Virus record (IMG/VR): IMGVR_UViG_3300048928_000103
Span: 1-39,073 of that record
Direction: 5' to 3' (one strand)
DNA length: 39,073 bases
Origin: a virus
Part shown: piece after piece, positions 1 to 39,073 of the stretch
How the letters are laid out: each line of letters opens with the position of its first letter
How positions within the stretch are numbered: the first letter of the stretch is position 1
Notes under the pieces: generated by a model
The model's database searches: none
The model's input: only the letters and a program-made list of their open reading frames with translations
What the model was told of the DNA's origin: nothing
Position numbers and translations under genes: made by a program

Positions 1-110
1 GGAGCGTTTAGTACAATAAACAACTCCGGAGTATACCTTGTTTAGTGATTTATTGAACCCCGATCACAACATAAGCGCGTTTTATGGTCGAGGGCATTTT
101 GTGCCCCGTG
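1..110. other. Host chromosome flank, upstream region of pncB
   Basis: These bases lie outside the left att core and contain no coding frame. They hold a NadR-type palindrome at 5-22 and a weaker half-match (TGTTTA at 39-44). With pepN at the other end of the window, this fits the regulatory region of pncB, which would be transcribed leftward off the window. The assignment rests on known enterobacterial gene order, because pncB itself is not visible. Confidence 0.6.
5..22 (-). promoter_or_regulatory. Putative NadR operator of host pncB
   Basis: The sequence reads CGTTTA-N6-TAAACA, one base from the palindrome TGTTTA-N6-TAAACA reported for NadR boxes that repress NAD salvage genes such as pncB. 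A second, poorer copy (TGTTTA-N6-TATTGA) lies at 39-56. The operator stays on the pncB side of the prophage, so pncB control is probably intact after insertion. Confidence 0.5.
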
Positions 111-127
111 TTATACAAATGTAGCAA
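111..127. repeat. Left attachment core (attL side)
   Basis: TTATACAAATGTAGCAA is repeated exactly at 38931-38947, and the homology stops at both ends of these 17 bp. The two copies bracket the integrase at one end and the SOS-regulated gene at the other, with host DNA outside each. This is the hallmark of the common core left by tyrosine-recombinase integration. Confidence 0.9.
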
Positions 128-159
128 CAGGGCTGCTAACCACTTGAATTTAAGGTTTT

Positions 160-1452
160 CTACTGCGCTGCTATCATGCTTTGGGGCAGCGATGGGGCAA
201 TGTGTGAAAGCGCCTTGTTGAGTAGATTAACCTGTTCGCCGCTCTTCTCTGACATCCACTTTCCATACACCTTGTAAACCATCTGTGCATCGGTATGCCC
301 CATCTGAGTTGCTATAAAATTTGGGTTCGCCCCGGCTGACAATGACCAGCACGCATAGGTATGCCGTGACTGATACGCGTTGCGGTACCGTATACCGGCG
401 CGCTTGATTATCGGGCCCCAAATTTTATTAATCGAATTAACCGCGTAATGATATCCTCTTCGTGACCCACGCTTGACGCATTGAGGGCTGAAAACGAAAG
501 TGCATGGATGTATGACTGACTGGCCATATTCACGCAAATTCACTTCAACCTCATGCTGCCGACCAAGGCGCGTCAGTTGGGCCTGATTCCTGAGGGCATC
601 AATAGCTGGTTGTATGAGATAAATCACCCTGTCAGTGCCTGCCTCGGTTTTTGGCAGGGTGAACTCATACGTTTGGGTAAGGTTACGCTTAACCGTAATG
701 GTTCCCGCGGTGAGATCGATGTCTTCCCATGCAAGACCACATAATTCCCCATGCCTCATTCCGGTATAAACGGCGACGGTCCAGAGATTTCGCATCTGCT
801 GGTGGCCGCATGCCTGAATGAACCTGATGAACTCGTCTGTCGTGAGTGGATCTGGTTCGTCTTTTGCCTTCCTGAGACGGTTAATTCCGCTAAACGGGTT
901 TTCCTTTGCGTAGCCGTTATCAGCTCCAAATTGGAAGATCTCGGCCATCAGCATCATGTAATTATTCACCGTGGAAGACTTCCGGCCTTTTACCTGTGTC
1001 CGGTGATCCTTCTTCATTACATGGAAGCCCGTCAGCAACTCCTTCCTTACATACAGCAAATCTTCAGTGGTAACCGCAGAAACCATTTTATTTTCGCCGA
1101 TGCGCGGAAGCATGTTTTTTATGATGGATTCGTACCTACTCATGGTATTAGAGCTGATCTCCATTCTCTTCAGCTCTGACCATCTTTCAGTAAGCTCCAG
1201 CACAGTAATTTCCTTTCTATACTGACCGAACCGGGCAAGGTTCGGTGAGTTTGGGAATTTTTCTGCATAGTTAAAATTCCCCATCCTTATCGCAAAACAA
1301 ACCGAAGAACGCAGCTCACCAGCTATCTTGCGATTTTTTGCAGTGTCAGGGACACCGAGGTTTTCCCTGACACGTTTACCTTTATACAGAAACCAGATGC
1401 GGAGCGAACCGCCGTGGTTTTCGACGCCTGTCGGGTATGATGCATTAGCCAT
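160..1452 (-). CDS. int: Phage tyrosine integrase (DUF3596/Min27-like arm domain)
   Basis: This site-specific recombinase would integrate and, with the excisionase, excise the prophage at the adjacent att core. The N-terminus (residues 1-60, with YPTGVENHGGSLRIWF) is the Min27-like arm-binding domain, followed by a core-binding helical domain (about 82-180) and the catalytic domain. Visible catalytic residues are R233 (GMRHGEL), K268, R363, H386 and the nucleophile Y396 in VYGKWM. The usual His of the HxxR box is Tyr (YQSR), which I recall as normal for this subfamily. I chose ATG 1452 (430 aa) because AGGAGG lies just upstream; longer in-frame starts lack such a site. The 3' end overlaps the left pair of arm-type repeats. 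It is the last gene of the leftward operon and reads towards attL. Confidence 0.95.
   Translation of the reverse strand: MANASYPTGVENHGGSLRIWFLYKGKRVRENLGVPDTAKNRKIAGELRSSVCFAIRMGNFNYAEKFPNSPNLARFGQYRKEITVLELTERWSELKRMEISSNTMSRYESIIKNMLPRIGENKMVSAVTTEDLLYVRKELLTGFHVMKKDHRTQVKGRKSSTVNNYMMLMAEIFQFGADNGYAKENPFSGINRLRKAKDEPDPLTTDEFIRFIQACGHQQMRNLWTVAVYTGMRHGELCGLAWEDIDLTAGTITVKRNLTQTYEFTLPKTEAGTDRVIYLIQPAIDALRNQAQLTRLGRQHEVEVNLREYGQSVIHPCTFVFSPQCVKRGSRRGYHYAVNSINKIWGPIIKRAGIRYRNAYQSRHTYACWSLSAGANPNFIATQMGHTDAQMVYKVYGKWMSEKSGEQVNLLNKALSHIAPSLPQSMIAAQ
182..200. repeat. Candidate Int arm-type sites, left arm
   Basis: Two TGGGGCA motifs start at 182 and 193, exactly 11 bp apart, within the 3' end of int. 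The same pair with the same spacing occurs near the right att core at 38795-38813 (17 of 19 bases match). Paired repeats one helical turn apart on both sides of the core are what arm-type integrase sites look like. The function is inferred. Confidence 0.6.
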
Positions 1453-1496
1453 TGATCCCTCCTGACGTCCAGGAGCGTGGACGAGTGTACTGCTTT

Positions 1497-1754
1497 TCAT
1501 GCTGTCTTCGCACCTGGTTGATTTTTTTTCTGCGCCTCGATCCACTGATCAACGGCTTTCCTGTTGTACATGCATTCGCTCGAAGGCTTGGGATTACCAT
1601 CTGGTGAAATGTGCAGGTACTCGCGGCCCAGCATCCAGGATTCTTTTCTGGCGCGGGTGATGGTTCCGGGCTTGAGCCCGGTAACCGCAATCAGAACCTT
1701 TTCGCTAACCCAGTCATTCGGCACCAGAAGAACGATTTCAGCACTGGTTTGCAT
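1497..1754 (-). CDS. xis: Putative excisionase (DUF1233 family)
   Basis: This small 85-aa protein has the conserved core WVSEKVLIAVTGLKPGTITR followed by a tryptophan-rich wing region (ESWMLGREYLHISPDG). That matches the DUF1233 putative excisionase family as I remember it. These winged-helix proteins bind the att arm and steer the integrase towards excision. ATG 1754 is preceded by GGAGGAG, a strong ribosome site. The gene lies directly upstream of int with a 44-bp gap, so both are probably made from one leftward transcript. It overlaps the 3' end of the upstream gene by 17 bp. Confidence 0.8.
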   Translation of the reverse strand: MQTSAEIVLLVPNDWVSEKVLIAVTGLKPGTITRARKESWMLGREYLHISPDGNPKPSSECMYNRKAVDQWIEAQKKNQPGAKTA

Positions 1755-2109
1755 GGATCTCCTCCATTTTCTCTTTAGCCAGACGCACGCAACGCGCAAA
1801 AGAGGAGGGCGTTACAATTTCGCGCAGAGCCTGAACCAGGAAGTCGTTGTGCTGCTGGTGCAGCTCCAGGTTGCGCTCTTTTTCCTCATGACGCAGGACT
1901 GCCAGACGGGCTGTGATGATTCGACGCTTCCCTTTGATCAGCCGCAGCGCGTTCTCTGCCTTTTTGCGCCATGTACTCCAGTCACTACTGCTGTTCGATC
2001 TCGCCAGTTGCTCTTCAATACTGAGCTGCGCTTCTTCTGCATTAACAAGCTGCTGCAGGCAATCGCTGATAGTGTTCAGGTTGTCTGTCTCCACGAAGAA
2101 TTTGTGCAT
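1738..2109 (-). CDS. Conserved-type phage early protein, predicted coiled coil
   Basis: I do not recognise a function for this 123-aa protein. It is highly charged and mostly helical in appearance, with a long Glu/Lys/Arg/Leu-rich stretch in the middle (about residues 25-95) that could form a coiled coil. The start at ATG 2109 has GGGAGGG seven bases upstream; a GTG fifteen bases further up is less well placed. It sits between the ORF6N gene and the excisionase in the leftward operon and overlaps the excisionase start, suggesting coupled translation. Confidence 0.7.
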   Translation of the reverse strand: MHKFFVETDNLNTISDCLQQLVNAEEAQLSIEEQLARSNSSSDWSTWRKKAENALRLIKGKRRIITARLAVLRHEEKERNLELHQQHNDFLVQALREIVTPSSFARCVRLAKEKMEEIHANQC

Positions 2110-2111
2110 TC

Positions 2112-2855
2112 TTAACCCTCCCACCCAATCGCCTGGAACAGGCCCATTTTAGGGTGATACCAGCGGGTGCCGCGCGGTTCAGCTTCTGACATCATCTGGC
2201 GAAATGCGGCCATAAACGGCTCCAGTTCGACAATAGCCCTACGCGACAACAGCCCGTCTGGAGTCATAAATTCGTGCGTGTCTGTCGGGATGCGGTAGGC
2301 ATTGACCAAATTCCGGCACTTGGCGTCACTCATTCCGCTTTTGGCTACCACCTGGCGGTAACCGACATATCCGGCGCGCATGGTCCCGCGTTTGATGTTC
2401 TCCACAGCTTCTGTGACCGTTTCGATCTGCTCTTCAACATGATTAAGGCGCTTCTGCTGGCGAACGGCGTCGGCGGCCATTGCAGCGATCATCTCGATTT
2501 CCGTCAGCGGCGCGCGAGTGCGGAAATAGCTGTTAACCAGTTCGCGCTGAACCTGCCAGGCAAGATCATCGTTAAACGGCTTCGTCAACATCAGGTAACC
2601 AGACTCGAAAAGAATGATTCCTTTGGCAGTGCGCGCGGCAAAGGCATCAGAAAGTGACTCCGTACGTATTACGTCCGCAGTCATTTCAAGAAAATCCACC
2701 CCTTCGATAAAGTGAGAACGGTTGCGGTTAAACGCAGCACGAGCGGTTCCTTCAGGTCGCTGGTGGACTTCATCAATCATCGCCAGCGTCACAACGCGCT
2801 GACCGCGATATTCGACTGCCGGCAGCTGTTTGTTATTGATCGTTACAGTGTTCAC
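2112..2855 (-). CDS. ORF6N-domain protein, candidate antirepressor-like regulator
   Basis: The first 110 residues resemble the ORF6N DNA-binding domain of phage proteins (VEYRGQRVVTLAMIDEVHQR, then GILLFESGYLML-type strands; here GIILFESGYLMLTKPF). The rest is a helical linker (about 115-155) and a C-terminal block (GYRQVVAKSGMSDAKCRNLV). ORF6N and related KilA-N/BRO domains are common in phage antirepressors and regulators, but the target here is unknown. The start is GTG 2855, supported by GAGGAGG at the right distance. It is 247 aa, close to family size, and ends two bases before the start of the next gene. Confidence 0.75.
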   Translation of the reverse strand: MNTVTINNKQLPAVEYRGQRVVTLAMIDEVHQRPEGTARAAFNRNRSHFIEGVDFLEMTADVIRTESLSDAFAARTAKGIILFESGYLMLTKPFNDDLAWQVQRELVNSYFRTRAPLTEIEMIAAMAADAVRQQKRLNHVEEQIETVTEAVENIKRGTMRAGYVGYRQVVAKSGMSDAKCRNLVNAYRIPTDTHEFMTPDGLLSRRAIVELEPFMAAFRQMMSEAEPRGTRWYHPKMGLFQAIGWEG

Positions 2856-2866
2856 TTTCGTCCTCC

Positions 2867-3445
2867 TCAGTGCATAACCGGCATGTCAGGCATGCCTTCT
2901 TTCTGAATCTGTTCAATGAAGCTGTCATGAAGGAGATTTAAACCCTCCCGCCCCATTTTTGAGAGTCGAAGCCCGTTCTCAGCGTCCGTATCTAGCATGT
3001 CCCGGTACATGCGCAGCGCCATCTGCTGACCGAGTTCCTGGCCATATTTCTCAATGGCTAGCCCTTCCACATGGCTTGCGAGTGCGAACCGCTCTGGCGC
3101 AGGATAAATACTGATTGAACCGTGCTGTCCGGAGTAGATAACTGCGGTGTCAAACCCTCCAGAATCGTTGGCAACCTCAACTGTGCCGTTCTTTGCCTGC
3201 TCCTCGGTAATGAAGACGGCAACAAGCATCCAGCGCCAAATGATGATTTCGCTCTCGATGCCCGGGGTAAACCAGCCGCTTTCAATCGCTTCCATGATGC
3301 AAGCCAGCAGATCTAATCCATCCGGAATTCGTTTGTCATAGTTGCCATTGTCGAGCTGGCGAACCGCGACGGAATAACCAATGACGCGGTTACCAAAACG
3401 GATGCCTGTTGATGTCGGCTCCGGAGTAAAGGCTGAATTAACCAT
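2867..3445 (-). CDS. Hypothetical phage protein
   Basis: I do not recognise this 192-aa protein. It is soluble, with a conserved-looking motif-rich middle (IESGWFTPGIESEIIIWRWM) and a charged helical C-terminus. ATG 3445 overlaps the stop of the upstream gene as TGATG, with GGAG seven bases upstream, so translation is coupled. A GTG one codon earlier is possible but too close to the ribosome site. It belongs to the leftward accessory operon. Confidence 0.7.
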   Translation of the reverse strand: MVNSAFTPEPTSTGIRFGNRVIGYSVAVRQLDNGNYDKRIPDGLDLLACIMEAIESGWFTPGIESEIIIWRWMLVAVFITEEQAKNGTVEVANDSGGFDTAVIYSGQHGSISIYPAPERFALASHVEGLAIEKYGQELGQQMALRMYRDMLDTDAENGLRLSKMGREGLNLLHDSFIEQIQKEGMPDMPVMH

Positions 3446-3867
3446 CACTGAACTCCTTTCGGCTTGATGGCCTGCAGTGCATCAACCTCTTTAACGAATC
3501 GGTCATGCATCGCGTCCCATTTCTCACACCATTTCTCCATTTCTCGCTTGCGCGCCAAGATGCGACGCAGACGGCGAACACAACGCTGGTGTGCCATGAA
3601 ATACTCGGTGGTTACGCCGCCACGCTGCCAACAATTCAGCTCTGGATTGAGTGGGTGGACTGCCTGCACATCCGGGTGCCGCTGCTCGAAGCCGGAGCGA
3701 TAAAATGCTTCTGAAGTCATAAAGAACGCCAGATAGCGGATCGCCGTATCTCGCGTGAAGCATTTTTTTATACGTCCGTGGCGTACTGCTACGAACAGTG
3801 GGCCAACTGGCGTATCGTGTTTCTGTAATGCCAGGTCAATCATGCTTACGGTGCGTTTATCGTTCAT
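3445..3867 (-). CDS. Hypothetical phage protein, basic
   Basis: This 140-aa protein of unknown function is rich in Arg, Lys and aromatic residues, with a strongly basic helical segment about residues 94-112 (RCVRRLRRILARKREMEKW). That could contact nucleic acid, but no domain is recognised. It starts at ATG 3867, overlapping the stop of the preceding gene by four bases (ATGA), and shares one base with the next start. The tight packing marks it as part of one coupled polycistron. Confidence 0.7.
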   Translation of the reverse strand: MNDKRTVSMIDLALQKHDTPVGPLFVAVRHGRIKKCFTRDTAIRYLAFFMTSEAFYRSGFEQRHPDVQAVHPLNPELNCWQRGGVTTEYFMAHQRCVRRLRRILARKREMEKWCEKWDAMHDRFVKEVDALQAIKPKGVQ

Positions 3868-4085
3868 TTCCGGTCCTTAACTTTGCTGTATCGTTCGTGA
3901 CTCATTACTTCCCAGTTCTTTCCGCCATCGCGGGAGAGCAGCCTCCAGCGGTGATTAACCTTGAGACTCAAATTACCGGAGCCGTGCATACGGCAGGGGT
4001 GAATGCGCCTTGCTCTGAACTGGCTTAAAACATGTGCTGCTTTGAGGTGAACCCATTCAGGAATTCGTATCGCTGTCAGTGCCAC
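3864..4085 (-). CDS. Small basic phage protein
   Basis: A 73-aa, strongly basic protein with the tract HRWRLLSRDGGKNWEVMSHE. It has a ParE/HigB-like flavour in length and charge, but I cannot assign it to that family. The start is GTG 4085: GGAGG lies six bases upstream, and it falls inside the 3' end of the preceding gene (29-bp overlap in another frame). It ends in an ATGA overlap with the next gene. Confidence 0.65.
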   Translation of the reverse strand: MALTAIRIPEWVHLKAAHVLSQFRARRIHPCRMHGSGNLSLKVNHRWRLLSRDGGKNWEVMSHERYSKVKDRK

Positions 4086-4311
4086 CAGCTACCTCCTCAA
4101 ATCTCAGCTCCATTTCGCGCGCCATTTCCATAAACGTGGCCAGTGAGCAAATGTGCTCGTCGTCGAACAGCTGGCGGTCGCATATCACCCTCCCGTTCTC
4201 GATGTGCACGACTACCAGCCCGGTAAAATCAGGGAGGACATGAAGATCCACGTTCAACACGGGGCGGGGGATCAGCACACCCTGATAGAGCGTTGTTTGT
4301 TGGTTATCCAT
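4057..4311 (-). CDS. Small acidic phage protein
   Basis: An 84-aa acidic protein without a recognised domain. The middle (VLNVDLHVLPDFTGLVVVHI) looks like beta strands, followed by an acidic helix. ATG 4311 is chosen because GGAG precedes it by seven bases; the frame stays open further upstream but without a ribosome site. It overlaps the upstream stop by 8 bp and the downstream GTG start by 29 bp. Confidence 0.65.
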   Translation of the reverse strand: MDNQQTTLYQGVLIPRPVLNVDLHVLPDFTGLVVVHIENGRVICDRQLFDDEHICSLATFMEMAREMELRFEEVAGGTDSDTNS

Positions 4312-4669
4312 TGCCGATCTCCGCATTAACTGGTTTCTGCTTTTTGACGAACTCAACCAGCTCAGAAATGAGCTCGTCGATTAACTCCTTTCCGCTATCT
4401 GTGAGGAATTCACCGCTGCCATTTACATCAACAGCACTGCTGTAAATTCCTTTAATAGCTTTTACGCCTTCGACATTCCCATATTCACTGATCGCAAGCC
4501 TTTCGAATTTCCGCAATAATCCATCGAGAAGAATTTCTGTTAACTCGACTGTGTTTATTCCACCCTTAGGCATATTAATAATGATGCAGGTGCTTCCGGT
4601 TTTACGCTGGTGGCGTAATAACGCAGCCTTTAAAATTCGGCGACGATATGTCTCGATTAATTTATCCAT
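4304..4669 (-). CDS. Hypothetical phage protein
   Basis: A 121-aa protein of unknown function. It opens with a basic amphipathic helix (MDKLIETYRRRILKAALLRH) and closes with an acidic helix (ELIDELISELVEFVKKQK). The gene is AT-richer than the late genes. ATG 4669 lies eight bases inside the preceding gene and has GAGGAAC upstream, so it is coupled to it. Confidence 0.65.
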   Translation of the reverse strand: MDKLIETYRRRILKAALLRHQRKTGSTCIIINMPKGGINTVELTEILLDGLLRKFERLAISEYGNVEGVKAIKGIYSSAVDVNGSGEFLTDSGKELIDELISELVEFVKKQKPVNAEIGNG

Positions 4670-4883
4670 TGCGCTGTTCCTCCTCCAAACTCATAACTAT
4701 TTCCTCTTCTTTTTCGGTCCACTCATGAATCTCAGCGGCGAGGTCATAAACCAGAGCGCATATTGTTTTGAGTTGAAATCTGTCTAACTTGTCGTGATAT
4801 TCAAATAATGTTTGCGACAAGCCGGACAACTTCTCCGATTTGATATTCACTTCCTGAATATCCTGTCTTTTTAAAACGCCCAT
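4662..4883 (-). CDS. Small acidic helical phage protein
   Basis: A 73-aa protein ending in a very acidic helix (WTEKEEEIVMSLEEEQRNG); no family is recognised. ATG 4883 lies two bases after the stop of the 35-codon gene and has only a weak ribosome site of its own, so its translation probably depends on reinitiation from that gene. Confidence 0.6.
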   Translation of the reverse strand: MGVLKRQDIQEVNIKSEKLSGLSQTLFEYHDKLDRFQLKTICALVYDLAAEIHEWTEKEEEIVMSLEEEQRNG

Positions 4884-4885
4884 AA

Positions 4886-4993
4886 TTAACGACCATATGC
4901 TTTTTTAAGATAAAGACGAGCGATTACCTCGTAACCGCTGGCCGCATAAAGGCATGCTGTTCTATATGCCGATTTATCAATGATGAAAGTCAT
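4886..4993 (-). CDS. Short coupled gene, 35 codons
   Basis: This short frame encodes MTFIIDKSAYRTACLYAASG and ends in EVIARLYLKKAYGR. Its ATG overlaps the stop of the S24-like gene as ATGA, and its stop lies two bases before the next ATG, so it fills the gap exactly. That packing, and a folded-looking composition (Tyr/Ala-rich amphipathic helices), argues that it is a real translated gene. Its function is unknown. Confidence 0.65.
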   Translation of the reverse strand: MTFIIDKSAYRTACLYAASGYEVIARLYLKKAYGR

Positions 4994-5376
4994 ACAAAGC
5001 GCCTCACAGCCAAAGAAGCGACCACACGACCGTGAATTTTGATTTCTTTCTGTTCATCGGTATTAAGGGTGAAAGTTTCGTAATGATGGTTATCAGAGAT
5101 TATTTTTATTGAGCCATCAGCTAATGGCTCAATTCTCTTAATGAAAAGGCATGGGCGACCAAAAGCATCCATTGTGTAAACATAAATGCCAGAGGTAAGC
5201 GCACGTCCACCGCAATCAACGAAAGCCACAATCTCACATGGTTCGATGGTCGGCTGCATTGAATCACCTTCCATCCGGCAGCTTTGAACGCGGTTGCCAA
5301 AGTCATTAATATTGTCTGAACCGAACAGCATTTGAGGAGTTTTTATTGGCTGATTAATCGCGATAGCATTTTGCAT
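4990..5376 (-). CDS. S24 (LexA/CI C-terminal type) peptidase-like protein without HTH
   Basis: The 128-aa protein matches the dimerisation and self-cleavage domain of LexA/CI-type repressors. Ser39 lies in GDSMQPTI and the general-base Lys80 in FIKRIE, 41 residues apart, with the expected strands between. There is no N-terminal helix-turn-helix and no obvious Ala-Gly or Cys-Gly cleavage site before Ser39. It is the second gene of the PL operon. It could modulate the full-length repressor by mixed dimers, act as a stand-alone peptidase, or be a UmuD-like partner. The start at ATG 5376 fits GAGG eight bases upstream; ATG 5382 is too close. Confidence 0.8.
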   Translation of the reverse strand: MQNAIAINQPIKTPQMLFGSDNINDFGNRVQSCRMEGDSMQPTIEPCEIVAFVDCGGRALTSGIYVYTMDAFGRPCLFIKRIEPLADGSIKIISDNHHYETFTLNTDEQKEIKIHGRVVASLAVRRFV

Positions 5377-5388
5377 TTTCATTTCCTC

Positions 5389-5410
5389 AGGGTGTGTTTT
5401 CCCCCACCCT
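5389..5410 (-). other. Intergenic hairpin in PL operon
   Basis: AGGGTG and CACCCT form a 6-bp stem around a 10-base loop just upstream of the S24-like gene. It includes part of that gene's ribosome-site region, so it could limit translation. No U-tract follows on the leftward transcript, so it is not a typical terminator. Confidence 0.3.
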
Positions 5411-5449
5411 AAAAGATGTTAATTATGATTAATTGAGTTAATTAGTTAG

Positions 5450-5743
5450 TTAAATAGCAGAGAACATTTTCTTAATGTCAGGATGGTCATCAATGATTTT
5501 TTTAGCATCATCACATGCTTCTTCATATGACTTGAAGAAATCAACCAGAACAAAATAATTACCTACACGTTCGTAGATAGCGAATTCCAAACCGTCAATA
5601 AAAGTGGTGTTAAATTCGTAATCAAAATCATTCTGATGAGGTTGCGCAGCTCGTAAATAACTCCAGTGCGAATTTGCTGCCTTGAGCTTGGCGTGGATAT
5701 CAAATTCCTTACTCGCTGGGTTTGGTTGGGAGGTTATGTTCAT
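5450..5743 (-). CDS. First gene of the PL operon, unknown function
   Basis: A 97-aa acidic protein (FKSYEEACDDAKKIIDDHPD near the C-terminus) with no recognised family. It holds the position that N occupies in lambda, immediately downstream of PL, but it is acidic rather than arginine-rich and is not an N-type antiterminator. ATG 5743 has GGAG eight bases upstream. It is AT-rich relative to the late genes. Transcription from PL should be repressed by CI. Confidence 0.65.
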   Translation of the reverse strand: MNITSQPNPASKEFDIHAKLKAANSHWSYLRAAQPHQNDFDYEFNTTFIDGLEFAIYERVGNYFVLVDFFKSYEEACDDAKKIIDDHPDIKKMFSAI

Positions 5744-5774
5744 CTCATTGGCTCCGTTGTTTGCCGATGAAATG

Positions 5775-5803
5775 AGAATACTTAAGTATTAATTAAAGGT
5801 CAA
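5775..5803 (-). promoter_or_regulatory. Putative leftward early promoter PL
   Basis: On the minus strand, TTGACC (5798-5803) is separated by 17 bp from TATTCT (5775-5780), a good sigma-70 match. It reads into the gene starting at 5743. Operator-like dyads overlap the -10 region and flank the -35, as expected for a CI-repressed early promoter. Confidence 0.65.
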
Positions 5804-5815
5804 TGGTATTAATAC
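5777..5815. promoter_or_regulatory. Putative OL operators
   Basis: A perfect 14-bp palindrome AATACTTAAGTATT (5777-5790) and a second dyad GTATTAATAC (5806-5815) overlap PL. Both contain the AATAC/GTATT half-site that recurs in the cI-cro intergenic region, which suggests that one repressor binds both regions. Confidence 0.6.
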
Positions 5816-5865
5816 AAAAAGAATAATAGTTTTCTTATGTATTTGTTATTGAAGATTATTTTAGT

Positions 5866-5894
5866 AATAAAAAAGCCGACGCTATGGTCGGCTT
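5866..5894 (-). terminator. Intrinsic terminator after cI
   Basis: AAGCCGAC pairs with GTCGGCTT around a 6-base loop and is followed on the minus strand by TTTTTTATT. It lies 20 bp beyond the repressor stop codon, separating the repressor transcript from the PL operon. Confidence 0.85.
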
Positions 5895-5914
5895 GGTGGT
5901 TTTTTGGAAGCGGA

Positions 5915-6607
5915 TCAGAAGATTGTTGATACCCAAAACAGTCTACCTAAAACCTCAAGGCTATCCATGTCTACTTCTTCATCAGGGTATTCATCAGAGT
6001 TATAGCTTCTGATTGTCACCTTATCTGGCCCAGATCTGTAGAGGATTTTTAACCTTTTCCATCCACCTTGGTTGATGCCGTAAATTTTACCATCAACGAT
6101 ACGCTTGTCATGGCAGTTTATGGCAACAGTAGAGCCATCAGCGATCACTGGCTCCATGCTATTTCCGTGTGCAGCAAAGCATAGAACGCCATCACCATCA
6201 CTATTAGCTCCCACCTTTCGCAATGTTGCTTTGGAAAACCTAAGTTTTTTGCCATTGTAATCATCATTAAGAGCGCTGCCATCTCCACATGCGAACTCGA
6301 TATCCTTCAAGTAAGGCACCTCTACCTCATCATCCTCAAGCGGCGTTTGCTTATCCCATGGGTCAATACCAAACATCCTTTGTTCTGGAGTTTTCGCGGG
6401 CCCCATGCTGCCTTCACCAGTGCTTAACCATATTGGATCTACATCCAACGCTTTGGCTATATCCACGATTTTTCCGCTGGACTGAGCTTTTCCTGAGGTT
6501 AGTTTTTGTATGGCCCCCTGACTTACCCCAACCCTATGCGCTAACTGACTTTGAGTAGCCCCGGCATGAGCCATCGCCAGCCTTAGTCTTTCTGCAAGTG
6601 TGTTCAT
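5915..6607 (-). CDS. cI: CI-type prophage repressor (XRE HTH plus S24 domain)
   Basis: This 230-aa repressor would bind OL and OR to maintain lysogeny. Residues 5-62 form an XRE helix-turn-helix (TQSQLAHRVGVSQGAIQKLT). Residues 98-225 form the S24 dimerisation and self-cleavage domain with catalytic Ser150 (GNSMEP) and Lys184 (WKRL). The likely RecA-stimulated cleavage site is Cys107-Gly108, upstream of Ser150 as in LexA-like proteins. The architecture and size are typical of lambdoid repressors induced by DNA damage. It is transcribed leftward, divergent from cro, probably from PRM, and ends at a strong terminator. Confidence 0.95.
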   Translation of the reverse strand: MNTLAERLRLAMAHAGATQSQLAHRVGVSQGAIQKLTSGKAQSSGKIVDIAKALDVDPIWLSTGEGSMGPAKTPEQRMFGIDPWDKQTPLEDDEVEVPYLKDIEFACGDGSALNDDYNGKKLRFSKATLRKVGANSDGDGVLCFAAHGNSMEPVIADGSTVAINCHDKRIVDGKIYGINQGGWKRLKILYRSGPDKVTIRSYNSDEYPDEEVDMDSLEVLGRLFWVSTIF

Positions 6608-6632
6608 CTAAGTATCTCCGATTTCTGTGCAT

Positions 6633-6661
6633 ATTTAATACCATAGGATTAACCATGGCAA
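6633..6661 (-). promoter_or_regulatory. Candidate repressor maintenance promoter PRM
   Basis: Minus-strand TTGCCA (6656-6661) and TTAAAT (6633-6638) are 17 bp apart and read towards cI. An operator-like dyad (6634-6654) covers the whole region, which would allow self-regulation. The -10 match is only moderate. Confidence 0.4.
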
Positions 6662-6699
6662 GCGGATAATACTTGATTAATTATTCCTTTGGTATTATT
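6634..6699. promoter_or_regulatory. Putative OR operator region
   Basis: Two dyads share half-site and spacing. At 6634-6654 the arms are TTTAATACC and GGATTAACC around ATA. At 6679-6699 the arms are AATTATTCC and GGTATTATT around TTT. Further single half-sites (AATACT) occur at about 6668 and 6716. The same half-site recurs at OL. These are the expected binding sites of CI and Cro. Confidence 0.6.
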
Positions 6700-6701
6700 T
6701 T
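6673..6701 (+). promoter_or_regulatory. Candidate rightward early promoter PR
   Basis: TTGATT (6673-6678) and TATTTT (6696-6701) are 17 bp apart, upstream of cro and overlapping the OR dyad at 6679-6699. The hexamers are moderate matches, but the spacing and position agree with the PL design on the other side of cI. Confidence 0.45.
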
Positions 6702-6733
6702 ATATCTTTAATATTAATACTAAGGGCTTTGTT

Positions 6734-6976
6734 ATGACTGATGAGGTTTTTGAATCCCCAATGGCGAAAGCCGTGTACGTTGCTGGTGGGCAAAGTTCGC
6801 TTGCTAAAAAGGTTGGGGTTACGCAAGGAGCGGTCTGGAAGTGGGTCAGGGGGATCAAGAAAGTTTCTCCGGTCCATGCAGTGGCAGTCTCAAACGCAGT
6901 TAATGGAGTTGTTAAGCCTCATGAACTGCGTCCTGATTTGCCGACTCTTTTCCCCCACCCGGGCAATGAGGTGTGA
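6734..6976 (+). CDS. cro: Cro/YdaS-type transcriptional regulator
   Basis: An 80-aa DNA-binding protein with the helix-turn-helix GGQSSLAKKVGVTQGAVWKW and a conserved tail (VNGVVKPHELRPDLP). This is the YdaS-like family that takes the Cro role in many enterobacterial prophages. It is divergent from cI, with the operator region between them, and heads the early right operon. ATG 6734 is preceded by AAGG eight bases upstream; an earlier in-frame start would begin inside the operator. It likely represses cI transcription during lytic growth. Confidence 0.9.
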   Translation: MTDEVFESPMAKAVYVAGGQSSLAKKVGVTQGAVWKWVRGIKKVSPVHAVAVSNAVNGVVKPHELRPDLPTLFPHPGNEV

Positions 6977-6977
6977 C

Positions 6978-7058
6978 ATGTCACGGCATTATTGCGTCAG
7001 CGAACCTTTACTGGTGGCTGAATTCAGTAACGAAAATGAGTTGGCGGGTGTCGCATGA
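6978..7058 (+). CDS. Short coupled ORF between cro and the replication gene
   Basis: This 26-aa frame (MSRHYCVSEPLLVAEFSNEN and six more residues) begins one base after the cro stop, with GAGG six to seven bases upstream, and ends overlapping the next start as ATGA. The ribosome site and exact fit suggest translation, perhaps mainly as a coupling peptide for the replication gene. The position corresponds to ydaT in Rac-like prophages, but I see no similarity. Confidence 0.5.
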   Translation: MSRHYCVSEPLLVAEFSNENELAGVA

Positions 7059-7864
7059 GCATGGAACTGATGGTTAAAGCAATGAAGGTCAAGGTGGGAA
7101 ATCCACTGCGTAAGCTCGTGCTACTGAAGCTTGCAGATAACGCTAGTGACCATGGAGAGTGCTGGCCGAGCTATCAACACATCGCTGATCAGTGCGAAAT
7201 CAGTAAGCGATCTGTGATGATTCACATTGATGCTTTATGTGAATGCGGCCTGGTAAAAAAAGAACTTCGCCCAGGTCCAAAAGGTAACTCAAGTAATGTA
7301 TATCGCCTTGATTTCAGTAGTGCAGGAGATTCACTAGGGGGGGGTGCGAATCGTTCACTACCTGGTGCAGGAGATTCACCCCATAGTGCAGGAGATTCAC
7401 TAGGGGGTAGTGCAGGAGCTGCACCCAGAATCAGTCACTCTTTTGAACCAGTCAATGAATCAGTCATAGAACCTAAATATAACGGTTCATCTGATAACCA
7501 TTCTGAAAATCGCTCTTCCAAAGAGAACTATTCCAACGAGTTCGAGCGGGCATGGCAGGCATACCCTAAACGTGCTGGCGGTAATTCTAAAGCCGCTGCT
7601 TGGAAAGCCTGGAAAGCTCGAATCAAAGACGGTGTTAACACTGAGGCAATGCTGGCTGGTGTAAACCGTTATGCAGGTTATGTCCGTGCTACAGGTAGCG
7701 CCGGAACGCAGTACGTGAAACAGGCGGCGACGTTCTTTGGTCCCGATCGGCATTTCGAAGAGTCATGGCAGGCGCCATCTGGTGCGGTAAGCGGTAGACC
7801 TGGTGGACTGCCGGTTTCGGGGTTTAGTGAACAAGACTATGGCCAATCAGACTGCAACTGGTAA
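7055..7864 (+). CDS. Replication initiation protein (winged helix, O/YdaU-like)
   Basis: A 269-aa protein in the place of lambda O. The N-terminal 90 residues form a winged helix (WPSYQHIADQCEISKRSVMI, then a wing ending SSNVYRLDF). A low-complexity Ser/Gly/Ala repeat linker (about 89-125) is encoded by the iteron array. The C-terminal domain (FERAWQAYPKRAGGNSKAAA to FFGPDRHFEESW) is typical of phage replication proteins next to DnaC-like loaders. By analogy with O it would bind the iterons inside its own gene and recruit the loader and helicase. It overlaps the previous stop by four bases and is followed by the loader gene. Confidence 0.85.
   Translation: MSMELMVKAMKVKVGNPLRKLVLLKLADNASDHGECWPSYQHIADQCEISKRSVMIHIDALCECGLVKKELRPGPKGNSSNVYRLDFSSAGDSLGGGANRSLPGAGDSPHSAGDSLGGSAGAAPRISHSFEPVNESVIEPKYNGSSDNHSENRSSKENYSNEFERAWQAYPKRAGGNSKAAAWKAWKARIKDGVNTEAMLAGVNRYAGYVRATGSAGTQYVKQAATFFGPDRHFEESWQAPSGAVSGRPGGLPVSGFSEQDYGQSDCNW
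7319..7426 (+). repeat. Five iteron-like repeats, probable phage origin
   Basis: The motif GTGCAGGAGATTCAC occurs exactly starting at 7320, 7365 and 7386, with variants at 7344 (GTGCGAATCGTTCAC) and 7410 (GTGCAGGAGCTGCAC). Start-to-start spacings are 24, 21, 21 and 24 bp, so the array is symmetric and in phase with the codons. Each unit is an imperfect dyad, and the last is a perfect one. An AT-rich stretch follows (about 7440-7545). The layout copies the lambda origin inside gene O. Confidence 0.75.
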
Positions 7865-7879
7865 GCAGGAGAAATCACA

Positions 7880-8761
7880 ATGTTGAGTATCAAACAACGC
7901 GAAGAAAGGGAAGCTCTGGTGGCAAAGCGCGAAGGGCTTCGTGAAGAGCTGGCGTTTGCTGTGGAACACAAAAAACCGTGGCAGTGGGGAAGCTGGGAGT
8001 CAGGGAGCGTCCACGCCGCCGCCTGTGAAAAACATGGTGATTATCAGCGTATTTCCCTCACTGGAAAAGCCTATCGAGGCGTTGAAAATGTTAAGCACTC
8101 CCAATGCCCGGAATGTGTGAAAGCGGAACTCGCTGGCATTGAATCCAGTCTGCGTACATTGCGAGTAGCCGACCTGATAGACAATGCTGGGATCGCAAGA
8201 CGGTTCGAAGCATGTGAATTCGATAACTACCAGGCCATCAATCAGGATGCCGCCAAAAATCTCGCGGCTTGTCAGCGTTATGCCACCAGCTGGCCTGAAC
8301 GCCTTAAAGCTGGAACTGGGCTCGTTATGACAGGAAATTGTGGTACCGGCAAAAACCACCTGGCAGTGTCTATGGCGAAAAGCATCATCCGCGATCATCT
8401 CGCTAAAGTGGAAATCACTGATGTTATGCGGCTAACCCGAGCGGTGAAAAGCACGTGGCGCCACAATGCTGAAATGACGGAGGAAGATGTCATTGAGCGC
8501 TTTGCTTCACTGGATCTGTTGATTATCGACGAAGTGGGCGTTCAGTTCGGCAGCCCGACTGAAATGACCATCCTGCAGGAAATTATCAATGCCCGGTACG
8601 AAAGCATTTTGCCAACAATCCTGATCAGCAATCTCACATTTGACCAGCTGAAAGAGACTATTGGTGAGCGAATCGTGGACCGGGTTACCGATGGTGGCCG
8701 CAACCGTCTGGCATTTGGCTGGGGAAGTTTCCGTGCCATCGCGTCAGGAGTTGTAGCATGA
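7880..8761 (+). CDS. DnaC-like helicase loader ATPase
   Basis: A 293-aa AAA+ protein of the DnaC/IstB type. Walker A is GNCGTGKN (152-159) and Walker B is LLIIDE (213-218), with a later arginine-rich region (ERIVDRVTDGGRNRL). The N-terminal third has a coiled-coil start and a possible zinc site (C49, H52, C76 and C79 in CEKH and CPEC). It probably loads the replicative helicase at the iteron origin. It lies between the initiator and a DnaB-like gene, and its stop overlaps the helicase start as ATGA. A YdaV-like role is the closest parallel. Confidence 0.9.
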   Translation: MLSIKQREEREALVAKREGLREELAFAVEHKKPWQWGSWESGSVHAAACEKHGDYQRISLTGKAYRGVENVKHSQCPECVKAELAGIESSLRTLRVADLIDNAGIARRFEACEFDNYQAINQDAAKNLAACQRYATSWPERLKAGTGLVMTGNCGTGKNHLAVSMAKSIIRDHLAKVEITDVMRLTRAVKSTWRHNAEMTEEDVIERFASLDLLIIDEVGVQFGSPTEMTILQEIINARYESILPTILISNLTFDQLKETIGERIVDRVTDGGRNRLAFGWGSFRAIASGVVA

Positions 8762-10137
8762 CTCCTGTCTGGAAAAATGAAGATCTGGAAGGTGCGGTGA
8801 TCGGCGCAATTTTTCTGCGTGGAGCCGACCCTGAGGTACTGGATATTCTTTCCAGGGTGCCGGACACCGCTTTCTCGGTACCGCAGTATCGGGAAATATA
8901 TACTGGGATCTGCCGTCAGGCGCGTGGAGCTGGCGTTATTGATCCTGTACTGCTCTGCGAAAACATGCCAAAGCACAGCGCAATCATTATGGACTCGAGC
9001 CGTATCGCATGGGCCAAGTCGGCGCTTGTGTCCTACGTTGCCACGCTGGAGCGTAATGCAGCTGTTCGTGATGCCGAAGCTGTGATTGAAAGGGCGCTGG
9101 CTGATCTCCGGAGTGCTCACAATGGTGATGCGGCTTTATCGGCATTCAGGGCTGCACAGAACAGCATTGCCGCAATTTCTCTCGAAGAAAAGACCGTTCA
9201 GCCAGTTCACATCGACGACATTCTTCCTGCTGTAGTGGATCGGGTAGATGCACGCAACCGCGGGCTCGAAGAAGCCAGAAGCCTCATGACGGGTATTGAA
9301 GAGCTTGATGCAAAGACTGGCGGCATTGAACCAACAGACCTGGTGTTTATCGCTGCGCGTCCGTCGATGGGTAAAACTGAATTGGCGCTGGATATCATCG
9401 ACAAAGTTTCTGAGCAGGGCCGTGGTGTGCTGTTCTTCAGCATGGAAATGCCAAATATCCAGATCGGAGAGCGAATGGTATCTGCTGCCGGCGGCATGTC
9501 AGTTTCGCGCCTGAAAAAGGCTGCTGATTTTGAAGATGAGGACTGGGCCAGACTGACAAACGGTGTAGAGCGCCTGACAGGCCGTAGTATCTGGATGGTT
9601 GATTCCACCGATCTGACAGTAGATCAGATTCAACAGATAGCTACCCGCCTACAACTGGCGCATCCGGAAATAGCGCTGGTGGTTGTGGATTACTTGGCAC
9701 TCATCAAAATCGAAAGCACTGCACGATATGACCTTGCCGTTGGTGAGGTGTCAAAAGGACTCAAGCGTCTGGCTAAATCTAATAAAACGCCGGTGCTTGC
9801 ACTGAGCCAGCTTTCTCGTGGCGTTGAGTCGCGGCCCAATAAGCGACCGATGAACTCAGACCTCAAAAACTCTGGTGAGATCGAGGCAGATGCTGATCTG
9901 ATCATGATGCTTTACCGCGACGAAGTTTATAACCCTGAGTCTCAAGCGAAAGGTATCGCGGAAATTAACGTGACCAAACAGCGCAACGGTGAACTAGGCA
10001 CGATTTACCGTCGATTCTATAACGGGCACTTCCTGCCAATTGACCAGGAGTTAGCAAAGCAGCGTTCGGCGCCACAGCAGAAAACTCAAACCAGACGATA
10101 CGCAAAAGATAGGCAATCCAGCAATGCAGACTATTAA
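8758..10137 (+). CDS. DnaB-like replicative helicase
   Basis: A 459-aa helicase of the DnaB family, like P22 gp12. The N-terminal helical domain (about 1-130) binds primase and loader in relatives. The RecA-like domain (about 175-435) has Walker A ARPSMGKT (200-207), Walker B IALVVVDY (Asp311), the LALSQLSRGVE motif and an arginine-rich end. Length and motif order match full-length phage helicases. It would unwind DNA at the phage fork, so the phage brings both loader and helicase. It starts inside the stop of the loader gene. Confidence 0.95.
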   Translation: MTPVWKNEDLEGAVIGAIFLRGADPEVLDILSRVPDTAFSVPQYREIYTGICRQARGAGVIDPVLLCENMPKHSAIIMDSSRIAWAKSALVSYVATLERNAAVRDAEAVIERALADLRSAHNGDAALSAFRAAQNSIAAISLEEKTVQPVHIDDILPAVVDRVDARNRGLEEARSLMTGIEELDAKTGGIEPTDLVFIAARPSMGKTELALDIIDKVSEQGRGVLFFSMEMPNIQIGERMVSAAGGMSVSRLKKAADFEDEDWARLTNGVERLTGRSIWMVDSTDLTVDQIQQIATRLQLAHPEIALVVVDYLALIKIESTARYDLAVGEVSKGLKRLAKSNKTPVLALSQLSRGVESRPNKRPMNSDLKNSGEIEADADLIMMLYRDEVYNPESQAKGIAEINVTKQRNGELGTIYRRFYNGHFLPIDQELAKQRSAPQQKTQTRRYAKDRQSSNADY

Positions 10138-10164
10138 AACCATTAAAACAGCGGGGGCAAGCGC

Positions 10165-10947
10165 ATGAAACTGGAAGCATCACTCAAACATTTTAGTCCT
10201 CAGGGAATGCATATCGGCGACGACGTGAAGGGAACTTCTCCGGACCGCCTTACAGGAACAGATGTAATGGCGGCGATTGGCACCACCAGCAGCCGTGCGC
10301 GCTTCGGCCTGGCGGCGTTCTTCGGTAAAGCAGGAATCAGCAAAACCGATGAACAGCTCGCAGTTCAGGCGCTGGCGCGATATGCGATGGATGTCGCACC
10401 GAAGAATGTTCGCAAAGCAGCTGGTGGGCAGTTCGGATGGTGTATGCAGATGCTGGCGCAATTTGCCTTTGCTGATTATTCCCGTTCGGCGGCTACCAGC
10501 GTGACGTGTCACAGCTGCAATGGGACCGGGTTTTTCTCAGCGAATGAGGATGTGATTAAACATCCTGGTATTTTCGACGCCGACGGTGCCGAAGTGGTGG
10601 CCCCGAAGATTAAAAATGAGCTGGTGAATAGGGTTTGCGGAACATGCGGAGGAAAGAAAGTGATCCTTGCCCGGTGCAGGTGTGGCGGTAAAGGCGAAGT
10701 GTTGGACCGCAAAGCGACTAAAGACCGCGGCGCACCGGTTTTCAAAACGTGTGAACGTTGCTCTGGTAATGGCTTCTCTGCTATCTCCTCGGCGACGGTA
10801 CACCGTGCAATTCTGAAGCGTCTCCCTGATCTCCATCAGTCCTCGTGGTCACGTAACTGGAAACCCTTCTATGAAATGCTGGTGGACCTTCTGCTCCAGG
10901 GCGAGCGTCACGCGGCTGTAGAATTCGAGAAGGCGACAACTTATTAA
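10165..10947 (+). CDS. Q: Late antitermination protein Q (zinc-finger type)
   Basis: This 260-aa protein has four DnaJ-like cysteine clusters between residues 114 and 205 (CHSCNGTGFF, CGTCGGKK, CRCGGKGE, CERCSGNGF). This is the hallmark of the phage 82-type Q antiterminator family. Q modifies RNA polymerase paused near the late promoter so that it reads through terminators into lysis, head and tail genes. The location fits: it is the last gene of the early operon, directly before a late promoter and an early terminator. Confidence 0.9.
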   Translation: MKLEASLKHFSPQGMHIGDDVKGTSPDRLTGTDVMAAIGTTSSRARFGLAAFFGKAGISKTDEQLAVQALARYAMDVAPKNVRKAAGGQFGWCMQMLAQFAFADYSRSAATSVTCHSCNGTGFFSANEDVIKHPGIFDADGAEVVAPKIKNELVNRVCGTCGGKKVILARCRCGGKGEVLDRKATKDRGAPVFKTCERCSGNGFSAISSATVHRAILKRLPDLHQSSWSRNWKPFYEMLVDLLLQGERHAAVEFEKATTY

Positions 10948-10988
10948 TATTATCGGAGCAAATGGCGACACTTTTTTGCGCGTTAGTG

Positions 10989-11018
10989 TTGACTTTGCAT
11001 AAAAATGTCCTGTATGCT
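10989..11018 (+). promoter_or_regulatory. Putative late promoter PR'
   Basis: TTGACT (10989-10994) and TATGCT (11013-11018) are 18 bp apart, immediately downstream of Q and 34 bp before an intrinsic terminator. This arrangement of promoter, short leader and terminator is the standard Q-dependent late control region. Confidence 0.7.
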
Positions 11019-11051
11019 TTCCATCGTGGGATATTACGCCTGCACGACATC

Positions 11052-11077
11052 AAACCCGCCTCAGCGCGGGTTTTTTT
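11052..11077 (+). terminator. Early late-leader terminator tR'
   Basis: AAACCCGC pairs with GCGGGTTT around a 6-base loop, followed by seven Ts. It would stop PR' transcripts after a few dozen bases unless Q is bound. The leader between promoter and terminator contains no gene. Confidence 0.85.
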
Positions 11078-11141
11078 ATTTCCAGCAAGGTTTTTCCTCA
11101 ATGCGTTTGTTATGTTGTGTTTTTTAACTGAGGGTCAGTTG

Positions 11142-11336
11142 ATGAGCGCAGATGAAAACTTGTTGAGTAAAATCCAGGAAGTACGGACGGTAGAGGATGT
11201 GGAGCAAGTCAATTTGGGCCTTTCTAAAGGCTGGGTGATTTTGAAGATCACTGAGAGCTCTACAGTCTGGGAAGATGGCAGCAAAAGCAGCCTTGTTACA
11301 TATCACATGGGCAAGCTGAAGGCGTTGCCGGTCTGA
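11142..11336 (+). CDS. Small late-leader protein, DUF1737-like
   Basis: A 64-aa protein with the pattern VEQVNLGLSKGWVILK, which resembles the short DUF1737 domain (a strand, a helix, then G-W). Function is unknown. The start is ATG 11142, after GAGGG; the open frame upstream runs through the terminator and is not credible. It lies between the late-leader terminator and a second terminator, just before the lysis genes. Confidence 0.65.
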   Translation: MSADENLLSKIQEVRTVEDVEQVNLGLSKGWVILKITESSTVWEDGSKSSLVTYHMGKLKALPV

Positions 11337-11373
11337 TCAATCCTTACCAAATCAAAAATTTAAATCATATATA

Positions 11374-11397
11374 GGTCACCTCACGGTGGCCTTTTTT
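11374..11397 (+). terminator. Intrinsic terminator before the lysis genes
   Basis: GGTCACC and GGTGGCC pair (one G-U) around TCAC and are followed by six Ts. Late transcription must pass it, so it is a second barrier that Q-modified polymerase overcomes. Confidence 0.85.
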
Positions 11398-11446
11398 GTT
11401 TCCCCTCAACCTTCTGAGAGGATCAACAGCAATAAGAGGGGGCAAA

Positions 11447-11851
11447 ATGTCCGCAGAACCGATATCTGCAACGGTAACGGCAGGCGTGGCCGCCGGAACT
11501 ACCGGAATCACCTTCGCGACGATGTTTCCAGAAGCGACACCCGCTGTAATGCTTTGCTCTCTAGCTGGGGCGGCTCTTTACGTCTTGAGCAGCGAGGACC
11601 ACAAGCTCTGGAAGCAAATACTGTTTGCGCTTATCTCATTTATCGGTGGGGTTTACTGCGCTGGAACAGCATCAGAAATAATCGCAGCGCTTATCAATGC
11701 GGCATTAAGTCATCTCTCTCCGCCAGTTGCCGTGAAAGTTTCTCCAGCCATTGGCGCGCTGGCGGCCTCAACGGTTTCTGTCACCGTCATGCTTCGCGTT
11801 CTCAAGCGCTCGAAGACGGGAGACTTACCCGGATTGAAGGGGGAAGAATGA
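11447..11851 (+). CDS. Putative phage holin (first membrane lysis protein)
   Basis: A 134-aa membrane protein with about four hydrophobic segments (roughly residues 6-24, 28-46, 52-76 and 98-118) and a charged C-terminal tail (RVLKRSKTGDLPG). It resembles the family annotated as putative phage holin. It would form inner-membrane holes that release the endolysin. ATG 11447 is preceded by GAGGGGG. Its stop overlaps the next membrane-protein gene as ATGA, so the two are coupled. Confidence 0.8.
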   Translation: MSAEPISATVTAGVAAGTTGITFATMFPEATPAVMLCSLAGAALYVLSSEDHKLWKQILFALISFIGGVYCAGTASEIIAALINAALSHLSPPVAVKVSPAIGALAASTVSVTVMLRVLKRSKTGDLPGLKGEE

Positions 11852-12129
11852 CGTGGCAAACACTGATCCTGAACATTAACGCTGTTGCATGCATCCTCAT
11901 CAGCATACGCCTGATGTTCTTCAGGAAGCGGAGCTTACGGCGCCGCCGTCTGATGGAGTTTCTGGCGTATGGGCTGATCCTCGCTCCAGCGTTTACCGCT
12001 TTCCGAATCTGGCACGGTGATTACGTGCAGGTCGACTACGGAGAGCTGGTTGTCAATCTCGTTGTCTGCATTGCCGTATGGCGAGCAAGGGGCAACATCG
12101 CAAGAATCGCAGGGGAAAGCACAACGTGA
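11848..12129 (+). CDS. 3-TM phage holin family protein (second lysis membrane protein)
   Basis: A 93-aa protein with three hydrophobic segments (about 4-22, 35-54 and 65-80), separated by a basic loop (FFRKRSLRRRRLM), matching the putative 3-TM holin family (PF05449 type). Phages of this kind often carry two adjacent membrane proteins, one acting as the holin and the other as a partner or antiholin. Which is which cannot be read from sequence. It starts at ATG 11848 inside the stop of the first holin and ends in a GTGA overlap with the endolysin. Confidence 0.85.
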   Translation: MTWQTLILNINAVACILISIRLMFFRKRSLRRRRLMEFLAYGLILAPAFTAFRIWHGDYVQVDYGELVVNLVVCIAVWRARGNIARIAGESTT

Positions 12130-12668
12130 CCAAAGACGAAATATTTAATGCCATCCTCGGCAAAGAGGGCGGGTACGTTAATCACCCCGACGACAAAGGC
12201 GGCCCAACAAACTGGGGGATCACGCAAGCGGTAGCTCGCGCACACGGTTATAACGGTGATATGCGCAACCTTACCCGCCAGCAGGCGCTGGATATCCTGA
12301 CTGCTGACTACTGGACAGGGCCACGCTTCGACCTTGTTTCTGAGGTATCACCAGCCATCGCTGCCGAACTCTGCGACACAGGCGTAAACATGGGCCCATC
12401 GGTGCAGACCAAATGGTTTCAGCGTTGGCTGAACGTGTTCAACATTCAGGGCACGCTCTATCCCGATCTGATTGCAGATGGTTTTATTGGTCCGCGAACC
12501 ATCAGCGCGTTAAAAAGCTATCTTTCCCGGCGCGGAAAAGAGGGTGAGCTGGTTATGCTTCGGGCCCTGAATTGTAGCCAGGGTCAGCGTTATCTTGAGC
12601 TTGCAGAACAGCGCAGCGCGAACGAAACGTTTGTTTATGGCTGGGTAAAGGAGCGGGTGGTTATATGA
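12126..12668 (+). CDS. Endolysin, glycoside hydrolase family 108
   Basis: A 180-aa muramidase-type lysis enzyme. The N-terminal domain has the GH108 signature KEGGYVNHPDDKGGPTNWGIT with the catalytic Glu14. The C-terminal part (about 95-180) is the peptidoglycan-binding domain usual for this family (DGFIGPRTISAL). There is no signal peptide or signal anchor, so release should depend on the holins. The start is GTG 12126, overlapping the holin stop. A longer frame upstream lies within the holin gene and is rejected. Confidence 0.9.
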   Translation: MTKDEIFNAILGKEGGYVNHPDDKGGPTNWGITQAVARAHGYNGDMRNLTRQQALDILTADYWTGPRFDLVSEVSPAIAAELCDTGVNMGPSVQTKWFQRWLNVFNIQGTLYPDLIADGFIGPRTISALKSYLSRRGKEGELVMLRALNCSQGQRYLELAEQRSANETFVYGWVKERVVI

Positions 12669-12940
12669 CGCTTGAGATGATTACCGGACTCGTTGTCGCG
12701 GTGTTTGCTGCTATTGCCGCTGCGTTTGGCCTAGGTCATTCACGCGGAACCAGCAAAGCGGAAGCGAAAGCCGACCAGCAGCGAACCGAAGATAACGCAG
12801 CGGCAACGGTCGCAGCAGCAGATCGCCGGGTAGAGACAACGAAAGAGGCCAGCAATGTACAGCAGACTGTTAACCGCATGCCTGGCGACGATGTTGATCG
12901 CGAGCTGCGTGACACGTGGAAGCGTCCCGGTGGTGGTTGA
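12665..12940 (+). CDS. Rz: Rz-like inner-membrane spanin
   Basis: A 91-aa type II membrane protein with one N-terminal hydrophobic segment (residues 5-25), followed by a charged, Ala-rich helical periplasmic region. This fits an i-spanin. Together with Rz1 it would fuse inner and outer membranes in the last step of lysis. It begins inside the endolysin stop (ATGA). The Rz1 gene starts within it in the +1 frame, the classic nested spanin layout. Confidence 0.85.
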   Translation: MTLEMITGLVVAVFAAIAAAFGLGHSRGTSKAEAKADQQRTEDNAAATVAAADRRVETTKEASNVQQTVNRMPGDDVDRELRDTWKRPGGG

Positions 12941-13082
12941 TACCGCCTGTGACTGGGTTAAGCCAATCTACCTGACCGATCATGACATTGACGTTATGGA
13001 CCGCCAGACGAAGAAAGACATCCTGGCGCATAACAAAGCGTGGCAAGCGAACTGCCAGAAGGAAACCAGAGCCTCGCAATAG
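12855..13082 (+). CDS. Rz1: Rz1-like outer-membrane spanin lipoprotein
   Basis: A 75-aa protein with a signal peptide and lipobox IASC (Cys18), giving a mature lipoprotein of 58 residues. It begins inside Rz in the +1 frame (86-bp overlap) and extends beyond it. The mature part (WVKPIYLTDHDIDVMDRQTK) is not proline-rich like lambda Rz1, but it resembles the Rz1-type proteins found with this Rz family. Confidence 0.85.
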   Translation: MYSRLLTACLATMLIASCVTRGSVPVVVDTACDWVKPIYLTDHDIDVMDRQTKKDILAHNKAWQANCQKETRASQ

Positions 13083-13092
13083 CGGGGCTTTT
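13071..13092 (+). terminator. Weak hairpin terminator after Rz1
   Basis: GCCTCGC and GCGGGGC pair (one G-U) around AATA, followed by only four Ts. The stem covers the last codons of Rz1. Confidence 0.5.
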
Positions 13093-13110
13093 AACTACTG
13101 AGGAATGACC

Positions 13111-13308
13111 ATGACTGTAGTTCTCACCGCCAAACAAATCGAAGACCTGGCTAATTTCGCGAAAGAAGACGGCCAGCCACAATACACCATCACAACCGCA
13201 ACAATTCCGGCATTTGAAGCCGATGATGGCGAGGTTATCCCGGAATACACTGGTCTGGTCGCCTATTCAGGTTCAGAAGATCATGGAGTCCTTCAACTTG
13301 AGGACTAG
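13111..13308 (+). CDS. Small acidic phage protein downstream of spanins
   Basis: A 65-aa acidic protein (VLTAKQIEDLANFAKEDGQP, then a beta-rich part ending in GVLQLED). I recall similar short proteins near lysis genes of lambdoid prophages, but no function. ATG 13111 has GAGG at a good distance; an ATG six bases earlier is too close. Confidence 0.65.
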   Translation: MTVVLTAKQIEDLANFAKEDGQPQYTITTATIPAFEADDGEVIPEYTGLVAYSGSEDHGVLQLED

Positions 13309-13316
13309 CCATTACA

Positions 13317-13339
13317 GCAGGCATTCCCCGAGTGCCTGC
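13317..13339. other. Perfect 7-bp inverted repeat
   Basis: GCAGGCA and TGCCTGC flank a 9-base loop between the preceding gene and the moron promoter. No T-tract follows, so it is either a weak terminator, an mRNA 3'-end stabiliser, or a protein site. Confidence 0.4.
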
Positions 13340-13358
13340 GATAATGGAAAAAACATTT

Positions 13359-13388
13359 TTGACATAACCCATTTGGTGGGAGGATAGC
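13359..13388 (+). promoter_or_regulatory. Candidate moron promoter
   Basis: A perfect -35 hexamer TTGACA (13359-13364) is followed 18 bp later by GATAGC (13383-13388), just ahead of a gene with its own ribosome site and terminator. The -10 is poor, so the promoter may be weak or regulated. Confidence 0.45.
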
Positions 13389-13411
13389 ATTCCACACAAA
13401 CAGGAGGATTT

Positions 13412-13678
13412 ATGTTGAAAGGTATTAGTGCTTTAGATAAATGGCTTGCTCGTTCCACATGGCATACAGGGCATCCTATCGATATGGGGATATTTTATAG
13501 TGCTGTAAAAGAAATTATTTCCCAAAACCCAAATGTCCTACTGCACGAATCCGAGGTTGCCGCTTACATCAAAAGCTCACAGTCCGGGAAACTCGAAGCG
13601 AGTGAGCTTGAGCGCTTGGCAAAAGAGTATTCGCAAAAAGCAGAGTTAATTTCTGATTATGTAATTCTCGCTAAATAA
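13412..13678 (+). CDS. Moron gene of unknown function
   Basis: An 88-aa soluble protein (MLKGISALDKWLARSTWHTG, later a charged helix ASELERLAKEYSQKAELISD) that I cannot assign to a family. It is AT-richer than its neighbours, has an excellent AGGAGG site, a putative promoter 50 bp upstream and a strong terminator 20 bp downstream. This self-contained unit within the late operon is the definition of a moron, so it is likely expressed in the lysogen. A role in host fitness or phage exclusion is possible but unproven. Confidence 0.75.
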   Translation: MLKGISALDKWLARSTWHTGHPIDMGIFYSAVKEIISQNPNVLLHESEVAAYIKSSQSGKLEASELERLAKEYSQKAELISDYVILAK

Positions 13679-13697
13679 TCCGTTTAAAAATTAAGTG

Positions 13698-13726
13698 GCC
13701 ACTGGTATTCGCCGGTGGCTTTTTTT
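13698..13726 (+). terminator. Intrinsic terminator closing the moron
   Basis: GCCACTGG and CCGGTGGC (one G-U) pair around TATTCG and are followed by seven Ts. Confidence 0.9.
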
Positions 13727-13766
13727 ATGCGCATCGCACGCGCACATCAAAGAAAGTCTTTCAGCT

Positions 13767-13820
13767 GTGAGCCTGGGCAAACCGTTAACTTTCGGCGGAT
13801 TTGCCGTGCGACAGGCTCAC
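13767..13820 (+). other. Long structured leader hairpin upstream of the next gene
   Basis: Three stems nest: GTGAGCCTG (13767-13775) with CAGGCTCAC (13812-13820), then GGCAAA with TTTGCC, then CCG with CGG. They enclose loops of 8, 4 and 6 bases. The element ends about 7 bp before the AAGGA ribosome site of the gene at 13840. The nested perfect stems suggest a conserved RNA element, either a cis-regulator of that gene or a small RNA. The region 13727-13766 before it is rich in GCGC repeats and holds the short palindrome GAAAGTCTTTC. Confidence 0.55.
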
Positions 13821-13839
13821 GTCTAAAAGGAAATAAATC

Positions 13840-14313
13840 ATGAGTGAAAAAATCATTACGTTATCCGGCGCTGCGACGGATGTTCTGTATTCGCTGTTCT
13901 TTCGTGGTGCATTGCAATGCGCTGAGCTGCCATCTAAATCTGGAGCTGCTGAGCTTCGCGAACTGGGGTTCGCGGTAACCCGATATACAGCGACGGAATA
14001 TCTGAAGGAAAGTTATTTCACCTTCCTGACTGCTGAAGGGCAGGAGTTTGCCATTAAGCACCTGGCAGATACGCGCTTTGGTGTTCCTGCTGGTGGTTAC
14101 ATTGGTGGTTCTGTAAATATTCAGTTTGGCCGTATTGAGACTGACCCTCGAAAAGGCTATGCCATCAATGTTGGCATCGGCCCAGAAATTAAGACCAGCG
14201 TGAAGCTATCTCCTGAGATGGAAAAAGCGATTTCTGATGCTGTGTCAGCGGAACTGAAAAAGAATCTTCTGCCCGGTGGCATAATCTGGGATTGCTTACG
14301 GCGTGGAATCTGA
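13840..14313 (+). CDS. Hypothetical phage protein with winged-helix-like N-terminus
   Basis: A 157-aa protein of unknown function. The N-terminal 75 residues (ATDVLYSLFFRGALQCAELP, then ELRELGF and a YFTFLTAEGQEFA strand-helix unit) look like a small winged-helix-type fold; the C-terminal half is variable and ends in an amphipathic helix. I recall related proteins preceding the packaging genes in lambdoid prophages. It starts 19 bp after the structured leader, with AAGGA eight bases upstream. Confidence 0.65.
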   Translation: MSEKIITLSGAATDVLYSLFFRGALQCAELPSKSGAAELRELGFAVTRYTATEYLKESYFTFLTAEGQEFAIKHLADTRFGVPAGGYIGGSVNIQFGRIETDPRKGYAINVGIGPEIKTSVKLSPEMEKAISDAVSAELKKNLLPGGIIWDCLRRGI

Positions 14314-14324
14314 AGGGAGGTTTT

Positions 14325-15782
14325 ATGCAGGTCACTATTGATGGTGTCCAATATGCTCCCGCCAGCGTCGTTTCATCACGGATCGGCATTGCCATTTCGA
14401 CGCATCAGCGCGCAGACGTTTTAAAACGAGCACTTGAACAGCACATGAAGCATCTTCCCGCTGGCGCGCTGGTGGTGGTTATCGATGACGGTTCAAAGCC
14501 TGCAGCGGTAGTTCCCGACGGCGTGCGGCTGCTTCGCCATGATGAATCACTCGGGATTGTTGCCTCGAAGAACGCCAGCCTGTCAGCCCTGATGGATGCC
14601 GGGTGCGAGCATCTGTTTTTATGGGATGATGATGCCTGGCCCATCGCCGATAACTGGCATCTTCCCTACATCGAATCACCCGAACCACATCTGGCTTACC
14701 AGTTTCTCGATCTGGCTGGCCGCAATAAGTTGAATGACCTTTCGGTGCTTTACCGTGACGATCAGCATGTGGCTTACACCGGGCAGCGCGGCGTGATGCT
14801 TTATTACCACCGCAGCGCCATCGAGAAGGTGGGCGGATTTGATCCGGTATACGGTCGCGGTATGTATGAACATAGCGACCTTGCCCTGCGCATCCATAAC
14901 GCTGGCCTGACGACCTGGGCTTACAGTGATGTGGTCGGTTCAGAAAAGTTTATCCATTCACTCGATGAGCATGAGGCTGTAGAGCGTTCCGTACCGAAAC
15001 CAGACCGGCAGGCGCTGGTGGAACGTAACGTTAAAATCCACAACGAACGGCGTGATGCCGGGTATACCGGTTACGTTGAATACCGGCAGCAGCGCGACGT
15101 GGTAATCACAACGCTGCTCACAAGTCAGCCTGACCCGCAGCGCGGTACCAAACTGACGGCCTCGCCTGACATGCTGGCTAAATGGGCCGCATCACTCCGG
15201 CAGTGTGGACGTATCGCGCTGGTGGATGAACTGCAGACAGCCCCGGCAGATGTTGAACTTCACCGCGTCCCTGACGTGAAGATGAATGTCTACTTCCGGC
15301 GCTGGCTGCATATTTGGCAGCATTTACGCGATCACCCTGAATACCGGTTCGTCTGGTGTACCGATGGTACCGATGTCGAAATGCTGCGCGCGCCATGGGA
15401 TGAAATGCAGCCCGGGAATGTTTACGTCGGTTCCGAACCGAAGACCTACGCCGACACCTGGGCAAAACAGAATCATCCTGAGCGTATCTATCAGGAGTTC
15501 ATTGAAGCGCACCGCAATAATGTGATGCTTAATGCTGGTCTGCTGGGTGGCAGCCGCGCTGATGTAATGGCGTTCGCTCACGGCATCATCCGTCTTTACT
15601 ACCGGATCGAGAGTTATCGTTTCTGGAAGAAAGAACAGGCTGGCGCCGCGGTGGGTGACATGCTGGCGTTCGGTATTGTCGCGCAGTCATTCGCTGACAG
15701 GCTGGTCACCGGCCCTCTGGTACATACCGTTTTCAAAACTGATGGGATCGGGAAAGATGTTGCCTGGTGGAAACATAAATAG
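14325..15782 (+). CDS. Two-domain GT-A glycosyltransferase
   Basis: A 485-aa protein. Residues about 19-225 are a family 2-type GT-A domain: GIAISTHQRADVLKRALEQH, the nucleotide-binding VVIDDGS (51-57), the metal-binding WDDDAW (100-105), then the GGFD and ALRIHNAG acceptor-side motifs. A second domain (about 270-480) also looks like a nucleotide-sugar transferase, with WCTDGTDVEML as its DxD-like site. Such enzymes transfer sugars to a phage or host surface or to DNA; the acceptor is unknown. There is no signal peptide or membrane segment, so it acts in the cytoplasm. ATG 14325 has GGGAGG upstream. A second glycosyltransferase lies 600 bp downstream. Confidence 0.8.
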   Translation: MQVTIDGVQYAPASVVSSRIGIAISTHQRADVLKRALEQHMKHLPAGALVVVIDDGSKPAAVVPDGVRLLRHDESLGIVASKNASLSALMDAGCEHLFLWDDDAWPIADNWHLPYIESPEPHLAYQFLDLAGRNKLNDLSVLYRDDQHVAYTGQRGVMLYYHRSAIEKVGGFDPVYGRGMYEHSDLALRIHNAGLTTWAYSDVVGSEKFIHSLDEHEAVERSVPKPDRQALVERNVKIHNERRDAGYTGYVEYRQQRDVVITTLLTSQPDPQRGTKLTASPDMLAKWAASLRQCGRIALVDELQTAPADVELHRVPDVKMNVYFRRWLHIWQHLRDHPEYRFVWCTDGTDVEMLRAPWDEMQPGNVYVGSEPKTYADTWAKQNHPERIYQEFIEAHRNNVMLNAGLLGGSRADVMAFAHGIIRLYYRIESYRFWKKEQAGAAVGDMLAFGIVAQSFADRLVTGPLVHTVFKTDGIGKDVAWWKHK

Positions 15783-15794
15783 CGAGGGTTGACT

Positions 15795-16004
15795 ATGAAA
15801 GTTGAAATAAAAAATGGTGGTGAAGTTATTTGGGCTAGAGATTCAAATTCGTTAGAGGGAATAGCTTCTCGAGGGTACTTAAAGGACGGCACACAGCAAA
15901 AAATAATTACCGCCCTTGAGGAGGCTCTTAGTCAGGCTAAAGGCGAATTGTTATGCTCTGATGACGCTGATTCCATGACGAACATTGGCACTTCCGCCGC
16001 CTAA
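15795..16004 (+). CDS. Small hypothetical protein
   Basis: A 69-aa, AT-rich gene (MKVEIKNGGEVIWARDSNSL, then a charged helix ALEEALSQAKGE). No family is recognised. ATG 15795 has GAGG seven bases upstream, twelve bases after the glycosyltransferase stop. Its last 54 bp overlap the convergent DUF1883 gene, so its C-terminus may have been replaced when that gene arrived. Confidence 0.55.
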   Translation: MKVEIKNGGEVIWARDSNSLEGIASRGYLKDGTQQKIITALEEALSQAKGELLCSDDADSMTNIGTSAA

Positions 16005-16214
16005 ATCCAGTACCACATTCCATTCCCCGCTATGTGGTGCAGTAATTCTAGCAGGGAGCATTTTGTAAAAACCCCCATGGTACTCAAAGCGATTGCCGCT
16101 TCTGTAATTATTGAAATTACTATCAGTGAGAATCATGATGTTGCATTGATGCGAGCAATCTACAACAACGGTATCACCTTGATTCAGATGCATTCTTTTG
16201 TGCAAAAAAGACAT
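15951..16214 (-). CDS. DUF1883-domain protein, antisense moron
   Basis: An 87-aa protein that matches the DUF1883 domain almost throughout (FLHKRMHLNQGDTVVVDCSH, NNYRSGNRFEYHGGFYK, WNVVLDLGGG). The function is unknown; in other proteins, as I recall, the domain is joined to TIR domains, hinting at signalling or defence, but no TIR is present here. It is encoded against the late operon, with AAGGA six bases before ATG 16214, so it needs its own promoter, which I cannot place with confidence. It overlaps the upstream small gene by 54 bp tail to tail. Confidence 0.75.
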   Translation of the reverse strand: MSFLHKRMHLNQGDTVVVDCSHQCNIMILTDSNFNNYRSGNRFEYHGGFYKMLPARITAPHSGEWNVVLDLGGGSANVRHGISVIRA

Positions 16215-16298
16215 TTCATTTCCTTATCAGAGGTAATCAGCCATTCCTCCGTGCCAGAGTGCGCCAGTGTCCCACCACTGACGAGCTGAATGCTTACC

Positions 16299-16312
16299 TT
16301 AACCAGGGTTAA
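16299..16312. promoter_or_regulatory. Perfect dyad TTAACC-AG-GGTTAA
   Basis: A 14-bp palindrome lies in the non-coding stretch upstream of the DUF1883 gene (on its 5' side) and before the terminator at 16343. It could be an operator for the antisense gene. Function is inferred from position only. Confidence 0.35.
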
Positions 16313-16342
16313 TGTGAAGTAACACCCTGATATTTAGACAGT

Positions 16343-16366
16343 AGCCGCCATCGTGCGGCTTTTTTA
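16343..16366 (+). terminator. Intrinsic terminator before second glycosyltransferase
   Basis: AGCCGC and GCGGCT pair around CATCGT, followed by six Ts. It separates the accessory block from the packaging genes for polymerase not modified by Q. Confidence 0.85.
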
Positions 16367-16380
16367 TTGGAGATACGCTG

Positions 16381-16968
16381 GTGGCTGAAGACATAAAGTT
16401 TGTGGTGGTCGGCCATCACACCCGCTTAGGGCGAGCGCAACGTCTTGCCGCGTTGCTGAATGCTCATCTGCTTATTGATGACGGGGACCAAGGCGCGAAC
16501 TGGAATCATCGCCGCGCGCTGGAGTGGGCTGCATGCCAACCATGCCGGGTAGTGGTGCTGGAAGACGATGCGCTTCCTGTGCAGGGGTTCACCGATAAGG
16601 TAACTGACTGGCTGGTTCGCTTCCCTGACGACATGCTGAGCTTCTATCTCGGTACCGGCCGACCGCCGCAGTATCAGAAAGAGATTGCCGGAATGCTGGT
16701 GGATGCGGATCGCGTCTGTTGTGACCACATCGTATTAAGCAAGCTGATTCACGGCGTATGTTATAGCCCTCCTCAGGGCAGGTTGGCGCGAATGCTCAGC
16801 ACATGGAATAAAACGTTGGCAGCTGATTACGCCGTTGGTGAGGCATTCGGTGGCCGGGTAATTTATCCGTGTTACTCGCTGGTGGATCACGCTGACCTCC
16901 CGACGGTTGAGCGTCACCCTGACAACGAGCCGAGGACGGAACGCCGCCGCGCATGGAGACTGGCATGA
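16381..16968 (+). CDS. GT25-like glycosyltransferase
   Basis: A 195-aa protein resembling short GT-A enzymes of the family 25 type: an N-terminal strand-helix unit (FVVVGHHTRLGRAQRLAALL) and the signature VVVLEDDALPVQGF with E61-D62-D63 as the probable metal and nucleotide site. It is about half the size of typical family members, so it may be a minimal enzyme. The start is GTG 16381, with GGAG eight bases upstream. It is coupled to the HNH gene by an ATGA overlap, tying it to the packaging transcript. The substrate is unknown. Confidence 0.7.
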   Translation: MAEDIKFVVVGHHTRLGRAQRLAALLNAHLLIDDGDQGANWNHRRALEWAACQPCRVVVLEDDALPVQGFTDKVTDWLVRFPDDMLSFYLGTGRPPQYQKEIAGMLVDADRVCCDHIVLSKLIHGVCYSPPQGRLARMLSTWNKTLAADYAVGEAFGGRVIYPCYSLVDHADLPTVERHPDNEPRTERRRAWRLA

Positions 16969-17306
16969 ACAAAGAGCCCCGCGTATATGGCAGCCGATGG
17001 GATAAGGCCCGTCTGCGTTTCCTGCAGCAGCACCCACTATGTGTGATGTGCGAGCAGCAGGGGCGCATTACCCCGGCAACGGTGGTTGACCATATCGAGC
17101 CCCACAAACTCAAAGATGCGCTTAAGTCAGGTAACCCGCTGGCCATATCGAAAGCACAGCTCCTGTTCTGGAGTAAAGAGAACTGGCAGCCACTGTGCAA
17201 AGCGCATCACGACTCAACGAAACAGAGAATGGAGAAGAGCGGCGCGGTAATAGGCTGTGATGCCAACGGCTACCCGCTCGATCCTGCGTCTCACTGGAGC
17301 ACGTAA
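16965..17306 (+). CDS. HNH endonuclease (HK97 gp74-like)
   Basis: A 113-aa nuclease with the zinc-binding Cys26-x2-Cys29 and Cys78, and the HNH residues His43 (VVDHIEPHK), Asn73 (NWQPLC) and His81/His82. In HK97-like phages this gene lies beside the cos site and stimulates terminase cutting of phage DNA. It is followed by a small gene, the likely cos region and the terminase genes, as in HK97. ATG 16965 is preferred because GGAG precedes it by six bases and it overlaps the upstream stop. Confidence 0.9.
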   Translation: MNKEPRVYGSRWDKARLRFLQQHPLCVMCEQQGRITPATVVDHIEPHKLKDALKSGNPLAISKAQLLFWSKENWQPLCKAHHDSTKQRMEKSGAVIGCDANGYPLDPASHWST

Positions 17307-17542
17307 TGAAAGACCTCATCATTGAATACCGCGACGGTAAGTTTGTTCAGCTGGCGATTGATGGCGTGGAGATGAAGCACGTAACGTCAATCCAGTTCTC
17401 CCACACCGTAGGCGAGAACGTACCGACACTGACCGTCTCAGGGCATGTGTGGTCCGAGTACGGGAAAGGCGATCAGAAACTCGAACAGGTTGATAAACAG
17501 ACGTCCTGGGATGATGCAGTGAAGCGGATAATGAATGAGTGA
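17306..17542 (+). CDS. Small phage protein between HNH and cos
   Basis: A 78-aa, beta-rich protein (KDLIIEYRDGKFVQLAIDGV, then strands and a C-terminal helix WDDAVKRIMNE). Function is unknown. Its ATG shares one base with the HNH stop (TAATG), with GGAG six bases upstream. Its location beside the putative cos site suggests a packaging accessory role. Confidence 0.7.
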   Translation: MKDLIIEYRDGKFVQLAIDGVEMKHVTSIQFSHTVGENVPTLTVSGHVWSEYGKGDQKLEQVDKQTSWDDAVKRIMNE

Positions 17543-17691
17543 AATCATTTCAAATGCAATGAAATCAAATGAGAACGAATCGCATCGGGGCAGGGGGGGG
17601 ATCAAATCTTCAAAACCTTTGCCCCAAATGACCGCCGCCAAAGTTTGATTTTAACGCTAACCCGATTTTTTTAGTTTTAAGGTGTTGACAT
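17543..17691. other. Probable cos (packaging) region
   Basis: This 149-bp non-coding stretch lies between the HNH-linked gene and terS, where HK97-like phages carry cos. It holds a run of eight Gs (17593-17600) directly after GGGGCA, which is matched by TGCCCC at 17620-17625. It also holds a dyad (ATTTCA and TGAAAT around 7 bases, about 17550-17568) and an AT-rich tract before terS. The nick positions cannot be read from sequence alone. Confidence 0.55.
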
Positions 17692-18177
17692 ATGGCAGAT
17701 AAACGAACCCGTTCCGACAGTTCGGCGGCAGCGGTTCAGGCCATGAAAAATGCAGCAGTGGACACCATCGATCCTCCGTCCCATGCAGGTTTGGAAAAAA
17801 AAGCCGAACCATTCTGGCATGACAATATCAGATCGAAAGCTCTGGACAGTTGGACGCCAGCCGACCTTCTGGCCGCCGTAGAACTGGCAAATAACCAGCT
17901 CTATATCACCGTTTTACGCAAGGATTTACGCAAAGAAGAACGCGTTCGCGGTGAGGCGCGAGACGAAGGGCTAATCAAAGACCTCCGTAAGCAAATTGTT
18001 GAACTGCAGCGAACCATCCTGGCTCAGCGCCGTGACCTGCAGATCCATTCCCACGCAACCAACGGCGAAAGCCGCGACCAGAAGAAACGCAACAAGAATG
18101 ATCGTGATGCACGAAACACGAAAAGCGAGCATCAGAATCAGGACGACAACCTGATCGCCTTTCCCAAGCACGGATAA
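17692..18177 (+). CDS. terS: Terminase small subunit (HK97 gp1-like)
   Basis: A 161-aa DNA-recognition subunit of the packaging motor. The N-terminal half (PFWHDNIRSKALDSWTPADL, LAAVELANNQ) is a P27/HK97-type helical domain, followed by a coiled coil (RKEERVRGEARDEGLIKDLR) and a polar tail. Length and position match HK97 gp1 as I remember it. It would bind near the cos region immediately upstream and hand DNA to the large subunit. ATG 17692 follows AAGGTG. Confidence 0.9.
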   Translation: MADKRTRSDSSAAAVQAMKNAAVDTIDPPSHAGLEKKAEPFWHDNIRSKALDSWTPADLLAAVELANNQLYITVLRKDLRKEERVRGEARDEGLIKDLRKQIVELQRTILAQRRDLQIHSHATNGESRDQKKRNKNDRDARNTKSEHQNQDDNLIAFPKHG

Positions 18178-18183
18178 AAGACT

Positions 18184-19698
18184 ATGACGCGAGGTGAGCG
18201 TGTAATAGCGTTCATCGAGCGCTATTGCATCGTGCCGGAAGGCAAGCTTATCGGCCAGCCAATGAGGCTGGACCCCTTTCAGAAAGAATTCATCCTGGCG
18301 GTTTACGACAATCCAGCCGGAACGGATATGGCGATCCTCAGCATCGCACGAAAAAACGGGAAGACAGGCTTAATTGCCGGAATCCTGCTGGCTCACCTGG
18401 TGGGACCAGAAGCGGTGCAGAACACGCAAATTGTCAGCGGTGCACTTAGTCGGGAACAGGCGGCCATCGTTTTTAACCTCGCGGTGAAGATGGTTAACCT
18501 GAGCCCCAGTCTGCAGGAGATAGTGCACATTACGCCGAGCGGCAAAAAGCTGATCGGCCTGCCCTGTAACGTCGAATACAAGGCTTTATCCGCAGAAGGT
18601 AAGACGACGCACGGCCTTTCCCCCATTCTGGCCATTCTCGATGAAACCGGGCAGGTTAGGGGGCCGCAGGATGATTTTATCGATGCAATAACTACCGCGC
18701 AGGGGGCCCATGAAAACCCGCTGCTGATTGTTATCAGTACGCAGGCAGCCAACGATGCTGACCTGCTGAGCATCTGGATTGATGATGCTGTCAAATCGAA
18801 AGATCCGCACATCGTGTGCCACGTTTATGAAGCGCCAAAAGACGCTGATATCAGTAAACGCGAGTCCTGGCTTGCTGCGAACCCGGCGCTGGGAACATTC
18901 AGGTCAGAAAAAGACATGGCGCGCCAGGCCGAGAAAGCTGGCCGAATGCCAAGCTTCGAAAACACCTTCCGAAACCTCAACCTCAATCAGCGCGTTTCTA
19001 CCGTATCGCCGTTTATCTCCCGCAGCGTGTGGGAGCTTTGCGGAGAGATGCCGATTAACACTCCGAGGAAGTGGTACGCGGGGCTGGATCTGTCAGCCAG
19101 GAACGACTTAACGGCGCTGGTTATCGCCGGTGAAGCAGATGATGGTGTCTGGGATGTTTTCCCCTTCTTCTGGACACCGCAAAAGACTCTTGAAGAGCGA
19201 ACCAAAACGGACCGCGCACCCTATGACGTTTGGGTGAGAGAGGGGCTGCTGCGCACCACGCCAGGCGCTTCGGTGGATTACTCATTCGTCGTTGCGGATA
19301 TTGCTGAAATTATCGTTGATTTCGACCTTACCTCGATGGCTTTTGACCGCTGGCGCATTGACCAGTTCAGGAAGGATGCCGATGCCATTGGGCTGAGCCT
19401 CCCGCTGGTCGAGTTCGGCCAGGGCTTTAAGGATATGGGGCCTGCTGTAGACACGCTGGAGTCTCTGATGCTTAACGGGCGTGTGAGGCATGGCATGCAC
19501 CCCGTATTAACGATGTGTGCTGTGAATGCGGTGGTGGTGAAAGATGCTGCTGGCAACCGCAAGCTCGATAAATCCAAAGCAACGGGCCGTATTGATGGCA
19601 TGGTCGCAATGACAATGTCCGTCGGTGCTGCTAATGGGGAAGTTACCGAACAGGGTGGTGACTTCGATGACTTCATTTTCCGACCGCTGAGCATGTGA
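18184..19698 (+). CDS. terL: Terminase large subunit (HK97 gp2-like)
   Basis: A 504-aa packaging ATPase and nuclease of the Terminase_1 family. The ATPase part has a Walker A-like ARKNGKT (55-61) and Walker B LAILDE (149-154). The nuclease part has acidic residues in GLDLSARNDLTAL, MAFDRWRI and TGRIDGMVAM. It would cut cos and pump DNA into the prohead through the portal. The length equals HK97 gp2 from memory. The portal gene starts at its stop codon. Confidence 0.95.
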   Translation: MTRGERVIAFIERYCIVPEGKLIGQPMRLDPFQKEFILAVYDNPAGTDMAILSIARKNGKTGLIAGILLAHLVGPEAVQNTQIVSGALSREQAAIVFNLAVKMVNLSPSLQEIVHITPSGKKLIGLPCNVEYKALSAEGKTTHGLSPILAILDETGQVRGPQDDFIDAITTAQGAHENPLLIVISTQAANDADLLSIWIDDAVKSKDPHIVCHVYEAPKDADISKRESWLAANPALGTFRSEKDMARQAEKAGRMPSFENTFRNLNLNQRVSTVSPFISRSVWELCGEMPINTPRKWYAGLDLSARNDLTALVIAGEADDGVWDVFPFFWTPQKTLEERTKTDRAPYDVWVREGLLRTTPGASVDYSFVVADIAEIIVDFDLTSMAFDRWRIDQFRKDADAIGLSLPLVEFGQGFKDMGPAVDTLESLMLNGRVRHGMHPVLTMCAVNAVVVKDAAGNRKLDKSKATGRIDGMVAMTMSVGAANGEVTEQGGDFDDFIFRPLSM

Positions 19699-20972
19699 TG
19701 GAAGAACCTAAATACACGATTGACCTGACTACCAATAATGGCTGGTGGGCAAGGCTGCAGTCCTGGTTTGTCGGCGGGCGTTTAGTCACCCCAAATCAGG
19801 GCTCACAGACGGGGCCAGTTTCGGCCCACGGACACCTGGGCGATTCATCCATTAACGATGAACGGATACTACAAATTTCGACTGTGTGGCGCTGCGTGAG
19901 CCTGATTTCAACGCTCACGGCATGCTTACCGCTTGATGTCTTCGAAACCGACCAGAATGACAACCGCAAAAAAGTGGGTTTGAGCAATCCGCTGGCGCGA
20001 CTGCTGCGCTACTCACCGAATCAGTACATGACCGCCCAGGAATTCAGGGAGGCCATGACGATGCAGCTCTGTTTCTACGGTAACGCGTATGCACTGGTGG
20101 ACCGCAACAGCGCGGGTGACGTGATCAGCCTTCTCCCGCTTCAGTCTGCCAATATGGATGTGAAACTCGTCGGAAAAAAAGTGGTTTATCGCTATCAACG
20201 CGACAGCGAATACGCCAACTTTTCCCAGAGAGAGATTTTTCACCTTAAAGGCTTCGGATTCACCGGGCTGGTCGGCCTGTCACCCATAGCTTTTGCCTGT
20301 AAATCGGCAGGCGTGGCGGTGGCGATGGAGGATCAGCAGCGAGATTTCTTTGCCAATGGCGCCAAATCGCCTCAACTCCTCATGACCGGTGACAAAGTTC
20401 TCACAGAGCCGCAGAGAAACCAGATTGAAGAGAACTTTAAAGAGATCGCCGGCGGCCCGGTAAAAAAACGCCTCTGGATTCTGGAAGCGGGGTTTACCAC
20501 TTCACCAATTGGCGTAACGCCACAGGATGCCGAAATGATGGCGTCCAGAAAATTTCAGGTAAGTGAACTGGCGCGATTCTTTGGCGTACCGCCTCACCTT
20601 GTCGGCGACGTCGAGAAGTCAACGAGCTGGGGATCGGGAATCGAGCAGCAGAATCTCGGCTTCCTGCAGTACACCCTGCAGCCCTATATCTCCCGGTGGG
20701 AAAACAGCATTCAGCGGTGGCTTATTCCTGCCAAGGATGTTGGCCGCATTCATGCTGAGCACAATCTCGACGGCCTGCTGAGGGGCGATTCGGCATCCCG
20801 CGCTGCCTTTATGAAGGCAATGGGAGAGGCAGGGCTACGCACCATCAACGAGATGCGACGAACGGACAACCTCCCGCCATTGCCGGGTGGCGATGTGGCA
20901 ATGCGCCAGTCGCAATACGTGCCGATCACCGATTTAGGAACCAACAAAGAGCCCCGTAATAACGGGGCTTAA
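19698..20972 (+). CDS. Portal protein (HK97 gp3-like)
   Basis: A 424-aa protein of the HK97-type portal family. Recognisable stretches include VWRCVSLISTLTACLPLDVF, the QEFREAMTMQLCFYGNAYAL core and the ARFFGVPPHLVGDVEKSTSW wing. Twelve copies form the DNA channel at one capsid vertex and dock terminase and connector. ATG 19698 overlaps the terminase stop as TGATG, and the resulting length matches HK97. The last codons form part of a terminator-like hairpin. Confidence 0.95.
   Translation: MEEPKYTIDLTTNNGWWARLQSWFVGGRLVTPNQGSQTGPVSAHGHLGDSSINDERILQISTVWRCVSLISTLTACLPLDVFETDQNDNRKKVGLSNPLARLLRYSPNQYMTAQEFREAMTMQLCFYGNAYALVDRNSAGDVISLLPLQSANMDVKLVGKKVVYRYQRDSEYANFSQREIFHLKGFGFTGLVGLSPIAFACKSAGVAVAMEDQQRDFFANGAKSPQLLMTGDKVLTEPQRNQIEENFKEIAGGPVKKRLWILEAGFTTSPIGVTPQDAEMMASRKFQVSELARFFGVPPHLVGDVEKSTSWGSGIEQQNLGFLQYTLQPYISRWENSIQRWLIPAKDVGRIHAEHNLDGLLRGDSASRAAFMKAMGEAGLRTINEMRRTDNLPPLPGGDVAMRQSQYVPITDLGTNKEPRNNGA
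20950..20969 (+). terminator. Terminator-like hairpin overlapping the portal stop
   Basis: AGCCCCGT and ACGGGGCT form an 8-bp stem around AATA, followed by TAATTTTT. The stem encodes the last residues of the portal protein. It could lower transcription into, or protect mRNA upstream of, the protease and capsid genes. Confidence 0.65.
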
Positions 20973-20989
20973 TTTTTATGGGGGCCGTA

Positions 20990-21667
20990 ATGCCTGAGAT
21001 CGTAAAAACGCTGTCCTTCGACGAGACAGAAATCAAATTCACCGGTGACGGTAAACAGGGGATTTTTGAAGGCTACGCCTCTGTTTTTAATAACACCGAT
21101 TCCGATGGCGACATCATTCTGCCCGGGGCGTTTAAGAACGCACTGGCGAACCAGACCCGCAAAGTGGCGATGTTTTTCAACCACAAGACGTGGGAGCTGC
21201 CGGTTGGTAAATGGGACAGCCTGGCCGAAGACGAAAAAGGCCTGTATGTGCGCGGTCAACTTACCCCAGGGCACAGCGGCGCCGCCGACCTGAAAGCGGC
21301 AATGCAGCACGGTACGGTTGAAGGTATGTCGGTTGGCTTTTCCGTTGCGAAAGACGATTACACCATAATTCCAACAGGCCGCATTTTTAAGAATATCCAG
21401 GCTCTGCGCGAAATCAGCGTCTGCACTTTCCCCGCCAACGAACAGGCTGGCATCGCAGCCATGAAAAGTGTCGACGGCATTGAAACAATTCGTGATGTGG
21501 AGAACTGGCTGAGGGATTCAGTCGGGCTCACCAAATCACAGGCAGTTGGGTTAATAGCCCGGTTTAAGTCAGCGATTCGGAGCGAGTCCGAGGGCGACGG
21601 AAACGAAGCACAAATCAACGCTCTGCTTCAGAGCATTAAATCTTTCCCTTCCAATTTAGGTAATTAA
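20990..21667 (+). CDS. Prohead protease (HK97 gp4-like, S78)
   Basis: A 225-aa maturation protease. The core runs from GYASVFNNTDSDGDIILPGA through His65 (FNHKTWELPVG) to Ser114 (GTVEGMSVGF), the likely catalytic pair of family S78. It would remove the delta domain of the capsid protein (residues 1-103) and then itself. ATG 20990 gives 225 aa, the HK97 gp4 length, and follows GGGGGCCGTA; an ATG four codons earlier is possible. It is followed two bases later by the capsid gene. Confidence 0.95.
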   Translation: MPEIVKTLSFDETEIKFTGDGKQGIFEGYASVFNNTDSDGDIILPGAFKNALANQTRKVAMFFNHKTWELPVGKWDSLAEDEKGLYVRGQLTPGHSGAADLKAAMQHGTVEGMSVGFSVAKDDYTIIPTGRIFKNIQALREISVCTFPANEQAGIAAMKSVDGIETIRDVENWLRDSVGLTKSQAVGLIARFKSAIRSESEGDGNEAQINALLQSIKSFPSNLGN

Positions 21668-21669
21668 TT

Positions 21670-22827
21670 ATGTCTGAACTCGCTCTCATTCAAAAAGCAA
21701 TCGAAGAATCCCAGCAGAAAATGACCCAGCTGTTCGATGCGCAGAAAGCTGAAATCGAAAGCACGGGCCAGGTTTCCAAACAGCTGCAGTCCGACCTGGC
21801 AAAAGTGCAGGAAGAACTGACTAAATCCGGTACGCGTCTCTTCGATCTGGAACAGAAACTGGCTTCCGGTGCTGAAAATCCTGGTGAGAAGAAATCCTTC
21901 TCTGAACGTGCTGCGGAAGAGCTCATCAAGTCATGGGACGGTAAACAGGGCACCTTCGACGCGAAGACGTTTAACAAGTCTCTCGGCAGTGACGCTGATT
22001 CTGCTGGCTCACTGATCCAGCCTATGCAGATGCCTGGTATCATCATGCCTGGCCTGCGCCGTCTGACCATCCGTGACCTGCTGGCTCAGGGCCGCATTTC
22101 CAGCAACGCTCTGGAATATGTGCGTGAAGAGGTGTTTACCAATAACGCCGATGTGGTGGCCGAGAAGGCGCTTAAGCCAGAATCGGATATCACATTCAGC
22201 AAGCAGACCGCGAACGTGAAAACCATCGCGCACTGGGTACAGGCGTCACGTCAGGTTATGGACGATGCACCAATGCTGCAGTCATACGTCAACAACCGCC
22301 TCATGTACGGTCTGGCGCTGAAGGAAGAAGGCCAGCTGCTGAACGGCGACGGTACCGGGGATAACCTGGAAGGTCTGAACAAAGTGGCAACCGCCTACGA
22401 CACCTCGCTGAATGCCACTGGCGACACCCGCGCTGACATTATCGCTCACGCTATTTATCAGGTGACCGAATCTGAGTTTAGCGCTTCCGGTATCGTCCTG
22501 AACCCGCGCGACTGGCACAACATTGCGCTGCTGAAAGACAATGAAGGCCGTTATATTTTCGGCGGCCCTCAGGCGTTTACCAGCAACATCATGTGGGGGC
22601 TGCCGGTAGTTCCGACTAAGGCACAGGCCGCCGGTACCTTTACGGTGGGCGGTTTCGATATGGCCTCTCAGGTGTGGGATCGCATGGATGCCACCGTGGA
22701 AGTCAGCCGTGAAGACCGCGATAACTTCGTGAAAAACATGCTGACCATCCTGTGCGAAGAGCGCCTGGCGCTGGCGCACTATCGCCCGACGGCAATCATC
22801 AAGGGCAGTTTCTCTTCTGGCTCATGA
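21670..22827 (+). CDS. Major capsid protein (HK97 gp5, chainmail type)
   Basis: The 385-aa sequence appears nearly identical to HK97 gp5 as I remember it. The delta scaffolding domain is residues 1-103, with the cleavage junction FNK103-S104LGSD. The covalent cross-link residues Lys169 (KALKPES) and Asn356 (FVKNML) and the catalytic Glu363 (LCEERL) are all present. The mature capsid should therefore form HK97 chainmail. The gene has clean, moderately GC-rich codon use and ends before a GC-rich hairpin. Confidence 0.98.
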   Translation: MSELALIQKAIEESQQKMTQLFDAQKAEIESTGQVSKQLQSDLAKVQEELTKSGTRLFDLEQKLASGAENPGEKKSFSERAAEELIKSWDGKQGTFDAKTFNKSLGSDADSAGSLIQPMQMPGIIMPGLRRLTIRDLLAQGRISSNALEYVREEVFTNNADVVAEKALKPESDITFSKQTANVKTIAHWVQASRQVMDDAPMLQSYVNNRLMYGLALKEEGQLLNGDGTGDNLEGLNKVATAYDTSLNATGDTRADIIAHAIYQVTESEFSASGIVLNPRDWHNIALLKDNEGRYIFGGPQAFTSNIMWGLPVVPTKAQAAGTFTVGGFDMASQVWDRMDATVEVSREDRDNFVKNMLTILCEERLALAHYRPTAIIKGSFSSGS

Positions 22828-22833
22828 TGGAGG

Positions 22834-22855
22834 GGGCGGGGTGACCCGCCCTTTT
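22834..22855 (+). terminator. GC-rich hairpin after the capsid gene
   Basis: GGGCGGG and CCCGCCC form a perfect 7-bp stem around GTGA, followed by four Ts. The short T-tract suggests partial termination or mRNA stabilisation, which would help make more capsid than connector protein. Confidence 0.65.
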
Positions 22856-22860
22856 AACGT

Positions 22861-23187
22861 ATGGCGATAGATGTTCTGGATGTAATTGGCCTCAGCCTGT
22901 TTAAGCAGCAGATTGAATTTGAGGAAGACGACAGGGACGAGCTGATCACCCTGTACGCTCAGGCCGCTTTTGACTACTGCATACGTTGGTGCGATGAACC
23001 AGCTTGGAAAGTTGCAGATGATATTCCTGCAGCCGTTAAGGGCGCCGTTCTCCTTGTCTTTGCTGACATGTTTGAACACCGCACCGCGCAAAGCGAAGTA
23101 CAGCTATATGAGAACGCTGCAGCAGAACGCATGATGTTCATCCATCGCAACTGGCGCGGTAAATCTGAACCTGAGGAGGGCTCCTGA
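22861..23187 (+). CDS. Head-tail connector adaptor (HK97 gp6-like)
   Basis: A 108-aa helical protein (DVIGLSLFKQQIEFEEDDRD, then DYCIRWCDEPAWKVADDIPA), the same length as HK97 gp6 and very similar to it from memory. It forms a ring under the portal. The next gene shares its stop region (TGATG). Confidence 0.9.
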   Translation: MAIDVLDVIGLSLFKQQIEFEEDDRDELITLYAQAAFDYCIRWCDEPAWKVADDIPAAVKGAVLLVFADMFEHRTAQSEVQLYENAAAERMMFIHRNWRGKSEPEEGS

Positions 23188-23525
23188 TGGAACCTGGACG
23201 ATTCAGGCACCGGGTAAAAATTCTCACCTTCACGACTTCGCGCGATCCATCTGGTCAGCCGGTTGAATCGTGGACTGGTGGCAACCCGGTCCCGGCTGAG
23301 GTAAAGGGGATAAGCGGCAGAGAGCAGCTTTCAGGCGGCGCGGAAACGGCGCAGGCAACCATTCGCGTCTGGATGCGATTCAGGTCAGAGCTGAACGCCT
23401 CTTCTCGTCTGGAAGTGCTCAGCGGACCGTATAAAGGTCAGGTGCTAAATATCATCGGTCCTCCTGTAGCAAATGCGACCGGCACTCGCCTGGAAATTCT
23501 TTGCAAAACGGGAGCTGAAAAATGA
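23187..23525 (+). CDS. Head-tail stopper (HK97 gp7 / SPP1 gp16-like)
   Basis: A 112-aa beta-rich protein of the head-tail joining family (RFRHRVKILTFTTSRDPSGQ, then IRVWMRFRSEL and YKGQVLNIIGPP). It closes the connector after packaging. It starts within the stop of the adaptor gene and overlaps the next gene by four bases. Confidence 0.9.
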   Translation: MEPGRFRHRVKILTFTTSRDPSGQPVESWTGGNPVPAEVKGISGREQLSGGAETAQATIRVWMRFRSELNASSRLEVLSGPYKGQVLNIIGPPVANATGTRLEILCKTGAEK

Positions 23526-23971
23526 TTGAGACGAGCCTCGATTTTTCCGGGCTGAATGACATCGCAAAGGATCTGGAGGCGCTTAGCCGCGCTGAAAACA
23601 ACAATGTTCTGCGTGATGCCACGCGCGCTGGTGCCGAAGTGCTTAAGGAAGAAGTGATCGCCCGTGCGCCGGTGCGTACCGGGAAACTGAAAAAAAACGT
23701 GGTAGTGGTTACCCAAAAAAGCCGCCGTCGCGGGGAAATTTCTTCCGGCATCCATATTCGTGGACGCAATATGCGAACCGGTAATAGCGATAACACCATG
23801 AAAGCCAGCGACCCGAGAAACGCCTTTTACTGGCGATTCGTCGAAATGGGTACCGTTAACATGCCGCCGCACCCGTTCATTCGTCCCGCGTTCGATGTTC
23901 GCCAGGAGCAGGCGACGGAGGTCGCGATCAGACGCATGAACCAGGCCATTGACGAGGCATTAAGCAAATGA
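23522..23971 (+). CDS. Tail completion / neck protein (HK97 gp10 family)
   Basis: A 149-aa protein of the HK97 gp10 family. It has an N-terminal helical region (LDFSGLNDIAKDLEALSRAE), the motif RAPVRTGKLKKNVVVV and the C-terminal FVEMGTVNMPPHPFIRPAFD. It acts at the head-tail junction or tail terminus. The ATGA overlaps on both sides place it in the connector cluster. Confidence 0.9.
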   Translation: MIETSLDFSGLNDIAKDLEALSRAENNNVLRDATRAGAEVLKEEVIARAPVRTGKLKKNVVVVTQKSRRRGEISSGIHIRGRNMRTGNSDNTMKASDPRNAFYWRFVEMGTVNMPPHPFIRPAFDVRQEQATEVAIRRMNQAIDEALSK

Positions 23972-24315
23972 CGGAAGACGATCTCTATCCTCTGCTGGCG
24001 CCGCTGGCCGGAGGGCAGGTTTATCCCTACGTTGCGCCGCTCGGCAGTGACGGGAAGCCTTCAGTCTCTCCGCCATGGGTAATTTTCTCGATTATTACCG
24101 ACGTGGCCGCAGACGTTCTTTGCGGTCAGGCTGAATCTGCCGTTTCTGTGCAGGTTGATGTCTATTCTAGCACCATCGCTGAAGCGCGCACGATCAGGAA
24201 TATGGCGCTTGATGCACTGCAGGTGCTGAAGCCGGAAAGCATTGTGAAAACGCCGGGCTATGAGCCTGATCTGCGCTATCACCGGGCAACGCTCGAATTT
24301 CAGGTAACCGTTTAA
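23968..24315 (+). CDS. Tail terminator-like protein (DUF3168)
   Basis: A 115-aa protein resembling the DUF3168 tail completion family (LYPLLAPLAGGQVYPYVAPL, PPWVIFSIITD, VQVDVYSSTIAEARTIRNMA). Members cap the tail tube and join it to the head. The stop is followed by a strong terminator. Confidence 0.85.
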   Translation: MTEDDLYPLLAPLAGGQVYPYVAPLGSDGKPSVSPPWVIFSIITDVAADVLCGQAESAVSVQVDVYSSTIAEARTIRNMALDALQVLKPESIVKTPGYEPDLRYHRATLEFQVTV

Positions 24316-24331
24316 CTTTACCCACCATAAC

Positions 24332-24356
24332 AGACCGCTCCGGCGGTCTTTTTTTT
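24332..24356 (+). terminator. Intrinsic terminator before the tail tube gene
   Basis: AGACCGC and GCGGTCT pair around a TCCG tetraloop and are followed by seven or more Ts. It divides connector from tail genes. Confidence 0.9.
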
Positions 24357-24369
24357 AACTGGAGAAACC

Positions 24370-24840
24370 ATGACCAGTAAGTATGAAGTCACAAAGGGGA
24401 TGACCTTTGCCGTCTCCGACGCACCCGTAACCGCCGAGGATTTTAACGCCTCAGGTTTCCCGGGGGCTGGTGTTACCTGGCTGGAAGCAGCCTGTGCAAC
24501 AAAGGAGATCACCTTCACCGGCGGGCAGAAAGGGGATATCGACGTAACCACGCTGTGCTCAACTGAACAGGAGCAAACCAACGGCCTCGCCGCGCCTGCT
24601 GAAATGAGCATTACCCGTAACTGGGTTGGCGATGAAGCAGCACAGGAGGCACTGCAGACCGCTTACGAAAATGACGAACTGCGCGCGCTGCGCGTGGTAT
24701 TCCCGTCTGGCAACGGTTTCTACGTGCTGGTGGAGGTACGCCAGAGCTCATGGTCTGCTGCAACCTCTTCCGTTGTTGGCGCTACCTATTCTCTGCGTGT
24801 ACGCGGCAAACCTAAACGCATCTACGCGTCTGGTTCCTGA
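24370..24840 (+). CDS. Major tail tube protein
   Basis: A 156-aa beta-rich protein (KGMTFAVSDAPVTAEDFNAS, WLEAACATKEITFTGGQKGD, YSLRVRGKPKRIYASG) in the tube-protein position between the terminator protein and the tail chaperones. It would stack in hexameric rings around the tape measure. A terminator starts at its last base. Confidence 0.9.
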   Translation: MTSKYEVTKGMTFAVSDAPVTAEDFNASGFPGAGVTWLEAACATKEITFTGGQKGDIDVTTLCSTEQEQTNGLAAPAEMSITRNWVGDEAAQEALQTAYENDELRALRVVFPSGNGFYVLVEVRQSSWSAATSSVVGATYSLRVRGKPKRIYASGS

Positions 24841-24861
24841 GCGGCTTCGGCCGCTTTTTTT
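24840..24861 (+). terminator. UUCG-loop terminator after the tail tube gene
   Basis: AGCGGC and GCCGCT close a TTCG tetraloop, followed by six to seven Ts. Confidence 0.9.
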
Positions 24862-24894
24862 ATCCCTCCGATCATGTAACAAGAGAAAAATGAA

Positions 24895-25296
24895 ATGCCG
24901 CAAAAAACATCACAGAATTCATTACGCAACGTGGCGCTTACAGCATCGAAAGCCTACCGCACCAAAGAAGGTATCACGGTCCCTGAATGGGATGGCGCAA
25001 AGGTAACGCTGCGTGAACCCTCTGGCGATGCCTGGGTGAAATTCCGGGAGATCGTTAATCCCCAACTCGCCGAGGGCGAAGAGGCACCGACGCTGACGGA
25101 GGCGGAAAAGTTTCTGCGTAACAAAGAGGCTGATGTGGTTCTGTTTATTGACGTTCTGCTGGATGAAAACGGCGAGCGAGTATTCAGCGATGAGGATCAG
25201 GAGCAGGTATCTAAAATTTATGGTCCTGTGCACTCCCGCCTGCTGGCTCAGGCCCTCAACCTCGGCATGAGCCAGGAAGAAGCGGGAAAGCCGTAA
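24895..25296 (+). CDS. G: Tail assembly chaperone gpG
   Basis: A 133-aa protein that coats the tape measure during tail assembly (TLREPSGDAWVKFREIVNPQ, then an acidic helical C-terminus). It is not part of the virion. Near its end the heptamer GGGAAAG in the phase G-GGA-AAG allows a -1 shift into the downstream frame to make the longer GT product. The unshifted product ends two codons later. Confidence 0.9.
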   Translation: MPQKTSQNSLRNVALTASKAYRTKEGITVPEWDGAKVTLREPSGDAWVKFREIVNPQLAEGEEAPTLTEAEKFLRNKEADVVLFIDVLLDENGERVFSDEDQEQVSKIYGPVHSRLLAQALNLGMSQEEAGKP

Positions 25297-25583
25297 AGCA
25301 GCCGCTGACCTTCTTCCTGATGTCGCTGGCGCTCCGGTTGGGGCGCACTCTCCACGAACTGCGCCAGACCATGACCGCCAGCGAGCTCAAAATGTGGATC
25401 GAGTTCGACCGCATCAGTCCGATTGGTGACTGGCGCGCCGATGCTCAGGCGGCGCAGATCTCCGTTGCAATGCTGAACTCTCAGGGCGCGAAATTCACCA
25501 TTCCTGACGTGATGCTGAAATGGGGTGAGCAGGAAGAAGGCGCTGAAGTCTCTGAACTTGAAGAATGGATGTCCAGTCTTTGA
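24895..25583 (+). CDS. GT: Tail assembly chaperone gpGT, -1 frameshift product
   Basis: Reading 24895-25290 in the G frame and then re-reading base 25290 in the -1 frame gives about 229 aa. The join reads AGK then AVKQPLTFFLMSLALRLGRT. The T part (about 97 aa) is helical and ends EVSELEEWMSSL; its frame has no good independent ribosome site. In lambda the T domain recruits tail-tube protein to the G-coated tape measure, and the G to GT ratio is essential. The same heptamer is used there. Confidence 0.9.
25284..25290 (+). promoter_or_regulatory. Programmed -1 frameshift slippery site GGGAAAG
   Basis: The heptamer has the X-XXY-YYZ phase relative to the G frame (codons GGA 25285-25287 and AAG 25288-25290) and lies just before the G stop codon. 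The -1 frame is open from here to 25583. Confidence 0.93.
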
Positions 25584-25586
25584 TAC

Positions 25587-25607
25587 CCGCGGCTGCGGGC
25601 TTTTTTA
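25587..25607 (+). terminator. Intrinsic terminator before the tape measure gene
   Basis: CCCGC and GCGGG pair around GGCT and are followed by C and six Ts. The stem is short, so termination may be partial. Confidence 0.7.
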
Positions 25608-25617
25608 TGGGTGAAAT

Positions 25618-28600
25618 ATGGCAACGCTGCGCGAGCTAATCATCAAAATTTCGGCGAACTCTTCTTCTTTCCAGTCAGAGATCGCCAGAGCGTCCCGCAT
25701 GGGAACCGATTACTACCGCACTATGGAACAGGGCGGGAAAAAAGCTGCAGCGGCCACGCGTGAAACTCAGCGGTCTTTGGCTGACCTGAATTCTCAGCTT
25801 GCAACCGTGCGATCCTCTGCTGCCGGGCTTGCCGGTGCGTGGGCTGGTGCATTTGCCACGCATCAGCTGATTCAGTTTGCCGACACGTGGAACCAGTTGA
25901 ATGGGCGTCTTCGCCTTGCGTCCTCTTCCAGTGAGGATTACGTGCAATCCCAGCGCGTGCTGATGGAGATTAGCCAGCGCACCGGAACATCCCTCGAGGC
26001 AAACAGCAACCTGTACAGCAGAATTGCGCAGTCCCTGCGAGATGCCGGTTACGCTTCTGCTGACGTCGCAAAAGTTACGGAAACCGTAGCAACCTCACTG
26101 AAGCTGTCTGGCGCCAGTACCGAAGAGGCGAGTTCTGTTATCACCCAGCTTAGCCAGGCACTTGGCTCAGGCGTTTTGCGAGGTGAAGAATTTAACTCCA
26201 TCATGGAGAACGGTGGCCGCCTGGCGAAACTGCTGGCTGATGGGCTGGGTACCACTGTTGGTGGCCTGCGAAATATGGCCAACAACGGCGAGCTGACGAC
26301 CAACAAGATCGTCCCGCTGCTGACCAACGTTGAGATCCTCCGTAAAGAATTCGACACCCTTCCTGCATCCATCAGCGGATCTGCACAGAAAGTGCAAAAC
26401 GCCTTTCTCGCATGGGTTGGCGGGGCGAATGATGCTGTCGGCGCATCATCCACGCTTTCTGGCGTGCTGGATGGTCTGGCGAATAACATCGATGATGTGG
26501 CAAATACAGCCGGTCTTCTGGTTGGTGTTGGCCTCGCTCGTTATTTTGGCAACATGGTCGGCAGCGTTGCTCAGTCAACCCGGGCAGTCCTCGCTAATAC
26601 GGCCGCCGAGGTCGCGCTGGCGCAGGCTCAGGTCCGTGGAGCTCAGGTTAGCGTTGCTGCTGGTCGCCAGGCTGTTTACCGCGCTCAACAGGCGCGTGCA
26701 GCGGCGACGAGTATTGAGGCTCAGATTGTAGCTGAGCGCAATCTTGCTGCTGCTCAGGCATCACTGAATACGGCGCTTGCTGGCAGGACTTCGGCCGTTA
26801 ATAACCTCACCAATACAGCCTCGGTGATGTCCCGCTTGGGTAGTGGCGTTCTTGGTATTCTCGGTGGCTGGCCTGGAGTGATTATCGGTGCCGGCGCTGC
26901 GATGTATGGCCTGTATCAGCATACCCAGCAGGTGCACCGTGAGGCGGTAGGTTTTGCCAACAACCTCGACGAGATCAACACCAAGCTCCAGCAGATGTCG
27001 GTGCTTGGCCTGCGTTCGACCGCGGCTGATGCCCGTACATCTTTACAGGCGCAAAAACAGGACCTGGCCGACCTCGACTCTCAGATCGCGAAGGTGAAAG
27101 ACAGCCTTAAGGCGGTTGACCAAATCCAGCAGGACTATAACCGCCATCCGACGCTGACCCTGATTAACACTTTCATGGACCAGGCCGACATCACGGCCAA
27201 AAATATCGAGCTGACCGATAAGCTGAACCAGCTGGAGTACCAGCGCGAACAGGCAGCCTCAAAAGTCGAGCAAACGCAGAAGCTGGTAAACCAGGCCAGC
27301 GATCTGGCCACGCAAAAGGCTATCGAACAGGCTGGCGCCGTCTCTATCCTGAAAGGTGCGTATGACCTGCTTAACCGCTCAATGTCAGCGACCGCTGGCG
27401 CCAAGCCGCCGCAATATGCCGGGCCCGTCGTTTCACTGGCGAACGCAACGCCTCAACAGCAAACCGCACTGGAGCGCTCACGCCGAGATAACGAGCTGGC
27501 CAGCCTAAGCGGTTTAGAGAAACTCCATCAGCAGCACGTGTATGAAGCAGAAGACCTGAAGCTGACGGGAGCACTTTACACCCAGTACATCTACAACAAG
27601 GATCAGGCAGCCAAAAAAGATGCAGCGGCTGCGGAGGCAAAAAAAACCTCTACCGCCGCCTCGAAAGCACAGAGTAAAGCCGAGCGTGAAGCGGCCAGCA
27701 CCGCCGAACAGTATTCCCGGAAAATGGCCGATCTGAGTGTGGATATCGATGTGCAACGCGTCAGGGCGACGGAAGGCGAAAAAGCATCCGAGCTTTACGC
27801 GGCATCGCACCAGGCAGGCACTAAATGGACCGACGAGCAGCGCAGGGCGATCCAGGCATCATCAGCAGAGCTGGCAAAATGGACGCAAAAAGCCGACGAG
27901 AACGTGCGCAAGCAGCGCGAACAGGCTGATGCCCTGAAGGATTTAACTGAAGCGGCCAGAAAGTTCAGGGATGAGGCGACGCTGACAACCGAAACCGCAA
28001 GCATGAGCGATCGCCAGCGCAGCCGGTTCGACGAGACGCAACAGATCGACCGTGTTTTTGCTAAAACGGACGGCGGTACCGAGGCCATCGCGCAGCGCGC
28101 CGCAGCCCTCGATGCTCTGGATAAGAAATACAAGGCTATTGCAGCAGCTGAAGCGGATTGGATGTCCGGAGTATCACGCGGCTATGCAAACTGGTTTGAT
28201 GAAATCAGTAACGTATCCGGCACGGTTTCTGATGGGGTGAAAACCACACTCGACCGCGCTTTTGGTAACGTCACCTCAATGCTAGAAGGCAATAAGGTTA
28301 GCTGGAAATCGTGGGGTATTTCTGTCCTGCAGATTATCGAAAAAGTGGCTCTGCAGATGGCGGTGGTTAGCGCGATGGGTGGGGCCTCTTCCGGTTCTGG
28401 CATCTTTGGCTCTCTCATCGGCAGTGTAGGCAGCTTCTTCGGGGGCGGGGCGGGAGCATCAGCCAGCACCGGTACGGCGGTTTCCAGTTACGGATCGAAC
28501 TTCCAGTTTAACGCCAAAGGCGGCGTTTATGACTCCCCCTCTCTGAGCGCTTTCAGTAATGGGATCGTCAGAAACCCCACCATGTTCGCTTTCGCAAAAG

Positions 28601-28899
28601 GCGGGGCCGGAATCATGGGCGAGGCTGGGCCGGAGGCGATCATGCCGCTTACCCGCGCGCCGGATGGTTCTCTCGGCGTTCGTGCGGTCGGAGGTGGCGG
28701 CGGTCAGTCTGTATCTTCGGCGCCACAGGTTTATATCACCATCGATGGCAACGGAAACACTCAAACTCAGGCCTCACCAGGCCTTGAGCAATTTGGTGCC
28801 GAGGTCGGGGAATTTGTTGATCGACGTTATAAGCAGAATGTGATGCGTGACATTCGTCCCGGCGGCGACATCTGGAACGCAATGAAAGGAACACGATAA
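25618..28899 (+). CDS. Tape measure protein
   Basis: A 1093-aa protein that sets tail length and is ejected with the DNA. The N-terminal tape-measure domain (about 70-260) includes FADTWNQLNGRLRLASSSSE and LSQALGSGVLRGEEFNSIME. A hydrophobic segment (about 400-432, LGILGGWPGVIIGAGAAMYG) could enter the host membrane. Long coiled-coil regions follow (450-560 and 660-830). The lambda H-like C-terminal domain (VSWKSWGISVLQIIEKVALQ) leads into a Gly-rich section. At about 150 nm per 1000 residues the tail would be roughly 160 nm, in the HK97 range. Confidence 0.95.
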   Translation: MATLRELIIKISANSSSFQSEIARASRMGTDYYRTMEQGGKKAAAATRETQRSLADLNSQLATVRSSAAGLAGAWAGAFATHQLIQFADTWNQLNGRLRLASSSSEDYVQSQRVLMEISQRTGTSLEANSNLYSRIAQSLRDAGYASADVAKVTETVATSLKLSGASTEEASSVITQLSQALGSGVLRGEEFNSIMENGGRLAKLLADGLGTTVGGLRNMANNGELTTNKIVPLLTNVEILRKEFDTLPASISGSAQKVQNAFLAWVGGANDAVGASSTLSGVLDGLANNIDDVANTAGLLVGVGLARYFGNMVGSVAQSTRAVLANTAAEVALAQAQVRGAQVSVAAGRQAVYRAQQARAAATSIEAQIVAERNLAAAQASLNTALAGRTSAVNNLTNTASVMSRLGSGVLGILGGWPGVIIGAGAAMYGLYQHTQQVHREAVGFANNLDEINTKLQQMSVLGLRSTAADARTSLQAQKQDLADLDSQIAKVKDSLKAVDQIQQDYNRHPTLTLINTFMDQADITAKNIELTDKLNQLEYQREQAASKVEQTQKLVNQASDLATQKAIEQAGAVSILKGAYDLLNRSMSATAGAKPPQYAGPVVSLANATPQQQTALERSRRDNELASLSGLEKLHQQHVYEAEDLKLTGALYTQYIYNKDQAAKKDAAAAEAKKTSTAASKAQSKAEREAASTAEQYSRKMADLSVDIDVQRVRATEGEKASELYAASHQAGTKWTDEQRRAIQASSAELAKWTQKADENVRKQREQADALKDLTEAARKFRDEATLTTETASMSDRQRSRFDETQQIDRVFAKTDGGTEAIAQRAAALDALDKKYKAIAAAEADWMSGVSRGYANWFDEISNVSGTVSDGVKTTLDRAFGNVTSMLEGNKVSWKSWGISVLQIIEKVALQMAVVSAMGGASSGSGIFGSLIGSVGSFFGGGAGASASTGTAVSSYGSNFQFNAKGGVYDSPSLSAFSNGIVRNPTMFAFAKGGAGIMGEAGPEAIMPLTRAPDGSLGVRAVGGGGGQSVSSAPQVYITIDGNGNTQTQASPGLEQFGAEVGEFVDRRYKQNVMRDIRPGGDIWNAMKGTR

Positions 28900-28901
28900 T
28901 T

Positions 28902-29240
28902 ATGGCCATTGAAACTTTCACCTGGTGCCCACGGATTAACGCGGAGGCTGATACAAGTTTCCGCGTCAGAAAAGCCCAGTTTGGCGATGGATATGAGCAG
29001 GTTTCAGGAGATGGATTGAACACCAGAACCCAGCAATGGACGCTCAACTTCACTGGCAACGAAACCTACATTTCTGCCATTAAATCTTTTCTCGACAGGC
29101 AAGAAGGAACGAAAGCCTTTCAATGGAAGCCACCGCTCGAACCTTTGGGTTTGTATCGTTGCGAAACGTATAAACCCACCGGGCTTGGCGCGGGGAAATT
29201 CAACCTTGAAGCAACATTCATCCAGGCATTTAAACCATGA
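28902..29240 (+). CDS. M: Minor tail protein M
   Basis: A 112-aa protein like lambda gpM (FRVRKAQFGDGYEQVSGDGL, WTLNFTGNETYISAIKSFLD, AFQWKPPLEP). It belongs to the distal tail initiator complex. Its stop overlaps the L start by four bases. Confidence 0.92.
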   Translation: MAIETFTWCPRINAEADTSFRVRKAQFGDGYEQVSGDGLNTRTQQWTLNFTGNETYISAIKSFLDRQEGTKAFQWKPPLEPLGLYRCETYKPTGLGAGKFNLEATFIQAFKP

Positions 29241-29995
29241 GCTTAAACGCAGATTATCAGAAGCTGGAATCCGGAAACGATGTTCGTCTGATTGAGGTGG
29301 ACGGTTCTTCCTTTGGGCTAACGGACGTTCTCCGCTTTCACAATTACAGCATTCCCCACACAGAAGCGGAAATCATCGCCGCTGGTGGGGATGAGTCCAA
29401 GCTTCCGGCGAAACCAATCTGGTGGCAGGGAAATGAATATGCCGCCTGGCCATATCAACTGGAAGGTCTGGAGAAATCAACCAGTGGGAGCAATGCAACG
29501 CCATCCCTGACGGTTGCGAACATCGAAAGCTCCATTTCAGCCCTGTGTCTTGCGTATGACGATCTGCTGCAGGCGAAAGTCACTATTCACGACACAAAAG
29601 AGAAATATCTCGATGCCAGAAATTTCGCAGACGGCAACCCCACAGCAGACCCGACTCAGGAAAAGCTGCAGGTCTGGTATATCGACGGGAAAACGGGCGA
29701 GCTTGCCGGTGAAACCGTTGAATTTGTTCTGTCCAGCCCGATGGATCTGCAGGGGCAAATGATCCCGACGCGACAGCTTCATTCCCTGTGTACCTGGTGC
29801 ATCCGGAATAAATATCGTACCGGCGACGGCTGCGACTATGCCGGCACCCGCTATTTCGACAAAAACAACAACCCGGTAAGCGATCCGTCGCTGGATGAAT
29901 GCAACGGCACGCTGACGGCCTGCAAACTCCGATTCGGCGAAAATAACGAACTCTCGTTTGGTGGCTTCCCGGGCACGTCTTTGATCAGGAGTTGA
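29237..29995 (+). CDS. L: Minor tail protein L with Fe-S type cysteines
   Basis: A 252-aa protein like lambda gpL, a component of the tail-tip initiator complex. The N-terminal domain resembles other tail-hub proteins. The C-terminal domain carries Cys185, Cys188, Cys199, Cys222 and Cys229 (CTWCIRNKYRTGDGCDYAG and CNGTLTACKLRFG). In lambda the matching cysteines bind an iron-sulphur cluster. The K gene follows one base after the stop. Confidence 0.93.
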   Translation: MSLNADYQKLESGNDVRLIEVDGSSFGLTDVLRFHNYSIPHTEAEIIAAGGDESKLPAKPIWWQGNEYAAWPYQLEGLEKSTSGSNATPSLTVANIESSISALCLAYDDLLQAKVTIHDTKEKYLDARNFADGNPTADPTQEKLQVWYIDGKTGELAGETVEFVLSSPMDLQGQMIPTRQLHSLCTWCIRNKYRTGDGCDYAGTRYFDKNNNPVSDPSLDECNGTLTACKLRFGENNELSFGGFPGTSLIRS

Positions 29996-29996
29996 T

Positions 29997-30707
29997 ATGC
30001 GTCAGAAAACCATCGATGCGATTATGGCGCATGCTGCAGCTGAATATCCTCATGAGTGTTGCGGCGTGGTGGCGCAGAAAAGCCGCGTTGAACGTTATTT
30101 CCCGTGCCGGAATCTTGCCGCGGCGCCGGAGGACAATTTTGTCCTTTGCCCCGAAGACTACGCAGCTGCTGAGGACTGGGGAACGGTGATCGCCATCGTT
30201 CACAGTCACCCTGACGCCACAACGCAACCGAGCGAGCTGGATAAAGCGCAATGCGACGCAACGCTTGTACCCTGGCATATTGTGAGCTGGCCGGAGGGGG
30301 ATTTACGCACCATCCAGCCGCGCGGAGAACTGCCGCTGCTGGAGCGTCCGTTTGTGCTTGGACACTTCGACTGCTGGGGGCTGGTAATGAGCTATTTCCT
30401 GCAAACGCATGGTATCGAGCTCCACGATTACCGGGTGGATTATCCCTGGTGGGAAAACGACTATCCGGACAACTTCTATCAGGATTGCTGGTATGAGTGC
30501 GGATTCCGTGAATTCGACGGGCCACCGAAACCTGGCGATATGGTGATCATGCAGGTCCAGGCCGATAAGTGGAATCACGCGGGAATTCTGCTGGAGGGAA
30601 ATATGCTGCTGCACCACCTGTACGGACATCTGAGCCAGCGCGTGCCGTATGGTGGCTACTGGCAGGAAAGGACGATGAAGATTCTACGTCACAGATCTCT
30701 ATGCTAA
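29997..30707 (+). CDS. K: Tail assembly protein K (JAB plus NlpC/P60)
   Basis: A 236-aa two-domain protein. Residues 1-105 form a JAB/MPN-type metalloprotease fold with Glu20, His69-x-His71 and Asp82, the complete JAMM zinc site. Residues 115-236 form an NlpC/P60 cysteine peptidase with Cys126 (FDCWG) and His194 (NHAGI). The pair is conserved in lambda-type K proteins and may process tail-tip proteins or peptidoglycan. Both active sites look intact. Confidence 0.93.
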   Translation: MRQKTIDAIMAHAAAEYPHECCGVVAQKSRVERYFPCRNLAAAPEDNFVLCPEDYAAAEDWGTVIAIVHSHPDATTQPSELDKAQCDATLVPWHIVSWPEGDLRTIQPRGELPLLERPFVLGHFDCWGLVMSYFLQTHGIELHDYRVDYPWWENDYPDNFYQDCWYECGFREFDGPPKPGDMVIMQVQADKWNHAGILLEGNMLLHHLYGHLSQRVPYGGYWQERTMKILRHRSLC

Positions 30708-30736
30708 CCTTTACGAAATTTCAAAGGAGCATGAAA

Positions 30737-31069
30737 ATGAAAAAGCTATTCTTGGTGCTAGTTATTGGTTTGGCTGGCTGCTCTGTAAACTCCCTCGAAT
30801 CCCAAAAGCCTATTCTTTCTGAGCACACTTCAAAGAGTGCAGATCAGGTTAACAGATGCCTGGCCCCTAAATGGGTGGAGCTTCGATCTTCAAGCTCCAG
30901 CATACCAACTGAGTCAGGTTACAAAATAACAGCATCAGACGATATTTTCGGCGCCCTTTCAGTGGTGAATATCGATAAATCAGAAGCAGGCGGAAGCGAT
31001 GTTAAAGTTTACGCCGTCGCAAAAGGATGGAACGATCACTGGGCTACGGCTGCCAGATCATGCCTTTGA
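30737..31069 (+). CDS. Lipoprotein moron between K and I
   Basis: A 110-aa lipoprotein: MKKLFLVLVIGLAGC is a signal peptide with lipobox LAGC (Cys15). The mature part is Ser-rich, then strand-rich (GYKITASDDIFGALSVVNID), with two further cysteines. It is AT-rich, interrupts the normally contiguous K-I pair, and ends in a strong terminator, so it was probably acquired. ATG 30737 has GGAG seven bases upstream. I find no convincing promoter, so it may be expressed late. It could modify the envelope of the lysed or lysogenic cell; the function is unknown. Confidence 0.8.
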   Translation: MKKLFLVLVIGLAGCSVNSLESQKPILSEHTSKSADQVNRCLAPKWVELRSSSSSIPTESGYKITASDDIFGALSVVNIDKSEAGGSDVKVYAVAKGWNDHWATAARSCL

Positions 31070-31087
31070 AAAGTTAAAAATAAGCTA

Positions 31088-31112
31088 AGCCACCTTCGGG
31101 TGGCTTTTTTTA
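31088..31112 (+). terminator. UUCG-loop terminator after the lipoprotein
   Basis: AGCCACC and GGTGGCT close a TTCG tetraloop, followed by seven Ts. A 27-bp segment from 31089 is repeated exactly at 31744, on the other side of gene I. Confidence 0.92.
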
Positions 31113-31124
31113 TGGAGAAAGAAA

Positions 31125-31724
31125 ATGTCAGAGGTCATGACCCGAATTGAGCTTGGCGGTGTTTTGGGTAAAACCTACGGAAAGGTTCACCATCGATTAA
31201 TACGCACAACCGCTGAGGCGATCAACTCTCTTACAAAAACTATAAACGGGCTGGAGAAATTCCTGATCACCAGCAAAGCAAGGGGCCTGACTTACGCCGT
31301 TTTTAAAGATAAAAAAAATATCGGAAAGGATGATTTTGGTTTTCCGGTAACCGGTGAAGTTATTCGAATTGTCCCGGTGGTAATCGGAAGTAAAAAAGCC
31401 GGGGTATTACAGACAATTCTTGGCGCCGTGCTCGTCGTTGTTGGGGTAGCCATTGGCTATTTCTCAGGCGGCACTCTATCAGCGGTGGGGTACGGGGCTG
31501 CGAAATTCGGTGCAGCCATGATGCTGGGAGGTGTTGTCCAAATGCTATCTCCTCAACCTGCAGGTCTGGCAAGCAAACAAAGCGCAGATAACCGCGCATC
31601 CTACGCATTCGGTGGTGTAACAAACACCGCGGCGCAAGGCTATCCAGTACCGCTCCTATATGGCCGCCGGCGGATAGGCGGAGCGATTATTTCTGCCGGA
31701 ATTTATGTCGAAGATCAGCAGTAG
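31125..31724 (+). CDS. I: Tail assembly protein I
   Basis: A 199-aa protein like lambda gpI. It has an N-terminal domain (IELGGVLGKTYGKVHHRLIR), a hydrophobic Gly-rich middle (ILGAVLVVVGVAIGYFSGGT) and the conserved C-terminal block (YAFGGVTNTAAQGYPVPLLY, GRRRIGGAIISAGIY). It is needed for tail-tip assembly. It is flanked by copies of the same terminator. Confidence 0.92.
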   Translation: MSEVMTRIELGGVLGKTYGKVHHRLIRTTAEAINSLTKTINGLEKFLITSKARGLTYAVFKDKKNIGKDDFGFPVTGEVIRIVPVVIGSKKAGVLQTILGAVLVVVGVAIGYFSGGTLSAVGYGAAKFGAAMMLGGVVQMLSPQPAGLASKQSADNRASYAFGGVTNTAAQGYPVPLLYGRRRIGGAIISAGIYVEDQQ

Positions 31725-31743
31725 ATAACTAACCTTTTTTCTG

Positions 31744-31766
31744 GCCACCTTCGGGTGGCTTTTTTT
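31744..31766 (+). terminator. UUCG-loop terminator between I and J
   Basis: GCCACC and GGTGGC close a TTCG tetraloop with seven Ts. The sequence, including the bases after the T-tract, duplicates the terminator at 31089. Confidence 0.92.
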
Positions 31767-31777
31767 ATGGGCGCAAT

Positions 31778-34700
31778 ATGGCTACAGATAAAGTGTTAAA
31801 GGGCCGCAAGGGCGGCAGCTCCAGTTCACGAACCCCTACCGAACAGCCTGATGATCTGCAATCTGTAGCGAAGGCAAAAATCCTCGTTGCGCTTGGCGAA
31901 GGGGAGTTTGCAGGTCAGCTAACCGGCAAAGATATCTACCTGGACGGAACGGCCCTGGAGAATGCTGACGGCTCCCAAAACTTCAGCGGCGTAACGTGGG
32001 AGTTTCGCGCGGGAACGCAGGCGCAAAAATATATTCAGGGTATTCCCGGTACCGAAAACGAAATCAGCGTAGGAACTGAGGTATCAAGCGCTACAGCATG
32101 GACGCGCACCTTTACCAATACGCAGCTTTCAGCAGTTCGCCTACGTCTGAAATGGCCCTCGCTTTTCAAACAGGAGGACGACGGCGATCTGGTGGGTTAC
32201 TCGGTCAATTATGCGATTGACCTGCAGACGGACGGCGGCACATGGCAGACGGTACTCAATACCAGCGTGACCGGAAAAACGACGTCTGGTTATGAGCGCA
32301 GCCACCGTATTGATTTACCGCAGGCTGGCAGCACCTGGACAATACGCCTGCGTAAGATTACTTCTGACGCCAACAGCGCGAAGATCGGCGACACGATGAC
32401 GCTGCAGAGCTTCACCGAGGTGATTGACGCCAAACTGCGCTACCCGAACACCGCGCTGCTCTACATCGAATTTGACTCAAGCCAGTTCAACGGCTCTATT
32501 CCTCAAATTTCATGCGAACCGCGCGGCCGCGTTATCCGCGTTCCAGATACCTACGACCCTGAAACTCGCACTTATAGCGGTACATGGACCGGTGCGTTTA
32601 AGTGGGCATGGACGGATAACCCTGCGTGGATTTTTTACGACCTGGTTGTTTCTGACCGGTTCGGCCTCGGGCACCGTTTGACCGCTGCGAATATTGATAA
32701 ATGGACGCTTTATCAGGTTGCTCAGTATTGTGATCAGATGGTACCAGACGGCAAAGGGGGCAACGGTACCGAACCACGTTATACCTGCAACGTGTACATT
32801 CAGGACAGGAACGACGCCTACACAGTCCTGCGTGATTTTGCCGCTATCTTCCGTGGCATGACCTACTGGGGCGGGGATCAGATTGTGGCCCTGGCTGACA
32901 TGCCGCGCGATGTTGATTACAGCTACACGCGCGCTAACGTTGTTGGCGGACGCTTCACCTATTCGAGCAGCACCACGAAAAGCCGCTACACCACAGCGCT
33001 GGTTTCATGGTCAGACCCGGGTAATGCTTATGCCGACGCGATGGAGCCGGTTTTTGAGCAGGCGCTGGTGGCGCGATACGGCTTCAATCAGCTGGAAATG
33101 ACAGCCATCGGCTGCACCAGGCAGTCAGAAGCGAACCGAAAGGGGCGCTGGGGTATTCTCACCAACAACAAGGATCGCGTTGTTTCGTTTGATGTCGGGC
33201 TGGACGGCAACATTCCGCAGCCGGGCTACATCATCGCCGTGGCAGACGAGCTGCTATCCGGAAAGGTTATGGGCGGCCGCATCAGCGCCGTTAACGGTCG
33301 CGTTATCAAACTTGACCGCGTGGCAGATGCAGCAGCGGGTGATCGCCTTATTCTCAACTTACCATCCGGAGTGTCGCAGAGCAGGACCATTCAGGCCGTA
33401 AACGGGGAATCAGTCACAGTCACCACGGCATACAGTGAGACGCCACAGGCCGAAGCTGTTTGGGTGGTTGAATCTGACGAGCTCTATGCGCAGCAGTATC
33501 GTGTTATCAGCGTTTCCGAAAAGGATGATGGCACCTTCTCGATTACCGCAGCATGGCACGATCCGGATAAATATGCCCGTATCGATACTGGTGCAATTAT
33601 CGACCAGCGGCCAATAAGTGTAATACCTCCTGGTAACCAGTCCCCGCCAGCTAACATCGTGATCAGCTCGTTTTCTGTTGTTCAGCAGAATATCAGCGTC
33701 GAAACGATGCGCGTGAGCTGGGACCAGGCGCAGAACGCTATCGCCTATGAGGGGCAGTGGCGCCGTAACGACGGAAACTGGGTGAACATGCCTCGCAGCT
33801 CCACCACGTCATTTGACGTCCCGGGGATTTATGCCGGGCGCTACCTGGTGCGCGTGCGCGCAATTAATGCCGCTGAAATTTCCTCAGGATGGGGATATTC
33901 AGAAGAGAAGACACTGACCGGCAAAGTAGGCAATCCTCCTAAGCCAGTAGGATTCACGGCCACGGGCATTAACTGGGGGATTCGTCTTAACTGGGGCTTC
34001 CCGGCAAACACCGGCGATACGCTAAAAACGGAAATTCAGTACACCGCCAACAGTGACTTTTCAGATCCACTCTTGCTCTCAGACGTGCCTTATCCATCTG
34101 CGGAATACACCCAGCTCGGCCTTAAAGCAGGGCAGGAATTCTGGTACCGCGCGCAGTTGGTCGACAGAACGGGTAACGAGTCTGGGTATACCGACTGGAT
34201 CAGGGGGATGTCTAACGATAACGCCGATGATTATCTGGGCGATATCGCAGACGATTTCCTAACCTCTGCCGACGGGGAGCGCCTAACCGGTGACATCGAT
34301 ACCAACATTGAGGGAATACTGCAGAACGCCCTGGCGAACCACGGAACTGTTGAGCACCAGTGGGCACAATACGGAGAAGTGCGTGCCGATATTCTGGTGG
34401 TTAAAACGACGATTGCTGAAGTTGATAATGCAATGGCCGAACTGTCAACGCAGGTGCAGGCGCAGATTGATGATGTTACTGCAGCACTGGAGGACAAACT
34501 TACCGCCGTCGTTGATGCCTCTGGCGCTTCGGCTATCTACACCCTCAAAACAGGCGTGAGGATAAACGGCATCATGTATAACGCCGGGATGTCGATTGCC
34601 GTTCTGGCGCAGGCAGGGCAGCCGATTGTTACCCGAGTAGGTTTCAACGCTAACCAGTTCGTGCTGATGAGTGGCAGTGGAGATACCCAGTATTCGCCGT

Positions 34701-34951
34701 TCGCTGTGGTTAATGGACAGGTCTTTATCAGCTCAGCGTTTATTCAGGATGGCACGATCACCAATGCCAAAATCGGTAACTTTATCCAGTCCAACAATTA
34801 TGTTGCAGGGTCGCAGGGATGGCGAATTGATAAAAGCGGGACGTTCGAAATTAACGGCGTAGCTGGAGGGGGAAGAATGCTGATATCCAGCACCCTTATT
34901 CAGATTTACGACAGCAACAACGTGCTGCGCGTCAGAATGGGGTTATGGTAA
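31778..34951 (+). CDS. J: Tip attachment / host specificity protein J
   Basis: A 1057-aa central tail fibre like lambda gpJ. The N-terminal two-thirds form the conserved hub domains (VAKAKILVALGEGEFAGQLT, then YDLVVSDRFGLGHRLTAANI and DFAAIFRGMTYWGGDQ). Two fibronectin III domains follow (about 620-705 and 712-805), then a helical segment and a DUF1983-like C-terminal region ending in the motif IQIYDSNNVLRVRMG. The C-terminus should define the outer-membrane receptor. The stop is overlapped by the next start (TAATG), so the next gene is coupled. Confidence 0.95.
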   Translation: MATDKVLKGRKGGSSSSRTPTEQPDDLQSVAKAKILVALGEGEFAGQLTGKDIYLDGTALENADGSQNFSGVTWEFRAGTQAQKYIQGIPGTENEISVGTEVSSATAWTRTFTNTQLSAVRLRLKWPSLFKQEDDGDLVGYSVNYAIDLQTDGGTWQTVLNTSVTGKTTSGYERSHRIDLPQAGSTWTIRLRKITSDANSAKIGDTMTLQSFTEVIDAKLRYPNTALLYIEFDSSQFNGSIPQISCEPRGRVIRVPDTYDPETRTYSGTWTGAFKWAWTDNPAWIFYDLVVSDRFGLGHRLTAANIDKWTLYQVAQYCDQMVPDGKGGNGTEPRYTCNVYIQDRNDAYTVLRDFAAIFRGMTYWGGDQIVALADMPRDVDYSYTRANVVGGRFTYSSSTTKSRYTTALVSWSDPGNAYADAMEPVFEQALVARYGFNQLEMTAIGCTRQSEANRKGRWGILTNNKDRVVSFDVGLDGNIPQPGYIIAVADELLSGKVMGGRISAVNGRVIKLDRVADAAAGDRLILNLPSGVSQSRTIQAVNGESVTVTTAYSETPQAEAVWVVESDELYAQQYRVISVSEKDDGTFSITAAWHDPDKYARIDTGAIIDQRPISVIPPGNQSPPANIVISSFSVVQQNISVETMRVSWDQAQNAIAYEGQWRRNDGNWVNMPRSSTTSFDVPGIYAGRYLVRVRAINAAEISSGWGYSEEKTLTGKVGNPPKPVGFTATGINWGIRLNWGFPANTGDTLKTEIQYTANSDFSDPLLLSDVPYPSAEYTQLGLKAGQEFWYRAQLVDRTGNESGYTDWIRGMSNDNADDYLGDIADDFLTSADGERLTGDIDTNIEGILQNALANHGTVEHQWAQYGEVRADILVVKTTIAEVDNAMAELSTQVQAQIDDVTAALEDKLTAVVDASGASAIYTLKTGVRINGIMYNAGMSIAVLAQAGQPIVTRVGFNANQFVLMSGSGDTQYSPFAVVNGQVFISSAFIQDGTITNAKIGNFIQSNNYVAGSQGWRIDKSGTFEINGVAGGGRMLISSTLIQIYDSNNVLRVRMGLW

Positions 34952-35247
34952 TGCCACAAGGTTTGCAATGCTGGGATAGTGCAGGGCGTATTGCTGTAGA
35001 TCTTACTGATTATGCAATCAGGTATATAGGGAGCACTTCTGTAACGTTTGCAGCCGGAGAAACGGTTAAAGACGTTTACTTTTCGGGTATAACTCAGGAT
35101 GGCTCATTTATAACGATTGTAACTACGGGAGTAACTGCGAATGAATATTATTGCCGCGCTTTTAATGGCGGCTTCACTGCATTCTATTTACCGATCACCG
35201 GCAGTCCAGCATTCACTTTCACAGTTGAGGTTTATAACTTTCAATGA
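34951..35247 (+). CDS. Tail-tip accessory protein 1
   Basis: A 98-aa beta-rich protein (GLQCWDSAGRIAVDLTDYAI, then strands to the C-terminus). Its start shares one base with the J stop. The opening motif (Trp-Asp-Ser-Ala-Gly, then Val-Asp) recurs in the next protein and in the J C-terminus, suggesting a related fold at the fibre tip. HK97-like phages often carry small proteins here, but I cannot give a function. Confidence 0.75.
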   Translation: MPQGLQCWDSAGRIAVDLTDYAIRYIGSTSVTFAAGETVKDVYFSGITQDGSFITIVTTGVTANEYYCRAFNGGFTAFYLPITGSPAFTFTVEVYNFQ

Positions 35248-35885
35248 GCGGATTCGAAGTTTACAACAGTGCCGGAAAGTTGCTCGTTGACTCACAAAAC
35301 AGGTCCACCCTTTTTTATGATCAGCGCTCGCTTGGCGCTGTTACGGATAAAGGGTTTTACCGCGTGGATAGCCCGTTCGGTGACGGAAGTACACTGGGTT
35401 TCACCCAGCAACAATTCTGGAATGACGGAACATTGCGATGGCTTAAACTTGATGTGAATAAGTATGGTTTGCCCGGAGCTGAGCTTCTAGAAGATAATGC
35501 TGGCAGCATGATCCGCACGACGAGAAACATCGGAATGCAGAGCGGTTACCTGGATGTTTTCGATAGTGCCGGAAACCTCATCTGGAGCGCAGCTTCAGCA
35601 TCGAAAATGCCCCGGGTAGTTGGCTTCTTTGATGTCCCTGCGAACTATGACCTTCAGAACAATACCTTTGTGTTAAACCTAAGCTTTACCCCGTGGATTC
35701 TGGTAAATAACTGCCCCGGAAACTTAAGTGATGATGGAGGGGTAACTGGTTACTCAGGTATTGCTCTGAAATGGACTGGCTCGCAATTGCAGGGCCGATA
35801 CATCTCAAAAAATCAGCGCAGCTGGAGCCAGACACTTCAGGGGCGTGGGTTACGAATCCCCATCGCTCAGTTTGTCGGTATTTGA
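35244..35885 (+). CDS. Tail-tip accessory protein 2, candidate receptor-binding
   Basis: A 213-aa protein beginning GFEVYNSAGKLLVDSQNRST and repeating the motif later (YLDVFDSAGNLIWSA, about residues 102-116). The rest is beta-rich (FTPWILVNNCPGN, IALKWTGSQLQGRYI). Being distal to J and coupled to accessory protein 1, it may sit at the tail tip and help receptor choice. Its last 36 bp overlap the antisense lipoprotein gene. Confidence 0.75.
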   Translation: MSGFEVYNSAGKLLVDSQNRSTLFYDQRSLGAVTDKGFYRVDSPFGDGSTLGFTQQQFWNDGTLRWLKLDVNKYGLPGAELLEDNAGSMIRTTRNIGMQSGYLDVFDSAGNLIWSAASASKMPRVVGFFDVPANYDLQNNTFVLNLSFTPWILVNNCPGNLSDDGGVTGYSGIALKWTGSQLQGRYISKNQRSWSQTLQGRGLRIPIAQFVGI

Positions 35886-36218
35886 TGTCGGTGGAACGCG
35901 GGGGTAATGCGTGGCGATCATGTTTTGCTTAACCCCCTTTACTGGCTCGAACCTGTACACAACATCAAAATTATCTGCTTTCTTATAGCAAATGCTACTC
36001 AGTCGCTTATTAACATGGCGGCTAAAAATACCATTGCTGCTATCAGAAATAACGTTAACTTTCCTTTTTACACAGTCGATGTTGACGTGAATATCACCAC
36101 CAAGTGATAAGCGTGCAGCATCTACTGGGTAATCCATTTTGAAATTATATTCTTTTTCATGGCCAGAGCAGCCAAACATAAAAAATGTAATGGCTGTGAG
36201 TAAAAGACGAGTTTTCAT
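35850..36218 (-). CDS. Antisense lipoprotein, candidate superinfection-exclusion moron
   Basis: A 122-aa protein with a signal sequence (MKTRLLLTAITFFMFGC) and Cys17 as probable lipidation site, although the -3 residue (Met) is atypical. Two further cysteines (IDCVKRK and SSICYKK) could form a disulphide. It runs against the late operon, has AAGGGA before ATG 36218 and a strong promoter 28 bp upstream, so it should be made in the lysogen. In N15, phi80 and HK022, small lipoproteins (Cor) encoded after the tail fibre block the receptor FhuA. Position and type fit, but I see no clear Cor sequence similarity. Confidence 0.75.
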   Translation of the reverse strand: MKTRLLLTAITFFMFGCSGHEKEYNFKMDYPVDAARLSLGGDIHVNIDCVKRKVNVISDSSNGIFSRHVNKRLSSICYKKADNFDVVYRFEPVKGVKQNMIATHYPRVPPTSNTDKLSDGDS

Positions 36219-36245
36219 GTAATTCCCTTTTGTTGTTATGGGTGA

Positions 36246-36275
36246 ATTTTAATCTAATGATGTGTTTTTTCTCAA
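36246..36275 (-). promoter_or_regulatory. Strong promoter of the antisense lipoprotein
   Basis: Minus-strand TTGAGA (36270-36275) and TAAAAT (36246-36251) are 18 bp apart, each five of six matches to the sigma-70 consensus, 28 bp before the lipoprotein ATG. Confidence 0.75.
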
Positions 36276-36306
36276 ACACAAAAGGGTTTTTATCCTCAAA
36301 AATTTG

Positions 36307-36329
36307 ACCTCGCTCCGGCGAGGTTTTTT
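36307..36329 (+). terminator. Intrinsic terminator before the tail fibre gene
   Basis: ACCTCGC and GCGAGGT pair around TCCG, with six Ts after the stem. Confidence 0.9.
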
Positions 36330-36349
36330 ATTGCCCGAAAGGAGCGCAT

Positions 36350-37549
36350 ATGTCTGCAGGAACTATCACCCTGACAAACGGGTCCGCTGTTGTTGGCGGT
36401 TCCGGAACATCATTCGCAACCGAACTCGCCGCAGGTGATTTCATTGTTTCGACTGTGGGCGGTGTGCCCTACACGCTGCCGGTGAAAACGGTCGACAGTA
36501 ATACCCAGCTGACGCTGGTCAGCAACTTTACCGGGCCAACGCAATCCGGCGCTGCCTGGTCAGCCGTCCCCCGCGTAGCGCTGAACATGGTAACTGCCGC
36601 GCTGGTGGCGCAAAGTGCTGAAGCGCTTCGTGGACTGAATTACGACAAACAGAACTGGCAGCAGGTTTACAGCGCAGCCGGAAACATCACAGTGAAGCTG
36701 CCAGACGGCACTACCTTCACCGGCCCGTCATGGAAATACCTGTCTGACAATATGGCGACTAAGAGCGGCGGGTCCGTGCCTGTTAATCAGGGCGGTACCG
36801 GTTCGACAACCGCATCAGGTGCTCGCACAAACCTCGGTTTAGGAAACAGCGCTACGAGGAATGTTGGAACAGCTGCGGGAACGGTAGCCGCCGGCGATGA
36901 CTCGCGCCTTAATTCTGTTGACGGAAAATCAGGAGGCACGATTTCATCTTCGTTAAATGCCACTGGTGCAGTAAATGTCATTACTCAATCCAGCAGTTTC
37001 GGAGTGTTTGCGTTCAAGTACCCGGGCTCTCTGGATAGTATGTCCTACTCCTTCTGCGAAAATTATGGTGATCTGGTATTCGTCACAACCCAGGCAGCCA
37101 AACCAGGGACAGAAAAATATTTCTCAATGCGGGGAGACAGGTTTACTACTCCTGGAAATATCACCTGTGTATCTCTTACCCAGACTTCAGACGCCGATAA
37201 AAAAGACGACATAAAGCCCATTGAGGGGGCTCTTGAAAAAGTTATGGCTTTAGACGGGGTAACATTCAACTGGAAGGACAGCGGCCTTCCATCTGCTGGG
37301 GTTATTGCCCAGGAACTCATCAAAGTTCTGCCGGAGGCTGTCGGGTCAGTATTTGAAGATCATGACCAGTATGAGTCATTAGAAGAGATTAATGAGGCTG
37401 GGGAGGTGACAATCACCAGTCGGTTGACAAGAAAACGAGATGACAGTAAGCGCAGCTATACGGTGGAATATTCAGGCGTTATCGCTCTCTGCCTTCAGGC
37501 AATCAAAGAGCTGAATAATAAGGTTGAAAGTCTGCAATCAGGAACTTGA
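36350..37549 (+). CDS. Side tail fibre with S74 intramolecular chaperone
   Basis: A 399-aa fibre. The N-terminal domain (1-75, TITLTNGSAVVGGSGTSFAT) is the virion-anchoring region common in HK97-like fibres. The middle has the collar-like stretch VPVNQGGTGSTTASGARTNL. A variable receptor region covers about 190-275. The C-terminal S74 domain starts at TSDADKKDDIKPIEGALEKV, with predicted self-cleavage before Ser280 and catalytic Lys285. That domain trimerises the fibre, then detaches. GGAG precedes ATG 36350. The gene ends in a decayed repeat shared with 38250. Confidence 0.92.
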   Translation: MSAGTITLTNGSAVVGGSGTSFATELAAGDFIVSTVGGVPYTLPVKTVDSNTQLTLVSNFTGPTQSGAAWSAVPRVALNMVTAALVAQSAEALRGLNYDKQNWQQVYSAAGNITVKLPDGTTFTGPSWKYLSDNMATKSGGSVPVNQGGTGSTTASGARTNLGLGNSATRNVGTAAGTVAAGDDSRLNSVDGKSGGTISSSLNATGAVNVITQSSSFGVFAFKYPGSLDSMSYSFCENYGDLVFVTTQAAKPGTEKYFSMRGDRFTTPGNITCVSLTQTSDADKKDDIKPIEGALEKVMALDGVTFNWKDSGLPSAGVIAQELIKVLPEAVGSVFEDHDQYESLEEINEAGEVTITSRLTRKRDDSKRSYTVEYSGVIALCLQAIKELNNKVESLQSGT

Positions 37550-37612
37550 AGAAGCCGCCGCCGGTCATATGCAAGAACGTGCGGCGGCTGGTTGCTCTGC
37601 CATCATGCCTAA
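37535..37612 (+). repeat. Decayed direct repeat, copy 1 (3' end of fibre gene)
   Basis: About 78 bp, roughly 80-85% alike, recur at 38250-38327. Both copies hold the inverted pair AGCCGCCGC and GCGGCGGCT around 18-19 bases, then GGTTGCTC. In one frame the copy reads ELEEAAAGHMQERAAAGCS. The two copies bracket a foreign-looking gene. Confidence 0.7.
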
Positions 37613-37651
37613 TTTTGCGAAGCGGGCTAAGTTACTTTATCGAATAGCCAG

Positions 37652-38017
37652 CTATTTCGTGTCAATTTGTAAATATTTCATGAGTCCCAATTGTGCAACT
37701 TCTGCAGAGTTTACGTCATTTACTTTTAAATAAAATGAACGTGCAACTGAGTAGGGGGCCTGTGCGGCAGGCATAACAGTAAATGCAAAGGACTGCCCTT
37801 TATCTGAAACAATACAGATTACTTGCCATTGATTATCTTGAATGCTCTTGCTTGAACATTCGGTAGGGCCGTAAGAGTTGCCGAGATATGAGCCGAGTCG
37901 GGAAACAGCATCCTGCACATAATCAGGTTTGCTGCTACGCTCATAACAAATCAATGCGCCAGCAATAGCGATAGCTAGTATTGCAGCGACTATCACTGTG
38001 ATTTTTTTCACTCTCAT
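37652..38017 (-). CDS. Membrane-anchored periplasmic protein, moron
   Basis: A 121-aa protein with an N-terminal membrane anchor (residues 5-24, ITVIVAAILAIAIAGALICY) and a periplasmic domain with two cysteines (PTECSS and VICIVSD). The central part is rich in short strands (WQVICIVSDKGQSFAFTVMP). I do not recognise the family. It is AT-rich, runs against the fibre gene and lies between two decayed copies of one sequence, so it was probably acquired. A superinfection-exclusion or envelope role is plausible but unproven. Confidence 0.7.
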   Translation of the reverse strand: MRVKKITVIVAAILAIAIAGALICYERSSKPDYVQDAVSRLGSYLGNSYGPTECSSKSIQDNQWQVICIVSDKGQSFAFTVMPAAQAPYSVARSFYLKVNDVNSAEVAQLGLMKYLQIDTK

Positions 38018-38249
38018 CTAACTCATTCCCTTTTATGCTCCATAGGTCGATACCCTATAATGGTTTTCGCTAAAGAAGCATATGTTGCTGATGTATATGC
38101 GACTAATCTTAAATCTTTGAACGTTTTTAGACAACAAAATCAAGATGGGAACCAAAATCTGTAGGTGCTTCTGTAAACGGTCCATGAAACTTTGAGCTAT
38201 TAGCTGATAGTGAGTGGGGGAATTAGGCATTGATGAGAGCTGACATACT

Positions 38250-38327
38250 CAATCCGTGAGCTGAAGAAGCCGCCGCCCGTCGTATGCAAGAACAAGCGGC
38301 GGCTGGTTGCTCAGTGTTCATGCCCGA
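38250..38327 (+). repeat. Decayed direct repeat, copy 2
   Basis: This is the partner of 37535-37612. The stretch 38018-38249 between the periplasmic gene and this copy is AT-rich and holds no gene I can support. Confidence 0.7.
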
Positions 38328-38394
38328 GCAAACGTCGGGAATATTACCCGAACAAGATTTACAGGCCAACTTGGCGAACATTCGGGAATTCTGA
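38260..38394 (+). pseudogene. Remnant of a coding end (44 codons), no start
   Basis: The frame AEEAAARRMQEQAAAGCSVF continues through PEQTSGILPEQDLQANLANI to a stop at 38392. It is preceded by an in-frame stop (38257-38259) and lacks a ribosome site. It corresponds to copy 2 of the repeat and reads like the true C-terminus of a lost gene whose beginning was replaced. It overlaps the 3' end of the DinI-like gene on the other strand. Confidence 0.4.
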
Positions 38395-38625
38395 AACCAA
38401 CCACATATCGGATTCTTCAAACATTTCCTCCAGCATGCGGTTCAGTTTTTCCCGATCGCTTTTGCTGGCATCGCTATTCAAGCCGTTTGCCTGCATCGGC
38501 TTCACCTTCACTTCGGCATCAGGAAAAATCTGGTGCACCCGCTTCGTCAGCTCGGCCAGAATGATCTCTCTGGCCCCTTCGAGCCCCTCAACATTACGCT
38601 TGTCATAAACCAGCTCTACAAACAT
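38359..38625 (-). CDS. DinI-like SOS protein
   Basis: An 88-aa protein of the DinI family: an N-terminal strand (MFVELVYDKRN), the helical segment ELTKRVHQIFPDAEVKVKPM and an acidic C-terminal helix (MLEEMFEESDMWLVSEF). DinI binds RecA and modulates filament stability and co-protease activity. A prophage copy could tune repressor cleavage during SOS. ATG 38625 has GGAG upstream, and a near-perfect LexA box lies 15 bp before it. Similar genes often end lambdoid prophages next to att. Confidence 0.9.
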   Translation of the reverse strand: MFVELVYDKRNVEGLEGAREIILAELTKRVHQIFPDAEVKVKPMQANGLNSDASKSDREKLNRMLEEMFEESDMWLVSEFPNVRQVGL

Positions 38626-38640
38626 ACGTGCTCCGCTAAT

Positions 38641-38660
38641 TACTGTGTGAATATACAGTA
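38641..38660 (-). promoter_or_regulatory. LexA (SOS) box of the DinI-like gene
   Basis: TACTGTGTGAATATACAGTA has perfect CTGT-N8-ACAG ends with the flanking TA at each side. It covers a probable -10 (TATATT on the minus strand), so LexA would block the promoter until DNA damage. Confidence 0.92.
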
Positions 38661-38930
38661 TTTTTGCTTTGGCGGTTTTGTCTGTCAAGGCATGAACCAC
38701 TTGTTTTTAAATTTTGGGGAACAAACTGCTGTCGTGTTTGTTATCGATTTGCCCTACAGGGCTGATGCAGCCTGGCGCTGACTATAATTATGCGTGGGGC
38801 ATGGATGGGGCAAAAGTGGTCTGTGAAGTTCGTTAAAGTTTGTTAATCAAGCTTTATCTCGATCTCGCTCATCCCTTGTTTAAAGCGCTCCTGGACGATC
38901 TTTATCGATTTTAAAAACTATGAGTTCATA
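38661..38930. other. Non-coding attachment arm region
   Basis: This 270-bp stretch between the SOS promoter and the right att core contains no supported gene. It holds the right pair of arm-type repeats, a TATAAT (38783-38788) without a matching -35, a GCCC-TACA-GGGC hairpin (about 38751-38762) and an IHF-like AATCAA (38845-38850). All of this suits an attachment arm. Confidence 0.5.
38795..38813. repeat. Candidate Int arm-type sites, right arm
   Basis: TGGGGCATGGATGGGGCAA carries two TGGGGCA motifs 11 bp apart, matching the pair at 182-200 in 17 of 19 positions and in the same orientation. They lie about 120-135 bp inside the right core. Confidence 0.6.
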
Positions 38931-38947
38931 TTATACAAATGTAGCAA
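38931..38947. repeat. Right attachment core (attR side)
   Basis: This is an exact copy of the 17-bp core at 111-127. Beyond it lies about 100 bp of host leader and then pepN, so integration occurred upstream of the pepN start codon. Confidence 0.9.
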
Positions 38948-39050
38948 AAAAAAGGTTTTGACCCTGAAAAGATGAACATTCTGCATAGCGCGATTTGCGC
39001 AACAGGAATATATTGAAACGTTACTCGACAAACGATGCATAAGGTTTTCT
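38948..39050 (+). promoter_or_regulatory. Host pepN leader region
   Basis: Host DNA between the att core and pepN. TTGAAA (39013-39018) and TGCATA (39036-39041) are 17 bp apart but very close to the ATG, so this promoter is doubtful. AAGG six bases before the ATG is the ribosome site. The rest of the original upstream region is now 38.8 kb away. Confidence 0.4.
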
Positions 39051-39073
39051 ATGACACAACAGCCACAAGCCAA
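39051..39073 (+). CDS. pepN: Aminopeptidase N, first codons only
   Basis: The window ends after 23 bases of this gene, encoding MTQQPQA, which equals the start of enterobacterial PepN as I remember it. PepN is a cytoplasmic zinc aminopeptidase of family M1. It is host DNA outside the prophage. The short length limits certainty, but the NadR-type operator at the other flank supports the pncB-pepN locus. Confidence 0.8.

Follow-up and report, generated by a model that had tools for sequence, protein, structure and literature searches.

The window, a stretch of viral DNA of 39,073 nucleotides, carries late genes ~92–95% identical to those of the HK97-like coliphages LMessi, ECP1, HK542, and mEp390. 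Its leftward genes are arranged in the order cI, a PL-like promoter, a 97-aa ORF, a gene for an HTH-less S24 protein (here called the headless protein), a 35-aa ORF, small genes, an ORF6N gene, and an integrase gene. The CI repressor (230 aa; 5915–6607, minus strand; ORF list and Pfam) combines an HTH_3 and an S24 domain, and its likely cleavage site is the Cys-Gly in EFACGDG; an intrinsic terminator-like hairpin (5873–5894, minus strand) closes cI ahead of the leftward promoter. The 97-aa ORF that opens the leftward operon (5450–5743, minus strand; ORF list) matches no Pfam family and is swapped for unrelated genes in other phages, the sequences upstream of the headless gene differing between loci. 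The headless gene itself occupies 4990–5382 on the minus strand (130 aa; ORF list), and its stop codon is overlapped by the ATG of the 35-aa ORF (4886–4993, minus strand; ATGA coupling). Further along the same operon is an ORF6N protein (2112–2855, minus strand; Pfam ORF6N, 6.5e-13; phrog_1726, 3.4e-70), an ordinary anti-repressor separate from the headless protein. A protein with a ParE-like toxin domain (3864–4085, minus strand; Pfam, 2.3e-20; phrog_1525) is also encoded in this operon. On the plus strand, OR-like repeats (TTAATACC.. / ..GGTATTA) are located between cI and cro (6635–6726), followed by a Cro-type repressor of 80 aa with a YdaS_toxin/P22_Cro-like HTH (6734–6976; Pfam).

The PL-like promoter and the overlapping operator-like sequences TTAATACCAT and TTAATACTTAAGTATT, the latter read from the sequence, are located at 5775–5812 on the minus strand. 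A sigma-70-like site, TTGACC-17-TATTCT (5803–5775, minus strand), is overlapped by TTAATACCAT, a 10-mer that is present in the window at this site and in the cI-cro intergenic region and nowhere else (2 observed, 0.02 expected). No terminator was found between this site and the headless gene. The first-pass annotation had put the gene in a PL operon, and this placement agrees with the position, the promoter consensus, and the shared 10-mer, from which we infer the PL assignment; the count of promoter-like sites in the region does not exceed that in shuffled sequence. The sole LexA-box match in the window, TACTGTGTGAATATACAGTA (38641–38660; three mismatches to the consensus, none expected), lies near its right end, far from the headless gene, and there is no LexA box near the gene.

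Two ATGs can serve as start codon of the headless gene, each preceded by a GAGG Shine-Dalgarno sequence. The second (M3, at 5376) gives a protein of 128 aa and is the only one of the two present in 18 of 69 distinct headless homologues; the limits first proposed, 4990–5376, correspond to this start, whereas the ORF extends to 5382. The protein matches Pfam Peptidase_S24 (PF00717) over residues 30–121 (E = 1.9e-9; 37.7 bits, against a curated cut-off of 23.3 bits for the profile) and no HTH family in a Pfam search, so that the earlier description of an HTH-less S24 protein beside a full CI was borne out. The catalytic dyad is formed by Ser41 and Lys82 (the serine first numbered Ser39 is the same residue counted from M3). 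Both are invariant, together with Arg83, Asn98, and Tyr101, in the 69 distinct sequences, and the GDSM and SDN..Y segments are nearly so (SDN and Tyr101 nearly or fully). Asn98 and the aromatic Tyr101, placed by eye, correspond to the surroundings of LexA-family active sites (markers according to PMC12984324).

The chain begins ~40 residues ahead of the nucleophile. Among the 38–40 residues that precede Ser41 there is no AG or CG dipeptide, in agreement with the first reading, which had seen no obvious self-cleavage site. In every co-resident CI family examined, an Ala-Gly or Cys-Gly is located 37–45 residues before the nucleophile; with 38–40 residues ahead of its serine, the headless protein therefore leaves the scissile dipeptide outside. 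It has the make-up of a "born-cleaved" S24 domain, comparable to UmuD' or HumD of phage P1, and its start falls roughly at the cleavage point of CI and UmuD chains.

An AF2 model of the headless protein (pLDDT 81.7) shows the S24 domain, predicted well from residue 28 or so onwards, preceded by an arm of which residues 1–20 have a pLDDT under 55. The arm is predicted to be flexible or disordered, yet residues 10–31 are well conserved (mean entropy in the headless family 0.54 for residues 10–20 and 0.26 for residues 21–31, versus 0.40 for the domain), as would be expected for a binding arm; the stretch 21–31 is altered in the most distant headless members (L084, L085, and L094). A PDB sequence search with the headless protein returned no meaningful relative, and relatives were found by fold comparison. 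On structural realignment UmuD' (1ay9; Z = 12.5), the LexA C-terminal domain (12.3), and the lambda CI C-terminal domain (12.3) are tied, so the fold does not discriminate among them; in Foldseek's own ranking, LexA is present in the top 50, and UmuD' and CI are absent.

These data bear on a role as a UmuD'- or HumD-like subunit, which during infection would take the place of UmuD' in host polymerase V and alter translesion synthesis or anti-recombination. The UmuD' homologue HumD of phage P1 (and N15 gp26) is likewise phage-encoded and HTH-less, lacks the cleaved segment, and has the Ser and Lys. It is of similar length (129 aa, versus 128–130 aa), the arm-plus-domain plan is alike, UmuD' is the top structural match, though tied, and HumD complements UmuD' (HumD facts according to the P1 record and the title of the paper cited there). 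The UmuD' arm contacts UmuC (PMC11791011), and the headless arm, predicted to be disordered, is conserved over residues 10–31. BLASTP, however, gave no real alignment between the headless protein and HumD, and the former is closest in sequence to CI C-terminal domains; HumD also has ADSH around its serine instead of GDSM and is LexA-controlled, with a LexA site in the P1 record, whereas the one LexA-box match in the window is far off at 38641. Orthology with HumD is ruled out by the sequence and by the absence of a LexA box near the headless gene, and a HumD-like role in polymerase V is regarded as improbable.

Relatives of the headless protein are encoded on at least 98 stretches in IMG/VR, the 80 kept being 73–98% identical to it. 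Further copies, 53–82% identical, are present in five genome-contig records, four from Enterobacterales and one labelled Chryseobacterium; the latter (L093) holds an enterobacterial-type copy (53%) and is probably contaminated or mislabelled. A close copy was found in 5 of 5426 complete E. coli genomes. The remaining genome matches inspected extend further at the N-terminus, by at least 86 residues, and are full repressors, with one exception, a 114-aa HTH-less S24 ORF (L125, 3986–4330; 32% identity) on a contig of an uncultured proteobacterium, which may be an independent headless case.

The headless gene is a real, conserved gene: the median dN/dS over 1894 pairs is 0.087, indicating purifying selection. 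A decayed repressor remnant is ruled out by this value and by the invariant dyad. Among the 60 contigs compared that carry the downstream gene phrog_8959, 7 have no intact copy within the stretch covered. In the isolated phage CharmingMan (L086, 3501–3895) the gene is split into two ORFs, both annotated as CI-like repressor; it is thus not essential for growth. In relatives without a headless gene (L248, L257–L260), two other small ORFs fill its slot.

The S24 proteins most like the headless protein are full-length repressors of the CI types c1, c3, and c9 (C-terminal domains 31–35% identical; lowest E, 6e-11). They share GDSM and KR with it; the HTH domain and the cleavage site that they carry are both missing from it. 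Its match to the window's own CI (E = 0.2) is weaker than to other CI families. Across the phages compared, taking as CI of each locus the nearest upstream HTH+S24 ORF, the CIs that adjoin headless genes fall into at least 14 families (an S24 CI, c10-type, is present in L055 and L057). The headless proteins are 76–98% identical across phages and the CIs mostly 21–30% identical; CI families whose closest headless proteins are 93–100% identical still have CIs that are mostly 21–30% identical. At least 34 changes of CI type are required on the headless gene tree (minimum 13; shuffled mean 47.6), and L043 and L053, for instance, are grouped on this tree, yet their CI families differ. Some clustering by CI type persists (34 versus 47.6), as expected for neighbouring genes.

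The first-pass annotation had proposed, as one of three modes, that the headless protein pairs with the CI of its own phage in inactive mixed dimers, giving positive feedback on induction. A CI-type domain made from a CI-controlled operon adjoining cI speaks for such an antagonist. The headless protein nevertheless stays constant while unrelated CI families replace one another, which makes a dedicated mixed-dimer inhibitor of its own CI unlikely. The closest CI family found for it (~42 bits) is carried by relatives that lack the headless gene (L248, L257–L260), and the operon already holds the ORF6N anti-repressor. Mixed dimers are thus not supported, and antagonism of the cognate CI, highly improbable, is the least likely explanation when set against a trans-acting protease or a HumD-like helper; of the initial interpretation, the anatomy stands. 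By the same exchange of CI types, a dedicated partnership with the CI of this window is made unlikely. Since CI type is not tracked, a constant target, that is, a host protein, is more likely, and the target of the headless protein would be independent of CI. Cleavage of CI in trans, the second mode first proposed, is possible only as a broad-specificity activity.

The headless gene is preceded by a 47-nt leader (5374–5420, minus strand). Besides the ribosome site, the leader holds two short inverted repeats, CACC..GGTG and GGTG..CACC, the stems of which are mutually exclusive; in L074 the first stem carries a compensatory change (CGCC/GGCG). It is constant in most headless loci whatever the CI type. 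The headless gene follows 71 of the 74 exact leader copies in IMG/VR (this count includes three with divergent or truncated reading frames, read by eye), and other genes follow 3 of 74. In L137, L185, and L193 the leader stands ahead of non-headless genes; in L193 it runs directly into the usual downstream neighbour of the headless gene, a clean absence. An Rfam search of the region gave nothing above gathering scores. The leader marks the left border of the exchangeable immunity block; it could serve in translational control or antitermination, or as a border for recombination.

Occupation of RecA is the best surviving of the three modes first proposed. We suggest, with a probability of a little under 0.4, that the headless protein is a natural decoy for RecA filaments, the counterpart of the engineered lambda mCI. 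Early leftward expression from PL would supply a stand-alone S24 domain, which would bind active RecA filaments; the RecA-stimulated self-cleavage of S24 proteins would be slowed, possibly strand exchange too, and both SOS and the action of RecA on phage DNA would be dampened. Because it has no scissile bond, the headless protein would not be consumed. Such a decoy would brake induction, protecting CI and LexA, the opposite of the feedback lock on induction first envisaged. The decoy is favoured by the fold, as UmuD', LexA, and lambda CI, the three tied matches, all bind RecA filaments; by the independence from CI (at least 14 families, 34 changes on the tree); and by the position of the gene among leftward accessory genes, where it is dispensable.

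Strong precedent comes from an engineered HTH-less fragment of lambda CI (residues 101–229), which binds RecA-ssDNA with a KD of 36 nM. In vitro it delays the cleavage of LexA; it also blocks strand exchange and, in cells, inhibits SOS to an extent that rises with the dose (PMC6363387). In UmuD, contact with RecA is not attributed to the residues lost on cleavage, an arm-shortened form still appears to interact with RecA, and the best RecA cross-linkers, residues 34 and 81, lie in the portion that is kept after cleavage (PMC5342242). A phage protein that shields repressor from RecA is known in 434 Hex (PMC3564112), which is encoded in an immunity region and blocks RecA-stimulated repressor cleavage. 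It differs in that PRM drives its expression in lysogens and in that it selectively protects the repressors of 434 and P22, leaving out lambda CI and LexA; it is not reported there to contain an S24 domain, and the two proteins are set side by side by their descriptions.

The likeness to mCI, that is, CI(101–229) A152T P158T K192A, extends to an HTH-less CI C-terminal domain of ~14 kDa that is free in the cell. Unlike the headless protein, mCI is man-made, monomeric by mutation, and catalytically dead, and it keeps the cleavage-site segment (PMC6363387). Of these differences, the retained segment, missing here, and the monomeric state count against the decoy, as the headless protein may dimerise; so does the mere delay of LexA cleavage in vitro by mCI. 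A decoy also has no need of the dyad, and the invariance of Ser41 and Lys82 and near-invariance of GDSM and SDN..Y do not follow from it.

This invariant dyad, unexplained by the decoy, is the main reason for retaining a somewhat unlikely alternative, a ready-made trans-acting S24 protease of broad specificity that would cut the exposed Ala/Cys-Gly segment of LexA, UmuD, or resident or own CIs. The dyad is kept in all 69 sequences, and GDSM, SDN, and Tyr101 are kept completely or almost so, despite the absence of a cis substrate; the dyad's conservation fits a protease better than a decoy, though it may persist for structural reasons. In HumD, which has no need for self-cutting, GDSM has given way to ADSH, and the 186 CI, a repressor without a canonical active site, has lost the base (PMC12984324). 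A UmuD with a shortened, uncuttable arm cleaves UmuD S60A in trans (PMC5342242), and an AG or CG site is kept in all co-resident CI families examined; UmuD, however, cuts in trans inside a heterodimer, and the targets in question here are remote in sequence.

A different target altogether, such as a host regulator or an S24 repressor belonging to a rival prophage or defence element, with the domain acting as a peptide-binding module, would suit a neighbourhood of small accessory genes of the host-takeover type; a PADLOC search gave no match, and such a target is considered unlikely. Returning to the RecA decoy, and joining it with the protease, we would describe the headless protein, at rather less than even odds, as a pre-processed, uncleavable CI C-terminal domain with its Ser-Lys site kept, which targets the RecA filament or cleaves host S24 proteins in trans and is uncoupled from the exchangeable repressor of its own phage.

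If RecA binding or S24 cutting in trans is true, many enterobacterial temperate phages, whatever their immunity type, carry an SOS modulator, and the headless gene is a phage counter-defence gene that affects the response of co-resident prophages to DNA damage. It would then be a case of a repressor that lost a domain and whose remaining half serves as a regulator in its own right, and it could provide a natural scaffold for SOS inhibitors.

The family is already listed in PHROGs as phrog_6201, of which the headless protein is a full-length member (E = 7.8e-41, 139.8 bits; residues 1–129 on 1–120 of 121 positions); the family name says repressor, for a protein without a DNA-binding domain. Regardless of its target, the label "CI-like repressor" is misleading for the headless family and unfit for calling immunity. 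In other records the gene is labelled either "CI-like repressor" or "S24 family peptidase", the latter being the NCBI label of the copies in E. coli prophages.
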